From contig JAHBWH010000021.1 of NCBI GenBank assembly GCA_019637115.1, positions 1 to 64,000 on the forward strand: a DNA stretch of 64,000 nucleotides, in the 5' to 3' direction. The position numbers and the translations under genes were made by a program. Source of the DNA: Myxococcales bacterium (GTDB lineage Bacteria > Myxococcota_A > Polyangia > Polyangiales > Houyiibacteriaceae). Shown piece after piece: positions 1-64,000 of this stretch (within the stretch, counting starts at the first letter, position 1; each line of letters begins with the position of its first letter). Below the pieces are notes generated by a model that worked only from the letters and a program-made list of their open reading frames with translations, searched no databases and was not told the DNA's origin.

Positions 1-1356
<1,356 letters not shown>

Positions 1357-1422
1357 CTAGCACCCCGCCGCCACCGCGCCCGTGCGCTTGCGCGCCCTCC
1401 TGACGCTCCCAAACCGAAGCTC

Positions 1423-1502
1423 ATCGGGGGCTCCGCCATGCTCGCTGGCCGACCTCTTCGGATGAGCTTCGCCGGTTCATCCACGGCAACCCAGCGGGTT
1501 GG
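1423..1502. repeat. Degenerate intergenic inverted-repeat element
   Basis: An 11-bp stem (cgaagctcatc / gatgagcttcg) encloses about 36 bases and is followed by a block that, in reverse complement, matches the left arm of the 10891-11053 element (cccccaaccc then gggttgccgtggatga). It lies between guaB and pcm, which are divergently transcribed. I read it as a decayed member of the same non-coding element family. The rest of the 1246-1636 gap shows no gene. Confidence 0.5.
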
Positions 1503-1636
1503 GGGCGCCGGCGGCCCAAGAACCCGCTCCGGCCGGCGCCGCGGAGCAGGGCCGTGAGGGCAGCCCACGCGGCCGCGAACCATCGAAAGAGCGGCAGGGA
1601 CTCGCCCGTGGGAGGAGCGTGCTTAGGGTGGCGCGC

Positions 1637-2452
1637 ATGGCACGACTGACCCTCCTGGTTCTGGCGGCCTGCGGCGCCTGTGGTGGACCCCAGACGACAG
1701 ACGCTCCGACGAGCGGCTCGGCGTCTCCCCCGGCGCCGCCCTCGGCACCCGCCGAGGAAGTCTCCGAAGCAGTCCCCGCCGAATCGGCTGGGGTGGAGGA
1801 TCCCTACTTGGACACACGAGAGCGAATGGTGATGGACACGATCGAGGCCCGCGGGGTGCGCGACCCGCGGGTGCTCGCGGCGATGCGCGCGGTGCCGCGG
1901 CATCGCTTCGTCCCCGAGGACCGCGCGCCCTTCGCGTACGCGGACCGACCGCTGCAGATCGGGCACGAGCAGACGATCAGCCAGCCCTACGTGGTCGCGC
2001 TCATGACCGAGCTGGTGCTCGGCGAGGATGAGGTCGTCCGCGACGGTCGCCCGATGCGCGTGCTCGAGATCGGGACGGGCTCGGGCTACCAGGCCGCGGT
2101 GCTCGCAGCGCTCGGCGTCGAGGTCTACAGCATCGAGATCGTCGAGCCGCTCGCGCGACGCGCGACCGCCACCCTCCAGGAGCTCGGCTACCGGGTGCAC
2201 ACGCGCCACGGAGACGGCTACCGCGGATGGCCCGAGCACGCGCCCTTCGACGCAGTCCTTCTGACGGCGGCGCCCCCCGAGATCCCAGCGCCGCTGCTCG
2301 AGCAGCTCGCGGTCGGCGGCCGCCTCGTCGCGCCCGTCGGCGGCATGGGCGATCAAGAGCTCGTCGTCCTGCACAAGACGGCCGAAGGCATCCGGCGAGA
2401 GCGGGTCGGCGGCGTGCGCTTCGTGCCGATGACCGGCGAAGCGCAGAACTGA
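1637..2452 (+). CDS. pcm: Protein-L-isoaspartate O-methyltransferase, predicted lipoprotein
   Basis: Transfers methyl from S-adenosylmethionine to isoaspartyl residues of damaged proteins. Family hallmarks are clear: [20 protein letters not shown]-binding motif [17 protein letters not shown] (about residue 150), and a C-terminal GGRLVAPVG. Unlike the cytosolic enzyme it begins with a hydrophobic segment ending in a lipobox (LLVLAAC, Cys 12) and a 35-residue Pro/Ser/Ala linker. The product (271 aa) is therefore probably exported and membrane anchored. I chose ATG 1637 because it gives a proper signal sequence; GTG 1628 is a near alternative. Exported PIMT-like lipoproteins are an inference from the signal; the enzymatic assignment is firm. 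Confidence 0.88.
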
Positions 2453-2629
2453 CGGACCCACGACCTCGTCGCCGCGCCCGTCGGCACCTCGGAGGAAGAC
2501 GTCGCCACGCTTCCTCGGCCGTGAACACCCCCGAGGTGCTGTCGATGTTGCCGAGCGTCGCGCGCTCGACGCTCCAGAACGCAGGCACGCTCGCGCTCGT
2601 GCCGTCGACCCCCTCCGCTCGAAGGCGGC

Positions 2630-2842
2630 TCAGGCGCTCGCGTCGTAGCCGGCTTCGTCCACGGCACGGAGGAGCGCGTCCACGGTTACGCGCGTCGCGT
2701 CGTGGGCCACTGTCGCCTCGCCCGCCTCGAGCGAGACCGTGACCTCGGTCACGCCCTCGACGCCGCGCAGCGCGCGCTCGACGCGCCCGACGCAATGCCC
2801 GCAGCTCATCCCCTCGACCCGAAGCTTCGTCGTCTGGCTCAT
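2630..2842 (-). CDS. CopZ-like heavy-metal-associated (HMA) domain copper chaperone
   Basis: A 70-residue single-domain HMA protein. It has the metal-binding GMSCGHC motif at residues 11-17 and ends in GYDASA, the usual end of the beta-alpha-beta-beta-alpha-beta fold. Proteins of this size carry Cu(I) in the cytosol to P-type ATPases. It is transcribed divergently from copA, with 228 bp between the two starts, which supports the copper role. ATG 2842 is preceded by a GGGAG-type site. The nearby 2453-2629 stretch holds no recognisable gene. Confidence 0.88.
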   Translation of the reverse strand: MSQTTKLRVEGMSCGHCVGRVERALRGVEGVTEVTVSLEAGEATVAHDATRVTVDALLRAVDEAGYDASA

Positions 2843-2900
2843 CTCGGCGCTCCCATCGTCACGTTGCGGTCCGCCGCGCGACCGATCACGTGTAGCCCAC

Positions 2901-3056
2901 CGCCGCGGAACGCGGCAAGACGACACCGCCGCGGAGCGCGGCAAGACGACACCGCCGCGGAACGCTGCAAGACGACACCGCCGCGGAGCGCGGCAAGACG
3001 ACACCGCCGCGGAGCGCGGCAAGACGACACCGCCGCGGAGCGCGGCAAGACGACAC
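2901..3056. repeat. Six tandem 26-bp direct repeats between copZ and copA
   Basis: Six head-to-tail copies of a 26-bp unit (begins cgccgcgg, ends aagacgacac) fill most of the shared upstream region of the divergent copper genes; a partial copy runs into the copA start. Copies differ only at one or two positions (a/g at unit position 10, one t). The array is contiguous with no spacers, so it is not a CRISPR. It could be a minisatellite or a multi-copy regulator site. Confidence 0.92.
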
Positions 3057-3070
3057 ACCGCCACGACACC

Positions 3071-5602
3071 ATGTCCACGCCCACCCCGTCCGCCACGGCC
3101 GGGCTCGCCGAGCCCACCGGGCCCACGCTCGAGCTCCCGGTCGAAGGCATGACCTGCGCCGCGTGCGTGCGACACGTGGCGCGCGCGCTCGACCGGGTGC
3201 CCGGCGTGAAGCAGGCCGAGGTGAACCTCGTCACCGCGCGCGCGCGTGTCGTGCTCGACACGGGAGCCACGCTCGACCGCGACGCGCTGGCGCGCGCCGT
3301 CGAGGCCGCCGGCTATTCGGTGCCCGCGCCGCGGGAGACCGAGCTCTCGCTCGACGTGCGCGGGATGACCTGCGCGACCTGCGAGGGTCGCGTCGCCAAG
3401 GCGCTACGCGCGGTCGACGGCGTGCTCGACGCCTCGGTCAACCTCGCGAGCGAGCGCGCCACGCTGCGCGTGCGCGACGACGTCCCGGCGGAGGCGCTGA
3501 TCGCCGCCGTCGAGGCCGCCGGCTACGAGGCGACGCTCGCCTCACGCGGCAGCACCAGCCGCGCCGCCGCGCTCGCCGAGGCCGAGGCGCGCGAGGACCG
3601 CACGAACCGCCGCGACCTCGCGCTCGCCGCGGCCCTGACGGCGCCGCTGCTCGTGATCGCGATGAGCCACGGCGCCCTCCCTGGTGCGGACGGCCCCGCG
3701 GCGCGCTGGGCGCAGCTCTTCCTCGCCACCCCCGTCATCTTCGGCGCGGGGCGCCGCTTCTTCGCGCAGGCCGCGACGGCGCTGCGCCACGGCACGGCGA
3801 ACATGAGCACGCTCGTCGCGCTCGGCTCCTTCGCGGCCTTCGCCTACTCCCTCGTGGCGCTCGTCGCCCCGGGCGCCTTCCGCCACGGAGAGCACGTCGA
3901 GCCGCACCTCTATTTCGAGGCCGGCGCCGCGATCGTCACCTTCGTCCTCCTCGGCAAGCTCCTCGAGGCGCGCGCGCGTCGGCGCCTCTCGGACGCCGTG
4001 CGCGGCCTCGTCGGCCTCGTACCCGAGCACGCGCACCGCCTCGCGACGGGCTCGGGCGACGTCTTCGAGGAGGTGCCGGTGGAGCAGCTGCGCGTCGGGG
4101 ACCTCGTGCTCGTCCGCCCCGGCGAACGCGTGCCGAGCGACGGCGTCGTCGAAGATGGCCGGGGCGCGCTCGACGAGTCGATGCTCACGGGCGAGAGCTT
4201 GCCCGTCGACAAGGCGCCCGGCGATCCTCTCTACGGCGGCACGCTGAACCAGAGCGGCGCGCTGCGGGCGCGCGTCACCGCCACCGGCGAGGGGACCGCG
4301 CTCGCGCGCATCGTCGACGCGGTCGAGCGCGCCCAGGGCTCGCGCGCGCCCATCGCGCGCCTCGCCGACGTCGTCAGCGCCTACTTCGTCCCGATCGTCG
4401 TGGGCATCGCGCTCGTCACGCTCGCGACGTGGCTGCTCGTCGACCCGGGCGACGTCTCCACCGCCGTCGAGCGCTTCGTGGCGGTGCTGGTCATCGCGTG
4501 TCCTTGTGCGCTCGGGCTCGCCACGCCCGCCGCGGTCGCCGTCGGCACGGGCCGCGGCGCCGAGCTCGGCGTGCTCGTGAAGGGCGGGGCCGCGCTCGAG
4601 ACCATCAGCCGCGTCGACACGGTGCTCTTCGACAAGACCGGCACGCTGACCCGTGGCCAGCCGGAGCTCACCGACGTCGTGCTCGCGGCTGGGGCCGAGG
4701 GAGAGCGCCAGCTCCTCGCCGACGTCGCGGCTGTGGAGCGGCTGAGCGAGCATCCGCTCGCGCGCGCGCTCGTACGGGGCGCCGAGGCGCGCGGGGCGCC
4801 GCGCCGCGAGGCCCGCGGCTTCACCGCTACGGTGGGCGCGGGGGCCCGCGCGGAGGTCGAGGGCCGCGCGGTCTTCATCGGCACGGCCGCGTACCTCGCG
4901 GCGGCCGGCGTCTCCACTGAGCCGCTCGAGGCCGACGCCGACCGGCTCGCGCGCCTCGGCCGCACGCCCTCGTTCGTCGCGGTGGGCGAGAGCTCCTCGG
5001 CGATGACGCTCGTCGGCCTCGTCGCGCTCGCCGACACCGCGACGGATGAAGCGCGCGACGTCGTCGCCGAGCTGCGGGCGCTCGGCGTCGAGGTCGCCAT
5101 GGTCACGGGCGACCGGCGGGCCACGGCCGAAGCCGTGGCCCGCGAGCTGGGCATCGACCGCGTGCACGCCGAGGTCCGGCCCGAGGGCAAAGCCGAGGTC
5201 GTGGCCGAGGAGCGGGCCCGAGGCCGCGTCGTGGCGATGGTCGGCGACGGCCTCAACGACGCGCCCGCCCTCGCCGCCGCGCACGTCGGCGTCGCGGTCG
5301 GCGACGCCACCGACGTCGCCGCAGCCGCCGCCGACGTCGCGTTGCTGCAGGGCGGCATCGCGCGCCTGCCGCTCGCGCTGCGCCTCGGGCGCCGCACCCT
5401 CTCCGTCATCCGCCAGAACCTCTTCTGGGCCTTCGTCTACAACCTCGTCGGCCTCCCCCTCGCCGCGGGGCTCTTCTACCCCTTCACGGGCTGGCAGCTC
5501 TCTCCCCTCTTCGCGAGCGCCGCGATGAGCCTCTCGAGCGTCAGCGTGCTGCTCAGCTCGCTGCGCCTGCGGCGCTTCGGCCGCCCCGCGCGTCGAGGCT
5601 GA
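3071..5602 (+). CDS. copA: Cu(I)-translocating P1B-type ATPase
   Basis: Exports cytosolic copper across the inner membrane using ATP. The 843-residue product has two N-terminal HMA domains (GMTCAAC near 26, GMTCATC near 98), eight predicted membrane helices, and TGES in the actuator domain (about 375). The metal-site motif ACPCALG lies in helix 6 (about 475), the phosphorylation motif DKTGT is near 520 and GDGLNDAP near 723. ATG 3071 is chosen because it starts just before the first HMA domain and immediately after the repeat array; the frame is open upstream but reads through repeats. It is paired with the divergent CopZ-like chaperone. All catalytic motifs are intact. A CueR-type operator is not visible. 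Confidence 0.96.
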   Translation: MSTPTPSATAGLAEPTGPTLELPVEGMTCAACVRHVARALDRVPGVKQAEVNLVTARARVVLDTGATLDRDALARAVEAAGYSVPAPRETELSLDVRGMTCATCEGRVAKALRAVDGVLDASVNLASERATLRVRDDVPAEALIAAVEAAGYEATLASRGSTSRAAALAEAEAREDRTNRRDLALAAALTAPLLVIAMSHGALPGADGPAARWAQLFLATPVIFGAGRRFFAQAATALRHGTANMSTLVALGSFAAFAYSLVALVAPGAFRHGEHVEPHLYFEAGAAIVTFVLLGKLLEARARRRLSDAVRGLVGLVPEHAHRLATGSGDVFEEVPVEQLRVGDLVLVRPGERVPSDGVVEDGRGALDESMLTGESLPVDKAPGDPLYGGTLNQSGALRARVTATGEGTALARIVDAVERAQGSRAPIARLADVVSAYFVPIVVGIALVTLATWLLVDPGDVSTAVERFVAVLVIACPCALGLATPAAVAVGTGRGAELGVLVKGGAALETISRVDTVLFDKTGTLTRGQPELTDVVLAAGAEGERQLLADVAAVERLSEHPLARALVRGAEARGAPRREARGFTATVGAGARAEVEGRAVFIGTAAYLAAAGVSTEPLEADADRLARLGRTPSFVAVGESSSAMTLVGLVALADTATDEARDVVAELRALGVEVAMVTGDRRATAEAVARELGIDRVHAEVRPEGKAEVVAEERARGRVVAMVGDGLNDAPALAAAHVGVAVGDATDVAAAAADVALLQGGIARLPLALRLGRRTLSVIRQNLFWAFVYNLVGLPLAAGLFYPFTGWQLSPLFASAAMSLSSVSVLLSSLRLRRFGRPARRG

Positions 5603-5728
5603 GGCCCTACGTCGATCGCGAGGGTGCCCGGCCGCCCTGACGACGCTCGGTCGTCGGTAGCGAGCGCTCACCTGCCGCGAGGGCGGTCACCTCGCGGCGG
5701 ATCCGCGCGTCCCCTACACTCCGCCGCC

Positions 5729-6883
5729 ATGTCCCGGTGGTATGTCGTCTCGCTCCTCTCCATGGCCCTCGCCTGTGGCGATGATGACGCGCCCGGCTTC
5801 GACGCCGGGCCCGACGCGGAGCGCGACGCGGCCCCCTCGGACGCGGGGCGCGACGCGGCCCCCTCGGACGCGGGCTTCGACGCGGGCGACCCCGACGACG
5901 CCTCGACGGATGGGGGCGCGGACGCCGCGGTCGACGCAGGCGACGCGCCCTGCGAGGGACCGCCGGGCCTCTACGCCGAGGGCTCGTGCGACGAGCTCGC
6001 GCCTGGGGTCCGACCCTTCCGTCCACGCTTCGAGCTCTTCTCGGACGGCGCCGACAAGGAGCGCTTCGTGTACCTCCCGCCGGGCGCGCAGATCGACACG
6101 AGCGATCCGGATCGGTGGGGGCTCCCCACGGGGACCCGCCTGTACAAGACCTTCGCCGCCGAGGGTCGACGGCTCGAGACCCGTCTGCTCGAGAAGGTCG
6201 GCGAGGCCCGGGGCACCGCGAGCTGGCGGATGGTCTCCTTCGCCTGGAGCGAGGACCAGCGGAGCGTGCGCGAGGTCGGCGCCTTCGGAGAGCAGAACGT
6301 GCTCGGCACCGAGCACGACATCCCGACGCGCGCCGAGTGCATTCGCTGCCACTCGATCGCCCAAGACGACGCGGCCGACGGCTTCACGGCGCTGCAGCTC
6401 CACCACGACGGCGAAGGCGTGACGTTGGTGACGCTGCTCGACGAGGGGTGGCTGAGCGAAGCGCTCGATCCCGCGGACGTCGTGGTGCCGGGCGACGACC
6501 TCGCCGTGGAGGCGCTCGGCTACCTGCACGCGAACTGCGGGAGCTGTCATGGCGGGCCCACCCCAGAGCACGGTCTCGATCTCTGGATCCCGATCGGCGT
6601 GACGAGCGTGGTCGAGACGCCGTCGTGGATCACCGCGGTCTGCTCCTGCTCGGTGTGGTCGGGCACGACGGCGGAGGGCGATCCCGTGAACCTCCGCGTC
6701 GCGCCGGGCGATCCGGCGCACAGCGTCTTCACGCTCCGGATGGGCAGCCGCGTCCCGACCGATCAGATGCCGCCGATCGGCACCGAGCGCGTCGACGTCG
6801 AGGGGTTGGCGCTCGTCTCGGCTTGGATCGCCTCGCTCGCCGCGGACGCGAACGGCTGCCCGCACGGCTGCCCCTTCCCCTGA
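5729..6883 (+). CDS. Lipoprotein with two c-type haem-binding motifs
   Basis: A 384-aa exported protein. It opens with a short hydrophobic signal and lipobox (SMALACG), then an Asp/Ala/Gly/Pro-rich linker of repeated DAG units (about residues 20-75). Two CxxCH motifs, CIRCH (about 204) and CGSCH (about 270), indicate covalent haem attachment in the periplasm. The body resembles di-haem cytochrome-like proteins of marine and soil proteobacteria, but I do not recognise a named family. It stands alone between copA and a tandem hexamer tract, and the two genes that follow it also encode CxxCH lipoproteins on the other strand. The role is unknown; electron transfer is inferred from the haem sites only. 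Confidence 0.78.
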   Translation: MSRWYVVSLLSMALACGDDDAPGFDAGPDAERDAAPSDAGRDAAPSDAGFDAGDPDDASTDGGADAAVDAGDAPCEGPPGLYAEGSCDELAPGVRPFRPRFELFSDGADKERFVYLPPGAQIDTSDPDRWGLPTGTRLYKTFAAEGRRLETRLLEKVGEARGTASWRMVSFAWSEDQRSVREVGAFGEQNVLGTEHDIPTRAECIRCHSIAQDDAADGFTALQLHHDGEGVTLVTLLDEGWLSEALDPADVVVPGDDLAVEALGYLHANCGSCHGGPTPEHGLDLWIPIGVTSVVETPSWITAVCSCSVWSGTTAEGDPVNLRVAPGDPAHSVFTLRMGSRVPTDQMPPIGTERVDVEGLALVSAWIASLAADANGCPHGCPFP

Positions 6884-6957
6884 TCGACGCGCTCAGCACG
6901 TGGGCGCCCGCACGCGAGCGGACGCCAGACGGCCGAGGCTGGGGCGGCGGTCGCGTG

Positions 6958-7085
6958 ACACTGGCACGGTCGCGGGCACGGGCACGAGCACGGTCGCGAG
7001 CGTGGGCGCGGGCATGGGCACGGTCGCGGGCATGGGCATGGGCATGGGCATGGGCACGGGCATGGGCACGGGCACGGGCACAGGG
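6958..7085. repeat. Hexanucleotide tandem tract (gggcac / gggcat)
   Basis: About 20 units of a 6-bp repeat alternating gggcac, gggcat and near variants, in the space between two convergent haem lipoprotein genes. The tract reads in all frames without a plausible gene. It is one of several hexamer or minisatellite arrays in the window. Confidence 0.85.
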
Positions 7086-7133
7086 GCGGCCGCTGAGACG
7101 ACCGCGGACGCCACCACGGCCGCGGCCGATCTC

Positions 7134-9014
7134 TCAGCGGAGCCCGAGCGCGGCGTCGGTCGCGACGACGTACTCTGGCACGCTCCCCGTCCCGCCGACG
7201 CGGACCAGGTAGTAGATCCAGCCATCGGAGCGGAAGCTCGGGAAGAGCGCGCGCTGGCCCGGCTGGACGTTCGTGATGCGCGTCCGAGCGCCCGTCGCGA
7301 CGTCGACGAGGTAGACGTTCGATACCCCGCGGTAGGGCGCGAACGCCGGGTCATCCGGCCCCGTGAAGCCGAGCTCCACGGCGTCCTCGTCGCTGGCGCG
7401 GTGGTGCGTGACGATCCAGCGATCGTCGAGCGACATCGCCGCCTTGCCGCCGGGCACGCAGTAGCGCGCGACCTCGGGGAGCGCGATGTTCGTCACCTCG
7501 CCGCCCGCGATTCGGGTGATGTCGATGCGGCGGAGCACGAAGCCGAGCGGCGCGCCCTCGGCGTCGGCGAGCTGGGTGACCATGAGCCGCATCGTCGGCG
7601 AGATCACCGCGTTACCCTCCCAGGGTGTCGAGATCTCATAGGAGCCCGCGAGGTCGAAGCCCGCCGCCGTGTTCGAGAGACGATAGAGCGTGACCGACGC
7701 CGTCGGGCTGACGAAGACATCGGGGTCGCGCAGCGACTCGCCCGTGTCGCCGCTCCACAAGCTCGTGACCACCCAATGGTCCGCCCCGTCGAGTGAGGAG
7801 CCGACGTGTTGGTAGAGCGCGATCCCGCCGGTGCGCGAGCAGCCCTCCTCGCGGAAGTCGATGAAGGTCGGCGAGCCCGTCGTGAGCACGTTCTGCATGC
7901 AGACCGCCGGCCCGCGAGAGGTGCCCTGGAACATGAAGCCGCTTCCGTCGGGGAAGAAGCCCGGGTCGTACGCAGCCTGCGCGCCGATCACGACGGCGCG
8001 CTGCAGGTCGATGATCGACGCCCCCGCGCCTTCGTGGTTGCCGCCATGGGCGACGAAGCGCCCGTCCGCCGAGGTCTTCGTCCAGTAGCTGCTCCGGTAG
8101 GGCACCTCGAAGAGCGCGCGGTGCTGCGCGCCCGCGGGGAGCCCGAGCTCGGCTCCGAGGGGCGTCTCGGCCACGAGCGGGTAGGCCGAGAGGCAATCGG
8201 TCGGGCTCGCCGCGCCGGCGCAGCCTTGCATCAGGAGCGCCGCCTCGCGGTTGCGCGCCGACCACCCGCTCCGCTCGCCCTCCTCGACGAGCCGTGTCAC
8301 GGAGGCGTCGACGTAAGGGGTGCACTCCCCCGGCCCGTCGAGCGCAGGGAGCACGTTCTCCACCCGCGGGGTGCCGCGCAAGAACCACTCGGTGAGCAGG
8401 TCGAACTCCGCCTGCGTGAACGAGGGGTGGTCTTCGGGCGGCTGCCGGACGCGGGCGCGGAAGCGCTCGTAGGGCTCCTCCCACTCGGCGCCGAACGCGC
8501 GCCGGAAGACGAAGCCGAACCACTCGAAGTCGGCCCCCGTCGCGAAGACGCCGAGGTTCGCCGTGCGGAAGACCCCCGGGCTCTCTTCGAAGCAAGAGAC
8601 GATGGCGCGCGCGGCCTCCGCCGTCTCCACCTCGAGGTCCGCGAAGCACTCGCGCCACGCGAGGTCGCTGAGGTCCCAGAAGTGACGGATGTTCTGGCGA
8701 GTGATCGCGTGGCACGTGCTGCAGCTCTCGGAGCCGCCTGCCTCTGGCGCCCCCATGAGGCGCAGCGCGGCCGTGGCGAGCTCGCCGTCGGGCAGGTCGA
8801 CGGCGTTGCGGAAGATCGGCGTGGGCTCGGGCCCGGCGTCGAAGCCCGCGTCGAAGCCCGCGTCCGAGCCGGCGTCGAAGCCTGCGTCGCGGCCCGCGTC
8901 CTCTCCTCCCGCGTCGCCCTCCCCCGCGTCCGGCGCGGGTCGGTCGTCATCACCGCAGGCGCCGAGCGCGAGCAGACACAGACCCATCCAACGAAGCCAT
9001 GCACGCGCGCTCAT
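7134..9014 (-). CDS. Lipoprotein with one c-type haem motif and C-terminal beta-propeller-like region
   Basis: 626 aa. ATG 9014 is preferred over 9026 because GGAGG lies five bases before it. A lipobox (LALGACG) is followed by an Asp/Ala/Gly linker with repeated DAGFDAG units (to about residue 60) and CSTCH near residue 97. The C-terminal half has repeated strand patterns (DGRFVAHGG, SPTMRLMVTQ, SLDDRWIVTHH, NVYLVDVATGARTRIT, FPSFRSDGWIYYLV) typical of TolB/WD40-like propellers. Probably a periplasmic haem protein that also binds a partner. It lies in the same orientation as the next haem lipoprotein gene (9161-10885), separated by the conserved 3' element. Function unknown. Confidence 0.78.
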   Translation of the reverse strand: MSARAWLRWMGLCLLALGACGDDDRPAPDAGEGDAGGEDAGRDAGFDAGSDAGFDAGFDAGPEPTPIFRNAVDLPDGELATAALRLMGAPEAGGSESCSTCHAITRQNIRHFWDLSDLAWRECFADLEVETAEAARAIVSCFEESPGVFRTANLGVFATGADFEWFGFVFRRAFGAEWEEPYERFRARVRQPPEDHPSFTQAEFDLLTEWFLRGTPRVENVLPALDGPGECTPYVDASVTRLVEEGERSGWSARNREAALLMQGCAGAASPTDCLSAYPLVAETPLGAELGLPAGAQHRALFEVPYRSSYWTKTSADGRFVAHGGNHEGAGASIIDLQRAVVIGAQAAYDPGFFPDGSGFMFQGTSRGPAVCMQNVLTTGSPTFIDFREEGCSRTGGIALYQHVGSSLDGADHWVVTSLWSGDTGESLRDPDVFVSPTASVTLYRLSNTAAGFDLAGSYEISTPWEGNAVISPTMRLMVTQLADAEGAPLGFVLRRIDITRIAGGEVTNIALPEVARYCVPGGKAAMSLDDRWIVTHHRASDEDAVELGFTGPDDPAFAPYRGVSNVYLVDVATGARTRITNVQPGQRALFPSFRSDGWIYYLVRVGGTGSVPEYVVATDAALGLR

Positions 9015-9029
9015 CGATGCCTCCATTCA

Positions 9030-9160
9030 GCCTTCTGTGAGGGGCTGTCGCCAGGTCGCCAGCCCCTCCCCCACGGGGCCCCCCTCCCACGAGCCTACGC
9101 TCGCTTCGCTCGCTGCGCGCCGTCCGGTAGGGCGGCTTGCGAAATCGGTGGAGCTTCTTT
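9030..9160 (-). repeat. Conserved post-stop element, copy 1
   Basis: Starts exactly at the stop codon of the 9161-10885 gene and extends about 130 bases downstream of it. It contains an imperfect palindrome of the cgctcgcttcgctcgc type, a ccgtccggtagggcgg stem and a G/C-rich hairpin (ggggctgtcgcc... ggcgacagcccc type). The same block follows the genes ending at 15335, 25039, 37401 and 55083, in the same orientation relative to the gene. Probably a transcription terminator or 3' UTR element. Confidence 0.75.
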
Positions 9161-10885
9161 TCAACGCCAATGGTCGACCACGTCCCGAATCGCGCCGGCG
9201 AGATCGTCGCCGGAGTCGAGCCCCCAGAAGCCATCCGAGGGGTAGTTGTTGCGGGCGGCGAGCCGGCCGTTCGCCGGGAAGCGCGCCTCGTCCGTCGCGA
9301 CCTCGCCTGGGCGAGCCCCGCTCATCGCGTGCTGATGGCAACCCACGCAGTTCGCGCGCGCGAGGCCAGGAGCCGCGTCCACGTAGGGATTCGAGCACCA
9401 AGTCGGCCCGCCGCGCCCCTCGTGCAGCGCCGCGAGCGCCGCGGCGAGGGTCGGCGCGTCGTCCCCGAAGCCGCCCCCTGGGTCGCCGTCGAGCTCGTCG
9501 TGGTCGACGACGACGCACATCTTGTAGCTAGACCACGGCGGGCCGAGCGCGCGGATGGCGTCCGGTCGGTCGGCACCGAAGTCCTCGTCAGGGGTGTCCG
9601 ACCACCAGAGCGTCACGTTCAGACCGAGCGGCAGCTCGCGCGTGCGGACGTGGAAGCCGGCGAGCACGAAGGTCGCGCCGGCGGGCAAGCGCTGTGTGTA
9701 GATCGCGTCCGGCGCTGGGTGCGCACCTCGCTCCCCTTCGCCCCACGTCGGGGTTGGCTCGCGCATCAGCGCCGCGAGCGTCCGCGCCGAGGTGTCGTAG
9801 ACCGGCAACGGCGTCGCCGAATCCAAGCGCCGCCACTCCGCGGCGACGGAGACGGCGTCGATCGGCAGCGCGCCGCGCAGACAGGCGACCGGCGGGGCGA
9901 CCTGGGTCCGCTCGACATCGAGCGCCCCTTCGGCCCCGGTCGCCCCGGCCTCGACCCGCACGTGGACGACGGCTGGCCCCTCGACCCGGCAGTCCACGCC
10001 TTCGCAGACGACGACCGCGTCGTCGGCGCTCGCGCCCTCGGCGACGACGAGCCTCGCCTCCCCCGCGGCGGCCTCGAAGCGGACACGCAACGAGCCGCCG
10101 CGGACGAGCTCGAAGGGTCCCACGTGCGCTCGCCCGCACGCCGCGATCGACAGCGCACGCCGCATGATCCGATCCGTCCTCGGCTCGCCGGCGAGCTCGG
10201 CGGGCGGCGCGCCGCGCTCGAGGCACGCGAGGATCTCGGGGTAGCTCTCGACGACGTGGCGCGTGAGCGCGGGGCTCATGGTGATCCGACGCACGCCTCC
10301 CACCGCGTTGAGCGCCTCGCGCGAGTCGAGCGTCGCGAGGTGCTCGCGCCACCGCTCGTCCGGCCACGTGCCGAGCTCGTCGAGGAAGCCGACGTTCCAG
10401 AGGAACGCCGCGTCGACGTCGTCGCTCGAGGGGCGCGCGCGCGCCGCACGCGCTTCGGGAGAGAGCGCGCCGTAGAGGCGCTGGAAGAGCCGCCCGAAGT
10501 CCTCTCGATCGTAGAAGGCCCGAAAGCGCGGCACACTCGCTTCACCGAGGACGGTCGGCTCGCCGAGGGGCGTCGGCGCCAGCACCCTCGCGACCACCTC
10601 CCACGCGACCCGGCGGCGCGCGCGTTGCGAGCGGGCGAGCTCGAGCCATCGCGCCTCGAGCGTTGGATCGCCGCCATGGTCGACCGCGACGCCGAGCAGC
10701 CGCCGATCGACCGCGGACGCAGCCGAGGACCGCGCTCCGACGTCGTCGCCGCACCGCGCGGGAGGCTCCTCACGCTCACAGCCGAGCGCGAACGCGAGCA
10801 GGAGACATGCCCAACGCGCGCCGATCGTTCGGCGGCGACCCCGGGTGAGGCCCGCGCGCGGACCGCCCTCGAGGACAGAAGCCAA
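9161..10885 (-). CDS. Lipoprotein with C-terminal c-type haem motif
   Basis: About 574 aa if begun at TTG 10885. No ATG precedes the signal in frame apart from one far upstream (11080) that would read through a repeat element, so the start is uncertain. A hydrophobic segment with lipobox (LLLAFALGC) marks export. No known domain is evident in the first 450 residues; a CVGCH haem motif is near residue 513, followed by HAMSG. The C-terminus has conserved aromatic residues (NNYPSDGFWGLDSGDD). Stop codon and conserved 3' element are contiguous. Grouped with two other haem lipoproteins; an electron-transfer or sensing role is inferred. Confidence 0.72.
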   Translation of the reverse strand: MASVLEGGPRAGLTRGRRRTIGARWACLLLAFALGCEREEPPARCGDDVGARSSAASAVDRRLLGVAVDHGGDPTLEARWLELARSQRARRRVAWEVVARVLAPTPLGEPTVLGEASVPRFRAFYDREDFGRLFQRLYGALSPEARAARARPSSDDVDAAFLWNVGFLDELGTWPDERWREHLATLDSREALNAVGGVRRITMSPALTRHVVESYPEILACLERGAPPAELAGEPRTDRIMRRALSIAACGRAHVGPFELVRGGSLRVRFEAAAGEARLVVAEGASADDAVVVCEGVDCRVEGPAVVHVRVEAGATGAEGALDVERTQVAPPVACLRGALPIDAVSVAAEWRRLDSATPLPVYDTSARTLAALMREPTPTWGEGERGAHPAPDAIYTQRLPAGATFVLAGFHVRTRELPLGLNVTLWWSDTPDEDFGADRPDAIRALGPPWSSYKMCVVVDHDELDGDPGGGFGDDAPTLAAALAALHEGRGGPTWCSNPYVDAAPGLARANCVGCHQHAMSGARPGEVATDEARFPANGRLAARNNYPSDGFWGLDSGDDLAGAIRDVVDHWR

Positions 10886-10890
10886 CGCCA

Positions 10891-11053
10891 GTGCCCCCAA
10901 CCCGAAGTTCGTTGCGGGTTGCCGTGGATGATCGGCGTGGAGGTCGTTTGCCGCGCAGGCGTTGGACAGGCCGAAGCCCATTCGAGGAGGTCGGAGAGCG
11001 AGATCCGCGCCCTTGGCCGCGGATACCCGAAACGAACTTCGGGTTGGGGGCAC
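10891..11053. mobile_element. MITE-like element with 29-bp terminal inverted repeats
   Basis: A 163-bp non-coding block bounded by 29-bp inverted repeats (10891-10919 and 11025-11053, starting gtgcccccaacccgaag) that match at 28 of 29 positions. It has no reading frame of its own and sits just before the start of the 9161-10885 gene. A 2-bp ca flanks both sides, too short to be a convincing target duplication. A degenerate relative is at 1423-1502. A miniature inverted-repeat element is the best reading; no transposase is in the window. Confidence 0.72.
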
Positions 11054-11192
11054 CAGAAGGACATGCACCGTCGACCGCACTTGCCGCTACGGTACTCGAC
11101 GATGCCCGCGCCGACGATGTCATCGGGCAGCAACCCGTCTCGAACGTTCAAAATTGCGCCCGAGGAGGACGAGCGAGCTCAGTGCAGCGAAC

Positions 11193-11324
11193 CGGAAGTT
11201 CGTGACCAGGTGCAAAGAGGCGCCCGTCCAGCAAGGCGCGACGAGGGAGCGGGCTGTTGGCCCGTGACTGAGGAGCAACGCAGCTGGACGGGATGGATCT
11301 GCCGCACCTGGTCACGAACTCCCG
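11193..11324. mobile_element. Second inverted-repeat element, 21-bp ends
   Basis: 132 bp bounded by inverted repeats at 11193-11213 and 11304-11324 (outer part cgg(a/g)agttcgtgaccagg; 20 of 21 positions pair). The inner sequence contains further pairing blocks (cccgtccag... ctggacggg) and gggctgttggccc. It starts 12 bases downstream of the stop of the first von Willebrand gene, so it may act as a terminator hairpin. Different sequence from the 10891 element. No coding potential. Confidence 0.65.
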
Positions 11325-11335
11325 GGGAGCTGTAC

Positions 11336-12931
11336 TCAGATCAGGATGGTGCCGCCGTCCGGCGGGACGACGATGTACACGTTGCGCGAGTCGAGGTCGG
11401 CGACGCGGTTGCCGACGACGATGATGCGCGCGCGGAAGATCTGTGCTCGCTCCGCGCCCGGCCGGACGTCGTTCCAGAAATCGATCTCGAAGGTCACGAG
11501 CGTGCCGGGGATGACGCCGTAGAAGGTCGTCTCGTCCATGCGATCGAAGCCCGTGCCCGGGATGCCATCCCGCACCGCGCTGACGGGGGTGATCGACTTG
11601 ATGAAGCGCGTCGCGTCGAACTCGTCCGGGTTGCCGGCCACGTTCTCCGTCCGCGTGGACACGTCCTGCGGTGTGCCCCCGACGAGGAGCGCCACCGCGT
11701 TCACGACCTCGGTGTCGAGGCCAGTCCCGTCGGCGTTGATCGTGAACACCAGCGGCGACCCGTCGCCGCGCACCGCCCCGGTGTCGCGGGCCACGGCGTC
11801 GTAGTGGTCTCGGAGGCCGGCCGATCCCGAGAAGATGCCGATGACGCGGGCGCCGATACCGTTCAGGGAAGCGACCGTCTCGTCGTAGGTCGGCGCGGGG
11901 AAGTTGTAGGGGTTCGCGCCGCCGGGGCCGTTGTGGAAGGAGTAGTCGCCGAAGAGCAGGACGATCGGCAGCGCGCCCGGTCGGAAGCACGGGTAGCCGC
12001 GGCGGGTGCCCGGCTCGTCGGGGATCGAGGGACAACTCTGCGGCGGCACCGACCCGCCCGACCAGGTGAGCCCGCCGCCCGTCGCGGTCGACCAGAGGGC
12101 CGGCACGTAGCTCTCGGGGCCGTCTCCGCCGCCGTGGCACGGCAGTCCCTCGACGGCCTCGAGGATGTCGGGGCGACCGTTCGGGGCGCCCGTGATCTGC
12201 CCGATGTCCTGGGTGGCAGGGTTGCTCGGGCAGGTCGTCGCCGAAGCCCCGGCGATGCTCCAGGCGCCGCGGTCCTCGTCGGCCGGGCCGATCTCGCGCA
12301 GCAGGTAGAACGGACGGTCGTTGCCGCCGCCGAAGGGCGAGACGGGGTAGTCGTCGAGGCCGCCCGCGCCGAACTGCACGTCGGGGATCGCCGCCTGCAC
12401 GCCCGGGATGATCGTGTCGATCAGGCCCCGGATGAGGTTCGTGCGCTCGCCGCGCATCGAGCCCGTCATGTCGACGAGGAAGAAGAGATCCGCCACGTTG
12501 ATGTTCGTGCCGAATTGGAGCCGGCGGTCGGCGCGGTCGCCGAAGTAGGGCAGCACGACGAAGAAGTCGCCGTCGGGGATCGTGCTCGCCGGGTCGGTCG
12601 GGTTGGTGCCGATCTCGACCTCGCCGAAGTCGGACACCCCGTCCCCGTCGGTGTCGACCCGGCACGGGTCGGTGCCGTACACGCAGAGCTCTTGGTAGTC
12701 CGTGAGGCCGTCCTCGTCGGAGTCGAGGTCCATCAACCGCGCCGCGAGCTCGGGATCGTCGCAGTGAGCGACCCGCGCGGGATCGCAAGCCGACACGACG
12801 CTCCCGTCGCCGAACGAGCCGTCTCGTCCGCCCGGCCCCGCGTCGCCCCCTCGGCTAGGGCCAGCGGTAGCGGGCGAGCAGGCGGCGACGAGGAGGACGA
12901 GACCCAACCGAAGGGGGGACCGAGTGTGCAT
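11336..12931 (-). CDS. von Willebrand factor A lipoprotein, paralog 1
   Basis: 531 aa. A signal with lipobox LLVAACS is followed by a Gly/Asp linker and two calcium-binding DxDxDG blocks (DLDSDEDGLTD, DTDGDGVSD; thrombospondin type-3 style). A VWA domain follows, with the metal site FFLVDMTGSM near residue 150, i.e. DxTxS rather than the usual DxSxS. The last 60 residues (FYGVIPGTLVTFEIDFWNDV ... VYIVVPPDGGTILI) are shared by all four paralogs and look like a beta-sandwich. The protein is probably displayed on the cell envelope and binds a partner through the metal site. It is a close copy of paralog 2, including promoter-proximal sequence. Confidence 0.85.
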   Translation of the reverse strand: MHTRSPLRLGLVLLVAACSPATAGPSRGGDAGPGGRDGSFGDGSVVSACDPARVAHCDDPELAARLMDLDSDEDGLTDYQELCVYGTDPCRVDTDGDGVSDFGEVEIGTNPTDPASTIPDGDFFVVLPYFGDRADRRLQFGTNINVADLFFLVDMTGSMRGERTNLIRGLIDTIIPGVQAAIPDVQFGAGGLDDYPVSPFGGGNDRPFYLLREIGPADEDRGAWSIAGASATTCPSNPATQDIGQITGAPNGRPDILEAVEGLPCHGGGDGPESYVPALWSTATGGGLTWSGGSVPPQSCPSIPDEPGTRRGYPCFRPGALPIVLLFGDYSFHNGPGGANPYNFPAPTYDETVASLNGIGARVIGIFSGSAGLRDHYDAVARDTGAVRGDGSPLVFTINADGTGLDTEVVNAVALLVGGTPQDVSTRTENVAGNPDEFDATRFIKSITPVSAVRDGIPGTGFDRMDETTFYGVIPGTLVTFEIDFWNDVRPGAERAQIFRARIIVVGNRVADLDSRNVYIVVPPDGGTILI

Positions 12932-13030
12932 GCAATGCACACCACAAGCACGATCCGCACCATCGACCGGCACACGAAGATCTCGCGAAAAACGGCTCGG
13001 CTTCTTCTCTCTGGCCGAGCATCTGAGGCC

Positions 13031-13060
13031 TCGATCCCCCACACGAGCCCAATTCGCCCG
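13031..13060 (-). promoter_or_regulatory. Conserved block upstream of VWA paralog 1
   Basis: The 19-mer tcgatcccccacacgagcc at 13031-13049, extending as aatt(c/t)gccc, is about 100 bases upstream of the paralog 1 start. The identical 19-mer occurs at the same distance (103 bases) upstream of paralog 2, while surrounding sequence has diverged more. It may contain the promoter or an operator. The rest of 12932-13253 shows no gene. Confidence 0.5.
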
Positions 13061-13253
13061 CCTCGCGTAGCCTCGTAGGCTACTTGGCACGGTCGCATCG
13101 CACGCGAGGACAGGGGTCACGGTCGAGAGTTCTGCGCTCGCCCGAGGGTGACCAGACCCCACGCCTGGGCATCTGCGCGCTCCAGCGGAGTCGCCAAACG
13201 GCTGCGCGTCGGAGCATCTCGAGCCCCCAGCGACCCGCCCGCGACAGCAGCGG

Positions 13254-14909
13254 TCAGATGAGGATGGTGCCCCCATCCGGCGGGACGACGATGTAGACGT
13301 TGCGCGAGCTGAGGTCGGCGACGCGGTTGCCGACGACGATGATGCGCGCGCGGAAGATCTGCGCCCGCTCCGCGCCCGGCCGCACGTCGTTCCAGAAGTC
13401 GATCTCGAAGGTCACGAGCGTGCCCGGGATGACGCCGTAGAACGTCGTCTCGTCCATGCGATCGAAGCCCGTCCCAGGGATCCCGTCGCGGATCCCGTCG
13501 ACGGGTGTGATCGACTTGATGAAGAGCGTCGCGTCGAATTCGTCCGGGTTGCCGGCCACGTTCTCGGTTCGCGTGGACACGTCCTGAGGCGTCCCACCGA
13601 CGAGCTCCTGCACCGCCATGACCACCGCGTCGCTGAGGCCCGCACCGCTGCCCGGGATGGAGAAGAGGAGCGGCGAGCCATCCCCACGCACCGAACCGGT
13701 GTCGCGCGCGATCTCCTCGTACCCGGTCGGGTTGCCGCTGCTGTTCACGATGGAGATGACGCGGGCGCCGATCCCGTTGAGCTCCGACACGACCTGCTCG
13801 TAGCTCGGCGTGCCGTGCGCCGCCGTAAACGAGTAGGGGTGGATGTTGCCCGGCCCGTTATGCCAAGCGAAGTCGCCGAAGACGAGGATGATGGGGAGCG
13901 AGCCCGGCCGGAAACAGGGGTACCCTCGCCGTCGCCCTGGCTCGTCGGGAATCTCGGGGCACACCCGCGACGGGATGCATCCGGTCCCAAAGGGCATGCC
14001 CGGCGCCGCGTCGCAGGATCCCGGCGTGCCGGGAGGCCACGTGAGGCCGCTCCCGGTGGCGGTCGACCAGAGCGCAGGGCCCGTCGACTCGGGACCGTCC
14101 GCACCACCGTGGCATGGCAGCCCTTCGACGGCCTCGAGGATGTCCGGTCGTCCGTTCGGTGCCCCCGTGATGTGCCCGATGTCGCGCGTGGCCGCGTTGG
14201 ACGGACACGTCGTGGCCGTCGCGCCCGCGATCGACCAGCTCCCGACGTCCTGATCCGCCGGCGCGATCTCGCGCAAGAGGTAGAACGGCAGGTCGTTGCC
14301 GCCGCCATAGCCGCCCGTCGGGTAGTCGTCGAAGCCGCCCGCGCCGACCTGGACGTTGGGGATGGACGCGGCGATGCCGGGGATGATGCCTTCGACGAGG
14401 TTGTTGATGATGTTCTGGCGCACGCCCCGCATGGAGCCCGTCATGTCGACGAGGAAGAACAAGTCGGCTTGCTCGATCGTCGTGCTGAACTGCAGCCGAC
14501 GGTCGGCGCGATCGCCCAGATGCGGCAGCACGACGAAGAAGTCGCCCTCGGGGATCGTGCTCGTGGGATCGGTCGGGTCGGTGCCGATCTCGACCTCGCC
14601 GAAGTCGGACACGCCATCGCCGTCGGTGTCGACGCGGCATGGATCCGTGCCGTAGACGCAGAGCTCCTGGTAGTCGGTGAGGCCGTCCTCGTCGGAGTCG
14701 AGCTCCATGAGCCGCGCCGCGAGCTCTGGATCGTCACAGTGGGCGACCCGCGCAGGGTCGCACGCCGACACGACGCTTCCGTCGCCGAACGTGGCGTCGG
14801 GCCCACCGCCCGGGCCGGCGTCGTCACCCCGGCTCGGGCCGGCGGTGGCGGGAGAACAAGCGGCGACGAGGAAGGCGAGGCCAAGGGTGACGGGGGACGT
14901 AGCGCGCAT
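13254..14909 (-). CDS. von Willebrand factor A lipoprotein, paralog 2
   Basis: 551 aa, closely similar to paralog 1 over its whole length: lipobox LVAACS, two DxDxDG blocks, VWA domain with LVDMTGSM, and the common tail ending VPPDGGTILI. Differences are concentrated in the middle of the VWA domain, where an extra Cys-containing insertion (CDAAPGMPFGTGC) appears, and in the region around residues 380-430. Tandem duplication followed by divergence of the exposed part is the simplest history. ATG 14909 gives a complete signal sequence. Same orientation as paralogs 1, 3 and 4 but with 300-400 bp gaps, so probably separately transcribed. Confidence 0.85.
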   Translation of the reverse strand: MRATSPVTLGLAFLVAACSPATAGPSRGDDAGPGGGPDATFGDGSVVSACDPARVAHCDDPELAARLMELDSDEDGLTDYQELCVYGTDPCRVDTDGDGVSDFGEVEIGTDPTDPTSTIPEGDFFVVLPHLGDRADRRLQFSTTIEQADLFFLVDMTGSMRGVRQNIINNLVEGIIPGIAASIPNVQVGAGGFDDYPTGGYGGGNDLPFYLLREIAPADQDVGSWSIAGATATTCPSNAATRDIGHITGAPNGRPDILEAVEGLPCHGGADGPESTGPALWSTATGSGLTWPPGTPGSCDAAPGMPFGTGCIPSRVCPEIPDEPGRRRGYPCFRPGSLPIILVFGDFAWHNGPGNIHPYSFTAAHGTPSYEQVVSELNGIGARVISIVNSSGNPTGYEEIARDTGSVRGDGSPLLFSIPGSGAGLSDAVVMAVQELVGGTPQDVSTRTENVAGNPDEFDATLFIKSITPVDGIRDGIPGTGFDRMDETTFYGVIPGTLVTFEIDFWNDVRPGAERAQIFRARIIVVGNRVADLSSRNVYIVVPPDGGTILI

Positions 14910-15011
14910 GTGACCCGGAACCCAAGCAGGATCCGCACCACGAGACGGGCGGCGACGATCTCGGGGAAAAGTGGCCGATCCTCGAGTCTCCTGAGGGAGG
15001 ACCTGGGGTAT

Positions 15012-15041
15012 CGATCCCCCACACGAGCCAATTTGCCCATC
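15012..15041 (-). promoter_or_regulatory. Conserved block upstream of VWA paralog 2
   Basis: Second copy of the tcgatcccccacacgagcc block (15012-15030), 103 bases before the paralog 2 start. Its position relative to the start is nearly that of the first copy. Between here and 15294 I see only hairpin-forming sequence (gaccctgagaagggt, cttctcgg-type stems) and no gene. Confidence 0.5.
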
Positions 15042-15293
15042 GCACGTGCAACCTCCTGGGTTACTCGAGCGAACGCCCCCGCCCGCGGTACGCGCGTCGC
15101 GGTGGCGGCGGCCGAGAAGATCTCCTCAGCTTTTCTGGGCCGGCCGCACATGACCCTGAGAAGGGTGCCGCTTCTCTGCCCGCGAACCCGCGACCGCAGC
15201 GCCCCCTCCCTCGCCGTCTGGAGGGTTGCACAGCAAGCGTAGGGTCAGGGGTGGAACCCTCACCGCACGTGAGGCGTTGCCCGCACCTCATCC

Positions 15294-15334
15294 GCGCCGT
15301 CCGGTAGGGCGCGGCCTGTAAAAGAGGCTGCGGT
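15294..15334 (-). repeat. Conserved post-stop element, short copy
   Basis: Immediately downstream of the stop of VWA paralog 3: gcgccgtccggtagggcg followed by a degraded gcctgtaaaagaggct. It corresponds to the stop-proximal third of the element seen at 9030-9160, in the same orientation relative to its gene. Confidence 0.55.
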
Positions 15335-16849
15335 TCAGATCAGGATCACGCTGCCGTCGGGCGGAACGATGATGTAGACCTGACGAGCGTCGAGATCCGC
15401 GACGCCATTACCCACGACGATGATCCGAGCGCGGTGGATCTCCGCCGCCTCCGTCTCGGGGACCCGGAAGTCGTTGTAGAAGTCGACCTCGAAGGTGACG
15501 ATCGTGCCAGGGATGACCTGGAAGAACGTCGTCTCGTCGAAGCCCGAGATGCCGGCGCCAGGGATGCCCTCTCGGATCGACCCAACGGGGGTGATCCGCT
15601 TGATGAACCCGCGGGCGTCCGTGTCGCCCGGGTTGACGGGCACGTTCTCGGTGCGCGTCGAGACGTCCTGGACCACACCGCCGACCAAGGTCCCGATGGC
15701 GTCGATGATGCCCTCCGAGACGGTGCCGCCCGAGGCGTCGAGCACGACCGGCCGGCTGCTTCCGTCGACGGTGCCGGTGCGGCGAGCCGCCTCCTCCATG
15801 TCGGCGCGTCCGCCACCGTTCACGGCGATGCCGACGAAGCGCGCGCCGATGCTGTTGAGGGCCGCCATCGCGACGTCGAAAGAGGGCGGCGGCGGAGAGA
15901 TCCCCGAGTAGGCGTTGCTGCCCCCCGGGCCGTCGTGCATCTCGACGTCCGTCACCATCACGATGATGGGCAGCGCGCCGGCGCGGAAGCACGGGTAGCC
16001 GATGCGCGGCGCGGGGTCATCCGGGATGGCCGGGCAGTTCCGCGGCGGGATGGTGTGGGTCGAGCTGGAGTGCCGGTAGGTCTCGCCGAGGCCCGTCGCC
16101 GTGTGGAAGAGGGCCGCGACCTGTGACTCGGGGCCGTCGGCGCCGCCCGCGGCCGAGAGCCGCCCGAGCGCCGCTTGGACCTCGGGGATGCTCGCCGTGA
16201 TGTTCTGCATGTTCTCGTAGGGGACGTCGCCCGCGCTCCCGTAGCCGCTCCCAAAGCCACCCCCGCCGAAGGGGAAGTCGTCGAAGCGACCGACGCCGAG
16301 CTGCACGTCGTCGATGCGCTCGGCGATGCGCGCGGCGATCGTGGTCAGCGAGCTGCGCACGTTGTCGATGGGGCCGCCCATCGAGCCGGTGGTGTCGATG
16401 AGGAAGTAGAGGTCGGCGCGCGTGATGTTGGTGCCGAAGTCGAGGCGACGGAGGTCGCGCGCGCCGAAGTAGGGGAGCACCACGAAGAAGTCGCCTTCGG
16501 GGATCGTGCTGCTGCGATCGTTCGGATCGGTCATCGTCCCGCGGACCTCACCGAGGTCGGTGATGCCGTCGCCGTCCGTGTCGATGTTGCAGGGGTCGGT
16601 GGAGTAGATGCAGAGCTCTTCGTAGTCCGACAGACCGTCGCGGTCGCTGTCGGCGTTCCGGAGCACCTCGGAGCGCACCGGGTCATCGCAGTCGGAGACG
16701 CTCCCAGGCGAGCAGTCGGTGACGATCCGGCCGTCACCCCAGACGGCGCCGTCGCCCGCCGAGGTCCCGCCGTCTCGACCCGGTCGGCCGTCGCCGCTCG
16801 CCGAGCAGCCAAGCCCCAACACCACCAAGCACACGAACCATCGACGCAT
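15335..16849 (-). CDS. von Willebrand factor A lipoprotein, paralog 3
   Basis: 504 aa. ATG 16849 has GGAGG six bases upstream. The lipobox is VLGLGCS, followed by a Gly/Asp linker, DxDxDG-type calcium blocks (DSDRDGLSD, DTDGDGITD), the VWA metal site FLIDTTGSM, a glycine-rich loop (FGGGGFGSGYGS) and the common C-terminal module ending IIVPPDGSVILI. It is more divergent from paralogs 1 and 2 than those are from each other. Surface-exposed adhesion or binding role is inferred from VWA plus calcium repeats; no enzymatic motif is seen. Confidence 0.84.
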   Translation of the reverse strand: MRRWFVCLVVLGLGCSASGDGRPGRDGGTSAGDGAVWGDGRIVTDCSPGSVSDCDDPVRSEVLRNADSDRDGLSDYEELCIYSTDPCNIDTDGDGITDLGEVRGTMTDPNDRSSTIPEGDFFVVLPYFGARDLRRLDFGTNITRADLYFLIDTTGSMGGPIDNVRSSLTTIAARIAERIDDVQLGVGRFDDFPFGGGGFGSGYGSAGDVPYENMQNITASIPEVQAALGRLSAAGGADGPESQVAALFHTATGLGETYRHSSSTHTIPPRNCPAIPDDPAPRIGYPCFRAGALPIIVMVTDVEMHDGPGGSNAYSGISPPPPSFDVAMAALNSIGARFVGIAVNGGGRADMEEAARRTGTVDGSSRPVVLDASGGTVSEGIIDAIGTLVGGVVQDVSTRTENVPVNPGDTDARGFIKRITPVGSIREGIPGAGISGFDETTFFQVIPGTIVTFEVDFYNDFRVPETEAAEIHRARIIVVGNGVADLDARQVYIIVPPDGSVILI

Positions 16850-17014
16850 CGGACACCTCCACGAACCACAAGCCAAGGCGCCCGCGTTGCGGCGCGAGCG
16901 GAGACCGGACGGTAACAGACCGGGAGCGCAATCGAAGTACACCCCCCTCGCCAGCGCGGGAGGTCGCTCACACGCGCAAGGACGGTAAGGCCGGACGAAC
17001 CCCGCCCGACTTCG

Positions 17015-17114
17015 GACGCGGGCGCGGACGCGGCGCGGCCCCGGACGCGGCCCCGGACGCGGACCCGGACCCCGAACGGCCGGAGGGAGCTCCGACCCGC
17101 ATCGGAGCTCCGAC
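17015..17114. repeat. Low-complexity ggacgcggcccc tract with duplicated ggagctccgac
   Basis: A ggacgc/ggcccc-rich tract (17015-17075) is followed by two copies of ggagctccgac (17086-17096 and 17104-17114), each containing the palindrome ggagctcc, placed immediately after the stop of VWA paralog 4. The paired palindromes could form a terminator stem for that gene. The gap up to 16849 is otherwise empty. Confidence 0.55.
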
Positions 17115-19286
17115 TTAGATGATCGGGCCCCCCGGGCTCGCGGGCACGACGATGAAGACCTGCCGCTCGTCGAGGATGGCCGCCCCGCCGGCGCGGACCT
17201 GGATGTAGGCGATGAAGACCTGACTCTCCCGCCCGCCAGGCACGAAGTCGTTCTGGAAGGTGATGCGGAACTTCACCTGCGTGCCGGGGACGACGCCGAA
17301 GAAGGTCGACTGATCGATCGCCGCGACCGCGTCCGCGGCGGCGATCTCTTCGGGCGGCAGCCAACACGGCTCGGTCGGAGGCATCGCGACGCACGCCGGC
17401 TGGCGGCGCTTGATGAAGCCCCGCGCGTCGACGGCGTCCGTCGGATCGTCCCGCAGCGCCGTGTCCACGTCGAGCGGGACGCGCGTCGCCACCGTCTCGA
17501 TCGCGTCGACGACCGCGTCGATGAAGACCAGGTCGCTCCCGCCGCCGCGTGGCAGGTCGTAGACGAGCGGCCGCCCGTCGAGGTCGATCGAGTCGGTGTC
17601 CTCGGCGGTTCGCCGCATGAAGTAGCAAGGAGATCCCCCGCTCGGACCGACCATGCCCGCGCAGCTCGAGCTGTCGGTGTTGATGCCGATGTACTTCGCG
17701 CCTCGCGCCCGCATCTCCCGGATCGCGTCCGTCCACATCGCGGGCGTCGGCGTGATGCCCATGTAGGGCGTGCAGGAGGCGCTCTCGCCCGGCGGCCCGT
17801 GGTGAGAGCAATAATCACCAAAGTGGACGACGATGGGCAGGGCGCCGTCTCGGAAGCACGCCGCACCCCAGCCGCTGTCGAGGCAGTCCCCGACGTAGCG
17901 CCTCATCGTGTAGGTCACGGGCGCCGCGCCTGGCGCCGAGCGGTACGTCCACGTGCCCCCGAGGCCCGTCATGATCTGGAAGAGGGCCTCGGTGTTGGAC
18001 TCGGGGCCATCGCCACCACCGTGGAGCTCCATCGCTTGGAACGCCGTCTGCACGCGATCCGCGCGCGCGGGTGGTGTCATGCCGATCGCGAGGATGAAGG
18101 GCTCGTCGCGGCCCCCGCCATAACTGCCGAACGGGAAGTCGTCGTGCTGGCCGCCGCCGAACCATGCGTCTGGGATCGTCTCGCGGACCTGGTCGATGAT
18201 GCCGCCCGGGCGCGTGACGGTGTTCTTCACGAGCGTGAGCTCGGCGCCCATCGAGCCCGTCGTGTCGGTCAGGAAGAAGACATCGGCGATGCGGATGTCG
18301 GTCGCGAAGTCGAGGTCACGCTGGATCGGCTCGGCGCCGTAGGCGAGCACCAAGAAGAAGTCTCCGCGCGGGATGCCGCACATCGGGTTGGTCGCGCACC
18401 CGCAGGCCTCGTGGTCTCCCATGCGCTCGGGGCAGTTGATCCGCTCCCGCGCGATCTCGACGACGTCGAGGATCCCGTCTCCGTCGGTGTCGGGGTTGCA
18501 CGGATCCGTCCCAAAGGCGATCTCGTCCCCATCGGACGCGCCGTCGTTGTCGGAGTCGACGTCGACGAAGTCCGCGAGCCCGTCGGACATGCGCTCCCCC
18601 GTCACGGGATCGATCTCGTTCGGGCAGTGCACGGGGGGCGTCTCGGGGTCTCCGTCGCCCGCCTCGATCGCGTCCGGGATGCCGTCCCCGTCCGAGTCCA
18701 GATCCCGGAAGTTCGGGATCCCGTCGCGGTCGACGTCCTCGAGCCCCTCGTGCCGATCCAGGATCGTGTCCCCGTCGGAGTCGAGGTCGAACACGTCCGG
18801 GATGCCGTCCCCGTCCGTGTCCACCTGGCGCCCGTCAGGCCCCATCTCGAAGGGGTTGGGGATGCCGTCGCCGTCCACGTCCATGTCGAAGGCGTCGATG
18901 ATCCCGTCGCCGTCCATGTCCGTGTCGCGCTGCTCGGCGTCTGGGACGCCGTCGCCGTTGGAGTCGAGGTCGAGGAAGTCCGGGATCCCGTCCATGTCGG
19001 TGTCGACCGGCGGCGTCTGGCAATTCGTGTCCCCCGCCTCGACCAGGTCCGGGATGCCGTCTCCGTCCGAGTCGGGATCGAGATAGTTGGGGACGCCGTC
19101 CCCGTCGGCGTCCCCCTCGCCCTCGTCCTCGTTCGAGATCGTGTCCCGATCCGGATCGTCCTCGGGGCTGCAACGGATCAGGACCGATGCGTCCGGTCCG
19201 GCGTCCACGCGCATCGGGAGGTCGTCGTCGCCGCACGCGAAGACCACCACCATCGAGACGATCCACCCCGCCCAACGCGCGCGCAT
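17115..19286 (-). CDS. von Willebrand factor A lipoprotein with long calcium-repeat stalk, paralog 4
   Basis: 723 aa. Two ATGs lie together; the second (19286) is chosen because GGAGG abuts the first and is six bases from the second. Lipobox VVFACG, then about ten DxDxDGIPD-type thrombospondin type-3 repeats (residues 45-275) that should form a rigid calcium-loaded stalk. A VWA domain with FFLTDTTGSM (about 339) follows, then the family tail. Cysteine pairs in the VWA loops (CLDSGWGAAC, CSHHGPPGESASC) suggest disulphides and thus export. Divergent from the Pal-like gene, sharing a 168-bp region. Confidence 0.85.
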   Translation of the reverse strand: MRARWAGWIVSMVVVFACGDDDLPMRVDAGPDASVLIRCSPEDDPDRDTISNEDEGEGDADGDGVPNYLDPDSDGDGIPDLVEAGDTNCQTPPVDTDMDGIPDFLDLDSNGDGVPDAEQRDTDMDGDGIIDAFDMDVDGDGIPNPFEMGPDGRQVDTDGDGIPDVFDLDSDGDTILDRHEGLEDVDRDGIPNFRDLDSDGDGIPDAIEAGDGDPETPPVHCPNEIDPVTGERMSDGLADFVDVDSDNDGASDGDEIAFGTDPCNPDTDGDGILDVVEIARERINCPERMGDHEACGCATNPMCGIPRGDFFLVLAYGAEPIQRDLDFATDIRIADVFFLTDTTGSMGAELTLVKNTVTRPGGIIDQVRETIPDAWFGGGQHDDFPFGSYGGGRDEPFILAIGMTPPARADRVQTAFQAMELHGGGDGPESNTEALFQIMTGLGGTWTYRSAPGAAPVTYTMRRYVGDCLDSGWGAACFRDGALPIVVHFGDYCSHHGPPGESASCTPYMGITPTPAMWTDAIREMRARGAKYIGINTDSSSCAGMVGPSGGSPCYFMRRTAEDTDSIDLDGRPLVYDLPRGGGSDLVFIDAVVDAIETVATRVPLDVDTALRDDPTDAVDARGFIKRRQPACVAMPPTEPCWLPPEEIAAADAVAAIDQSTFFGVVPGTQVKFRITFQNDFVPGGRESQVFIAYIQVRAGGAAILDERQVFIVVPASPGGPII

Positions 19287-19454
19287 CCGCATCCTCCGGC
19301 CGCCCTCTGGGCCCGGCGCTGGGCCCCCGCGGCCCCCGCGGACGCCGCGCCCCACTGTATGAACGCCGCTCACGAACACGCAAGCCTTTCCCCCGACTCG
19401 CTTGACGCGGTGGGCGACGCAGAGTAGCCGAGCACACGGAGGGAACCGAAGCCG

Positions 19455-20105
19455 ATGCTTGCCCAGTCCATGAAGCTCTTCGCCGCGGCCGCTGTCTGCG
19501 CGCTCGCCGCCTGCGGTCCGACCTACCCGAACTGCAACAACGACTCCCACTGCCACGAGGGCGAGTTCTGCGTCGACGGCCAATGCCAGCAGTGTCGTGA
19601 CGACCGTGACTGCCCGGCCGGCCAGGCGTGCAACGCTGGCCGCTGCGACGCGATCCCCGGCTATTGCACCGGCGCCCAGGATTGCGGCCCAGGTCAAGAC
19701 TGCGAGAACAACCGCTGCGTGACCTCGGCGACGCGCGATCTCACGCCCCCGCCGACCGACACCACCGCCACCGGCGGCCCCTGCTCGCTCGAGACCGTCT
19801 ACTTCGGGTTCGACAGCGACGACCTCGACTCCCAGTCGCGCGACATCATCTCGCGCAACGTGCGCTGCATGCAGCAGCGGGGCATCGGGCGTGTCCACGT
19901 CACGGGTTACACCGATCCGCGTGGCACCGAGGAGTACAACCTCGCCCTCGGCGACCGACGCGCGCGCTCCGTGCTCCAGTACATGACCTCGCTCGGCGCG
20001 AGCCGCGACTCCTTGAGCGCGTCGTCGATGGGCGAGGAGATGGCCCAAGGGAGCGACGAAGCGAGCTGGCGACAGGACCGTAAGGTCACCTTCACCGAGC
20101 GCTGA
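19455..20105 (+). CDS. Pal-like lipoprotein with OmpA C-terminal domain and Cys-rich N-terminal part
   Basis: 216 aa. The signal peptide has lipobox LAACG. Residues 25-95 carry a cysteine-rich region (CHEGEFCVDGQCQQC, CPAGQACNAGRC, CGPGQDCENNRC). The C-terminal OmpA-like domain has the peptidoglycan-binding signature TGYTDPRGTEEYNLALGDRR with its conserved Asp and Arg. It probably tethers the outer membrane to peptidoglycan, as Pal does, but the cysteine-rich insert is not found in standard Pal. GGAGGG is about ten bases before ATG 19455; ATG 19470 is an alternative. It is two bases from the next gene, forming an operon. Confidence 0.85.
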   Translation: MLAQSMKLFAAAAVCALAACGPTYPNCNNDSHCHEGEFCVDGQCQQCRDDRDCPAGQACNAGRCDAIPGYCTGAQDCGPGQDCENNRCVTSATRDLTPPPTDTTATGGPCSLETVYFGFDSDDLDSQSRDIISRNVRCMQQRGIGRVHVTGYTDPRGTEEYNLALGDRRARSVLQYMTSLGASRDSLSASSMGEEMAQGSDEASWRQDRKVTFTER

Positions 20106-20107
20106 CG

Positions 20108-20974
20108 ATGAGCGCGCGCGTCACGCCCTTTCGTCTCCTCGGCGCCACGGCGCTGAGCTTGGCCTCGTGCCTCCTCGCCGTCGGATGCTACCCTAAGGGC
20201 GCGGGGGAGCAGCTCGCGCGAGACGGCCGCGACCGCGAGCGGCGCCTGGTCGCCATCGAGGAGGGCCTCGCGGCCGAGCGCGAGCAGATGCGCGAGGCGC
20301 TCGCGAGCGCGCAGGCGAAGGTCGCGGAGCTCGAGCAGGTCCTCGAGCGTGCGACCCAGGTCGTCACGCGCAACAGCGCCGATCTCGGGACGGAGGTCGT
20401 CCAGCTGCGCGAGCAGCTCGGGATCCTCGAGGGCCAGCTCGCCGAGGTGCGCAACGAGGTCTCGAGCACCCAGCGGGCGCTGGCCGAGCAGCAGCAGGAG
20501 CTCGACCGACGCATCCAGCAGTTCGCCCGGAAGGCGGGCGTGGACATGCCGGTCGACGCTGCGCAGATCCCACAGGATCGCGCCGAGCACTTCGCGGCCG
20601 CGCAGCGGGCCTTCGACGGCGGCGATCACTCGACGGCGCGGGCGCTCTTTCGCGAGTACGTGAGCCGCTACCGGACCGACGCGCGCGCAGACGACGCCCA
20701 GTACATGATCGGCAAGAGCTACCTGGCCGAGGGCCGCCCCGCAAGCGCGCTCGCCGAGCTGCGCAAGGTGATCTCCGACTTCCGCAACGGCGACGTCGTC
20801 GACCGAGCCCTCTTCGACATGGGGGAAGCCTTCTTCGCTCTCCACGCCTGCACGGACGCGAAGAGCGCCTTCGAGGCGCTGATCGCCTCCCACCCCCGAT
20901 CTCCGCTGGTCGCGCAGGCGCGCGCGAAGCTCAACGAGATCCGCCGCGCCCCGCGTGGGTATTGCACGAGCTGA
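20108..20974 (+). CDS. cpoB: CpoB/YbgF-like coiled-coil TPR lipoprotein
   Basis: 288 aa. Lipobox LLAVGCY, then a long predicted coiled coil (residues 35-140: LVAIEEGLAAEREQMREAL, VVQLREQLGILEGQLAEV), then TPR repeats (AAQRAFDGGDHSTARALF, MIGKSYLAEGRPASALAELR, DAKSAFEALIASHP). This trimerisation-plus-TPR design is that of CpoB/YbgF, which couples Tol-Pal with cell-wall synthesis in the periplasm. It follows the Pal-like gene with a two-base gap, which fits the Tol-Pal operon order. tolQRAB are not in the window. Compared with E. coli CpoB the coiled coil is longer and a lipid anchor is predicted. Confidence 0.82.
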   Translation: MSARVTPFRLLGATALSLASCLLAVGCYPKGAGEQLARDGRDRERRLVAIEEGLAAEREQMREALASAQAKVAELEQVLERATQVVTRNSADLGTEVVQLREQLGILEGQLAEVRNEVSSTQRALAEQQQELDRRIQQFARKAGVDMPVDAAQIPQDRAEHFAAAQRAFDGGDHSTARALFREYVSRYRTDARADDAQYMIGKSYLAEGRPASALAELRKVISDFRNGDVVDRALFDMGEAFFALHACTDAKSAFEALIASHPRSPLVAQARAKLNEIRRAPRGYCTS

Positions 20975-21126
20975 ACGAGCGTGAAGGACGTCCACCCATC
21001 CGGTGGACGTCCGGGCTGGCTCGGCCTCCCCATCGACCCCATCCTCCGCGACGGAGCCCGGCGACGGGTCGCGCCGAGCCCGCGCTCGACAGGCCCCACA
21101 GGATCGGACATAAGGCGCCAGCGACG

Positions 21127-22014
21127 ATGTTCTCCCCGACCGAAGCGACCCCCCGCCCCATCGCCCTCGGCGACGTGGTCGCGCTCACCAAGCCCCGCAT
21201 CACCCTCATGGTCGTCATCACGGCCGCTGGAGGGATGTGGCTCGCGCCGCGCGCCATCTCGCTCTTCACCGCGCTCGTCATGCTCGCCACGACGGCGGCG
21301 GTCGTCGCGGCGGCCAACGCGCTGAACTGCTGGCTCGAGCGCGACTCGGATCGCCTCATGCAGCGCACGATGAAGCGCCCGCTGCCGGACGGCCGCCTCG
21401 AGCCGAAGGTGGCGCTCTGGCTCGGCGTGGGCCTCGGCGTGACGTCGATCCCGCTGCTCACCTTCCTGGTCAACCCGCTGACGGGTCTGCTCGGCGCCAT
21501 CGCGCTGCTGAGCTACGTCGCGATTTATACGCCGATGAAGCGCACGAGCAGCGTCGCGCTCCTCGTCGGCGCCGTCCCCGGCGCGCTGCCGCCGCTCATG
21601 GGCTGGACGGCCGCGACGGAGTCCCTCGACCCGCCTGGGCTCGCGCTCTTCGCGGTGCTCTTCTTCTGGCAGATCCCGCACTTCCTCGCGATCGCCCTCT
21701 TCCGCCAGGACGACTACGACCGCGCGGGCCTCAAGACGCTGCCCTCCGAGCGCGGTGTCGACGCCGCCAAGCGGCAAGCCGTCCTCTACACGGGGATGCT
21801 CGTCGTCTCGTCCGTGCTGCTCTACGTCTTCCAGGTCGCCGGCCTGCTCTACCTCGTGAGCGCGCTGCTGCTCGGCTTCCTCTTCTTCATGGCGTCGATC
21901 GCGAACCTCCGGCCGGGCACCGAGCCCGCGCGGAAGCTCTTCGTCGTCTCCCTCGTGTACCTGACGCTGCTCTTCGTCGCCCTCGGCATCGACACCGCGC
22001 TCTTCCGGGCATGA
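21127..22014 (+). CDS. ctaB: Protohaem IX farnesyltransferase (haem O synthase)
   Basis: Adds a farnesyl group to haem b to make haem O, an integral-membrane UbiA-family reaction. 295 aa with about nine hydrophobic helices, the Asp-rich substrate motif (NALNCWLERDSDRLMQRT) and the second motif DDYDRAGLKTLP. ATG 21127 starts the family-typical N-terminus; the preceding 152-bp gap holds only gene-poor sequence. The stop overlaps the sco start (ATGA), so the two are translationally coupled, and ctaA follows after a repeat array. Together they supply haem A and copper to a cytochrome c oxidase encoded elsewhere. Confidence 0.95.
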   Translation: MFSPTEATPRPIALGDVVALTKPRITLMVVITAAGGMWLAPRAISLFTALVMLATTAAVVAAANALNCWLERDSDRLMQRTMKRPLPDGRLEPKVALWLGVGLGVTSIPLLTFLVNPLTGLLGAIALLSYVAIYTPMKRTSSVALLVGAVPGALPPLMGWTAATESLDPPGLALFAVLFFWQIPHFLAIALFRQDDYDRAGLKTLPSERGVDAAKRQAVLYTGMLVVSSVLLYVFQVAGLLYLVSALLLGFLFFMASIANLRPGTEPARKLFVVSLVYLTLLFVALGIDTALFRA

Positions 22015-22580
22015 GACGGCATACGCTCCTCGCGACCCTCCTCGTCGGGCTCCTCGTGAGCTCCTGCGGGGGTGGCGATCCGCCGATCCCGGTGCTCGCG
22101 CCCGTGCCCGACTTCCGCCTCGTCAACCAGGCGGGAGAGCCCTTCGGGCTCGCCGAGCTCCGGGGCGAGGTCTGGATCGCGAGCTTCATGTTCACGACGT
22201 GCCCCACGGTCTGCCCCATGCTGACCACGAAGATGGGCAACCTCCAGCGTCGCCTCGCAGACCGCGACGGCGTGCGCTTCGTCTCGTTCACCGTCGACCC
22301 CGAGCGCGACACTCCCGAGGTGCTGACGCGCTACGCCGAGCGCCACGGGGCGGACCAACGCACCTGGACCTTCCTGACGGGCGACCCGGACGCCGTGCGC
22401 CGCGCGGTGGTGGACGGCATGCGGGTCGCGATGGGCGAGCGGCAGGCCGACGGCGACATCCTGCACGGCACCCACTTCGTCCTCGTGGACGCCGAAGGCC
22501 GAATCCGCGGCTATTACCGAAGCGAGCAAGAGGGCATGGACGCCCTCGCGCGCGACGTCGACCGGCTCCTGTCCCGCTGA
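22011..22580 (+). CDS. SCO1/SenC family copper-insertion protein, lipoprotein
   Basis: 189 aa. Lipobox LVSSCG, then a thioredoxin-like fold with the copper-binding CPTVCPM motif and the third ligand His in HGTHFVLVD. Proteins of this family deliver copper to the CuA site of cytochrome oxidase from the outer face of the inner membrane. Start ATG 22011 overlaps the ctaB stop by four bases. Conserved SFMFTTCPTVC and VDPERDT leave little doubt about the family. Confidence 0.94.
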   Translation: MRRHTLLATLLVGLLVSSCGGGDPPIPVLAPVPDFRLVNQAGEPFGLAELRGEVWIASFMFTTCPTVCPMLTTKMGNLQRRLADRDGVRFVSFTVDPERDTPEVLTRYAERHGADQRTWTFLTGDPDAVRRAVVDGMRVAMGERQADGDILHGTHFVLVDAEGRIRGYYRSEQEGMDALARDVDRLLSR

Positions 22581-22661
22581 GCGCGTACACGCCCCCGGCC
22601 CCGGACGGCGGAGCCAGACACCTTCACGGACCCGGACCGGACACAGACGCGGAACGCCCCA

Positions 22662-22812
22662 GACAGCGGACGCGGACAGCGGACACGGACAGCGGACAGC
22701 GGACAGCGGACAGCGGACACGGACAGCGGACACGGACAGCGGACACGGACAGCGGACACGGACAGCGGACACGGACAGCGGACACGGACAGCGGACACGG
22801 ACAGCGGACACC
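22662..22812. repeat. 13-bp minisatellite (ggacacggacagc) between sco and ctaA
   Basis: Head-to-tail copies of a 13-bp unit ggacacggacagc, with some 7-bp truncated units (ggacagc), fill the 323-bp space between two genes of one functional group. Because 13 is not a multiple of three, all frames read through as a 13-residue repeat; none is a plausible gene. Confidence 0.88.
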
Positions 22813-22903
22813 GGACCGGACCCGGACCGGACACGACCGCGGACCACACGAGCGCGGACACGAGCCCAGAGGTTGCCGCCCCCATCACCCTGGTCCAAAG
22901 CCC

Positions 22904-23872
22904 ATGCCGATGGCCTCCCCCGCCTACCGCCGGCTCGCGAGCGCGTTCGTGGTCTACACCGTGGCCGTGGTGCTCTGGGGCGCGCTCGTCCGCGCGACCC
23001 TCTCCGGCGACGGCTGCGGTGACCACTGGCCGCTCTGCGACGGCGAGGTCATCCCCGTCGCGCCGAGCGCCAAGAAGCTCGTGGAGCTCACGCACCGGAT
23101 CACGTCTGGTGTCGCTTGGATCGGCGCGCTCGCGTTCTGGGTCTCGGCTCGCCGACGCTTCGAGCGTGGCCTCCCCATCCGCCGCGCGGCGTTCTGGGGC
23201 TTCTTCTTCATGACCACCGAGGCGCTCGTCGGCGCGGGCCTGGTCGTGTTCCGCATGGTGGCGGACAACCCCGACACGGCGCGCGGCTACTGGATGGCCC
23301 TGCACCTCGTGAACACCTTCGTGTTGCTCGCGGTGCTCACCCTGCACGCTTACTTCGCGTACGGCGGGCGGCCCTTTCGGGCTCGCGGCCGGGCCGGGAC
23401 CGGCTTCGTGGGGATCGGGCTCGGGCTGCTCGCCGTCGGCGTCACCGGCGCGATCGCGGCGCTCGGCGACACCCTCTTCCCCGTCGGCTCCCTCGCCGAG
23501 GGCATCGCGCAGGACCTCGACCCCGAAGCGCACGTCTTCCTCCGGCTCCGGGTCGCGCACCCCGTCGTCGCGCTCGTGGTCTCCGCCGCCGTGCTCCTTC
23601 GCGCGTCGGCCCTCGCCGCGACGGCCGACGCCCCGCGCATCCGCCAGCTCGCGATCGTGGTCGCGCTGGCGACCGTGGCGCAGGTCGGGCTCGGCTTCCT
23701 CAACGTGGCGCTCTTGGCGCCCGTCTGGCTCCAGCTCGTCCACCTGGCCGTCGCCGACGGGATCTGGATCGCGTGGACCCTCCTCGCGGCTCGGGCGTTG
23801 GCCCTCCAGGGGGAGCCGGCGCGCGCCGCCGACGAAGGCAAATCGTCCGAAGGGAACGCCGCGGTTGCGTAG
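22904..23872 (+). CDS. ctaA: Haem A synthase (COX15/CtaA family)
   Basis: Oxidises the C8 methyl of haem O to the formyl group of haem A in the membrane. 322 aa with eight hydrophobic segments and the four conserved haem-ligand histidines in ELTHRITSG, ALHLVNTF, RVAHPVVAL and QLVHLAVADG. A Cys pair (CGDHWPLC) lies in the first extracellular loop, as in Bacillus-type enzymes. ATG 22904 or 22910 are equivalent. Functional partner of ctaB upstream. Confidence 0.94.
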   Translation: MPMASPAYRRLASAFVVYTVAVVLWGALVRATLSGDGCGDHWPLCDGEVIPVAPSAKKLVELTHRITSGVAWIGALAFWVSARRRFERGLPIRRAAFWGFFFMTTEALVGAGLVVFRMVADNPDTARGYWMALHLVNTFVLLAVLTLHAYFAYGGRPFRARGRAGTGFVGIGLGLLAVGVTGAIAALGDTLFPVGSLAEGIAQDLDPEAHVFLRLRVAHPVVALVVSAAVLLRASALAATADAPRIRQLAIVVALATVAQVGLGFLNVALLAPVWLQLVHLAVADGIWIAWTLLAARALALQGEPARAADEGKSSEGNAAVA

Positions 23873-23902
23873 CGCGCCCCCTTTGGGTGATAAGCTCGCC
23901 CC

Positions 23903-25039
23903 GTGACCGACAGCTACGTCGGACGAGACGTCGCCGGGCAGTTCCGAATCCTCCAAAAGATCGGGGCTGGCGGGATGGGTGCGGTCTACAAGGCCGAGCA
24001 GCCGGACATGAACCGGTTCGTGGCCATCAAGATCCTCCACCCGCGGTACCTGTCGCGCTCGGATCTGGTCTCGCGCTTCCGGCGCGAGGCGCGCGCGATG
24101 AGCCACCTCTCGCATCCGAACACCGCGCGGGTCTTCCTCTATGGGCAGCTCGAGGACGGCGCGTGTTATTTCGTGATGGAGTACCTGGAGGGGCGGAACC
24201 TCGCGCAGGTAGTCCGCGCCGAGGGACCGATGGAGCCGCTCCGCGCGCTCCGGGTGATGATCCCCGTCTGCGCCGCCCTCGACGAGGCGCACCGCGCCGG
24301 CATCATCCACCGCGACCTCAAGCCGGAGAACATCTTCCTCACGGTGCAGGGCGGGATGACCGACTTCCCGAAGGTCCTCGACTTCGGGCTCGCGAAGGTC
24401 ACCGAGAAGCAGATGCGGCCGGGGTCGATGATCCTCACCCGCGAGGGGATGGTCTTCGGGACGCCCGAGTTCATGAGCCCGGAGCAGGCGCGCGGGAAGG
24501 CGCTCGACGCGCGCTCGGACATCTACTCGCTCGGCGTGATCCTCTACGAGCTGCTCACGGGCAAGCTGCCCTTCGACGCGCGACAGCCCATCGAGTACAT
24601 CCAGCTGCACGTCAACGCGCAGCCCATCCCGCTCTCGCAGCGCGCCCTCGACCGCACCTTCCCGCCCGGGCTCGAGGCGGTCGTGATGAAGGCGCTCGCG
24701 AAGGAACCGGACGATCGCTGGTCGTCAGCGGCCGAGCTCGGCGCGGCGCTCGAGGGCGTCCTGCACGGTCGCGCCACCCCACCGAGCCTCGACCTCGGCC
24801 CACCCACCCACGATCCGGGCCTCCCGGCCGCCGACGGCTTTCCCGGCGTCGGAGAGGGGCCGAGCGCTCACGCCCCCGCCCCGGCGCCCCCTGCGCCGCA
24901 GCCTCTGCCCCCGAGCCCGGCCCCGACCTCCCATCGGCCAGCGCCGCCGATGTCGAAGCTGCCCTGGATCGTGCTCGGCGCGGGCGTCGTGCTCGCGCTC
25001 GGTGGGGCGATCGCGCTGATCGTCGCCCTGACCCGCTGA
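23903..25039 (+). CDS. Hanks-type Ser/Thr protein kinase with C-terminal membrane anchor
   Basis: 378 aa from GTG 23903. Kinase subdomains are complete: glycine loop GAGGMGAVYKA, catalytic Lys in VAIKIL, HRDLKPENI, DFGLAK and the activation segment FGTPEFMSPEQARG (kinase about residues 15-275). A Pro/Ala-rich juxtamembrane stretch (290-345) leads to one membrane helix near the C-terminus (LPWIVLGAGVVLALGG), so the kinase domain faces the cytosol with no sizeable outer sensor. It follows ctaA closely but has no evident functional link to it. The downstream inverted-repeat element probably ends transcription. Confidence 0.93.
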   Translation: MTDSYVGRDVAGQFRILQKIGAGGMGAVYKAEQPDMNRFVAIKILHPRYLSRSDLVSRFRREARAMSHLSHPNTARVFLYGQLEDGACYFVMEYLEGRNLAQVVRAEGPMEPLRALRVMIPVCAALDEAHRAGIIHRDLKPENIFLTVQGGMTDFPKVLDFGLAKVTEKQMRPGSMILTREGMVFGTPEFMSPEQARGKALDARSDIYSLGVILYELLTGKLPFDARQPIEYIQLHVNAQPIPLSQRALDRTFPPGLEAVVMKALAKEPDDRWSSAAELGAALEGVLHGRATPPSLDLGPPTHDPGLPAADGFPGVGEGPSAHAPAPAPPAPQPLPPSPAPTSHRPAPPMSKLPWIVLGAGVVLALGGAIALIVALTR

Positions 25040-25047
25040 ACAAAGGC

Positions 25048-25203
25048 TAGCAGCTCGTTGAAGAACCTAGTTCTTCGACGGAGCCGCGTGTTTTGGGGGA
25101 GGCTCCGGTGGGCTTTGCCCACTGGAGGGGGTCTTTTCGAAAGACCCCACAAAGAAGAGGCAGTCCGTTGAGGGACTCGAAGAGTTCTTCAACGGGCTGC
25201 TAA
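25048..25203. mobile_element. Inverted-repeat element with 19-bp ends and internal hairpins
   Basis: 156 bp beginning nine bases after the kinase stop. Ends are 19-bp inverted repeats (25048-25066, 25185-25203; tagcagc(t/c)cgttgaagaac, 18 of 19 matching). Inside are two strong hairpins: 25103-25113/25117-25127 (ctccggtgggc type) and 25128-25136/25140-25148 (ggggtcttt, loop tcg, aaagacccc). It is non-coding, probably a MITE-like element that serves as terminator here. Confidence 0.72.
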
Positions 25204-25270
25204 GCCGATTTCGCAAGCCGCCCTACGGGACGGCGCGCAGCGAGCGGCGCGAGCGTAGGCTCGCAGAAGT
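25204..25270 (+). repeat. Conserved post-stop element, copy after the kinase gene
   Basis: Directly abuts the inverted-repeat element: gatttcgcaagccgcccta, then gggacggcgcgcagcgagcg and cgagcgtaggctcg. It matches the 3' element after the genes ending at 55083 and (reverse strand) 9161, in the same orientation relative to the gene before it, although the 156-bp element separates it from the stop. Confidence 0.65.
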
Positions 25271-25324
25271 CTGACGGCGTCACCCCGACCACGTCGGCGT
25301 TGCCCCGAGCGCGTCACCTTTGGC

Positions 25325-27622
25325 ATGCTCCGCGTCGTGCCGGACGACGTCGTTTTGGGCATCGACCTCGGGACGACGAACTCGGTCGTCGCGGTGGCGG
25401 ATGGAACCGCCGCGCGGGTGCTCCCGACCGAGCTCGGCGCCCGCCTCGTGCCGTCGGTCGTGTCGTTCAAGGCGGACGGCGGGATCGTCGTCGGTGAGGA
25501 GGCGCGCGAGCGGCGCCTCGTGGACGCCGCGAACACGATCTACTCCGTGAAGCGCCTCATCGGGCGCCCCTTCAAGACCCCGGAGGTCCGCCGCGCTCAG
25601 CAGCGCTTCGGGTTCAAGCTCGTGGAGAGCGCGAACGGCGGCGTCGTCGTCGACGTCCGCGGCGAGACCTACACCCTCACCGAGATCAGCGCGTTCGTGC
25701 TCCGCGAGATCAAGCGCATCGCCGAGCACAACCTCGGCCGCAGCGTGTCGCGGGCCGTCATCACGGTGCCCGCGAACTTCAACGAGCTGCAGCGGAGCGC
25801 GACCAAAGCGGCGGGCCGCGTCGCGGGGCTCGAGGTCGAGCGGATCATCAACGAGCCGACCGCCGCGGCGCTCGCTTACGGCCTCGGCAAGCGCGGCTCG
25901 GAGCGGGTCGCGGTCTTCGACCTCGGCGGCGGCACCTTCGACATGACGATCCTTCAGCTCGACGACGACGTCTTCGAGGTGCTGTCGACGGCGGGCGACA
26001 GCTTCCTCGGGGGTGACGACATCGACCTCGTGATCGCCGAGCTCATGTGCGACCACTGCCTCTCGCAGCATCGCTGGGATCCGCGGCAAGACGACCAGGC
26101 CTTCGAGCGCCTGCGCGCGGCGGGCGAGTGGGCGAAGTGCCAGCTCTCCTCCGAAGCGCTCGCCGAGCTCACGATCGAGGAGCTGACCTATACGACGAGC
26201 GGGCGGCCGATCGACCTCGAGTTCAGCATCGACCGCCCGAGCTTCGAGGACGCCGTGCGACCGCTCGTCGCGAAGGCGTTCGACGTGTGCGTGGACGCGC
26301 TCGGCCAGGCGCGGATGAAGGCCACCGACGTGGACAACGTGGTGCTGGTCGGCGGCTCGACGAGGGTCCCCCTCGTTCGCGAGATGGTCCGTCAGTTCTT
26401 CGGACGCGAGCCGCACACGGGGCACGACCCCGACCTCGTCGTCGCGCAGGGCGCCGCGATCCACGGCTACGCGCTGCGCGGAAAGAACGCACCTGCCCCC
26501 TCGCTCGGCAAGGCCGGCGTCCAAAAGCTCGCGCGCGAAGAGCTCGCGGCGCTGCGCGCCGAGCGCGAGGAGCGACGCGCGGCGCTGCCCAAACAGCCCG
26601 CGTTCACGGGGCTCGACCTGCCGGTTCCGGTGGCGCCGAAGCGCGCCGGCCCGGTCGGGGCTGGAGCACGCCCCCCCTCGCTCGACGCGCCCTTCCCGGG
26701 CGCGCCACCGTCGAAGAAGAAGACCCTCGTCGGCGTGCCGAAGGTCCCTCCACCGCCTCCGGTGCCCCCGCGCGTGTCGCTCGATGCCCCCCGGACCGCG
26801 CCAGCCTCCCTCGACGCGCCCTTCACCGAGCCCTCCGGCTCGTTCCGCCTAGACGCGCTCGGGGGCGACCAGGCGGCCGCCCCCCCTCCGCTCGCCGATC
26901 CCTTCGCCTCCACCGTCGATCCTTTCGCCGCCCCCGTACGTCCGCTGGCGCCGCCGATCGAGACGTTCGGTGCGTCGAGCGGGGACCTCCCCGGGCCCGA
27001 GCTGCCCTCCGTCGTGATCGAGGCTGGCCTCCCGAGCGAGTCGTTCTCGAGCACCTTCGACATCGACGAGTGGAGCGCCGACGACGACGGGGCGCTCCCC
27101 TTGCCCTACGTACCGGAGCACGGGCCAGCGGAGCACGGGCAGGACCACGTCGACTTCGACGCGATCGGCGCTGGCGCCGCGCTCCCGATGATGAGCGACG
27201 AGGCGCCGCTCCTGATGGACGTCACCCCGCACTCGTTCGGGATCGAGACCGTCGGCGGGTTCTGCCAGCACCTGATCCGTCGCAACGCGCCGATCCCCTC
27301 GGAGCAATCGCGCGTCTTCACGACCGGCGCCGACGGCCAAGAGGTCGTGACCATCCGCATCTGCCAGGGGGAGGCGCGCAGCTTCGGCGAGAACCAAGCC
27401 CTCGGGCAGATCGAGCTCTCGGGGCTCCGATCGGCGCCGCGGGGCGCGGTGAAGATCGACGTGACCTTCCTGCTGGACGCGAGCGGCACGCTCGAGGTCC
27501 GCGCGATCGACGGCGACACGGGCGCGGCGCAGCACATCCGCATCTCCCTGCTCGGCGGCGCCGACGAGACGGAGATCCTCCAGATGCAGAAGCGGCAGCG
27601 CTCCCTCTTCGGCGGATCCTGA
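25325..27622 (+). CDS. Hsp70-family protein with long proline-rich linker and no lid
   Basis: 765 aa. The N-terminal nucleotide-binding domain is canonical: [69 protein letters not shown] (to about residue 388). Instead of the short hydrophobic linker there are about 240 residues rich in Pro, Ala and Ser (388-627), with repeats of the type SLDAPF. Then comes a substrate-binding beta domain starting [17 protein letters not shown] and ending SLLGGADE. The helical lid of DnaK is absent. ATPase-driven chaperone activity is likely, but client range and linker function are unknown. It lies 11 bases before the J-domain gene. Confidence 0.9.
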
Positions 27623-27633
27623 CCGGTGTCGCG

Positions 27634-28122
27634 ATGAGCGATCGGCTCGACCAGCTCGACTATTACACGCTGCTCGGCGCGGCGGACGACGCGCCTCCTG
27701 AGGAGCTCCAGCGCGCGTTCCGACGCTTCGCGCGCCGCTATCACCCCGACCGCTTCGCTGGGGAGCCGGCCGAGAAGATCGAGCGCGCCGCGAGCATCTA
27801 TCGGCGCGGCAGCGAGGCCTTCCAGGTCTTGATGGACCCGAAGACCCGCGCCGCCTACGACGAGGCGCTCCGCGCGGGCCAGACCCGCCTGAGCCCCGAA
27901 GAGCGAGATCGCGCGCTGCGAGACGTCGCGCCGAAGAAGTCCTCGCACCCCATCCGCTCCCCGCGAGCGCTCGCGTACTTCGAGCAAGGGGTCCGCGAGG
28001 CGCACGCGGGGGATTGGCGGGCGGCCTGGCGGTATCTCCGCGCGGCGTGCGACGAGGAGCCAGGGAACGTCTTCCTCGAGAGCCGCTTCCAACAGGTCGA
28101 TCGTCGGCTGCGCGGTTGGTGA
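27634..28122 (+). CDS. J-domain co-chaperone with short TPR-like tail
   Basis: 162 aa. An N-terminal J domain has the HPD motif in RRYHPDRFAG (residues 10-75), which stimulates Hsp70 ATPase activity. There is no Gly/Phe region, zinc finger or DnaJ C-terminal domain. The remainder holds one TPR-like helix pair (LAYFEQGVREAHAGDWRAAWRYLRAA). The gene starts 11 bases after the Hsp70 stop, so the two almost certainly form a dedicated pair. ATG 27634 has no strong GGAGG site. Confidence 0.88.
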   Translation: MSDRLDQLDYYTLLGAADDAPPEELQRAFRRFARRYHPDRFAGEPAEKIERAASIYRRGSEAFQVLMDPKTRAAYDEALRAGQTRLSPEERDRALRDVAPKKSSHPIRSPRALAYFEQGVREAHAGDWRAAWRYLRAACDEEPGNVFLESRFQQVDRRLRGW

Positions 28123-28207
28123 GTCCGGCGAGAAGCCCGCGAGCGGCCCGACGGCCCGCTCCTCTGCTCCGAAGCCACACGGCTCCGAGGCGCGACGCCC
28201 TCTCCGA

Positions 28208-28394
28208 AGCGGCGCTTCGAGCCTGCGGCGCGGGCGTGCACCTCCTCGTTCAGCTCGTCGTAGCCGAGCGGCGTTTCAAGCCTGCGGCGCGGGCATCTGC
28301 GCCACCAGCTCGTTCAGCTCGTCGTAGCCGAGCGGCGCTTCAAGCCTGCGGCGCGGGCACGTGCGCGACCTGCTCGTTCAGCTCGTCGTAGCCG
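28208..28394. repeat. Three tandem copies of the desaturase 3' end
   Basis: Copies at 28208-28266 (59 bp, degraded), 28267-28330 (64 bp) and 28331-28394 (64 bp). The last contains the real C-terminal codons and stop of the desaturase gene. Read on the minus strand each repeats GYDELNE...; the middle copy encodes GYDELNELVAQMPAPQA and a stop. Tandem duplication of the gene end has left vestigial C-termini downstream. Nothing else is seen in 28123-28339. Confidence 0.85.
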
Positions 28395-29332
28395 ACCGCG
28401 CCGAGATCCTCGCGCGTCTCGCGCGGCTCGGGGATCCACTCCTCGTCGGGGCCGTCGTAGGTCGGCGCGTAGGGCTTGCCGTCGTAGGTCCGCCGCTGCG
28501 ACAGGACGAAGGTCCGGAAGAGGTACGCGACGAGCGAGGGCTGGTCGAGGTTCGGGTGGATGTGCGGGGCCACGAGCTCCGCGTGGGCGGCTGGCGCGAG
28601 GCTCCAATGCAGCCCGGGCTTCATGTGGTGGATCGTGTGGAAGCCGTTGTTGAACGTGAACCAGTTGACGACCTTGCCCACGAAATTGCGCGAGTGGTCG
28701 TACGCGCTCGTCTCGTCACAGCCGTCGTGTTGGAGCAGGTTCATCGTGACGATGCCCCACTGCGCATAGAGGTGCGGGATCACCCAGAGGAGGAGCGCCT
28801 TGCGCCAGTCGACGACGAAGAGCGCGATCTGCACGGCCCAGAGCGCGACGCCCTCGATGACGAGCTGCCGGAACCACTTGGGGTGCCGCGTGCGCATCGC
28901 CTTCGCGTAGGAGGAGTCGGCCCGCATGATCGAGGGCACGCACGCGAGCATGAAGAAGAGCAGGTTCAGCAGGTTGTAGCGGAAGCGCGCCTTGGTCGTG
29001 CGCATCACGTCGCGGCGCGACTGGGTGTGCTTGTGGTGGCTGAGGTTGTGGCCCGGCACGTACGAGCTGACCGGGTGGCCATAGGTCAGCGTGAGCACGA
29101 CCTGCCAGACCTTGTTGAGGCTCCGCTGCTTGAAGATCGGGCAGTGGACGGCGTTGTGCGTCGAGACGGCGCCCTGAAAGCTGGTCACCATCAGCACGAG
29201 GTACGCGGGGATCGCCCAGCGCAGGTCGACGGCGCCGAGCTCGCTCGGCGTGGCGATCCACAGGAACGCGAGCGTCCCGAAGTAGAGGGCGACGAAGAAG
29301 AGGGTGCGCAGGTCGGCGGAGTAGCGGAGCAT
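28340..29332 (-). CDS. Membrane fatty acid desaturase
   Basis: 330 aa with four to five hydrophobic segments. Histidine boxes of the membrane di-iron desaturase/hydroxylase family are present: HNLSHHKHTQ, and NNGFHTIHHMKPGLHW near the C-terminus. It would introduce a double bond into acyl chains (or a related oxidation) using O2 and an electron donor. ATG 29332 is the first start that keeps the N-terminal membrane segment; upstream codons are Arg/Pro rich. The last codons (HVPAPQA) lie within a three-copy tandem duplication of the gene end. Substrate and regiospecificity cannot be read from sequence. Confidence 0.88.
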   Translation of the reverse strand: MLRYSADLRTLFFVALYFGTLAFLWIATPSELGAVDLRWAIPAYLVLMVTSFQGAVSTHNAVHCPIFKQRSLNKVWQVVLTLTYGHPVSSYVPGHNLSHHKHTQSRRDVMRTTKARFRYNLLNLLFFMLACVPSIMRADSSYAKAMRTRHPKWFRQLVIEGVALWAVQIALFVVDWRKALLLWVIPHLYAQWGIVTMNLLQHDGCDETSAYDHSRNFVGKVVNWFTFNNGFHTIHHMKPGLHWSLAPAAHAELVAPHIHPNLDQPSLVAYLFRTFVLSQRRTYDGKPYAPTYDGPDEEWIPEPRETREDLGAVGYDELNEQVAHVPAPQA

Positions 29333-29651
29333 CGGGATCCCCCTGGGATGGGCGCGAGGCCTCACCAGCGGGGCGACGTTAGCGTCGATTCGGCCCCACG
29401 TCGAAGAGGCGGCGCACAGTGGGAGCTCCCAACCCCCCTCTGCCGCCCTCTGCGGTGAGTCGAAGCGATCTCACTGACGCTCTGGGGTCGCCGGCGCGAT
29501 GACATCGCAAGCCAGGGTAGGTCAGGAGGTCTGGACGCTGGATGACCGCGGACCCACACGCCGACCCCGACTCCCGCCCCCTACCCGCCCGGCAGCCCCG
29601 GCGGACGCGAAGCCGGTAACGCACGGCGCCGTCCCCGCGTCGGAGGGCTCG

Positions 29652-30014
29652 ATGACGAGACACGTCCTACCCGAAGCGCGCATCCACCCGAACATCCGCG
29701 AGAAGATCGCGACGAGTCATCGTGACCTCGTCGAAGAGGTCGAGGCGGCGATCGCGTCGAACGACCTCGTGGTCGTGGGGATGGCGCAGAACCCCTTCCC
29801 GCGAAAGGCCCGCAAGCTGCTCGCCGAGCGGAAGATCGCGCACCAATACCTCGAGTACGGCAGCTACCTGAACCAATGGCGCCGCCGGAACGCGCTCAAG
29901 ATGTGGACGGGCTGGCCGACCTTCCCGATGGTCTTCTGGAAGGGGACGCTCATCGGCGGCTTCGCGGAGCTCGAGGCGCTCGTCGGGTCGGGGGAGATCC
30001 GCGGAGGAAGCTGA
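29652..30014 (+). CDS. Glutaredoxin-like protein lacking active-site cysteines
   Basis: 120 aa from ATG 29652 with GGAGG five bases upstream. The fold signature of monothiol-type glutaredoxins is clear: VVVGMAQNPFPRKARKLL, then QYLEYGS, and the cis-proline region WPTFPMVFWKGTLIGGFAELEAL. In the place of the CPYC or CGFS motif the sequence reads NPFP, and no cysteine occurs in the whole protein. It therefore cannot perform thiol-disulphide exchange and might bind glutathione or a partner. The 319-bp region upstream (29333-29651) shows no gene, only short palindromes such as gggagctccc. Confidence 0.85.
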   Translation: MTRHVLPEARIHPNIREKIATSHRDLVEEVEAAIASNDLVVVGMAQNPFPRKARKLLAERKIAHQYLEYGSYLNQWRRRNALKMWTGWPTFPMVFWKGTLIGGFAELEALVGSGEIRGGS

Positions 30015-30023
30015 CCGACGAGC

Positions 30024-30470
30024 TCAGAGCTGCGTGGCGATCTGGTTGACCACGCTCTGAACGAGGCGCTGGAGGCGGTTCGTGCGGCTCCCCGTCATCG
30101 AGGTGTCGTTGGCCTCGAAGGCGTGGAGCACGTTGCCCGAGACGTCGATGATCTGCACCTGCGTGCCGAGGACGGCCGGGCCGAAGCCACCGTTCCGGAA
30201 GCTGTTGATGAGGATCGCGACCATCACGCCGCCTTGAGGCACGAGGCCACCCACCCGTTGCAGCGCCTCGCTGATCCGCGCCTGCATCACGCCCGGGACG
30301 TCCCAGCGCTCCAGCATCTGGACGCGGTCGCGCGGCATCTCGCCGATCTGCACCTGCACGACGGTGACCGCGCCCCGTGGTGGAGCGGTCAACGTGGGCG
30401 TGCGGATGCGCAGACCGCTGCTGCACGCGCTGGAGAGCACGACGAGGGCGACGAGGGCGAGGCGCTTCAT
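30024..30470 (-). CDS. Small predicted lipoprotein of unknown function
   Basis: 148 aa. The signal MKRLALVALVVLSSAC has the lipid-attached Cys at 16. The body alternates strands and a long amphipathic helix (VPGVMQARISEALQRVGG), with TQVQIIDVSGNVLHAFEA and a C-terminal helix VQSVVNQIATQL. Its shape (predicted alpha/beta domain, conserved VAILINSFRNG) resembles the DUF4410/LpoB-like outer-membrane lipoproteins, but I cannot assign it. It converges with the glutaredoxin-like gene, nine bases between stops. Confidence 0.75.
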   Translation of the reverse strand: MKRLALVALVVLSSACSSGLRIRTPTLTAPPRGAVTVVQVQIGEMPRDRVQMLERWDVPGVMQARISEALQRVGGLVPQGGVMVAILINSFRNGGFGPAVLGTQVQIIDVSGNVLHAFEANDTSMTGSRTNRLQRLVQSVVNQIATQL

Positions 30471-30595
30471 GCGCGCGACGGTAGTGCGGCGGCGTCGAAG
30501 TTGGAAGCGTCGACCGGAAGCACCTGCGGCATGAGGACCGTGTCCGCGTCCGCGTCCGTGTCCGGGTCCGCGTCGTCCGCGGAGCGCGTTCGTGG

Positions 30596-32230
30596 TCAGT
30601 GGTAGAGCACCGACGCCGAGGTCGAGCGGACCTCGTAGCTCGCGCCCGACGCCGTCTCGAAGTGCGCCGCACCTTCGACGTCGGGGACGAGGAGGTTGGC
30701 GAAGCCCGGGACCGAGAGCTCCACGCGCCTCGCCGCGACCCAGCCGAGCGGGCGCCCGAAGGCGTCCCGCGCGCGCATCATCACGGTCTCGTCGTCGGCC
30801 TCGGTCAACGCCTCGTCGAAGAGCCCCGCCCAGCGCGGCGCTTGGAAGGGCGCGAGCTGGAAGACGTGGTGCGGCGCGACCCGGTCCGACAGCGTCCGCG
30901 TGCCGGTCACGGCGACCACCCGCTCGCGCAGGCGCAGATAACTCCAATCCGACACCCACTGCGGGTTGCAGTAGCCCATGAAGTCCTTGGTCGTCGGGTT
31001 GTGCAGGGTCCGGTTGCGGAAGTCGTAGCCCCAGACGCCGGTGTTGCCGCCCGCGTGTGGGTACGAGGCCTCGGCGCCCGCCGCGCCGCCGCAGGGCGCG
31101 TGGGGACGGCCGTGCGCGTGCCCGAGCTCGTGGATGGCCGTGAAGCGCGTGCTCTCGTCCCCGTAGTGGAGCGTCAGTCCGTAACGCTGGCTCTGCGCGT
31201 TGCGCGTGTTGAGGGGCGCGATCCCGGCGATGCAGCCGCTGCGGCAGAAGTCGCGGTACGTGGGGGCCGGCGCGACGAGGCCGAGGTAGTACTCCTCCGG
31301 CGCGGCGCCGTCGCTCTGGCGGAGGTTCCCGAGCCCGCCGAGCAAGTTGCTCCACGCCTGCCCGCTCGACGGCGCGATCGCGTTGCTCGTCCCCACGGCG
31401 TCGCGCACGCGGAAGTTGACCTCGGTCACGGGCCACATCGAGAGCAGGTGCTGCCGGAGCGCCTCGAGCGCCTGGTCGCTGATGTCGGGCATGCGGCCGC
31501 TGCCGTCCGCGTCGTAGCGGATGGGGACGATGACGACGTCGAGCGTGCCGCTCGCCGAGAGCTCGAGGTCCAACAAACCTCCGTCCCGCGGGAAGCGCGC
31601 GAGATCGCCGCCAGTCCCGCCCGGCACCGCGAGCGTCACCGAGACGCTCGCCCCGGGCGCGAGCGCCTCCCGGGGGAGGATGACGTTCAGCGTGGAGCTC
31701 GCCGTCTCGACGGTGGATGCGCCGCTCACGGTGGCCTCGGCGTCGAAGGTCTGGACTCCCCCGTTGGCCTCGATCCGCACGAAGGCCTTCACGGCGCGCG
31801 GGCTCCATCCTGCGGCGGGGCGCACGAAGACGCGGAGCAGCGACGGCTTGTTCGCGAGCAACGGGAGGTTGCGCGCGACCACCGCGCCGCTCTCGACCAA
31901 GGGCACGCGCAGCGTCTGGTACATCTCGAGCCCCACGAGCTCGAGCCCCTCGACCGGACCGTAGCCGGGCGGGAGGTCCGTCGGGGTCTCGGGTCCTGCG
32001 TCGATCTCGGGTGGCCCCGCGTCGACGGTCGGCGGCACGCCACCGTCGGCTCCTGGTGCCTCGTCGCCAGCGTCTGCTGGCACTTCGGGCATGACGACCC
32101 CGCCATCGACGCTCGGCCAGCCGCCGTCGTCCTCGACGGGTCCCGGGCGCTCGGGCTCGAGGTCCGTGCGGGTCAGCTGACCGCCGTTGCAGGCGAGGAG
32201 AAGGAGAGAGAGGAGGGCACCACCACGCAT
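30596..32230 (-). CDS. Metzincin-type zinc metalloprotease lipoprotein
   Basis: 544 aa from ATG 32230; ATG 32284 is possible but gives a poorer signal. Lipobox SLLLLAC, then an Asp/Gly/Pro-rich linker (residues 20-85). The zinc motif HELGHAHGRPH near residue 363 is a perfect HExxHxxGxxH, followed by a plausible Met-turn DFMGYC about 50 residues later. Cysteines flanking the site (CRSGC, APCGG, YC) suggest disulphides in the periplasm or outside. An extracellular or envelope endopeptidase is inferred; the zinc site is what I see. Next to a small lipoprotein gene of the same orientation, 125 bp away, with a short tccgcg tract between. Confidence 0.84.
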   Translation of the reverse strand: MRGGALLSLLLLACNGGQLTRTDLEPERPGPVEDDGGWPSVDGGVVMPEVPADAGDEAPGADGGVPPTVDAGPPEIDAGPETPTDLPPGYGPVEGLELVGLEMYQTLRVPLVESGAVVARNLPLLANKPSLLRVFVRPAAGWSPRAVKAFVRIEANGGVQTFDAEATVSGASTVETASSTLNVILPREALAPGASVSVTLAVPGGTGGDLARFPRDGGLLDLELSASGTLDVVIVPIRYDADGSGRMPDISDQALEALRQHLLSMWPVTEVNFRVRDAVGTSNAIAPSSGQAWSNLLGGLGNLRQSDGAAPEEYYLGLVAPAPTYRDFCRSGCIAGIAPLNTRNAQSQRYGLTLHYGDESTRFTAIHELGHAHGRPHAPCGGAAGAEASYPHAGGNTGVWGYDFRNRTLHNPTTKDFMGYCNPQWVSDWSYLRLRERVVAVTGTRTLSDRVAPHHVFQLAPFQAPRWAGLFDEALTEADDETVMMRARDAFGRPLGWVAARRVELSVPGFANLLVPDVEGAAHFETASGASYEVRSTSASVLYH

Positions 32231-32359
32231 GTCCAGCGGCACTGCACGAAGCGTGCACACCACCGGCGCAAGAAATTCCTTCATGATCTCGCGATGAGAG
32301 CCCACCCGCGCTGTCACCCGAGGAGTGACACCCGGCGGGCGTCGCCGGGGCCCGGATGC

Positions 32360-32590
32360 CACCGAGTCCGGCGACCGAGTCCGGCGTCCGAGCCCGGCGA
32401 CGACCGAGTCCGGCGACCGGGCCCGACCGAGTCCGGCGACCGAGTCCGGGCGACCGGGCCCGGCGACCGAGTCCGGCGACCGAGTCCGGCGACCGAGTCC
32501 GGCGACCGAGTCCGGCGACCGAGTCCGGCGACCGAGTCCGGCGACCGAGTCCGGCGACCGAGTCCGGCGTCCGAGCCTGGCGACCGGGGC
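32360..32590. repeat. 13-bp minisatellite (cgaccgagtccgg)
   Basis: About 17 copies of a 13-bp unit, some with gggcccgg or gtccgagcc variants, in the 425-bp divergent region between the metalloprotease and the next gene. The unit length equals those of the arrays at 22.7 and 59.2 kb, but the sequence differs. Confidence 0.9.
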
Positions 32591-32655
32591 GAGTCCGCCG
32601 GCGTCTGGGAGCAAACCCCTTGCAACGCGCGCCGTTGAGACGTATCCGAGCGCCG

Positions 32656-33186
32656 ATGACCGATCCCATCCCCACGCCGCAAAATGAGCGCGAGACCAGA
32701 GAGGCGATCGACACGCTCCTCCGCTCCATCCGGCACGACCGATCGCAGTGGGAGCAGGGCCTCGCGACCCTGCGCTCGTGGCTCGAAGGGCCGCGAAAGC
32801 AAGAGACCGCGGAGCTCGTCGCGGCCGCCGCGCGCCGTGAGCGCCTCGAGTTCCAGTGGAAGCTCGAGGAGCTGGTCGAGAGCGTCTTGCCGCCACCGCC
32901 GCCGCCACCCGCCAAGCCCGAGCCCACCCCCGACGAGGCCGCGGCGGCGCCCGAGCCCGCCCCCGAGCCCGAAGAGCCGGCCCCGGAGCCTCCGCCTGCG
33001 GGCGCGGTTCGCGCAGAGGACCTGGACCTCATCGCGCAGGATCCCCGTGGCTTCGCGCTCGCCGAGCACCGCCCGACCGGCGACTGGTACTTCATCACGG
33101 GCCAGGATCCGAGCGGACAGCTCCAGATGCGCAAGCTCAGCCTCGACGAGAAGCGCACCCTCCAGGCCCAGCTCGGCGTGCTCTGA
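32656..33186 (+). CDS. Hypothetical protein with proline/glutamate-rich middle
   Basis: 176 aa, soluble, no signal. The N-terminal half is helical (NERETREAIDTLLRSI, WKLEELVESVL), then a Pro/Glu/Ala stretch (PPPPPPPAKPEPTPDEAA, residues 77-115). It ends with a compact C-terminal segment containing GDWYFITGQDPSGQLQMRKL. I do not recognise the family. It stands between two tandem-repeat arrays, with no neighbours in its operon. Codon use is like that of nearby genes. Confidence 0.7.
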   Translation: MTDPIPTPQNERETREAIDTLLRSIRHDRSQWEQGLATLRSWLEGPRKQETAELVAAAARRERLEFQWKLEELVESVLPPPPPPPAKPEPTPDEAAAAPEPAPEPEEPAPEPPPAGAVRAEDLDLIAQDPRGFALAEHRPTGDWYFITGQDPSGQLQMRKLSLDEKRTLQAQLGVL

Positions 33187-33207
33187 TCCTCCACCGGCGC
33201 CAGAGAC

Positions 33208-33478
33208 GGCCGCAGAACCGGACAGGCCGCAGAAACGGACACGGCCGCAGAACCGGACACGGCCGCAGAACCGGACACGGCCGCGGAACCGGACACGGCC
33301 GCAGAACCGGACACGGCCGCAGAACCGGACACGGCCGCGGAACCGGACACGGCCGCGGAACCGGACACGGCCGCGGAACTGGACAGGGCCGCGGAACCGG
33401 ACACGGCCGCGGAACCGGACACGGCCGCGGAACCGGACACGGCCGCGGAACCGGACACGGCCGCGGAACCGGACACGG
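33208..33478. repeat. 18-bp minisatellite (cgcagaaccggacacggc / cgcggaaccggacacggc)
   Basis: About 15 tandem copies of an 18-bp unit differing mainly at one position (a/g), filling the gap between two convergent genes and ending three bases before the stop of the next one. As 18 is a multiple of three it is read through in all frames, but there is no start signal or conserved protein. Confidence 0.92.
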
Positions 33479-33480
33479 TG

Positions 33481-36400
33481 TCAGCGCAGCGGGATCTCGC
33501 GCTGCTCGGCCTCGTCCACGGCCCGACAGAACGCCGCGAAGTCTGCGTAATCGCCCGGCGCGACCCGCATCATCGGGATGTCGAGGCTGCGCTCCACCAC
33601 GAGCTGGCCGCCCTCCTCGCGTGCCTCGACCGTCAGCCGCGCCGCGCCGAACGCGCGCGTGATCGGCGCGAGCCGGGCGGAGGGCGCGCCGTCCTCGGTC
33701 GTGAGCCGTAGGACGACGTCGAGGTGGATCGGTGGACCGACGACCTGCGTCGTCGTGCGCGCGTCGAGGCGCGCGAAGCGTGGGGCGAGCACGGTCGGGA
33801 AGAGCCCCGGCAGCACCAGCGCGCCCCCCTGGCGACGCGCGAGCGCGGGGACACGCGCGCGATAGCGCAGCACGAAGGGCTCGGACGTGCTCTCTCGCCC
33901 GGAGATGCGCAGCGACTCGAGGCGGGCCCCGCTGAGCAGTCGCCCGAGGTAGGCCTCCTCGAAGCGCTGCTCGAGCACGGCGGCGGGCACGCCCTCGAGG
34001 TCGTTGCGCCACGCGATCGCCTCCACCCCGCGGAAGGTCTCGACGACCTCGACCTCGGCGGAGCCGTCCCGCGCCACGCGCGCGTTGATCTCGATGCGTC
34101 GATGGTCGGCGACCAGCGCGTCGTCACCGGCGGGCGACGAGGGCAGCTGGATACGCACCGGCCCCTCGGCGCCCGTCCCGCCCGTGAGGACGAGCGCGTC
34201 CATCCCGCGGAGCGCCGGGTTGACATAACCGAAGGGCACGCCGCGCGCCGTCGGCTGCAGGAAGGTCGCCGCCTCCCCTTCCCCGAGCATGAGCACGAGG
34301 TGCGTATAGGTCTCCTCGTCCGCGACCTCCGACCGCGTCTGATCGCCGCCGAAGCCGCGGACGATCGCGAGCTTCGACTCCACCCCGACGAGGCCGAGGA
34401 GGTAGTGGAGCATGCGCACGCGGTTGCCCGTGCGATCGGCGATCATGGGCGCGGCCTCGCCGAACACGTCCTCGTTGTTCTCGGTCTCCTTCAGCAGCCA
34501 GTCGTAGAGTCGCTCGGCCTTGGCGCGGTCCTCGCCGCGACCGGCGATGCGGCGCGCGAGCCGCGCGGCCGCAGGGTCGATCACGTCGCGGTCGGCGAGC
34601 ACGTCGCGCAAGCCCTCGACGAACGAGGACCAGGTCGCGTTCACCGCCCAGTTGACGGAGGGCAGGTACTCCCGCGCCGCGACCGCGCTCGGCTCCATCA
34701 CGAGCGGCGCGCCGCGGTCGACGCGCCAGCGGTACTCGGTCGTGCCGCCCGGCCCGGCGCGCCGGCGCGTCTCGGGCGCGGGGCCGCGCGGGTCGATGGA
34801 CGGCTCCATCCCGCTCGGGACGAGCAGCACCTGCTCGCTCCGGAAGAAGGGAAGCTCGAAGCTCGCGAAGTAGAAGCGGTCTCCCAGCACCCCGCTCGGG
34901 AGCCCAGCCGGCGGGTCGAGGACGCGGACGTACTCCATCTCAACGAGATCCCCGATCGCCAACGTGGGCAGCGAGATGGTATCCTTGCCCTCGATGAGCT
35001 CGGGCTCGAGCCGGCGTCCGTCGGGCTTGATGGTGTGCAGCCCGAGCAGGTACGAGCCCGTGGGGGGCGCGAACTCGCCCTGCTCGTCGACCGCCTCGTC
35101 GCTGCGGACCTCGTAGATCTGGTGCACGAGCGCCATCGACGAGAAGTCCTCGAAGACCCGGATGGCCGAGTAGTCGAAGACGAGGACCTGCGGCTGCTCG
35201 TATCCGAGCTGCGCTTGCCGATAGGCCGCGATCGCCTCGGCGCCGTCGACGCGGTACCCCGCGAGCTCGAACTCACCGCCGAGCGCGGTCCGGATGCGAC
35301 GCAGCTCGGCCATGTCGGCGGGCTGCTCGGCGATGGCCTCCTCGAGCACGCGGAGCGCCTGGCTCCGATCGCCCGTCGCGAGCGCGCGATCCGCGAGCGA
35401 GAGGCGCGGCGTCGGTGAGCGCGGGGAGCTCTCCCGCATCGCCGCGAGCGTCTGCAGCACGCCCTGCTCGTCGCGGCTCGCCTCGGCGAGGTCGAGCTGG
35501 CTCGGCAAGAAGCGTGATCGCGACTGCTCGGGCTCCAGCGCGCGGAGACGCTCGAGCTCGGAGCGCGCCTCCGCGAAGCGGCGGGCGGCGATGAGCGATT
35601 GGTAGCGCTCGCCGCTCCGCGCGTCGCACGCGACGAGCGCGTCGATCGCCGGGTCGACGAGGTCGATCCGGTCTCGGCGCTGCGCGAGCGCGAGCCGCGC
35701 GCGGATGGGCGCGCACGCCCCGGGCGCGACCTCCTCCGCCTCGGCGACGAGCGCGTCCGCCTGGTCCTCCCACCCGCGGCCGAGCATCAGCTCGAGCAGC
35801 GTCAGCTTGAAGGGTAGCGCGCGCGGCCAGCGCGCGTTGCCGTCGCGGAGCGCCTCGATCGCCTCCTGGTCGCGACCCTCCGCGGCCTCGAGGCGCGCGA
35901 GCTGGAGCACGGGGAACCACGCGAGCGGGTCCTTGGCGCGCGCGGCCCGGAGGAACGCGCGCGCGCGATCGCGTCGCATGTCCGGCGTGACCGCGGGATC
36001 GCCGAGCGCGACCACGCTCTGGAGGACCCGCACGAGCGCCGCGCCCTCGCGCGAGGCCGGCCCCGCCACCCGCAGGCGCTCGCGCGCGTGGACGACGGCG
36101 CCACGCGCGAGGTGCAGGGATGCGGCGACGTAGGTGCTCCACGGGTCGTCACCCCGCGGGATGGCGAGGTCGTGGGTGCCGGGCACCAGCGTCACGCCGA
36201 GCACGGGGTTCGGGTGGCGCGTCGCGAGCTTCACCTCGATCTCGTGGCGGCCCGCGGAGAGCTCGACCGGGTGGAAGGTGACCCGACGGAGGGGATCGCG
36301 GCGATGGTCGAGCCGGATGACGCGCTCGCCGTCGATCCGGATCTCCACCGCGTTGGGCGTCTCGAGCCGCAGCACGTGCGCGCCGCCCTCGGCGACGTCG

Positions 36401-37176
36401 ACGAAGGTCTCCGCGTAGGTCGTGCCACCACCGCCGATGGCTCCACCTCCGAGGTGGACCCCGCACCCACGCCCCTCGTGCCGCCGCGTCGGCTGCGGAC
36501 CGCGCCCGGGGCCGAGGTCGTAACGCTCCTCGAGCGGGCCGCGCGCTTGGGCGGGGAACGTCCGGTCGAAGCCGAGCAGCTCTCGAGGCCCGAAGGGCCC
36601 GATCACCCGCCACTCGGTCGCGCAGCCGACGCTCCGGGCGATCTCGGCGGCGCGCGCGACGTCGCCGTCACGATAGGCGAGCTCGACGAGCACGTCGGCG
36701 GTGGTGTGCTGCGCGGCAGGGGGCAGGCTCGCGAGCACCGCCGACAGGCGCGCCTCGGCCGCCTCGCGGAAGCTCGGCGCCAGCTCGATGAGCTCCTCCA
36801 CCCCGGACGCGGCGAGCTCCGCGGTCGCGGGGTCACGCAGCTCGAGCGTCTCGACGAAGCGCGTGAGGGCGGTGGCGAAGTCTCCGTGCGCGTGGGCGAC
36901 GAGCCCACCGAGCAGCCGCGGACGCGGATCGTCGGGCGCGAGCGCGATGGTGCGCTCGATCGCGGCCGAGGCGCGCGAGGGATCGCCGTCGTGGCGGAGC
37001 GACTCTCCGACCGCGAGCGCCCACGCGGCGTCCGGGTCGCTCGGTCTGGCCGCGGCGCGGCGGCGTAGGTCCTCGATCGTGAGCTCGGCAGGCGTCGTCT
37101 CGCCGCCGCGGGGGCAGCCGGCCAGCGCCAAGGTCACGAGCGCGAGCGCGAAGAGCCGCGCCGGTGGTCGCGTCAT
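33481..37176 (-). CDS. Large lipoprotein: TPR repeats, DUF3857 and degenerate transglutaminase-like domain
   Basis: 1231 aa. Lipobox LALAGCP; residues 30-700 carry many TPR-type helix pairs (PDDPRPRLLGGLVAHAHGDFA, LSLADRALATGDRSQALRVL). Next comes a DUF3857-like beta region (EVRSDEAVDEQGEFAPPTGS, EYRWRVDRGAPLVMEPS), and a transglutaminase-like fold near 880-960. Where the paralog at 37401 has GDCKDKA, this protein has GNRVRML, so the catalytic Cys is missing; the His (THLVLML) remains and the Asp is replaced. It looks like a pseudoenzyme used for binding. ATG 37176 or GTG 37179 fit the GGAGG upstream. Envelope-located, function unknown. Confidence 0.8.
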   Translation of the reverse strand: MTRPPARLFALALVTLALAGCPRGGETTPAELTIEDLRRRAAARPSDPDAAWALAVGESLRHDGDPSRASAAIERTIALAPDDPRPRLLGGLVAHAHGDFATALTRFVETLELRDPATAELAASGVEELIELAPSFREAAEARLSAVLASLPPAAQHTTADVLVELAYRDGDVARAAEIARSVGCATEWRVIGPFGPRELLGFDRTFPAQARGPLEERYDLGPGRGPQPTRRHEGRGCGVHLGGGAIGGGGTTYAETFVDVAEGGAHVLRLETPNAVEIRIDGERVIRLDHRRDPLRRVTFHPVELSAGRHEIEVKLATRHPNPVLGVTLVPGTHDLAIPRGDDPWSTYVAASLHLARGAVVHARERLRVAGPASREGAALVRVLQSVVALGDPAVTPDMRRDRARAFLRAARAKDPLAWFPVLQLARLEAAEGRDQEAIEALRDGNARWPRALPFKLTLLELMLGRGWEDQADALVAEAEEVAPGACAPIRARLALAQRRDRIDLVDPAIDALVACDARSGERYQSLIAARRFAEARSELERLRALEPEQSRSRFLPSQLDLAEASRDEQGVLQTLAAMRESSPRSPTPRLSLADRALATGDRSQALRVLEEAIAEQPADMAELRRIRTALGGEFELAGYRVDGAEAIAAYRQAQLGYEQPQVLVFDYSAIRVFEDFSSMALVHQIYEVRSDEAVDEQGEFAPPTGSYLLGLHTIKPDGRRLEPELIEGKDTISLPTLAIGDLVEMEYVRVLDPPAGLPSGVLGDRFYFASFELPFFRSEQVLLVPSGMEPSIDPRGPAPETRRRAGPGGTTEYRWRVDRGAPLVMEPSAVAAREYLPSVNWAVNATWSSFVEGLRDVLADRDVIDPAAARLARRIAGRGEDRAKAERLYDWLLKETENNEDVFGEAAPMIADRTGNRVRMLHYLLGLVGVESKLAIVRGFGGDQTRSEVADEETYTHLVLMLGEGEAATFLQPTARGVPFGYVNPALRGMDALVLTGGTGAEGPVRIQLPSSPAGDDALVADHRRIEINARVARDGSAEVEVVETFRGVEAIAWRNDLEGVPAAVLEQRFEEAYLGRLLSGARLESLRISGRESTSEPFVLRYRARVPALARRQGGALVLPGLFPTVLAPRFARLDARTTTQVVGPPIHLDVVLRLTTEDGAPSARLAPITRAFGAARLTVEAREEGGQLVVERSLDIPMMRVAPGDYADFAAFCRAVDEAEQREIPLR

Positions 37177-37185
37177 CACGTCGGC

Positions 37186-37312
37186 TCCTCCGAGGGGCTG
37201 TCGCCAGCCCCCCCCGCGCGGGGCCCCCTCCCACGTGCCTCCACTCGTTTCGTTCGCTGCGCGCCATCCACTGGGGCGGCTCGCGAAAAACCGGCCGAGC
37301 TTCTCTTCGGTG
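37186..37312 (-). repeat. Conserved post-stop element between the two giant paralogs
   Basis: Lies 89 bases downstream of the stop of the 37401-41045 gene and just before the start of the 33481-37176 gene. It shares ggggctgtcgccagcccc, ctgcgcgcca, ggggcggctcgcgaaaa and gagcttctcttc with the copies at 9030-9160 and 55084-55215, somewhat diverged. Same orientation relative to the preceding gene. Confidence 0.65.
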
Positions 37313-37400
37313 GCCGTGGAGGGGCGCGCGCGCTTCGTCGCGGAGGTCATCGTCTCGTCTCGTCGCAGTAGGGTGGTGAGGACACGATCACGAAGGAGGG

Positions 37401-40400
37401 TCATGGCGCCTCCACGATGAGCCGCTGCCGCAGGATCTGATCCGCGCGCTCGAGCCAGCGCCGGAAGGCCGCGTATTCGTCCGGCGCGATGCGGTCGCGA
37501 GCGAGCACGAGCTCCGTCCGGAGTCGGACGCGGCGCGCCTCCCGCTCGACGGTCATGCGCACGCGACCGAACTCGCTCTCGGCCTCCCCGCCGTCCGGCA
37601 GCGTCCGCACGGTGGCGCCTGCTGGCAGGTGCAGGACGCGCTCTTCGACGTACGACGAGGTCACGCCGAGCTCGAGCGGAAGCCTGCGCTGCGTGCCGCG
37701 CGCCATCGCACGTGTCAGCTCACCGAGGACCGAGCCCTCGACGCGGAGTCCTTCGCCGTCGCGCGCCGCGAGCTGCGGGACCTCGGCCTGCCAGCGCGCC
37801 TCGACCGACTCGCCGAGGCGGTCGAGTCCCTCGAAGCGCACGGCGTCGAGCCGGAGGCCGGGGAAGAGCGTCCGGAGCTCGCGCTCGTAGCGCTCGCGCC
37901 GAGTGCCCTCTGCCTGGTAGGTCGAGCGGAGCCGCGGCGCGCCCGAGCCCCGGACGACCTCGCGCGCGTCGACGCGCGCGCTCCCGTCGGCCGCGAGGCG
38001 GACGTCGAGGTGGCGCTCGCGGTGGTTCTGCTCCGGAGGCAGCACGGGCGTGCGCCGCAGCGCCGAGCCCTCCGGGTGGACGTGGAGCACCGTGACCCCC
38101 TGATCCATCTCGGGGAGCTCCGTGATGCTGCTGTGCTCGGCGGTCCCGTCCAGGTAGAGGTCGAGCTCGGGGACGTAGGCGATCGCGTGATCGAACACCG
38201 CGAGGCTCGCCGGGAGATCCTCGATGCGGCCGTTGCGGCGTGTCCGCACGAGCACGATGTGCGCGTCGATGCCGGCCTCCCGGAACATCGTGTAGAGGAG
38301 CGAGGCCTTGTCCTTGCAGTCGCCGAAGCCGCGGCTGACGATCTGCGGCACGCGGTAGGGCTTGTACCCGTGGATCCCGAACTCGAGGCCGACGTAGCGC
38401 GTGTGATCGAGCACCCAGCGGTGGATCGCCTCGACCTTCGAGCGGGTGTCGGTCTTCCCGGCGACGAGCTGGCGCACCGTCCGCTTCAAGCCCTCGTCCG
38501 CGTAGAGCTGGTCTTGGATGAGGCCCCAATACCAGCGCCCCACGTCCTCCCAGCTCTGGTAGGTCGAGACGTGCAGGTAGGGGGCGATCTCGGTGAAGCC
38601 TGGCGCGTCCGGCTCGGTGCGGAGCGCAGGCACGTTCTCGGCGATCCAATGATCGACGCGCGCGCCGTCGGCCTCGCGCCGCTCGTGCCGCAGGCCCGGC
38701 AGCGAGGGCTCGTTGAAGTGGAAGGTCCGACGCGCCGGCGTGATCAGGACGTAGTCGGAGCGCCGCACCGGCTGCAGATCCTGCAGGAAGGTCAGATCGC
38801 CGAAGTAGTCCGCGAAGAGGTTCCGATGCGCGACGTCGTCGACGCGCCACCGGAGCTCGACGACGTCACCGGGTAGCAGCGCCGGGAAGACGACGACGAG
38901 GGCGCGGGTGTCGTAGTAGATGCGGTACCACGGCTCGCCCAGCGGCTGCTCGAAGAGCTGCGCCGCCTCGAGGCGCTCGCCGCCGCGATAGACCCGCGCG
39001 AGCCGCAGGTCGACGCGCTGCGAGGTCGGATCCCACTGGATCGCGTAGGTGCGCATGCGGCGCGCGCCCTCCTCGTCGTGGATCTGGACGGCGACCTGCC
39101 GGAAGCGCGAGCCGAGTCCGCTCTCGAAGACGGTGCTCACGTTCAGGTCCTGCAGCGTCGTGAGCGGGAAGCCGTCCGCCTCGCCGCGGCGCGCGAGCAG
39201 CGTCTCGGCGTCCGCGGCGTAGCCCTCGTCGACGCGCTGCTGGGGCCGCACCTGCTCGAGGAGCTCGCGCGTCGCGGCGTCCTGGGGCCGCAGATCGAGC
39301 GCTGCGCGGAGCGCGCCGATCGCCGCGTCCGGCTGCCCGACGCGCAAGAGCAGCTTGCCGTAGGCGACGTGCGTCGAGGCGTCCTCGGGCGCGAGCTGCA
39401 GCGCGGCGCCGAACGCGTCGAGCGCGTCGTCCATCCGGCCAAGGGCCTCGTGGATCGTCGCGACGTAGCGGAGCGTCGCGACCTCGCCGGGCGCGGCGGC
39501 GCGGATCGCTTCGAGCTGCTCGACCGCCGCCGGTCGATCCCGCCGGCGCACGGCGTCAGCCACGAGCGCCTGCCGCAGCCGCACGTCGTCCCAGCGCTCG
39601 GCGAGCGCCCGCGCGCGGAGCGCGACGGCGGCGTCGGGATCGTTCGCGGCCTCCGCGTGATCGGCGCGGACGAGGAGCCAACCCGGCGCGTCCCCGGTCG
39701 CGCCTTCCAGCGCGGCCTCGACGATCGCCCGCGCGGCTTGGGGGAGATCCATCGCGCGATGGAGCTCCGCGCGGACGAGCGCCGCCGCGATCTGGTGGCG
39801 TCGGTCGCTGGTCCTCGGGACCCGATCGAGGTAGCCGAGCGCGTGCTCGGGGTGGAAGCCCGTGCGCGCGAGCTGCGCCATCACGACGAGCGCCTCGGCG
39901 CTCGTCGGGAATCGCTCGACGGCGAGGGTCGCGTATCGGAGCCGCTCGTGGCGCGCCTCCTGCGTCCGCGCCGCCAGCAGGAGGTGCTCGAGCGTCGGCG
40001 CGAGATCGGCGGCCCGCGCCGCGAGCTGCCGCACGCGGTGCGCCGCCTCGTCGTCCGCGCCCGTGAAGAGCAGGAAACGCGCGAGGTCGTGGAGCGCCGG
40101 GGCGCGCGCGTCGTCCCCCGCGGCCGCCGCCTCGAGGAGCTCGAGCGTCGTCCGCAGCGCCGCCGCAGGTCGGCCCGCGTGCCCTTCGGCCGCGGCCATG
40201 GGGATCGCCTCGGCGTCGAAGCGCACGCCCCGCGCGCGCTGGCCCCGCGGATCGCTCACACGGAGGTAGAAGCCCCAATCCTCCTCCGCGACGCAGGTCT
40301 TGACGAGCAGGCGGTTGGCGCCCGCGTGCGCCCCTACGGCGATCGCGTGACGATCGGGATCGGGCTGTCGGTACGCCGGGTCGTCGTGGACGCGGGCGCC

Positions 40401-41045
40401 GTTCCAATAGACCCGGCTCGCGCCGCCCGCGCCGAACCAGAGGACGAGCGGCTGCGCGCGCTCGACGTGAAGCACCGTCGTCGCGTAGCCGCAGACGTGC
40501 GACCGAGGGCGGAAGAGCACGTCGAGGTCGACGTACGCGAAGGCGTCGAGCGGCGGCGCGCGACGCCAATGGACGTCCCGCTCCTTGCCCTCGTATGCCG
40601 TGGCGGGCTCGAAGGCAGCGAGCCGCTGCGCCTCGGGCGGGAAGTCGCGCGCGAAGCCGCGCTTGCCCTCGTTGTCGAAGGGCCCGATGACCTGCCAATC
40701 GGTCACGAAGTCGAGCGCCTCGAAGGTTCGGGCCGAGGCCTCGAGGTCACCCGCGCGTCGCTCCGCGCGTGCGAGCAGGGCCGACGCATAGGCGCGGCGG
40801 TCCGAGGAGAGCCGGGCGTCCCGCGCGAGCGCCCCGAGCGCGCCGCGGACCGCCGCCGGGCTCGCGTCCTGGCTCTGCCGCCACAGCTCGAGGAGCGCGA
40901 GCATCCCTCGCGGACCGCGCTCGCGCGCAGCCTCCTGCCCGAGGCGGCGCACCTCCGCGTCGAAGGGGTTGGGCGCTTGAGCGCTGACCGAGAGCGCCAA
41001 CGCGAGCGTGCACGACACGACGAGCGCGCGCAGGGGACGAGCCAA
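37401..41045 (-). CDS. Large exported protein: TPR repeats, DUF3857 and transglutaminase-like domain
   Basis: 1214 aa from TTG 41045, chosen because GGAGG lies five bases upstream and a typical Sec signal follows (SCTLALALSVSAQA). TPR repeats span most of residues 30-620 (PEDASTHVAYGKLLLRVGQP, PAAVEQLEAIRAAAP). A DUF3857-type region follows, then a transglutaminase-like domain with catalytic Cys in RGFGDCKDKASLLYTMF (about 908), His in FDHAIAYV and Asp in YLDGT. Such proteins are periplasmic; a protein-crosslinking or protease-like role is inferred from the intact triad. Paralog of the gene that follows it. No lipobox, unlike the paralog. Confidence 0.82.
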   Translation of the reverse strand: MARPLRALVVSCTLALALSVSAQAPNPFDAEVRRLGQEAARERGPRGMLALLELWRQSQDASPAAVRGALGALARDARLSSDRRAYASALLARAERRAGDLEASARTFEALDFVTDWQVIGPFDNEGKRGFARDFPPEAQRLAAFEPATAYEGKERDVHWRRAPPLDAFAYVDLDVLFRPRSHVCGYATTVLHVERAQPLVLWFGAGGASRVYWNGARVHDDPAYRQPDPDRHAIAVGAHAGANRLLVKTCVAEEDWGFYLRVSDPRGQRARGVRFDAEAIPMAAAEGHAGRPAAALRTTLELLEAAAAGDDARAPALHDLARFLLFTGADDEAAHRVRQLAARAADLAPTLEHLLLAARTQEARHERLRYATLAVERFPTSAEALVVMAQLARTGFHPEHALGYLDRVPRTSDRRHQIAAALVRAELHRAMDLPQAARAIVEAALEGATGDAPGWLLVRADHAEAANDPDAAVALRARALAERWDDVRLRQALVADAVRRRDRPAAVEQLEAIRAAAPGEVATLRYVATIHEALGRMDDALDAFGAALQLAPEDASTHVAYGKLLLRVGQPDAAIGALRAALDLRPQDAATRELLEQVRPQQRVDEGYAADAETLLARRGEADGFPLTTLQDLNVSTVFESGLGSRFRQVAVQIHDEEGARRMRTYAIQWDPTSQRVDLRLARVYRGGERLEAAQLFEQPLGEPWYRIYYDTRALVVVFPALLPGDVVELRWRVDDVAHRNLFADYFGDLTFLQDLQPVRRSDYVLITPARRTFHFNEPSLPGLRHERREADGARVDHWIAENVPALRTEPDAPGFTEIAPYLHVSTYQSWEDVGRWYWGLIQDQLYADEGLKRTVRQLVAGKTDTRSKVEAIHRWVLDHTRYVGLEFGIHGYKPYRVPQIVSRGFGDCKDKASLLYTMFREAGIDAHIVLVRTRRNGRIEDLPASLAVFDHAIAYVPELDLYLDGTAEHSSITELPEMDQGVTVLHVHPEGSALRRTPVLPPEQNHRERHLDVRLAADGSARVDAREVVRGSGAPRLRSTYQAEGTRRERYERELRTLFPGLRLDAVRFEGLDRLGESVEARWQAEVPQLAARDGEGLRVEGSVLGELTRAMARGTQRRLPLELGVTSSYVEERVLHLPAGATVRTLPDGGEAESEFGRVRMTVEREARRVRLRTELVLARDRIAPDEYAAFRRWLERADQILRQRLIVEAP

Positions 41046-41131
41046 GGGAGCCTCCGGAGGTCCGAGTGGGGCAGCACCGTACTACAGGCCACCCGACACG
41101 CACGGACTCGGGAATGTTCCCGACGGGGAAT

Positions 41132-41175
41132 CTCGGGGGAGCGAGGAGTCCCCCCCAGGCCCTCGCTCCCCCGAG
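41132..41175 (-). terminator. Strong hairpin between the CBS gene and the large gene
   Basis: A perfect 15-bp stem (41132-41146 pairs with 41161-41175, ctcgggggagcgagg) with a 14-base loop. It lies 85 bases downstream of the CBS gene stop and 86 bases upstream of the next gene, so it could end CBS transcription. There is no U-rich tail on either strand, so the assignment is tentative. Confidence 0.5.
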
Positions 41176-41259
41176 TCTCACGCCGTCCCCCTCACTCGTC
41201 TCGGTGATCCGAGCCGCCTGGTCGACCTCCGTCGCCTCTCGTCGAGGGCCGTCGGGCCC

Positions 41260-41682
41260 TCACGCCACGTTCGGCTCGGCGCGCGACCCCTCGAGGAGCT
41301 GGTCGAGCACCTGGAGCGCGTCGTGGGTCGTGAAGATGCCGAGCAGCTTGCCGCCAGCGCCCGTGACCACCGCGGAACCGTATTTGTGCCGAATCATCTC
41401 GCGCACGACATCGAGCACGGGCGTCTGCTCCCCGACCGTCCACGGCTCGGGGCTCATCGCCTCTTCGACCCGCACACGGTCGGGGCTGACGTCGTCGAGC
41501 GCGCCGATCAACCCGACGTCCCGCTCGCTCAGCATGCCGACGAGCTTGCCCCCGTGCAGCACGGGGAGGTGGCGGACTCGGTACTTGTCCATCAGCGTCT
41601 GCGCGGCGCTCAGCGTCTGATCACGCCCGATGGTGTGGGGCAGCGGCGTCATCCAGCGAGCGATGAGTTCGGTCTCGGACAT
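41260..41682 (-). CDS. Two-CBS-domain protein
   Basis: 140 aa, almost entirely a pair of CBS domains: MTPLPHTIGRDQTLSAAQTL with GMLSERDV, and MSPEPWTVGEQTPVLDVVREM with GIFTTHDALQ. Such stand-alone pairs bind adenosine nucleotides and report energy state to a partner. No fused effector domain is present and no obvious partner lies next to it. ATG 41682 is in good position. Divergent from the PEGA gene. Confidence 0.9.
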   Translation of the reverse strand: MSETELIARWMTPLPHTIGRDQTLSAAQTLMDKYRVRHLPVLHGGKLVGMLSERDVGLIGALDDVSPDRVRVEEAMSPEPWTVGEQTPVLDVVREMIRHKYGSAVVTGAGGKLLGIFTTHDALQVLDQLLEGSRAEPNVA

Positions 41683-42061
41683 CTCGTCTCTTCTCTCTTC
41701 TCGTCGTGCGTTGTGTGGTGCGCCGTCCGCGGCTCGAGTCCGACCTCGCCGACCCTGACCGCGGGATCAGGAGAGCCCGCAGCGAGCGCTTCGATGAGGG
41801 GAGGGACGGCAAAGAACGTGGACAGCCACCGGAGGGCGTCGCGCCCGTCGGCGGTGGGCCGACCACGAAGCATCGTCCGTGCCGCACGAGCGGAGGCGCC
41901 GTTTGCGACGGATCTGCCGCGAGAACGACGCCGCGCGGGCGCACTCGCTGCGCGAAGCCGACCCAGAACGCAATCGATGCGCCATGGCGGTCCTCGCCGG
42001 GGATCCGCCCGTGGGTGGGACCCGTTCGACCTGGTCACGGCGAGCGCGTAAGCTCCGCGCG
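41683..42061. other. Divergent intergenic region, no feature recognised
   Basis: 379 bp between the CBS gene and the PEGA-protein gene. Frames on both strands are open but Arg/Pro rich with no conserved motif or good start, and I see no repeat or hairpin of note. It must hold both promoters. Confidence 0.5.
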
Positions 42062-43174
42062 ATGCGTTCCGTGGGCCTCGTCGTGGTCCTGATGTCGGCG
42101 ACCGCCGCCGCGCAGGACGCGCCCCACCCCGCCGAGCGGCGGGTGGGTGTCCTCGTCCTCGGCGTCACCCCAGCCGACCGCGCTCTCGCGGACGCGCTGG
42201 CGGAGGTGCTCATCGCGGCGGTGGCCGACTCGCCGGGCCCCGCGCGCATCCTCGTCGGCAAGGAGGAGCTGCAGGCCGCGCTCGGACAGGACGACGAGGC
42301 CTCGCTCGCCTGTCTGGCGTCGGCGTCGTGCCTGGGTCGTCTCGGGGTCCAGCTCTCTCTCGACGAGCTCGTCGCGGCGACCCTCGGCCGCCGGGAGGCG
42401 GGCTTCGCCTTCGACCTCGGCCGCCACGATCCACGGACGGGCGACCGCCTCGCGCACACCTTCCGAGACGTGGACGGCGTCGGCGAGGGGGAGCTCGCGA
42501 CGGCGCTCGTCGCCGCGTACGGGGAGCTCGCCCACGCGGACGGCACACGCCCGCCCGCGCGCGGCGGCGACCCGCAGGGCGGCGACCCGCAGCACGACCC
42601 GCAGGGCGGCGACGCAGCCGCAGTCCCCGAGCTCGCAGCGCTCGCCGAGCTCACCGTCACCTTCGACCCTCCGCACGCGCGGGTGACGATCGACGGAGAG
42701 CCCATCGACGGCCCCGAGCGGCTCGCGGCGGGGCGGCACGTCGTCCGGGTCGACGCCGAGGGTTACCGCGGCTTCGAGCGCGCCATCGAGCTCCGTCCCG
42801 GCGAGCAGCGGGTGTTGGATGTCCACCTGGCGGCGCTCCCTCCGCTGTCACCGCCGCAGCTCCGGCTCGATCGCGCGCTGATCTCGAGCGGGGCGGGCGC
42901 CGCCGCGGCAGGGATCGGCCTCGCTCTCGGCTTCGGCCTCCGCTCCCGCGCGCGGCCCGCCGAGGGCGCGACGCGCGCGGACGCGCAGCGCTTCGTCGAA
43001 GGGCGCGAGCGCGACGCTCGCGTCGCCAACGTGGGCTTCGTGCTCGCCGCGGTCGGCGCCGTCACCGCGACGGTAGGCGCCCTGCTGTGGCGGCGACGCT
43101 CGACGCCTCACCTCACGCCCCACGTCGCCTTCCACCCCACCGGCGCCTTCGTGGCGCTCGAGCTGCGACGATGA
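42062..43174 (+). CDS. Exported PEGA-domain protein with C-terminal membrane segments
   Basis: 370 aa. A short Sec signal (VGLVVVLMSATAAAQ) is followed by an alpha/beta region (VGVLVLGVTPADRALADALAE) and a Gly/Asp/Gln linker (GGDPQGGDPQHDPQGG). A PEGA domain (about 205-265: LTVTFDPPHARVTIDGEPID, RLAAGRHVVRVDAEGYRGF) comes next, then two hydrophobic segments near the C-terminus. PEGA domains occur in surface proteins of this lineage; the ligand is unknown. The stop overlaps the next start (ATGA at 43171), indicating translational coupling with the cysteine-rich protein. Confidence 0.82.
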   Translation: MRSVGLVVVLMSATAAAQDAPHPAERRVGVLVLGVTPADRALADALAEVLIAAVADSPGPARILVGKEELQAALGQDDEASLACLASASCLGRLGVQLSLDELVAATLGRREAGFAFDLGRHDPRTGDRLAHTFRDVDGVGEGELATALVAAYGELAHADGTRPPARGGDPQGGDPQHDPQGGDAAAVPELAALAELTVTFDPPHARVTIDGEPIDGPERLAAGRHVVRVDAEGYRGFERAIELRPGEQRVLDVHLAALPPLSPPQLRLDRALISSGAGAAAAGIGLALGFGLRSRARPAEGATRADAQRFVEGRERDARVANVGFVLAAVGAVTATVGALLWRRRSTPHLTPHVAFHPTGAFVALELRR

Positions 43175-44526
43175 GCACCGGCGCCCCCCAGCCCGCCGGC
43201 CCGAGCACGCGGCACGTGCCTCCGCCTCCGGACACGCGCGAGCCCACCCGAGCAGGGCACGAAATCGGACACGGACACGGACGCGGACACGGACTCGGAC
43301 TCGGACTCGGACTCGGACTCGGACTCGGACACGGACTCGGACACGGACTCGGACTCGGACACGGACTCGGACCTGGACACAGACACGGGACCAGACGCCG
43401 CTCCCAGCGGGCCGCGAGGCTCTTCGCGTGGTGGCTCACCTCACTCGCGCTCTGGGGGTGCACCGTCGATCGTGGTTTCCTCGACGAGGATCTCTTCCCT
43501 TGCGCGAGCCCCTCGGATTGTGGCGAAGGCTGGGGCTGCGTGCGCGCGAGCCCCTATGCCTCGGACTTCTGCGCGCCCGACTGCCAGAGCGTTCGATGTG
43601 ACGGGATCTGCACCGTCCAGGGCCGCGACGCGCTCTGCCTCCGGGGCTGCCGGCTCCAGGCGGACGGGACGAGCTCCGACTGCGGCGACGGGCTCGCGTG
43701 CGTGCGCACGAGCGCGGAGTGGGACGACGGCGTCTGCTACCCGGTGCGTCGGTGTCGAGGGTCGACCGATTGCAGCGCGGGTGAGGTCTGCCTCGCCGAG
43801 CTCGTCGGCCTGACCCCCGCGGACCCGCGCAGCAACGGCTATTATTGCGTGCCCGCCCCCGACATGGACGGAGAGTGTCCCTCGCGCTCGCGCCCGGTCG
43901 CGCTCGAGAGCGGGACCGAGCTCTGCGTGGCGACGTGCGATCCGCCCGATACGCGCTGCCCTCCGGGCTTCGGGTGCTTGCTGCAAGCGGCCGTGCTCTC
44001 GGACGTCGAGGTGCTGTGCTACCCCGGGATCTACGGCGTCCCTTGCGACGACGACACCAACTGCCTGCTCGGCCGCTGCCTCGATACGGGCGCGTCGGGA
44101 CGACAATGCACGCTCGGCTGCGACGAGGCGGCGCGGCTCGCCGGCGGCTGCGGAGGTCTCTCGAGCCTCGCGACGCACGTGAGCGCCCTGACCTTCGAGT
44201 GCGACCCCGCCGCGGCGGGCGGCGGCGGTCTCTGCGTGATCCGCTCCGGCATCGGGTTCGTCTGCACCACCCCCGAGAGCGACGCCTACGTCTGCGCCGA
44301 CGGACTCGAGTGCCGCACCTTCTCGTCGGCCTTCGACCAGGTACGCCTTTGCACGAAGGGCTGCCGGACGGATCGCGAGTGCAACGCCCCCGGGGCCTAC
44401 GTGAACTACTGCCAACCTTTCCTCGAGGAGAGCGTGTGCCTGCCACGCTTCGCCGTGGGGGCGCGCTGCTCGGACCCGCGCCAATGCCTGAGCGACCGCT
44501 GCGAGCGCGGCGTGTGCGTGGACTGA
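43171..44526 (+). CDS. Cysteine-rich protein with lipobox and N-terminal Gly-Leu/Gly-His repeat
   Basis: 451 aa if begun at ATG 43171, overlapping the PEGA stop. Residues 31-72 are a Gly-Leu/Gly-His run encoded by an in-frame hexanucleotide tract; only then does a hydrophobic segment with lipobox appear (LFAWWLTSLALWGC). The rest holds about 36 cysteines in repeated CxxxxxC patterns (CASPSDCGEGWGC, CRGSTDCSAGEVC, CSDPRQCLSDRC), like the cysteine-rich repeats of the trypsin pair. No ATG, GTG or TTG lies between repeat and lipobox, so the tract appears to be translated or the signal is reached by another route. Exported; function unknown. Confidence 0.72.
   Translation: MSTGAPQPAGPSTRHVPPPPDTREPTRAGHEIGHGHGRGHGLGLGLGLGLGLGHGLGHGLGLGHGLGPGHRHGTRRRSQRAARLFAWWLTSLALWGCTVDRGFLDEDLFPCASPSDCGEGWGCVRASPYASDFCAPDCQSVRCDGICTVQGRDALCLRGCRLQADGTSSDCGDGLACVRTSAEWDDGVCYPVRRCRGSTDCSAGEVCLAELVGLTPADPRSNGYYCVPAPDMDGECPSRSRPVALESGTELCVATCDPPDTRCPPGFGCLLQAAVLSDVEVLCYPGIYGVPCDDDTNCLLGRCLDTGASGRQCTLGCDEAARLAGGCGGLSSLATHVSALTFECDPAAAGGGGLCVIRSGIGFVCTTPESDAYVCADGLECRTFSSAFDQVRLCTKGCRTDRECNAPGAYVNYCQPFLEESVCLPRFAVGARCSDPRQCLSDRCERGVCVD
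43262..43385. repeat. In-frame hexanucleotide tract (ggactc / ggacac)
   Basis: About 20 units of a 6-bp repeat inside the 5' part of the 43171-44526 gene. Each unit encodes Gly-Leu or Gly-His. Loss or gain of units would keep the frame. Confidence 0.88.
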
Positions 44527-44683
44527 GACCCCGCCAAGACTCACGTCCATGGAGTGGATGGGGTTGGATGGGCTGGATGGGCTGGATGGGCTCGCCAACC
44601 TGGCGACCGGATCGCGAAGCGAGCTGACGACGGGTCGAAAGACCCTCTCGACTCCCGGCGAGCTTACAGTGATACTGGACGCA

Positions 44684-46771
44684 ATGGCTGCGCGCCGCGT
44701 GCTCGTCCTGATCGACGACGCCGACCTTCGAGCTTCGCTCGTCGAGATGCTCGAGGAGCTTGGTGTGCCCGCGCTCGGGCGCGACGCGGAGGGGGCGCGG
44801 GGCGCGACGAGCGCCGACCCAGACACGGCGGCGACCTCCGTGCTCGCGAGCCTCACGGCGGGCGACTGCGTGGTTCTCTTGGCCGCTCGGAGCCCCGCCG
44901 AGACCCTGGCCGAGCTCCGCGGCTTCCGCGAGGACCCGCGCCTCACGCATGTCCCAGTGCTCGTCGTCGCGCGCGACGAAGAGGTCGCGTCGCTCTTGCC
45001 GGGGGCCTTCGAGCTCGGGGCCGACGACCTCCTCCGCCACCCCTTCCCGCCCGCGGAGCTCCTCGCGCGCGTGAGCGCCCGCTTCCTCCAGCGCGGCGCG
45101 GTCGACGCGCTCGCGCACGACAAGCACGACGCCGAGGTGATGCTCGAGCTGACCCAGGCGCTCGCCTCGTCGCTCGACTTCCGAGAGATCCTCTACACCG
45201 TGGTGCGACGCATCGCGGACGTGGTGCACGTCTCGCGCGTCTCGATCGTGCTGGCGCCCGAGCCCGATCAAGGCGACGTCGGCTACGTCGTGGTCGCGAG
45301 CGACGACGAGCGCCTCTCGAACCTGCGGCTCGACCTCACGAAATACCCAGAGATCCGTCAGGTCCTCCGCACCCGCGAGGCGCTGACGATCACCGACGCG
45401 CACACACACCCAGTGCTCGACGGCGTGCGGCAGGACGTCGAGCAGGCCGAGCTGAGCGCGATGAATCTCTTCCCGATCGTGTGGGAAGAGCAAGCCATCG
45501 GAGTGCTCTTCCTCCGCGCACACGCCGCGCGCGGAGAGCTCTCGCCCCGCGAGATGCACCTCTGCCGGGTGCTCGCGAACGCGACGGCGGTCGCCCTCCG
45601 AAACGCGCGCGTCATGCAGTCGCTCCGCGACCACACGCAGCAGATCACCTTCGCGCGCTTCGAGGCCGAGCGCCGCCTCCGCCAGCTCAAGCGCTACGCC
45701 GACCTCTTCGCGTCGGCCGCGGAGGGCATCGCGGCAGCCGACAAGGAGGGGCACCTCCTCTTCGCCAACCCCCGCGCGCACGAGATCATCGGCGCCGAGG
45801 CTGGCGCCGCGGAGGACGAGCACGCGCTCCGCGGCGCGACGCTCCTCGAGCGCGTGCACCCCGACGATCAAGAGCGCATCCGCGCGCTTTGGCGCGGCTT
45901 CGCGCGCGGTGAATACCCGCGCGGCGTGGACATCCGACTCCGCCACGAGGACGGCGACTACATCGTCTGCAGCTGCAGCTTCGCCTCGCTTGCCGACGGC
46001 GACGGCGCGGTGCTCGTGTCGTTCCAGGACGTGACCGAGCAGCGCCGCACGGAGGCCGAGTTCGTCAAGACGATGGAGTTCCTCGAGTCCCTCATCGACG
46101 CGAGCGTGGACGGCATCGTCGCCTCCGACATGGACGGCAACATCATCCTCTTCAACCAGGGCGCCGAGCGGATCTACGGGTGGCGCGCCGAGGAGGTGGT
46201 CGGGCGCATGAGCGTCCACCAGCTCTACCCGGGAGACGGCGCCAAAGAGGTGATGCGAAAGCTCAAGGGCGGCCAGCACGGCGGCGCGGGGCGCCTGGCG
46301 CCGACCCACATGGAGGCGCTCGGCCGCAACGGCGAGCGCATCCCGATCCGGCTCTCCGCGGCGATGATCTACGAGCGCAACGAGCCGGTCGCGACCTTCG
46401 GGATCTTCACGGACCTCCGCGAGAAGCTGCGCGTCGAGGAGCGGCTCGCCGAGGCCCAGCAGAAGCTCGCGTCGACCGAGCGTCAGGCGCTCATCGCGGA
46501 GCTGGCGGGGACGGCCGCGCACGAGCTCAACCAGCCGCTCACGAGCGTGATGGCCTACGCGGAGCTGCTCAAGCGCCGCCTCGAGCCGGGCACGGCGGAG
46601 TATCGGGCCGCGGAGATCATGGTGCGCGAGGCCGAGCGGATGGCCGACATCGTGAAGAAGATCGGCAAGATGACGAAGTACGAGACGAAGAGCTACGTGG
46701 GGAGGCAGCGGATCCTCGACCTGGACCGCGCCTCGAACGATGAGGAGGCAGGCGAGACGGGAGAGACCTGA
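44684..46771 (+). CDS. Sensor protein with receiver-like, GAF, two PAS and HisKA domains, no ATPase domain
   Basis: 695 aa. The N-terminus is receiver-like (VLVLIDDADLRASLVEMLEELG) but the phospho-acceptor Asp position reads CVVLLAARS, so it is probably a pseudo-receiver. A GAF domain (about 150-300), PAS domain 1 (LKRYADLFASAAEGIAAADK) and PAS domain 2 (IDASVDGIVASDMDGNIIL) follow, then a dimerisation helix with AHELNQPLTSVMAYAELLK (His near 611). The protein stops about 50 residues later without N, G1 or G2 boxes. It may act through another kinase's ATPase domain. ATG 44684 precedes the receiver-like fold. A complete histidine kinase lies 277 bp downstream. Confidence 0.84.
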   Translation: MAARRVLVLIDDADLRASLVEMLEELGVPALGRDAEGARGATSADPDTAATSVLASLTAGDCVVLLAARSPAETLAELRGFREDPRLTHVPVLVVARDEEVASLLPGAFELGADDLLRHPFPPAELLARVSARFLQRGAVDALAHDKHDAEVMLELTQALASSLDFREILYTVVRRIADVVHVSRVSIVLAPEPDQGDVGYVVVASDDERLSNLRLDLTKYPEIRQVLRTREALTITDAHTHPVLDGVRQDVEQAELSAMNLFPIVWEEQAIGVLFLRAHAARGELSPREMHLCRVLANATAVALRNARVMQSLRDHTQQITFARFEAERRLRQLKRYADLFASAAEGIAAADKEGHLLFANPRAHEIIGAEAGAAEDEHALRGATLLERVHPDDQERIRALWRGFARGEYPRGVDIRLRHEDGDYIVCSCSFASLADGDGAVLVSFQDVTEQRRTEAEFVKTMEFLESLIDASVDGIVASDMDGNIILFNQGAERIYGWRAEEVVGRMSVHQLYPGDGAKEVMRKLKGGQHGGAGRLAPTHMEALGRNGERIPIRLSAAMIYERNEPVATFGIFTDLREKLRVEERLAEAQQKLASTERQALIAELAGTAAHELNQPLTSVMAYAELLKRRLEPGTAEYRAAEIMVREAERMADIVKKIGKMTKYETKSYVGRQRILDLDRASNDEEAGETGET

Positions 46772-46886
46772 GACACGGCGCTCGCGCCGTGGGCGCGAGG
46801 TGCGAGGTTCGGAGCCGAGGCTCCGAGACGAGGTGCGCGGACCGCGGTGGGTGAGCGGTCGCGCGGACTCGAGAGGTTGGGCCGGT

Positions 46887-46985
46887 GTGAAGGGCCCGCG
46901 GTGCGAAGGGCCCGAAGTGCGAAGGGCCCGCAGTGCGAAGGGCCCGCAGCGCGAAGGGCCCACAGTGCGAAGGGCCAGTGCGAAA
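46887..46985. repeat. 16-bp tandem repeat (gaagggcccgcagtgc)
   Basis: Five to six copies of a 16-bp unit with a ggggccc-type centre, in the 277-bp space between the two sensor kinase genes. The unit is a near copy with one or two changes. No coding sense in any frame. Confidence 0.82.
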
Positions 46986-47048
46986 CGGGTGGCGTCGAGG
47001 GACCTCGGCGCAGGGTGGGCAAAGGGCGGGGAGCGAGGAACGAAGCTC

Positions 47049-48776
47049 GTGGATCGCGAGAGAGACGAGTTGGACGACTACGAAACGTGGGAGCAGCGAG
47101 ATTCGAGCTCGGTGCCCAAGCCCCCTTCACGCCGAAGGGAGCGGGTCTCCGACGTCACGACGGGCGAGCTGCACCGCGGTGACGTGAAGCAGCGCATCGC
47201 GGAGGCGAGCGCGCCAACCCCGATCGAGCTCGGAACGCTCGCCTCGATCTTCCAGGCCATCGCGAAGGACGGCAGGAGCGACGCAGACGAAGAAGACTCC
47301 CTCGAGTTCCATCTCGGCGTTTGGGTGCGGCACCTACGCGGCCGCCGCTTCGTCGTCCGCCTCCTCGACCCGGAGACGAGGACGCTCGACCTCGTCCGTT
47401 CGACCGGGCGCTTGCTCGATCCGCGTCAAGAGCGTGCTCGGGTCACGGAGCGCGCGCTCGAGCGCGCGTCGATCGACGTCGACGCCGCACGCGCCGCCGG
47501 GTTGACCGTCACACAGGCCTATACCGCGGAGCTCGAGCCAGACGCGCTCGGCTACGACGCCTGCCTCGTGGTCGACGGTAGCCTGCTAGGTACGGTCGGC
47601 ATGGAGTACGTGCCGCCCTACCTCGGCCCCGCGTCCGACGAAGATCTGCTCGACGCGCTCGCAGCCCACCTCGCCGCTCACCTCGCGCGCGCCCGGGTCC
47701 GCAACGAGGCGACCTACCTCAGTGGGTACCTCGGCCGCCTGCTCGACGACGCGAACGTCCCCATCGCCGTGATCGACCGCCACCGCAGCGTCCAGATCGC
47801 GAGCGCCGCGCTCCTCACGATGCTCGGCCGCGAGCGCAGCGAGCTGGTCGGGCGTGACTTCGTCCGACTCGCCCCAAAGGAGGAGCGCGCACGCTTGATG
47901 GGCTTCGTGCGCGAGGCCTTCCGGGGAAACACCGCCCTCGATAGCTTCGAGACAGGCCTCGTCCGCGACGACGGCGCGACGGTGCGGATGAGCGCTCACC
48001 TCGTCTCGGTGCTCGGACGGGATGGGGAGATCGACAGCGTCCTCGTCATCGGGCGGGACCTGACGGAGCTGCGCGAGCTCGAGGGCCAAGTGCAGCATGC
48101 GGAGAAGCTCGCGACGCTCGGGCAGCTCGCTGCGAGCGTCGTCCACGAGCTCAACAACCCGCTCACGAGCATCTCCGTCTACTCCGATTACCTGCTGCGC
48201 AAGAGCGAGACCGACGAGGCGCTCGCCAAGGACCGCGAGAAGCTCGAGCGCATCGTCCAGGCTTCGGAGCGGGTGCTGCGGTTCACACGGGACCTCGTCG
48301 CGTACGCGCGCCCCTCGACCGAAGAGCCGAGCGCGCTTCACCTCGGCGAGGTCGTCGAACAATCGCTCGGGTTCTGCGAGCACGTGATCGCGCAGGCGGG
48401 CGCTAAGGTGCAGACCCTCGTCGAGCCCGACCTCCCGACGGTCGCGGGCGTCCGCGCGCAGCTCCACCAGGTCTTCGTGAACCTCGTGACGAACGCATGC
48501 CACGCGATGCCCACCGGCGCGGGGCGGCTCCAAGTCGAGGTGCGTCGCTCGGGCGATGGCGTGGTGGTCCGCGTCGCCGACAACGGCTCGGGCATCCCGA
48601 GCGAGCGGCTCGAGCGGATCTTCGAGCCCTTCTACACCAGCAAGGGCGAGGGACGCGGCACCGGGCTCGGTCTGTCGATCGTCCGGAAGATCGTCCAGCA
48701 GCACGGCGGCCGGATCCACGTCAAGAGCCTGCTCGGCGACGGCACCGTCTTCGACGTCTGGCTCCCGACGGACTGA
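47049..48776 (+). CDS. PAS-domain sensor histidine kinase
   Basis: 575 aa from GTG 47049. An N-terminal GAF-like region (about 50-210) is followed by a PAS domain (IAVIDRHRSVQIASAALLTM) and a DHp helix with phospho-acceptor His in VVHELNNPLTSISVYSDYLL (about 365). The catalytic ATPase domain has the N box NLVTNACHAM, G1 DNGSGIP and G2 GRGTGLGLSIV. No membrane segment, so a cytosolic sensor. The response regulator is not adjacent. Upstream frame to 46740 has no conserved content and includes the 16-bp repeats, so the later start is preferred. Confidence 0.86.
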   Translation: MDRERDELDDYETWEQRDSSSVPKPPSRRRERVSDVTTGELHRGDVKQRIAEASAPTPIELGTLASIFQAIAKDGRSDADEEDSLEFHLGVWVRHLRGRRFVVRLLDPETRTLDLVRSTGRLLDPRQERARVTERALERASIDVDAARAAGLTVTQAYTAELEPDALGYDACLVVDGSLLGTVGMEYVPPYLGPASDEDLLDALAAHLAAHLARARVRNEATYLSGYLGRLLDDANVPIAVIDRHRSVQIASAALLTMLGRERSELVGRDFVRLAPKEERARLMGFVREAFRGNTALDSFETGLVRDDGATVRMSAHLVSVLGRDGEIDSVLVIGRDLTELRELEGQVQHAEKLATLGQLAASVVHELNNPLTSISVYSDYLLRKSETDEALAKDREKLERIVQASERVLRFTRDLVAYARPSTEEPSALHLGEVVEQSLGFCEHVIAQAGAKVQTLVEPDLPTVAGVRAQLHQVFVNLVTNACHAMPTGAGRLQVEVRRSGDGVVVRVADNGSGIPSERLERIFEPFYTSKGEGRGTGLGLSIVRKIVQQHGGRIHVKSLLGDGTVFDVWLPTD

Positions 48777-48780
48777 TCGG

Positions 48781-48840
48781 CTTGCTCCGAGCGCCTTCGC
48801 TGCGCGCCTGTACGGAGGCCGGTTTGCGAAGGCGCCAAGC
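48781..48840 (+). repeat. Possible diverged relative of the post-stop element
   Basis: Begins two bases after the histidine kinase stop and contains ttcgctgcgcgcctgtacggaggccggtttgcgaa, resembling the core ctgcgcgccgtccggtagggcggcttgcgaa. Its orientation is opposite to the other copies relative to the gene, so membership is doubtful. The remaining bases to 49016 show no gene. Confidence 0.35.
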
Positions 48841-49016
48841 CCCCGTTCGGAGCGCGGGGGATCGCGCCCAGCGCGCGCCCTGCGCGGGCAGCGCCGGGCG
48901 CCAGAGGTCGTCGATCGTCCGACGGAGCGGCGCGCCGCTCGGCGCAGGGCGCTGGGTTCCCGTGGAGTCGGCGCGCCCGCTTGCGCAACGCGCTCCCCAG
49001 CCCCAGCTTGCGCGCC

Positions 49017-49460
49017 ATGTCGCTCCGAGAACGACTCGCCGAAGACCTGAAGGCCGCCATGCGAGCGAAGGACGTCGTCGCGCGCGAGTGTTTGCGCATG
49101 ATCAAGACGGGCCTCGACGCCGCCGAGCTACAGAAAGGCGCCGCGCTCGACGAGAGCGAAGAGCTCGAGGTGCTCGTCCGCGCGGTCAAGACCCGCCAGG
49201 AGAGCGCGGCGCAGTACGACGAAGGCGGCCGAGAGGATCTCGCGAGCAAGGAGCGCGCCGAGATCGTGATCGTGGAGCGTTACTTGCCGAAGGCGCTGAG
49301 CGAGGACGAGGCTCGGCAGGCGCTCGCGGCGCTCGTGGCCGAGCTCGGGCTGAGCGAGAAGAAACAGATGGGTCAGCTCATGAAGGCCGTGATGGAGCGT
49401 TATCGCGGTCAGATCGACGGCAAGCTCGCGAGCCGCATCGCGGGCACCCTGCTCTCCTGA
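49017..49460 (+). CDS. YqeY/GatB-domain protein
   Basis: 147 aa. The sequence LRERLAEDLKAAMRAKDVVA, LRMIKTGLDAAEL, ESAAQYDEGGREDLASKERAE, IVERYLPKALSEDE and KKQMGQLMKAVMERYRGQIDG is the YqeY family pattern, related to the tail domain of GatB and thought to bind tRNA. ATG 49017 is the family start; 48981 adds an unrelated stretch. The last 16 codons are repeated in tandem after the stop (see repeat). Confidence 0.9.
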   Translation: MSLRERLAEDLKAAMRAKDVVARECLRMIKTGLDAAELQKGAALDESEELEVLVRAVKTRQESAAQYDEGGREDLASKERAEIVIVERYLPKALSEDEARQALAALVAELGLSEKKQMGQLMKAVMERYRGQIDGKLASRIAGTLLS

Positions 49461-49504
49461 TCGACGGCAGCTCGCGAGCCGCATCGCGGGCACCCTGCTC
49501 TCCT
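49412..49504. repeat. Tandem duplication of the yqeY 3' end
   Basis: Copy 1 (49412-49458, 47 bp) is the C-terminal coding end of the YqeY gene; copy 2 (49459-49504, 46 bp) directly follows and differs by one deleted base (caag to cag). It lies after the stop, so the gene product is unchanged. This looks like a recent duplication. Confidence 0.92.
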
Positions 49505-49595
49505 GATCGGGGCGCGAACCCGCCGATATGTGACTGGCGCCGGGGGCCGGGGATGGGTGACAGCGACGGATCGGGCTGCTAGACCCGCCGGCGTC

Positions 49596-50066
49596 ATGCG
49601 GACCCTACTCCTCCTCACGCTCGCGCTCGGATGCGCCAGCCAATCCCCCCCTCCGACGACCCCCGAGGCGCCGAGCGCCGCCGCGCCGGCCACTGCGCCC
49701 GCGGGCCCCGAGGCCTTCGGCGAGCCGCTGAGCGACGCGCCTGTCATCGCGCTCGCGACGCTCGCCGCCGACCCCGCGAGCTTCGCGGGGCAGACGGTGA
49801 AGACCGAGGGTGAGGTCACGCAGGTCTGTCAGCGGATGGGTTGCTGGATGGAGATGCGCGCCGAAGACGCGCCCACGGTGCGCGTGCCGATGGCCGGACA
49901 CGCCTTCTTCTTGCCGCGCGACGCGGCGGGCCGCCGCGCGACCGTGGAAGGGCAGCTCGTGCTCCGCGAGCTGAGCGACGACGAGCGCGAGCACCTCGAG
50001 AGCGAGGGCGCCGAGGCCGCCGCCACCGCGCTCCAGCTCACGGCCACGGGCGTCGTGCTCCACTGA
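49596..50066 (+). CDS. DUF4920-type lipoprotein
   Basis: 156 aa. The lipobox LALGCA is followed by a Pro/Ala/Thr linker and an OB-like domain with AGQTVKTEGEVTQVCQRMGCWMEM, where CxxxGCWM is the signature of DUF4920 proteins. The family is periplasmic and its function is unknown; the conserved Cys and Met suggest metal binding. 20 bases before hemC in the same direction. Confidence 0.84.
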   Translation: MRTLLLLTLALGCASQSPPPTTPEAPSAAAPATAPAGPEAFGEPLSDAPVIALATLAADPASFAGQTVKTEGEVTQVCQRMGCWMEMRAEDAPTVRVPMAGHAFFLPRDAAGRRATVEGQLVLRELSDDEREHLESEGAEAAATALQLTATGVVLH

Positions 50067-50086
50067 CGCGCGACCTCGAGGCGACC

Positions 50087-51073
50087 ATGAAGAAGCTCCG
50101 CATCGCGACCCGCCGCAGCCGCCTCGCGCTCGTGCAGACCCAGTGGGTGGCCGATGCCGTCCGCCGCGTCGATCCTTCGATCGAGATCGAGGAGATCCAC
50201 GTCTCGACCGAGGGCGACCGGGTCACGGACAAGCCGCTCTACCAGATCGGCGGCAAAGGCCTCTTCGTGAGCGAGGTCGAGGCCTACGTCGCGCGAGGGG
50301 AGGCCGACGTCGCGGTGCACTCGCTCAAGGACGTCCCGGGCGATCAGGAGCCCGCGCCGGGCCTCGGCTTGCTCTGCTTCCCGGCCCGCGAAGATCCTCA
50401 CGACGTCCTGCTCACGCGCGACGGCGTCGACCTGATGAGCCTCGAGGCCGGCGCGCGCGTGGGGACGACCTCGCTGCGGCGCGCCAGCCAGCTCCGCGCC
50501 CACCGGCCCGACCTCGCGTTCGACACATTGCGCGGGAACGTCGAGACGCGCCTGCGCCGGCTCGACGAGGGCGACTTCGACGCGATCGTCCTGGCCGCTG
50601 CGGGGCTCCGGCGGCTCGACCTGCTCGACTCGCGCCCCCACGTTCGGCTGCCGACCGAGGTCTGTCTTCCTGCGGTCGGGCAGGGCACGCTCGCGCTCGA
50701 GGGCCGGCTCGACGACGAGGCGCTGCGGGCGCTGCTCGCGCCGCTCGAGGATCCGACCACGCGGCTCGTCACCGAGGCCGAGCGCGCATACCTCACCCAC
50801 CTCCAGGGGAGCTGCCGCGTGCCGATCGCCGGCCACGCCCGGCTCCTCGAGGGCGCGCGCCTCTCGATGGTCGGCCTCGTGGGCGACGTGGACGGCGAGC
50901 GCCTGCTGCGCGCGAGCAGCGACATCTACCTACGCGGACGCGACGCGGCGACACGGATCGAGGAGGCGCGCGCGCTCGGCCTCGAGGTCGCCGAGGCGCT
51001 CATCGAGCGCGGCGCCCGCGAGCTCATGCGCGAGGCCGAGGCCGCCGTGCGGCGCCGCGAGAAGCTGAACTGA
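50087..51073 (+). CDS. hemC: Porphobilinogen deaminase (hydroxymethylbilane synthase)
   Basis: Polymerises four porphobilinogens to hydroxymethylbilane in tetrapyrrole synthesis. 328 aa; RIATRRSRLALVQT, KGLFVSEVE, VHSLKDVP, GTTSLRRASQL and LRGNVETRLRRLD line the active site, and the dipyrromethane cofactor is anchored by the Cys of LQGSCRVPIAGHA (about residue 240). All key residues are present. Start ATG 50087 follows the DUF4920 gene by 20 bases. Works in the pathway that ends, via haem, at ctaB and ctaA. Confidence 0.96.
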   Translation: MKKLRIATRRSRLALVQTQWVADAVRRVDPSIEIEEIHVSTEGDRVTDKPLYQIGGKGLFVSEVEAYVARGEADVAVHSLKDVPGDQEPAPGLGLLCFPAREDPHDVLLTRDGVDLMSLEAGARVGTTSLRRASQLRAHRPDLAFDTLRGNVETRLRRLDEGDFDAIVLAAAGLRRLDLLDSRPHVRLPTEVCLPAVGQGTLALEGRLDDEALRALLAPLEDPTTRLVTEAERAYLTHLQGSCRVPIAGHARLLEGARLSMVGLVGDVDGERLLRASSDIYLRGRDAATRIEEARALGLEVAEALIERGARELMREAEAAVRRREKLN

Positions 51074-51137
51074 CGGGCGACCGGGAGCCGGCGGCGCGCG
51101 CGCTGCGGCATCCACGGGCCGCTGCGCCCTCGCTCGT

Positions 51138-51839
51138 TCAGCTTCGCGCGGAGAGCGCCTGCAGGACGAAGAGCCCCACGCCTACCACGACGAGGTAGAG
51201 CGCGACGCGTGTCCCACGTCGGCCGCGCGGCGCCTCGCGTCGACGCCGCGTCGCTGGGCCCACGAAGGCCGCGAGGACCACCACCCCGAGCGACGCGCCG
51301 ATCGAGGCGACGAGCACCTCGGCCGCGGCGGCCGACTCGGCGCCGAAGGCGTCCGCGACGTCGGGGCCGATGGCCGGGGCGACCACCGCCAGCGCGAGCG
51401 CACCGAGCGCGCCGAGCGTCAGCAGCACGCGTCGGAGCCGCGCGCGGCGCTCGAGGGCCCGATCGGTCGCGACCACGGGGAGCGGCTTGACGACGAGGCC
51501 CGGCGGCGCACCCGCAGGTCGGGTCAGGGCGGCCGCGGCGCCGTAAGCGAGGAACGCGAGCGCGCCGACGACGCGGGTCGCGAGCGGGTGCGCGTCCGCC
51601 AAGGTCCAGCGGGGCGCGAGCGCGACGGCGAGGAGGAGCCCAAACGGAAACGCGCCGAGGAGCATCGCGTCTCGCAACCCCCGGCGACGCCAGGCCGCAG
51701 CGCCGACCGCGAGCGGCACGAGCGCCACGAGCCCCCCCCACGCGAGGGCGCTGGGTCGGGAGGAGGCGAGCGGGAGCCCGAGCGACGCGGCCCAGGCGAT
51801 CGAGCCGGACGCGACGACGACGAGCCGCTCTCGCGCCAT
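51138..51839 (-). CDS. Multi-pass membrane protein of unknown function
   Basis: 233 aa with about six hydrophobic segments (VVVASGSIAWAASLGLPLA, AWGGLVALVPLAVGAAAW, MLLGAFPFGLLLAVALA, VLLTLGALGALALAVVA, VALYLVVVGVGLFVLQAL). A central Arg-rich loop and no recognised motif. Converges with hemC (64 bp between stops). ATG 51839 gives a full first helix. Confidence 0.68.
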   Translation of the reverse strand: MARERLVVVASGSIAWAASLGLPLASSRPSALAWGGLVALVPLAVGAAAWRRRGLRDAMLLGAFPFGLLLAVALAPRWTLADAHPLATRVVGALAFLAYGAAAALTRPAGAPPGLVVKPLPVVATDRALERRARLRRVLLTLGALGALALAVVAPAIGPDVADAFGAESAAAAEVLVASIGASLGVVVLAAFVGPATRRRREAPRGRRGTRVALYLVVVGVGLFVLQALSARS

Positions 51840-52048
51840 CCCGCCCGCCGCCTCTGTCACTGCGCCTGCTTCCACTCTGCCTGCTTCCGTTCCGCCTGCC
51901 ACCTTGGCCGCCATCTCCGGTGGCATTTCGCCGTATCTTTGCAGTCACAGCGAACATCATTCGCGCCTCGTGGACACCCGAAACGCCACGCGAAATGACA
52001 AGGGAAATTTGTGTTCTCTCCCCCTCGGGTCCCAGGTACTCTGGCGCC

Positions 52049-54112
<2,064 letters not shown>

Positions 54113-55083
54113 TGAAGAACGGGATGGTCCTCGCGGACGGTGACCAGCTGGACGTCACGCACCACTTCCTCGCGGAGCTGGTCGAGGCCTTCATCCCCGC
54201 GTCGGCGCGGCGCGAGCTGCACCAGAAGATCCTCGAGGCGCTGACGGCGCGCGCGGCCCCGCTCGAGCGCTTGGCCGAGCACGCCTACCGCGCGAACGTC
54301 CCGATGCGGACCTTCATGATCCTCGAGCGCACGGGCGATCTCGCGCTCGATCGCGGCGACGCGCGCTCGGCGGTGGTCGCGTACCGTCGAGCCCTCGAGC
54401 TCTCGCGCCGCGAGCTCCTCGAGAACGGGGACACGGTGATGGACACCGCGCTCGTGACCTTCAGCCGCAAGCTCGGGTGGGCCCTGGCCCGCGCGGGCGA
54501 CCTGGCGGGCGCGGACGGGGTCGTCCGCGAGGTGCTGGACCTCACCGCGCCGCACGACAGCAGCCGGGCGCGCATGCACCTCGTGCTCGGGCGCATCGCG
54601 GCCCTCCGCGAGCGCCCGCGCGACGCGATGCGCCACTTCGGTCAAGCGCTGGAGATCGTGGCGGGGGTCGACGCGCCCGTCGAGCGCGCGGTCCAGCAGG
54701 CGCTGGGCCGGCTCCGCCGGCAATCGGGCGACCCTGCGCTCGCGGCCAACGCGTTTCGACGTGCCCTCGAGCTCGCGGGTCCCTCGGGAGCGAGCCCCGC
54801 CGAGCACGCGGTCCTGGAGCTCGAGCTCGCCGAGGTGCTCTTGCGGGAGGGCAACCAAGAGGCGGCGGTCGATCACGCGCAGACCGCGGGTCTCTTCGCG
54901 GTACGCGCCGAGTCCCCCGCGCTCGAGGCCAGCGCGCGCGCCCTGCTCGCCCGCGCCGCCGAGATCGACGGCGACCTCGCCGAGGCGCGGAGGCTCTTCG
55001 AGGCCGCCGCGGACCTCGCCGCGCGAGCGGGCGACGCGCGGGCTTGGCGGCGCTGGCGCGAAGCCGCGACCCTCGCGAGTTGA

Positions 55084-55215
55084 AAAGAAGCTTGGCCGAT
55101 TTCGCAAGCCGCCCTACCGGACGGCGCGCAGCGAGCGAAGCGAGCGTAGGCTCGTGGGAGGGGGCCCGCGGGGCTTCATGCCCCGTGGGGGAGGGGCTGG
55201 CGACAGCCCCTCAAA
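55084..55215 (+). repeat. Conserved post-stop element, long copy
   Basis: Begins at the stop codon at 55083 and runs about 130 bases: aaagaagcttggccgatttc, gcaagccgccctaccggac, gcgcgcagcgagcgaagcga, then the G/C hairpin arms. It is the near-exact mirror of the copy after 9161, and has the same orientation relative to its gene. Confidence 0.78.
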
Positions 55216-55264
55216 GGAAGCTGACCTCGCCCGGACCACGCGGCCGGGACGCGTCAGGCGCTGC

Positions 55265-55375
55265 CCGACAGTCGAAACGCCGCTCGGTTCGACTGAGGAC
55301 TCTCACAAGGGGCGCCGCCGCCCACCAAAATGACCACTTTCCTCCGAGAATTCGCGGAGGTTCATGAGAGTCCGC
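55265..55375. other. Structured intergenic region upstream of the protease pair
   Basis: Three perfect inverted repeats sit in 110 bp: 55269-55276/55288-55295 (cagtcgaa), 55297-55305/55365-55373 (ggactctca) and, inside the second, 55341-55346/55355-55360 (cctccg). They would fold one stem-loop plus a larger nested stem. It lies 80-190 bases before the first protease start. It may be a terminator, an untranslated leader or a small RNA; I cannot tell which. Confidence 0.4.
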
Positions 55376-55456
55376 TCCTTGCACACGTTGCGCGCCGGTT
55401 GCTAAGGTCCGCTCGCGTCATCGTGGGCACGAAGGGCGCGTGGTGGAGTGGTGGTC

Positions 55457-57318
<1,862 letters not shown>

Positions 57319-57322
<4 letters not shown>

Positions 57323-59121
57323 AGTCGATCCTTCGCATGGCGCTCTGCGCCTCCCTCATTGGCTGCGTGGCCGAGCCCGTCGATTTCGCGTCGTCGCCGA
57401 TCGTCGATGGGACGATCGAGAGCGGCTACCCGGAGGTCGTCTTCCTCTACAACCGCCTCGGCGCGGCCTGCTCGGCCACCATCGTGGCCCCGCGCGTGGT
57501 GCTCACGGCGAAGCATTGCATCGAGAACCCGAGCCGCCGGGGGACCGCGGGCCCTGCGGCGGACTTCCGCGTCTACGTCGGCACACGACCGGGCGGCGCG
57601 GGCTACGTCGTCGCCGAGGTCCGCCCGGCCCCGGGCCGCTGGGACCTCCGCGACGCCAGCGACGTCGCGGTGCTCATCTTGGCGAGCCCCGCGGCCGAAG
57701 CGCCGCGGGAGATCTCGTTCGACTCCCCGGCGGCGATCGTGGGCCAGACCTTCACCGCGGTCGGGTATGGGCAGACCCCGAGCGGCGGGAGCGGCACCAA
57801 ATACTCCACGATGAAGCGTGTGCGTCAGACCGACGGCGGCTTCATCTACGTCGACCCGGCGGTCTGCCAAGGGGACAGCGGCGGCCCCATCATCGGCGCC
57901 GACGGGCGCATCTGGGGCGTCGCCTCGTTCATCTACAGCGAGACCGGCGGCAGCCCGCGCTGCGGCACCGCGCCCGGCGCCTACAACGTCGTCAACCGTT
58001 GGCGGGCGTTCATCGAGCAGGCCATCGAGGACTCGGGCGGGTGTGTCCCGTCGCCCGAGATCTGCAACGGCATCGACGACAACTGCGACGGCGTCATCGA
58101 CGAGGGCTGCACCGAGACGTGGGAGCCCTGCACCTCGCACGACGAGTGCGTCGGCCAGCTCTGCCGCGCGGTCGACGACGGTGGCCCCCGCATCTGCACG
58201 CTCGCCTGCGATCCGCTTCGCCCGACGATCGGCTGCCCGGGTGGAAGCTACTGCGCGTCGACGCCGGGGAGCTGCGACGGCTTCTGCCGCCCTGGCGAGC
58301 CGGGGGATCTGCCGCTCGAGGCAGAGTGCACGGACGACGTGGAGTGCCGCTCGGCGCGCTGCGTCGACCCGGGCGACGGACGGCGCCGCTGCCTCGCGCC
58401 CTGCGTGGGAGACGCCGCCAACTGCCTCGCGGGCGAGGTCTGCGCGGCGGTCCCGGGCGCCTGCGGCTCGTGCGTCCCCGCCGCCATCGTCGCGGGTCGC
58501 CGCGGGCTCGGCGAGCCCTGCGCCGCGAACGAGGAGTGCGCGGGCGAGCTCTGCATCGACGACGGAGGCGCGCGCTATTGCTCGCGCGCTTGCAACGGGG
58601 AGGCTTGCCCCGACGGCTTCCACTGCCGCGGCGGCGAGTGCATCCGTGGGCCCCGCGAGGGTGTCGGTGGGGCGTGCATCGGCAACGAGGACTGCGAGAC
58701 CGGCGTGTGCGCGACGGCCGGCGAGCGGGTCTGGTGCACCGCCTTCTGCAGCGACGCGGAGCCCTGCCCGCCTGGCCTGACGTGCACCGAGGTCGGCGAG
58801 GGCACGAGCATCTGCACGCCCGATCTCGGCGTCGTGGGCGAGACCTGCGACACGAACGAGGAGTGCACCTCCGGCGTCTGCGTCGCGCTCGGCGCGCGTG
58901 GAGTCTGCTCGCGCCTCTGCGGCTCGGGCGACCTCTGCGGCGGTGGGTTCGACTGCGTCCGGGTCGACGACGCGGGCAACGCCGTCTGTCTGCCGGTGGC
59001 CACGGCCGAGTCGTCCACGAGCGGTGGGTGCTCCGCGAGCCTCGAGCCGGGCGGCGCCGGGGCGTGGCTCGGCGTGGCCTGGCTCGCGGCGCTGATCTGG
59101 ACTCGCCGGCGACGCGCCTGA
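57319..59121 (+). CDS. Trypsin-like serine protease with cysteine-rich repeats and C-terminal anchor (2)
   Basis: 600 aa, a paralog of the preceding gene, overlapping it by four bases (ATGA). Signal with lipobox SLIGCV, trypsin domain with His in LTAKHC, Asp in ASDVAVLIL and Ser in CQGDSGGPI. Calcium-type block CNGIDDNCDGVIDEGC, cysteine-rich repeats (CTSHDECVGQLC, CAANEECAGELC, CDTNEECTSGVC) and a C-terminal tail GGCSASLEPGG, hydrophobic helix, TRRRRA. Both proteases should be exported together and may be attached to the envelope at either end. Substrates unknown. Confidence 0.9.
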
Positions 59122-59159
59122 TCGCCTCTCAGCTCCCGGGACCGAAAGCGGCCGCCCTC

Positions 59160-59410
59160 CTGGTCGTCGGTCCCGGCCATCGGTCCCGGCCGTCGGTCCT
59201 GGTCCCCGGCCATCGGTCCCGGCCATCGGTCCCGGCCATCGGTCCCGGCCGTCGGTCCCGGCCATCGGTCCCGGCCATCGGTCCCGGCCATCGGTCCCGG
59301 CCATCGGTCCCGGCCATCGGTCCCGGCCGTCGGTCCTGGTCCCCGGCCATCGGTCCCGGCCATCGGTCCCGGCCGTCGGTCCCGGCCATCGGTCCTGGTC
59401 CCCGGCCATC
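59160..59410. repeat. 13-bp minisatellite (ggtcccggccatc)
   Basis: About 18 units of a 13-bp repeat with periodic longer units (ggtcctggtccccggccatc, 20 bp) fill the space between the second protease and the next gene. Third array in the window with a 13-bp unit, unrelated in sequence to the others. Confidence 0.92.
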
Positions 59411-59466
59411 AGGCCGGACACGATGAAGCGGGCGCCGCCACCGGACGGGGCTGCTATCGTGCGCGG

Positions 59467-60015
59467 GTGCGCTGGACGCTCGCGCTGATGATGGTGACCC
59501 TGCTCGGCTGCGAGGATCTGTCGAGCTGGCAGCTCGCGGACGAGGAGGTCTTCCGCGGCGCCGTGCTCGGCAACGACGACCCGGACTGCCCGGCCGGTGG
59601 GTGTAGCTTCATTCGCCGTGGCTTCGCACCGGGCACGACGATCGAGCTCGAGCTCGACCCCACCCACACGAGCCGCCCAGGCACTATCTCCACGCGCGGC
59701 GAGCGCTGTGAGCCGACCTTCGACGCCGAGCCGCTCTTGCCCATCGCCGCCCTCGCGCACGACCACCTGAGCCTCTACGACTTCCCGGGCGGACGCCGGA
59801 TGCGCAGCTACATCTACGCGCTCGAGCCGACGCGAGGCCCGCTGGCCGGGCGGGGCGCGATGGCCTTCGTGTCGCTGATGCGCAACGGGGACGTCGAGGT
59901 CCGAATCATCGCCGGCGACGGGGCCGACGACTGCGCGCCGATGGATTGCGAGGCCTTCGCGAGCGGACGCTGCGACTATTTCGGGGTCTTCCGGCTGCGT
60001 CCCGAGCTGCGTTGA
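59467..60015 (+). CDS. Predicted lipoprotein of unknown function
   Basis: 182 aa from GTG 59467. Signal MRWTLALMMVTLLGC with lipid-attached Cys 15. Two further Cys pairs (CPAGGC, CAPMDCEAFASGRC) indicate disulphides; the middle is strand rich (TIELELDPTH, GDVEVRIIAGDG). I do not recognise a family. Alone, 155 bases before the epimerase gene. Confidence 0.7.
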   Translation: MRWTLALMMVTLLGCEDLSSWQLADEEVFRGAVLGNDDPDCPAGGCSFIRRGFAPGTTIELELDPTHTSRPGTISTRGERCEPTFDAEPLLPIAALAHDHLSLYDFPGGRRMRSYIYALEPTRGPLAGRGAMAFVSLMRNGDVEVRIIAGDGADDCAPMDCEAFASGRCDYFGVFRLRPELR

Positions 60016-60170
60016 GTCGGCGAGCGTCGTCCGATCGGCGCGTCCTGCCGAGCTGGGGCGAGAGCGCCTCGAGAGACCGGTGGCTCACGAGACCACGAGA
60101 CCCCTCCCCCCGAAGGGGCACCACGCTTGGGCGTTTGAAGCCGCGGCGGCCACGTGACACGTACCAGCCG

Positions 60171-61187
60171 ATGACGCAGGAGAGGACAGAAGGCGCGGGC
60201 CCGTACGGCAAGGTGCTGCTCACGGGCGCGAGCGGGTTCATCGGCAGCCGCCTCCGGGACGCGCTCCTCGACGGGGGCGCGGACGTGATCGCGCTCAAGC
60301 GGCCGGGATCGCCCGAGCCGAAGCGAGGCCGGAGCGTGACCGCGACCTACGACGACGTCGCGACGCTCGAGCGCATCATGCGCGAAGAGAAGCCCGACCA
60401 CGTGCTCCACGTCGCCGGTGCGACCAAGGGGGTCCGCTACGACGACTTCCGGCAGGCGAACGTGATGCCCACCGAGAACCTCTTGCGCGCGCTGCGCGCG
60501 GGGCACCCGGGCGTGAAGCGCTTCGTTCACGTCAGCTCGCTGACGAGCTACGGCCCGAGCACCAAGGACTGCCCCGTCTGCGAGGACGACCGCCGCCGCC
60601 CGATCGAGCACTACGGGCGGAGCAAGCTCGAGGCCGAGCTCGCGGTCGAAGCGGAGACGACCATCCCGTGGACCATCACCCGCCCCGCAGGCATCTACGG
60701 CCCCGGCGACGTCGATTACTTCGAGCTCTTCCGCGCAGCGTGGCGCCGCGTCAACCTCTTCTTCGGCAACCGCGACCGCCTCGGGAACCACCTTTACGTC
60801 GACGACTGCGTCCGCGGCATCCTCCTGGCGACGACGAGCGAGCGCGCGGTGGGCGAGGGGTACTTCATCACGCACGACCGACCCGTGACCTGGGGCGAGC
60901 TCCAAGCCCACATCGTGGACGCGATGCCGCACCGCGTCTTGACGGTGTCGCTCCCCGAGTCGCTCGTGACGCTCGCCGCCCTCGGCGGTGAGCTCGCGAC
61001 CCGAATCGACGGCAAGCCTCGCCTCTTCAACCGGCAGAAGGCGCTCCTCGGCGCGCAAGAGGCGTGGTGCTGCTCCGGCGCGAAGGCCCGCGAGCACCTC
61101 GGCTTCGAGCCCGAGATCGACCACGCCGAGGGCGTGCGTCGCACGCACGAGTGGTACCTCGACCGCGGCTGGTACCGAGCGGGATGA
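60171..61187 (+). CDS. NAD(P)-dependent epimerase/dehydratase (extended SDR)
   Basis: 338 aa. Rossmann motif LLTGASGFIGSRL near the N-terminus, DHVLHVAGAT, catalytic Ser in HVSSLTSYGPS and the Tyr/Lys pair in HYGRSKLEAEL, then RPAGIYGPGD and NHLYVDDCVRGILLA. These are the extended short-chain dehydrogenase features of nucleotide-sugar or sterol-type epimerases. The substrate is not clear. Start ATG 60171 lacks a strong ribosome site, but the motif spacing is right. Its stop overlaps the next start (ATGA), suggesting an operon with the repeat-bearing membrane protein. Confidence 0.88.
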   Translation: MTQERTEGAGPYGKVLLTGASGFIGSRLRDALLDGGADVIALKRPGSPEPKRGRSVTATYDDVATLERIMREEKPDHVLHVAGATKGVRYDDFRQANVMPTENLLRALRAGHPGVKRFVHVSSLTSYGPSTKDCPVCEDDRRRPIEHYGRSKLEAELAVEAETTIPWTITRPAGIYGPGDVDYFELFRAAWRRVNLFFGNRDRLGNHLYVDDCVRGILLATTSERAVGEGYFITHDRPVTWGELQAHIVDAMPHRVLTVSLPESLVTLAALGGELATRIDGKPRLFNRQKALLGAQEAWCCSGAKAREHLGFEPEIDHAEGVRRTHEWYLDRGWYRAG

Positions 61188-61576
61188 CGACGCGAACCGA
61201 AGATGACGCGCTGGTGAAGCCGGAGGACGACGCGGACGCCGAGCGCTCGTCCGCGACCGCGCGGCTCGAAGGCGCGCAGCTCGAAGGCGCGCAGCTCGAA
61301 GGCGCGCAGCTCGAAAGCGCGCAGCTCGAAGGCGCGCAGCTCGGAGGCGCGCAGCTCGAAGGCGCGCAGCTCGAGGATGCCGAGCGCGCCTTCGACGCCG
61401 GCGACTTCGCCCGCCTCCGCGAGCTCGTGGAGCCGCTCACGAAGAGCCCCGACCCCGCGGTCGCAGAGCGCGCGAAGGCGCTCCGCGCGCGGGTCGCGGT
61501 GGACCCCTTGCAGGTCGCCGTGCTCGTCGGCTGCGCGCTCTTCTTCCTGTGGGTCGTCGCGAAATACGTGCTCTGA
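61184..61576 (+). CDS. Small membrane-anchored protein with tandem AQLEG repeats
   Basis: 130 aa. After an acidic N-terminus there are about eight copies of a five-residue repeat (AQLEG, with AQLES, AQLGG, AQLED variants; residues 26-64). A helical stretch (AERAFDAGDFARLRELVEPL, TPR-like) follows, and one C-terminal membrane helix (VAVLVGCALFFLWVVAKYVL). The repeat is coded by an in-frame 15-bp tandem array. Overlaps the epimerase stop by four bases. A tail-anchored protein whose repeat number could vary; function unknown. Confidence 0.72.
   Translation: MTTRTEDDALVKPEDDADAERSSATARLEGAQLEGAQLEGAQLESAQLEGAQLGGAQLEGAQLEDAERAFDAGDFARLRELVEPLTKSPDPAVAERAKALRARVAVDPLQVAVLVGCALFFLWVVAKYVL
61258..61376. 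repeat. In-frame 15-bp tandem repeat
   Basis: Eight copies of a 15-bp unit (gcgcagctcgaaggc) inside the 61184-61576 gene, giving a pentapeptide repeat. Copies differ at one or two bases. Confidence 0.9.
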
Positions 61577-61603
61577 TGCATCGACGGCCCCTCGCGCAAC
61601 GAG

Positions 61604-62194
61604 ATGCTCATGACACGTTCGTCGCTCCTCTTGGTCCTCACGACGCTCGCCGCCTGTGGCGGCATGCAGCACGCCGGTCCCCACCCGCACGACCCCGCGC
61701 ACCTCTACCCGATGGAGGCGGGGAGCGTGTGGAGCTACGACGTCGAGACGGGTGAGGGCCCCGACGCGCTCGCGATCTCGCGCGTGATCGCGGTGCACGG
61801 CGACGTCGTCGAGATCCGCAACGACGGGGGCCAGACGTTGACCTACGAGCGGCGCGCGCACGGCATCTACCAGGTCGGCCCCGACCGCTGGCTGCTGCGG
61901 GCGCCCATCGAGGTCGACGCGAGCTGGGAGATCGGCAACGACCGGTGGGCGCGCATCACCTCGGTCAGCGAGCGCGTGGAGTCCCAAGCGGGCATCTTCG
62001 AGGATTGCGTCCGCGTCGAAGAGCGCGGGGGCGAGGATCGGCGCGAGATCGACACGGTGTACTGCCCCGGCGTCGGACCGGTGCTGCTCGAGGCGAGCAT
62101 GACGGCGGAGCTGACGGGGATGCGGGCCGCCGTCCGCGCGACCCTGCGTGCGTTCATGCTCGGCGCGGACGCGGCGGATCTCGTCGCGGAGTGA
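61604..62194 (+). CDS. Predicted lipoprotein of unknown function
   Basis: 196 aa (ATG 61610 also possible). Lipobox TTLAACG and a His-rich segment (MQHAGPHPHDPAHLYPM) followed by alternating strands (VWSYDVETGEG, VVEIRNDGGQTLTYERRAHG, DTVYCPGVGPVLLEA). The pattern of repeated short strands ending GVGPVLLE is seen in small envelope lipoproteins of this lineage. Seven bases before the ABC transporter gene and in the same direction, so it may belong to the transporter unit. Confidence 0.74.
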   Translation: MLMTRSSLLLVLTTLAACGGMQHAGPHPHDPAHLYPMEAGSVWSYDVETGEGPDALAISRVIAVHGDVVEIRNDGGQTLTYERRAHGIYQVGPDRWLLRAPIEVDASWEIGNDRWARITSVSERVESQAGIFEDCVRVEERGGEDRREIDTVYCPGVGPVLLEASMTAELTGMRAAVRATLRAFMLGADAADLVAE

Positions 62195-62201
62195 GGCGCA
62201 C

Positions 62202-63499
<1,298 letters not shown>

Positions 63500-63503
<4 letters not shown>

Positions 63504-64000
63504 GCGCGACGCTCCGCATCGCCTCGCGCGACCTCGGCGCGTTCTTCCGCGCGCCGGCGGGTTGGCTGCTGGCGGCGCTCGTGCTCGCGCTCCAGGCGAT
63601 CCAGCTCCACGCGGTGGCGATCGGCACCGAACGTAGGCCGTCCGCGGCCGTGCTCGAGCTCTTCCTCCTGAACGCCGCGTTCCTCACGGAGGTGCTCGCC
63701 GCGGTGCTCGCGCTGCGCCTCACCGTCGACGAAGACCACGAAGCGGGCGGGCTGCTCCTCACGGCGCCCGTGCCCGAGCGCGCCCTCGTCGTGGGCCGCT
63801 TCCTCGGCGCGTTCTTCTACTTGGCGATCGTCACCCTCCTCTCGCTGCACCTGCCCGCGCTCCTCTGGGTGCACGGGAAGATCTCCGTCGGACACGTCGT
63901 GACGGGATACCTCGGCGTGCTGCTCGTGGGCGCGGGCGCGCTCGCCATCGCGAGCGCCGCCGCCGCGATCACGCGACGCCCCTTCGGCGCGGTCCTCCTC
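63500..64000 (+). CDS. ABC-2 type permease, cut at the window edge
   Basis: At least 167 residues, open to the last base. Start ATG 63500 overlaps the ATPase stop (ATGA). The reading begins MSATLRIASRDLGAFFRAPAG, then hydrophobic helices (WLLAALVLALQAIQ, LFLLNAAFLTEVLAAVLALR, LVVGRFLGAFFYLAIVTLL). The loop LTVDEDHEAGGLLLTAPVPE is typical of GldF-type permeases, where it reads close to RTIAEE...GTLELLLTAPV. It forms an exporter with the ATPase before it. The rest of the gene is outside the window. Confidence 0.85.

Follow-up and report, generated by a model that had tools for sequence, protein, structure and literature searches.

Why should the 3' end of a fatty-acid desaturase gene be present three times in tandem, and does this matter to the gene? 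The gene (28340..29332, minus strand; stop codon TGA at 28340-28342) lies in a window of 64,000 nucleotides, the whole stretch of DNA analyzed here, which comes from an 8.88-Mb draft genome in 434 contigs (G000). The encoded protein contains the PF00487 domain (E 1e-28; 101.3 bits against a cut-off of 29.7) and the histidine motifs of a desaturase, namely H61, H65, H97, H101, H102, H234, H237 and H238, all of which are invariant in 9 of the 9 aligned sequences and which we take to be the metal-binding boxes of the family. The named genomes that encode a related desaturase belong mostly to Myxococcota or Deltaproteobacteria and include Myxococcota bacterium Prado145 and Sandaracinus sp. NAT131. 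On the other side of the spacer, a DnaJ-domain gene (27634..28122, plus strand) is convergent with the desaturase gene, and the 217-bp gap bounded by the two genes holds two of the three repeat copies (copies 2 and 3 below). The DnaJ-domain gene is itself located close behind an HSP70-like gene (25325-28122 for the pair), the PF00012 match of which covers mainly residues 10-387 of 765.

TRF detected the array at 28208-28395 with a period of 64, 3.0 copies and a score of 288, compared to a best score of 74 among 1000 dinucleotide shuffles of 28150-28450, and the 50-nt self-matches reach 49/50, compared to at most 32 in 200 shuffles. Together with the alignment of the copies, these results bear out the initial annotation, which described three copies of 59-64 bp at the 3' end of the gene. 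The head-to-tail arrangement of a unit of tens of base pairs (TRF period 64, 3.0 copies) is that of a minisatellite. The initial annotation also took the last copy for the real gene end, which is true for the plus strand alone; read along the strand of the gene, copy 1 comes first and is the real end, followed downstream by copy 2 and then by a decayed copy 3. Copy 1 (28331-28394, minus strand; 64 bp) comprises the TGA with 52 coding bases before it and 9 bases past it. Copy 2 (28267-28330, minus strand; 64 bp) is identical to copy 1 in 59 of the 64 positions (5 differences) and retains an in-register TGA that is out of the gene's frame. Translated in register, copy 1 (that is, the gene) yields GYDELNEQVAHVPAPQA and a stop, and copy 2 yields GYDELNELVAQMPAPQA and a stop, in agreement with the claim that the middle copy still codes for GYDELNE...PAPQA with a stop. 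Copy 3 (28208-28266, minus strand; 59 bp) carries a 5-bp deletion and a TGA to CGA change; read in register, it has lost both frame and stop and continues, with no stop close to its end. Four of the five positions at which copies 1 and 2 differ fall inside 12 bp (cluster p ~0.06), which counts against plain drift, given that drift need not give clustering, and a multi-base event or conversion may have shaped the copies. The 5-bp deletion of copy 3 falls in the same part of the unit as this cluster.

In a search of the 8.88-Mb genome in which the best 40 of 256 first-look candidates were scored, the 64-bp unit had a single match at E <= 0.001; on this count we rejected a dispersed repeat family, and the occurrence of one unit at many loci that characterizes MIRU-like elements was not observed among these candidates. 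We consider it very probable that the array is a slippage-type or short-homology tandem duplication across the stop codon, tolerated rather than used. Under this scenario, a replication error of the slippage type or mediated by short homology, with endpoints astride the desaturase stop, would have duplicated 64 bp in tandem, and a further gain of a unit would have led to three copies. Copies 2 and 3 would thus have become part of the untranslated spacer between the convergent genes, where they would have drifted, acquiring substitutions and the 5-bp deletion and losing the third stop. The protein would be unaffected, as ribosomes arriving from upstream terminate in copy 1, and the duplication would be tolerated because this translated copy is intact. 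Given that strict homology at the duplication edges, when these are compared by eye, amounts to only ~1 bp, slippage is unproven; the substitutions are few, so that the neutrality of the array, like its molecular route, is something that we infer.

The comparison with orthologs suggests an origin within one lineage. From the family search, we accepted as orthologs the matches outside the source genome with at least 58% identity (9 genomes), leaving out the weaker ones (<=41%). Of 12 loci from named genomes, 8 were already in the family search (one of these, L053, is a 5' fragment that lacks the end of the gene), 3 were new orthologs (L049, L050 and L054) and one, L056 (38% identity), is more distant. 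The resulting set comprises 12 distinct orthologs, 9 from the family search and the 3 new ones, with ~58-83% identity and a readable 3' end. Between 160 bp upstream and 400 bp downstream of the stop, TRF found a stop-spanning array in none of these 12 or in L056; L048 and L013 each have one 15-bp array some way downstream of the desaturase stop. Two genomes of the genus were compared, and in the other, clearly distinct one (G001), the desaturase protein is 78-83% identical and ends in GYDELNESVAHGVRT followed by the stop, in single copy. The simplest reading of these sequences is that the array arose in the present lineage once this had separated from G001. The view that tandem duplication had pushed older copies downstream needs to be divided: the 3' end of the gene has indeed been duplicated in tandem, whereas a displacement of older copies finds no support, with the array present in 0 of the 12 orthologs and no sign that the downstream copies are the older ones. 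The pre-duplication spacer was not recovered through DnaJ synteny in G001 and G003, the two genomes compared, where the best DnaJ match lies off the desaturase contig (C587 as opposed to C119/C496 in G001, and C221 as opposed to C215 in G003).

Polarization of the differences between copies 1 and 2 against G001 suggests that the GTC of copy 1 (GTG to GTC, synonymous) is derived, and so is the CAG of copy 2 (CAC to CAG, His to Gln); the remaining differences are ambiguous or depend on an uncertain alignment with G001. These polarized changes, although tiny in number, would fit selection acting on copy 1 alone.

We surveyed tandem arrays in 856,592 bp of the source genome (the window and 40 further stretches, with 591 called genes) and in stretches of G001 (187 kb), the same-family G003 (238 kb), G031 (160 kb) and G032 (400 kb). 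The stretches followed the order of the contigs or were chosen for a contig size that was known, and are not a random sample. Arrays with a TRF period of at least 24 and a copy number of at least 1.9 were retained, arrays with more than 50% overlap were merged into one count, and genes were called with a home-made script based on codon usage. This survey identified 8 stop-spanning arrays in G000, 2 in G001, 3 in G003 and none in the sampled parts of G031 and G032; a looser first run had given 9 in the source genome, the additional one being an array at a 78-nt ORF (L066 15663). Besides the desaturase array, another of the eight lies in the window, at 49412..49509 (plus strand), where a 46/47-bp unit (98% match, the second copy lacking one base) covers the end of a YqeY-like gene (49017-49460; PF09424, E 3.8e-41). 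It is of the same kind as the desaturase array and is a separate event. Read in register, the downstream copy has retained a stop at its end in 7 of the 13 stop-spanning arrays.

Across the five genomes, the periods are divisible by 3 in all 73 arrays within genes and in 3 of the 13 across stops (4 of 13 by measured lags), a contrast that is partly built in, as an open gene is unlikely to contain an array that breaks its frame. Under random placement outside gene interiors, the expected numbers are 24.5 for start-spanning, 25.0 for stop-spanning and 53.5 for intergenic arrays, compared to the observed 1 (which depends on heuristic start sites), 13 and 89, respectively. Stops are far more permissive than starts for such arrays, which fits a duplication that keeps the translated copy intact. 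The possibility that stops are a hot-spot was rejected, as 13 is below the 25.0 expected by random placement; indeed, stops appear to be somewhat avoided and are not wholly neutral ground. Only 12 pairs among the 103 non-genic arrays share sequence at E <= 1e-4, so most of these arrays look like independent events. Per 100 kb of non-coding DNA, there are 35.3 non-genic arrays in G000, 27.3 in G001, 64.1 in G003, 11.4 in G031 and 13.6 in G032, that is, ~2-6 times more per non-coding base in the first three genomes than in the last two. The window additionally contains long arrays with 6- to 18-bp units and ~14-35 copies each at 22662-22844, 32361-32586, 33206-33478, 59167-59395 and 63135-63342. 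The desaturase array looks like an ordinary, harmless member of a recurrent class in a repeat-rich genome.

Among the other explanations, a role of the repeats as untranslated DNA or RNA, whether as terminator, as structured 3' RNA or as a barrier separating the convergent genes, would be in line with their position inside the 217-bp gap and with a precedent in Mycobacterium tuberculosis, where repeat length beside a gene is reported to be tied to expression (PMC2734929). Nevertheless, we regard such a role as very unlikely: the array folds no better than shuffled sequences (z -0.01, with 91 of 200 shuffles folding at least as well), a simple scan found 0 terminator-like sites, and the array is unconserved (0 of 12 orthologs). 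RNA structure and terminator were rejected on the missing fold signal and terminator pattern, and a simple pattern scan found no promoter pattern at the array. It is also conceivable that the assembled copy number is wrong, given that short reads may fail to span three near-identical units; the genome is a draft of 434 contigs and the array spans 188 bp. This appears extremely unlikely, because substitutions and a deletion mark each copy individually and similar arrays are found at other genes.

The remaining explanation assigns the repeats to the protein itself, and its assessment depends on what copies 2 and 3 could encode. Given that 64 is not divisible by 3, the frame of copy 2 differs from that of the gene, and read-through of the present stop would enter copy 2 in another frame. 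In its own frame, copy 2 has 33 open codons, and the only starts there would give 6 or 9 residues. A GTG in copy 3 opens a mechanical 128-aa ORF (27855-28241, minus strand) that is antisense to the DnaJ gene and was not picked by the codon-usage caller. Loss and gain of units were simulated with a script that omitted or doubled whole units. Loss of one unit, in register, left the protein length the same and introduced three changes into the tail (Q to L, H to Q and V to M), loss of two units gave a run-on product (451 aa versus 332 by the same count), and an extra copy of unit 1 left the protein unchanged. By alignment, the C-terminal tail of the desaturase is poorly conserved and varies freely among the orthologs; 6 of the 12 (G001, G003, G009, G031, G032 and L049) have a VAH motif close to the C-terminus, and this motif is retained in copy 1 but missing from copies 2 and 3. 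Distinct usable C-termini downstream of the gene, as in a silent cassette, were not found in the array: copy 2 amounts to three residue changes, and copy 3 has neither frame nor stop. The proposal of the initial annotation that unequal recombination could switch the protein tail is correct to the extent that, in the simulation, the tail of copy 2 would replace that of the gene when one unit is lost in register, and finds no support with respect to useful switching, which would have three changes in a poorly conserved tail, or a run-on upon loss of two units, to work with. A C-terminal switch, whereby unequal recombination would bring alternative tails into the gene and produce cells with different desaturase C-termini, is extremely unlikely: the in-register loss of one unit would indeed give a tail ELVAQMPAPQA with its own stop, but this tail differs in just 3 residues in a poorly conserved region, copy 3 supplies no usable tail, the array is missing in 12 of 12 orthologs, and a similar stop-spanning pattern is seen at unrelated genes.

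The duplication is of little importance for the desaturase itself. The value of stop-spanning duplications as a class is that they indicate which sites put up with short duplications, namely, sites within genes if the frame is kept, almost no starts and, with moderate frequency, stops. It could be imagined that stop-crossing duplications are so frequent in this lineage (8 in the sample of 591 called genes) that many genes are followed by ghost tails, a standing reservoir from which later loss of a unit or a frameshift would produce altered or extended C-termini, that is, slow, unregulated C-terminal evolution; we consider this very unlikely. A fuller survey of the family could measure how often the ends of bacterial genes are remodeled by stop-spanning duplication. 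In the open-licence literature, searched with few terms, titles and abstract openings did not mention tandem duplications across bacterial stop codons, which is no proof of absence.

Short-homology tandem duplication, or replication slippage, is a mechanism of head-to-tail duplication. The desaturase array is similar to the products of this mechanism in its head-to-tail copies and its lineage specificity, and differs in that its edges, compared by eye, show only ~1 bp of strict homology. In its position at a gene boundary, the array resembles other minisatellites of bacteria. In the M. tuberculosis complex, the repeat region between rnc and fpg1 is 279-358 bp long, whereas this gap measures 6 to 54 bp in the other mycobacteria shown; the region is described as a lineage-specific repeat beside a gene with a reported link to expression (PMC2734929). 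The tandem repeats of Burkholderia pseudomallei are mostly intergenic (PMC1853098). What these MIRU-VNTR and B. pseudomallei arrays have in common with the desaturase array is that the repeats are located at the boundaries of genes or between them. Unlike in these arrays, the desaturase unit copies the 3' end of its own host gene together with the stop, at a single place (with the best 40 of 256 candidates scored), and its 64 bp contrast with the B. pseudomallei units, mostly of 6-9 bp. The orphan cdiA-CT and rhs-CT modules are detached copies of 3' ends located downstream of the full gene, generally without translation starts, and encode different C-terminal domains along with immunity genes; in one strain, an orphan CT became fused to the main gene through a 3,557-bp deletion (PMC3150448). 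Compared with these modules, the desaturase array has the layout but not the content, given that its tails, of 17 residues, are nearly identical or broken.

Follow-up and report, generated by a model that had tools for sequence, protein, structure and literature searches.

A hexamer repeat array between an overlapping start codon and the predicted signal peptide of a Myxococcales lipoprotein gene

The lipoprotein locus and its hexamer tract

The window, as we call the whole 64,000-nucleotide stretch of a Myxococcales genome that was analysed here, carries a gene with a PEGA domain (42062-43174, + strand; Pfam PF08308, E 2e-7) that is followed on the same strand by a gene for a predicted Cys-rich lipoprotein (43171-44526; 451 aa including the extension described below). 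As the initial annotation had stated, the second gene begins in an ATGA overlap (43171-43174), in which its native start, ATG 43171-43173, overlaps the PEGA stop codon, TGA 43172-43174. Read from this ATG, 96 residues lie ahead of the predicted lipidated Cys. They begin with a non-repetitive head, STGAPQPAGPSTRHVPPPPDTREPTRAGHEI (43174-43264), and continue through a tract of GGACTC/GGACAC hexamers read as Gly-Leu/Gly-His (43265-43388) to a signal core (43393-43458) made up of basic RRRSQRAAR (43393-43419), hydrophobic LFAWWLTSLALW (43420-43455) and a Gly at -1. The lipobox LWGC occupies 43450-43461; its Cys codon, 43459-43461, is at a position kept in relatives. The tract thus stands in frame between the overlap ATG and a lipoprotein signal ending in LWG before the Cys, and the frame runs on from it into RRRSQRAARLFAWWLTSLALWG and that Cys. 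A simple hydropathy scale scores the signal as weak, and its Trp at -2 of the lipobox is outside the usual lipobox consensus; the basic end, LFAWWLTSLALW and the Cys are all present. No Pfam or NCBIfam family matched the gene product above cut-off. The extension head has no strong match elsewhere in the genome, and its derivation from another genomic site was rejected on that account.

Analysis of the tract by TRF gave a period of 6 at 43265-43372 (18 copies, 90% match) and a period of 18 that extends to 43388. Exact GGACNC units number 17, at 43267-43368 (10 GGACTC, 6 GGACAC and 1 GGACGC), and reach 19-20 once the degenerate ends are counted, in agreement with the approximately 20 first described; likewise, the product, put initially at some 40 residues, comprises 34 residues of Gly-Leu/Gly-His with one Gly-Arg, or about 41 with the degenerate ends. 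Such an array has not arisen by chance, as GGACWCGGACWC was observed 26 times in the window against the 0.13 expected from shuffles. The units vary at base 5 only, a change that is nonsynonymous in the lipoprotein frame, and variation of this confined but amino-acid-changing kind looks like that expected from copying at the level of the DNA. Because the unit has six bases, each one gained or lost alters the length by two residues and leaves the frame intact. Hairpin formation was rejected as the cause of the expansion; both as DNA and as RNA, the tract folds more weakly than shuffled sequences.

The GGACNC hexamer is stop-free in all six frames and hence an open frame across the tract is, taken alone, no evidence of translation. 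The claim that the gene has no alternative start proved correct for the stretch between the tract and Cys codon 43459, where the codon list contains no in-frame ATG, GTG, TTG, CTG or ATN, but not for the region upstream of the tract, where the sole other in-frame start codon, GTG 43216 (codon 16), lies within the head; initiation there would still cross the tract. A hidden start after the tract was rejected, not even a near-cognate codon being present, and translation through the tract would follow because the signal has no other start. A simple gene caller placed the start of the lipoprotein gene at 43540 and the codon score does not back the extension as coding; so poor a score is as expected for repeat DNA, but equally for untranslated DNA.

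The gene pair in related genomes

The PEGA gene and the lipoprotein gene were compared in 14 related genomes, which include myxobacterial and deltaproteobacterial assemblies and one labelled Sandaracinus sp. The PEGA ortholog lies directly upstream of the lipoprotein gene in all 14. In translationally coupled pairs with an ATGA overlap the second start overlaps the first stop and is kept across relatives, and it is this arrangement that was found: in every relative the start codon of the lipoprotein gene either overlaps the PEGA stop or directly adjoins it (15 of 15 genomes with this one), in junctions of the forms ATGA, GTGA, TTGA, TGATG and TGACGTG. The number of residues before the Cys is 10-25 in 13 of the 14 relatives, 44 in a genome of the same genus (G001) and 96 here, the distance in a few relatives having been counted from the printed sequence where the script chose the wrong Cys. 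The long extension is thus absent from 13 of the relatives, and G001 attains its 44 residues only; as this n-region of G001 contains an optional internal ATG, the ancestral n-region length in the genus is uncertain.

Since the relatives share the overlap start, that start is ancestral and the additional sequence lies between it and the signal. By this comparison, the gene has retained its native start, and the tract expanded within the n-region of the signal. The initial annotation had left a choice between a hidden start and a translated extension, and had looked to relatives lacking the tract for a start right before the signal. Those relatives do start there, but at the same overlap codon that opens the extended frame here; the extension is therefore downstream of the native start and not upstream of a hidden one, and it is the translated extension, rather than the hidden start, that the relatives favor. 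Compared with G001, the mature lipoprotein has kept 43 of 43 Cys, the frame is open throughout and dN/dS is about 0.22, a ratio that averages over a long time and is compatible with a very recent loss of the gene. As far as its sequence can tell, the lipoprotein gene is intact and its mature part is under purifying selection.

Hexamer arrays and candidate extended signals elsewhere in the genome

A 24-base hexamer probe gave 526 matches in this genome, 8 in G001 and none in most relatives, and its reversed control gave none. GGACNC forms many dispersed arrays, of which 221 were counted in 2.6 Mb surveyed as stretches of genome that were partly chosen for containing arrays. Tandem arrays occur at 21 per 100 kb (TRF score 80; 1.6 Mb of stretches), and arrays at score 50 and a period of up to 60 make up 1.4% of called coding sequence versus 12.7% of the remainder. 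GGACNC arrays fall outside called genes in 53 of 70 cases, an upper figure, since gene ends that bear arrays may escape a simple caller, as happened at the lipoprotein locus; those within called genes are mostly in Asp-Ser/Thr or Glu-Ser frames. In the window itself, about 35 copies of the hexamer in the opposite orientation are read as Glu-Ser at 63135-63342, inside a called gene (62202-63500).

The arrangement at the lipoprotein gene had been regarded as a single oddity. It is instead one instance of a repeat family spread across the genome, and of a pre-signal arrangement that recurs. Among the 221 arrays, with signal peptides called by a crude home-made rule, five genes have a Gly-X hexamer array that leads into a signal with no start between (the window gene, L083, L070, L066 and L124), and the other five frames yielded no convincing pre-signal case. 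L070 and L083 start in an ATGA overlap as well, and the tracts of L070 and L124 are almost pure Gly-His. L066 has an ATG within its hydrophobic core and neither it nor L124 has a clear start overlap, which makes these two the weaker candidates; both have orthologs. The orthologs of L070 in 13 genomes start directly ahead of the signal, with ATG in 12, usually after an LLRGAAP-M context that matches GAPP-M here. For L083, a GTG is retained at the corresponding position in several orthologs (DH-V-G, AD-V-G and DD-V-A, compared with GD-V-A here), and the copy in G001 has SSLA repeats of its own at that position. The survey rows for L172 were rejected because this protein resembles a response regulator (MTNVLVVDDEPDIRR) and has an ATG of its own, and several other rows without a near start were judged false (membrane proteins, oxidoreductase-like VIVVGSGLAGG and anti-sigma-like N-termini).

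Repeats before signals are not confined to the hexamer. Among 68 overlap-coupled secreted genes, 27 have at least 30 residues before the hydrophobic core and 41 are short. Tandem repeats cover at least 30% of the pre-core stretch in 12 of the 27 long genes but in none of the 41 short ones, and the corresponding figure for matched coding segments is 1.4%. Some of the 27 contain a later start and may initiate there rather than at the overlap codon. Nine of the 27 lack a start in the 30 residues next to the core: six of these nine carry tandem repeats, and two others, L089 and L101, have a dispersed palindromic element in place of such repeats. Unrelated repeats precede the signal, with no near start, in the coupled secreted genes L126 (18064, +), L102 (16313, -), L171 (15325, +) and L058 (17195, -); the repeat units of this group are 14-15-residue units, AALGG, AGG, ESSG and TW. 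Genes with an extended n-region are a minority: of 235 signal-peptide genes surveyed separately, 219 have a start codon no more than 30 residues from the core.

Proposed origin of the signal extension and its alternatives

We consider it probable that a coupled start and an expanded genomic hexamer have together produced a signal extension of about 75 residues that is translated, tolerated and cleaved off. Translational coupling would fix the lipoprotein start at the PEGA stop codon, and GGACNC, a hexamer that forms arrays genome-wide, would have expanded in the short interval separating this start from the signal peptide; with initiation held in place by the coupling, the array would be translated as an extra cytoplasmic n-region of about 75 residues. 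The Sec and lipoprotein machinery would presumably still read the basic and hydrophobic core beside the lipobox, and signal peptidase II would remove everything before the Cys, leaving the mature protein unchanged. Since it is cut off with the signal, the n-region would be only weakly constrained in sequence and changes in it nearly neutral, and repeats that are harmless elsewhere as 5' noncoding DNA would become translated behind coupled starts. Frames with an acidic or strongly basic product would probably be detrimental to export and be purged, which can explain the Gly-X bias. The explanation draws on four features apparent in the DNA: an intact gene, a start kept in relatives, a repeat origin of the tract and its recurrence in coupled secreted genes. 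A further proposal, which seems to us unlikely, treats the n-regions of coupled secreted proteins in this lineage as evolvable modules built from repeats. Their extensions of 50-100 residues, filtered by frame (neutral Gly-X kept, acidic purged), would govern when or how strongly the protein is exported, while their length drifts in two-residue steps.

The tract might alternatively be functional in itself, a Gly-Leu/Gly-His n-region under selection for slowing or tuning of targeting or for metal binding via its His, with the repeat number adjusting export. Gly-X is indeed the only frame seen before signals (five of five genes), and the almost pure Gly-His of L070 and L124 would suit such a role, but the purging of charged frames accounts for the bias without any function. 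In addition, the unit variation looks DNA-level, most GGACNC arrays are outside called genes, unrelated repeats (ESSG, AALGG and the 14-15-residue units) and the palindromic element take the same place in other coupled genes, and the relatives manage without any extension; we judge a function of the tract improbable. A very doubtful alternative is that an unusual mode of initiation, such as a non-canonical codon or internal entry, places the translation start after the tract, which would in effect be a 5' spacer. The location of most GGACNC arrays outside called genes and the normal near start of the great majority of surveyed signal-peptide genes would accord with it, but neither CTG nor ATN follows the tract, the overlap codon is the start in all relatives, and there are several genes with no near start, for which the same exception would be needed many times. 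Finally, it is most unlikely that the expansion broke expression or export, or that the tract was misassembled, for in spite of the odd LWGC lipobox, the weak hydrophobic core and the several contigs of this draft genome that begin inside such arrays, the frame is open, all Cys are conserved at the dN/dS given above, and the tract is uninterrupted within a 67.7-kb contig.

With a translated, tolerated extension, the single locus has a plain explanation; it is the recurrence that is unusual. The extended signal peptide region (ESPR) of autotransporters and two-partner secretion proteins is a long N-terminal extension before an otherwise ordinary Sec signal, which still works as the C-terminal part (PMC2805444), and the extension here similarly precedes a predicted Sec signal. 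The ESPR, however, has about 25 residues and is sequence-conserved, charged and confined to type V secretion (PMC2805444), whereas that described here has 75 residues, is repeat-built and unconserved, and belongs to a lipoprotein; searches of Pfam and NCBIfam revealed no autotransporter domain in the gene. The opa genes of Neisseria, with CTCTT repeats in the region coding for the leader peptide, also have a short tandem repeat in the signal-peptide part of a gene for an exported protein, but those pentamers shift the frame and switch expression (PMC3960869), whereas the tract, with a period of 6 rather than a unit that is not a multiple of three, keeps it. The extended n-regions are distinct from both systems in being repeat-built, gene-specific, frame-keeping and recurrent across the coupled secreted genes of one genome.

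As a feature of a coupled pair, the overlap is ordinary, and what is unusual is the growth of a repeat right behind it. Genome-wide microsatellite and minisatellite arrays in bacteria are many, mostly outside genes and strongly different between close relatives; here, some of them would have been captured as translated n-regions behind pinned starts. A literature search of incomplete coverage, and thus weak evidence of novelty, brought up no description of n-regions built from repeats in myxobacteria. Signal peptide n-regions are usually of a few residues, and both gene finders and signal predictors assume so; the present set of genes has 50-100 extra residues of repeat DNA before the signal, three of its members having been checked against orthologs with short n-regions, and such genes are easily mis-annotated. 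If expressed, they would constitute a natural experiment on how much cytoplasmic sequence can be accommodated by the Sec and lipoprotein pathways, and would exemplify a coupled start making protein out of repeats of a non-coding type.

Some minor features of the window may also be recorded. The dispersed palindromic element has a copy of approximately 160 bp at 10887-11053 (15-20 copies in 2.6 Mb); the surrounding 191 nt are predicted to fold with -110.8 kcal/mol (z -8.0), no Rfam family matched the element, and its copies make up the pre-signal part of L072, L089 and L101. The genome is unusually rich in arrays, and those of unrelated units with periods of 13-26 lie in the window at 2898-3056, 22662-22844, 32361-32586, 33206-33478, 46885-46976, 59167-59395 and 61258-61374. 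Four 9-bp TGGATGGGC repeats are found at 44555-44592, between the lipoprotein gene and a downstream PAS/GAF histidine kinase gene.
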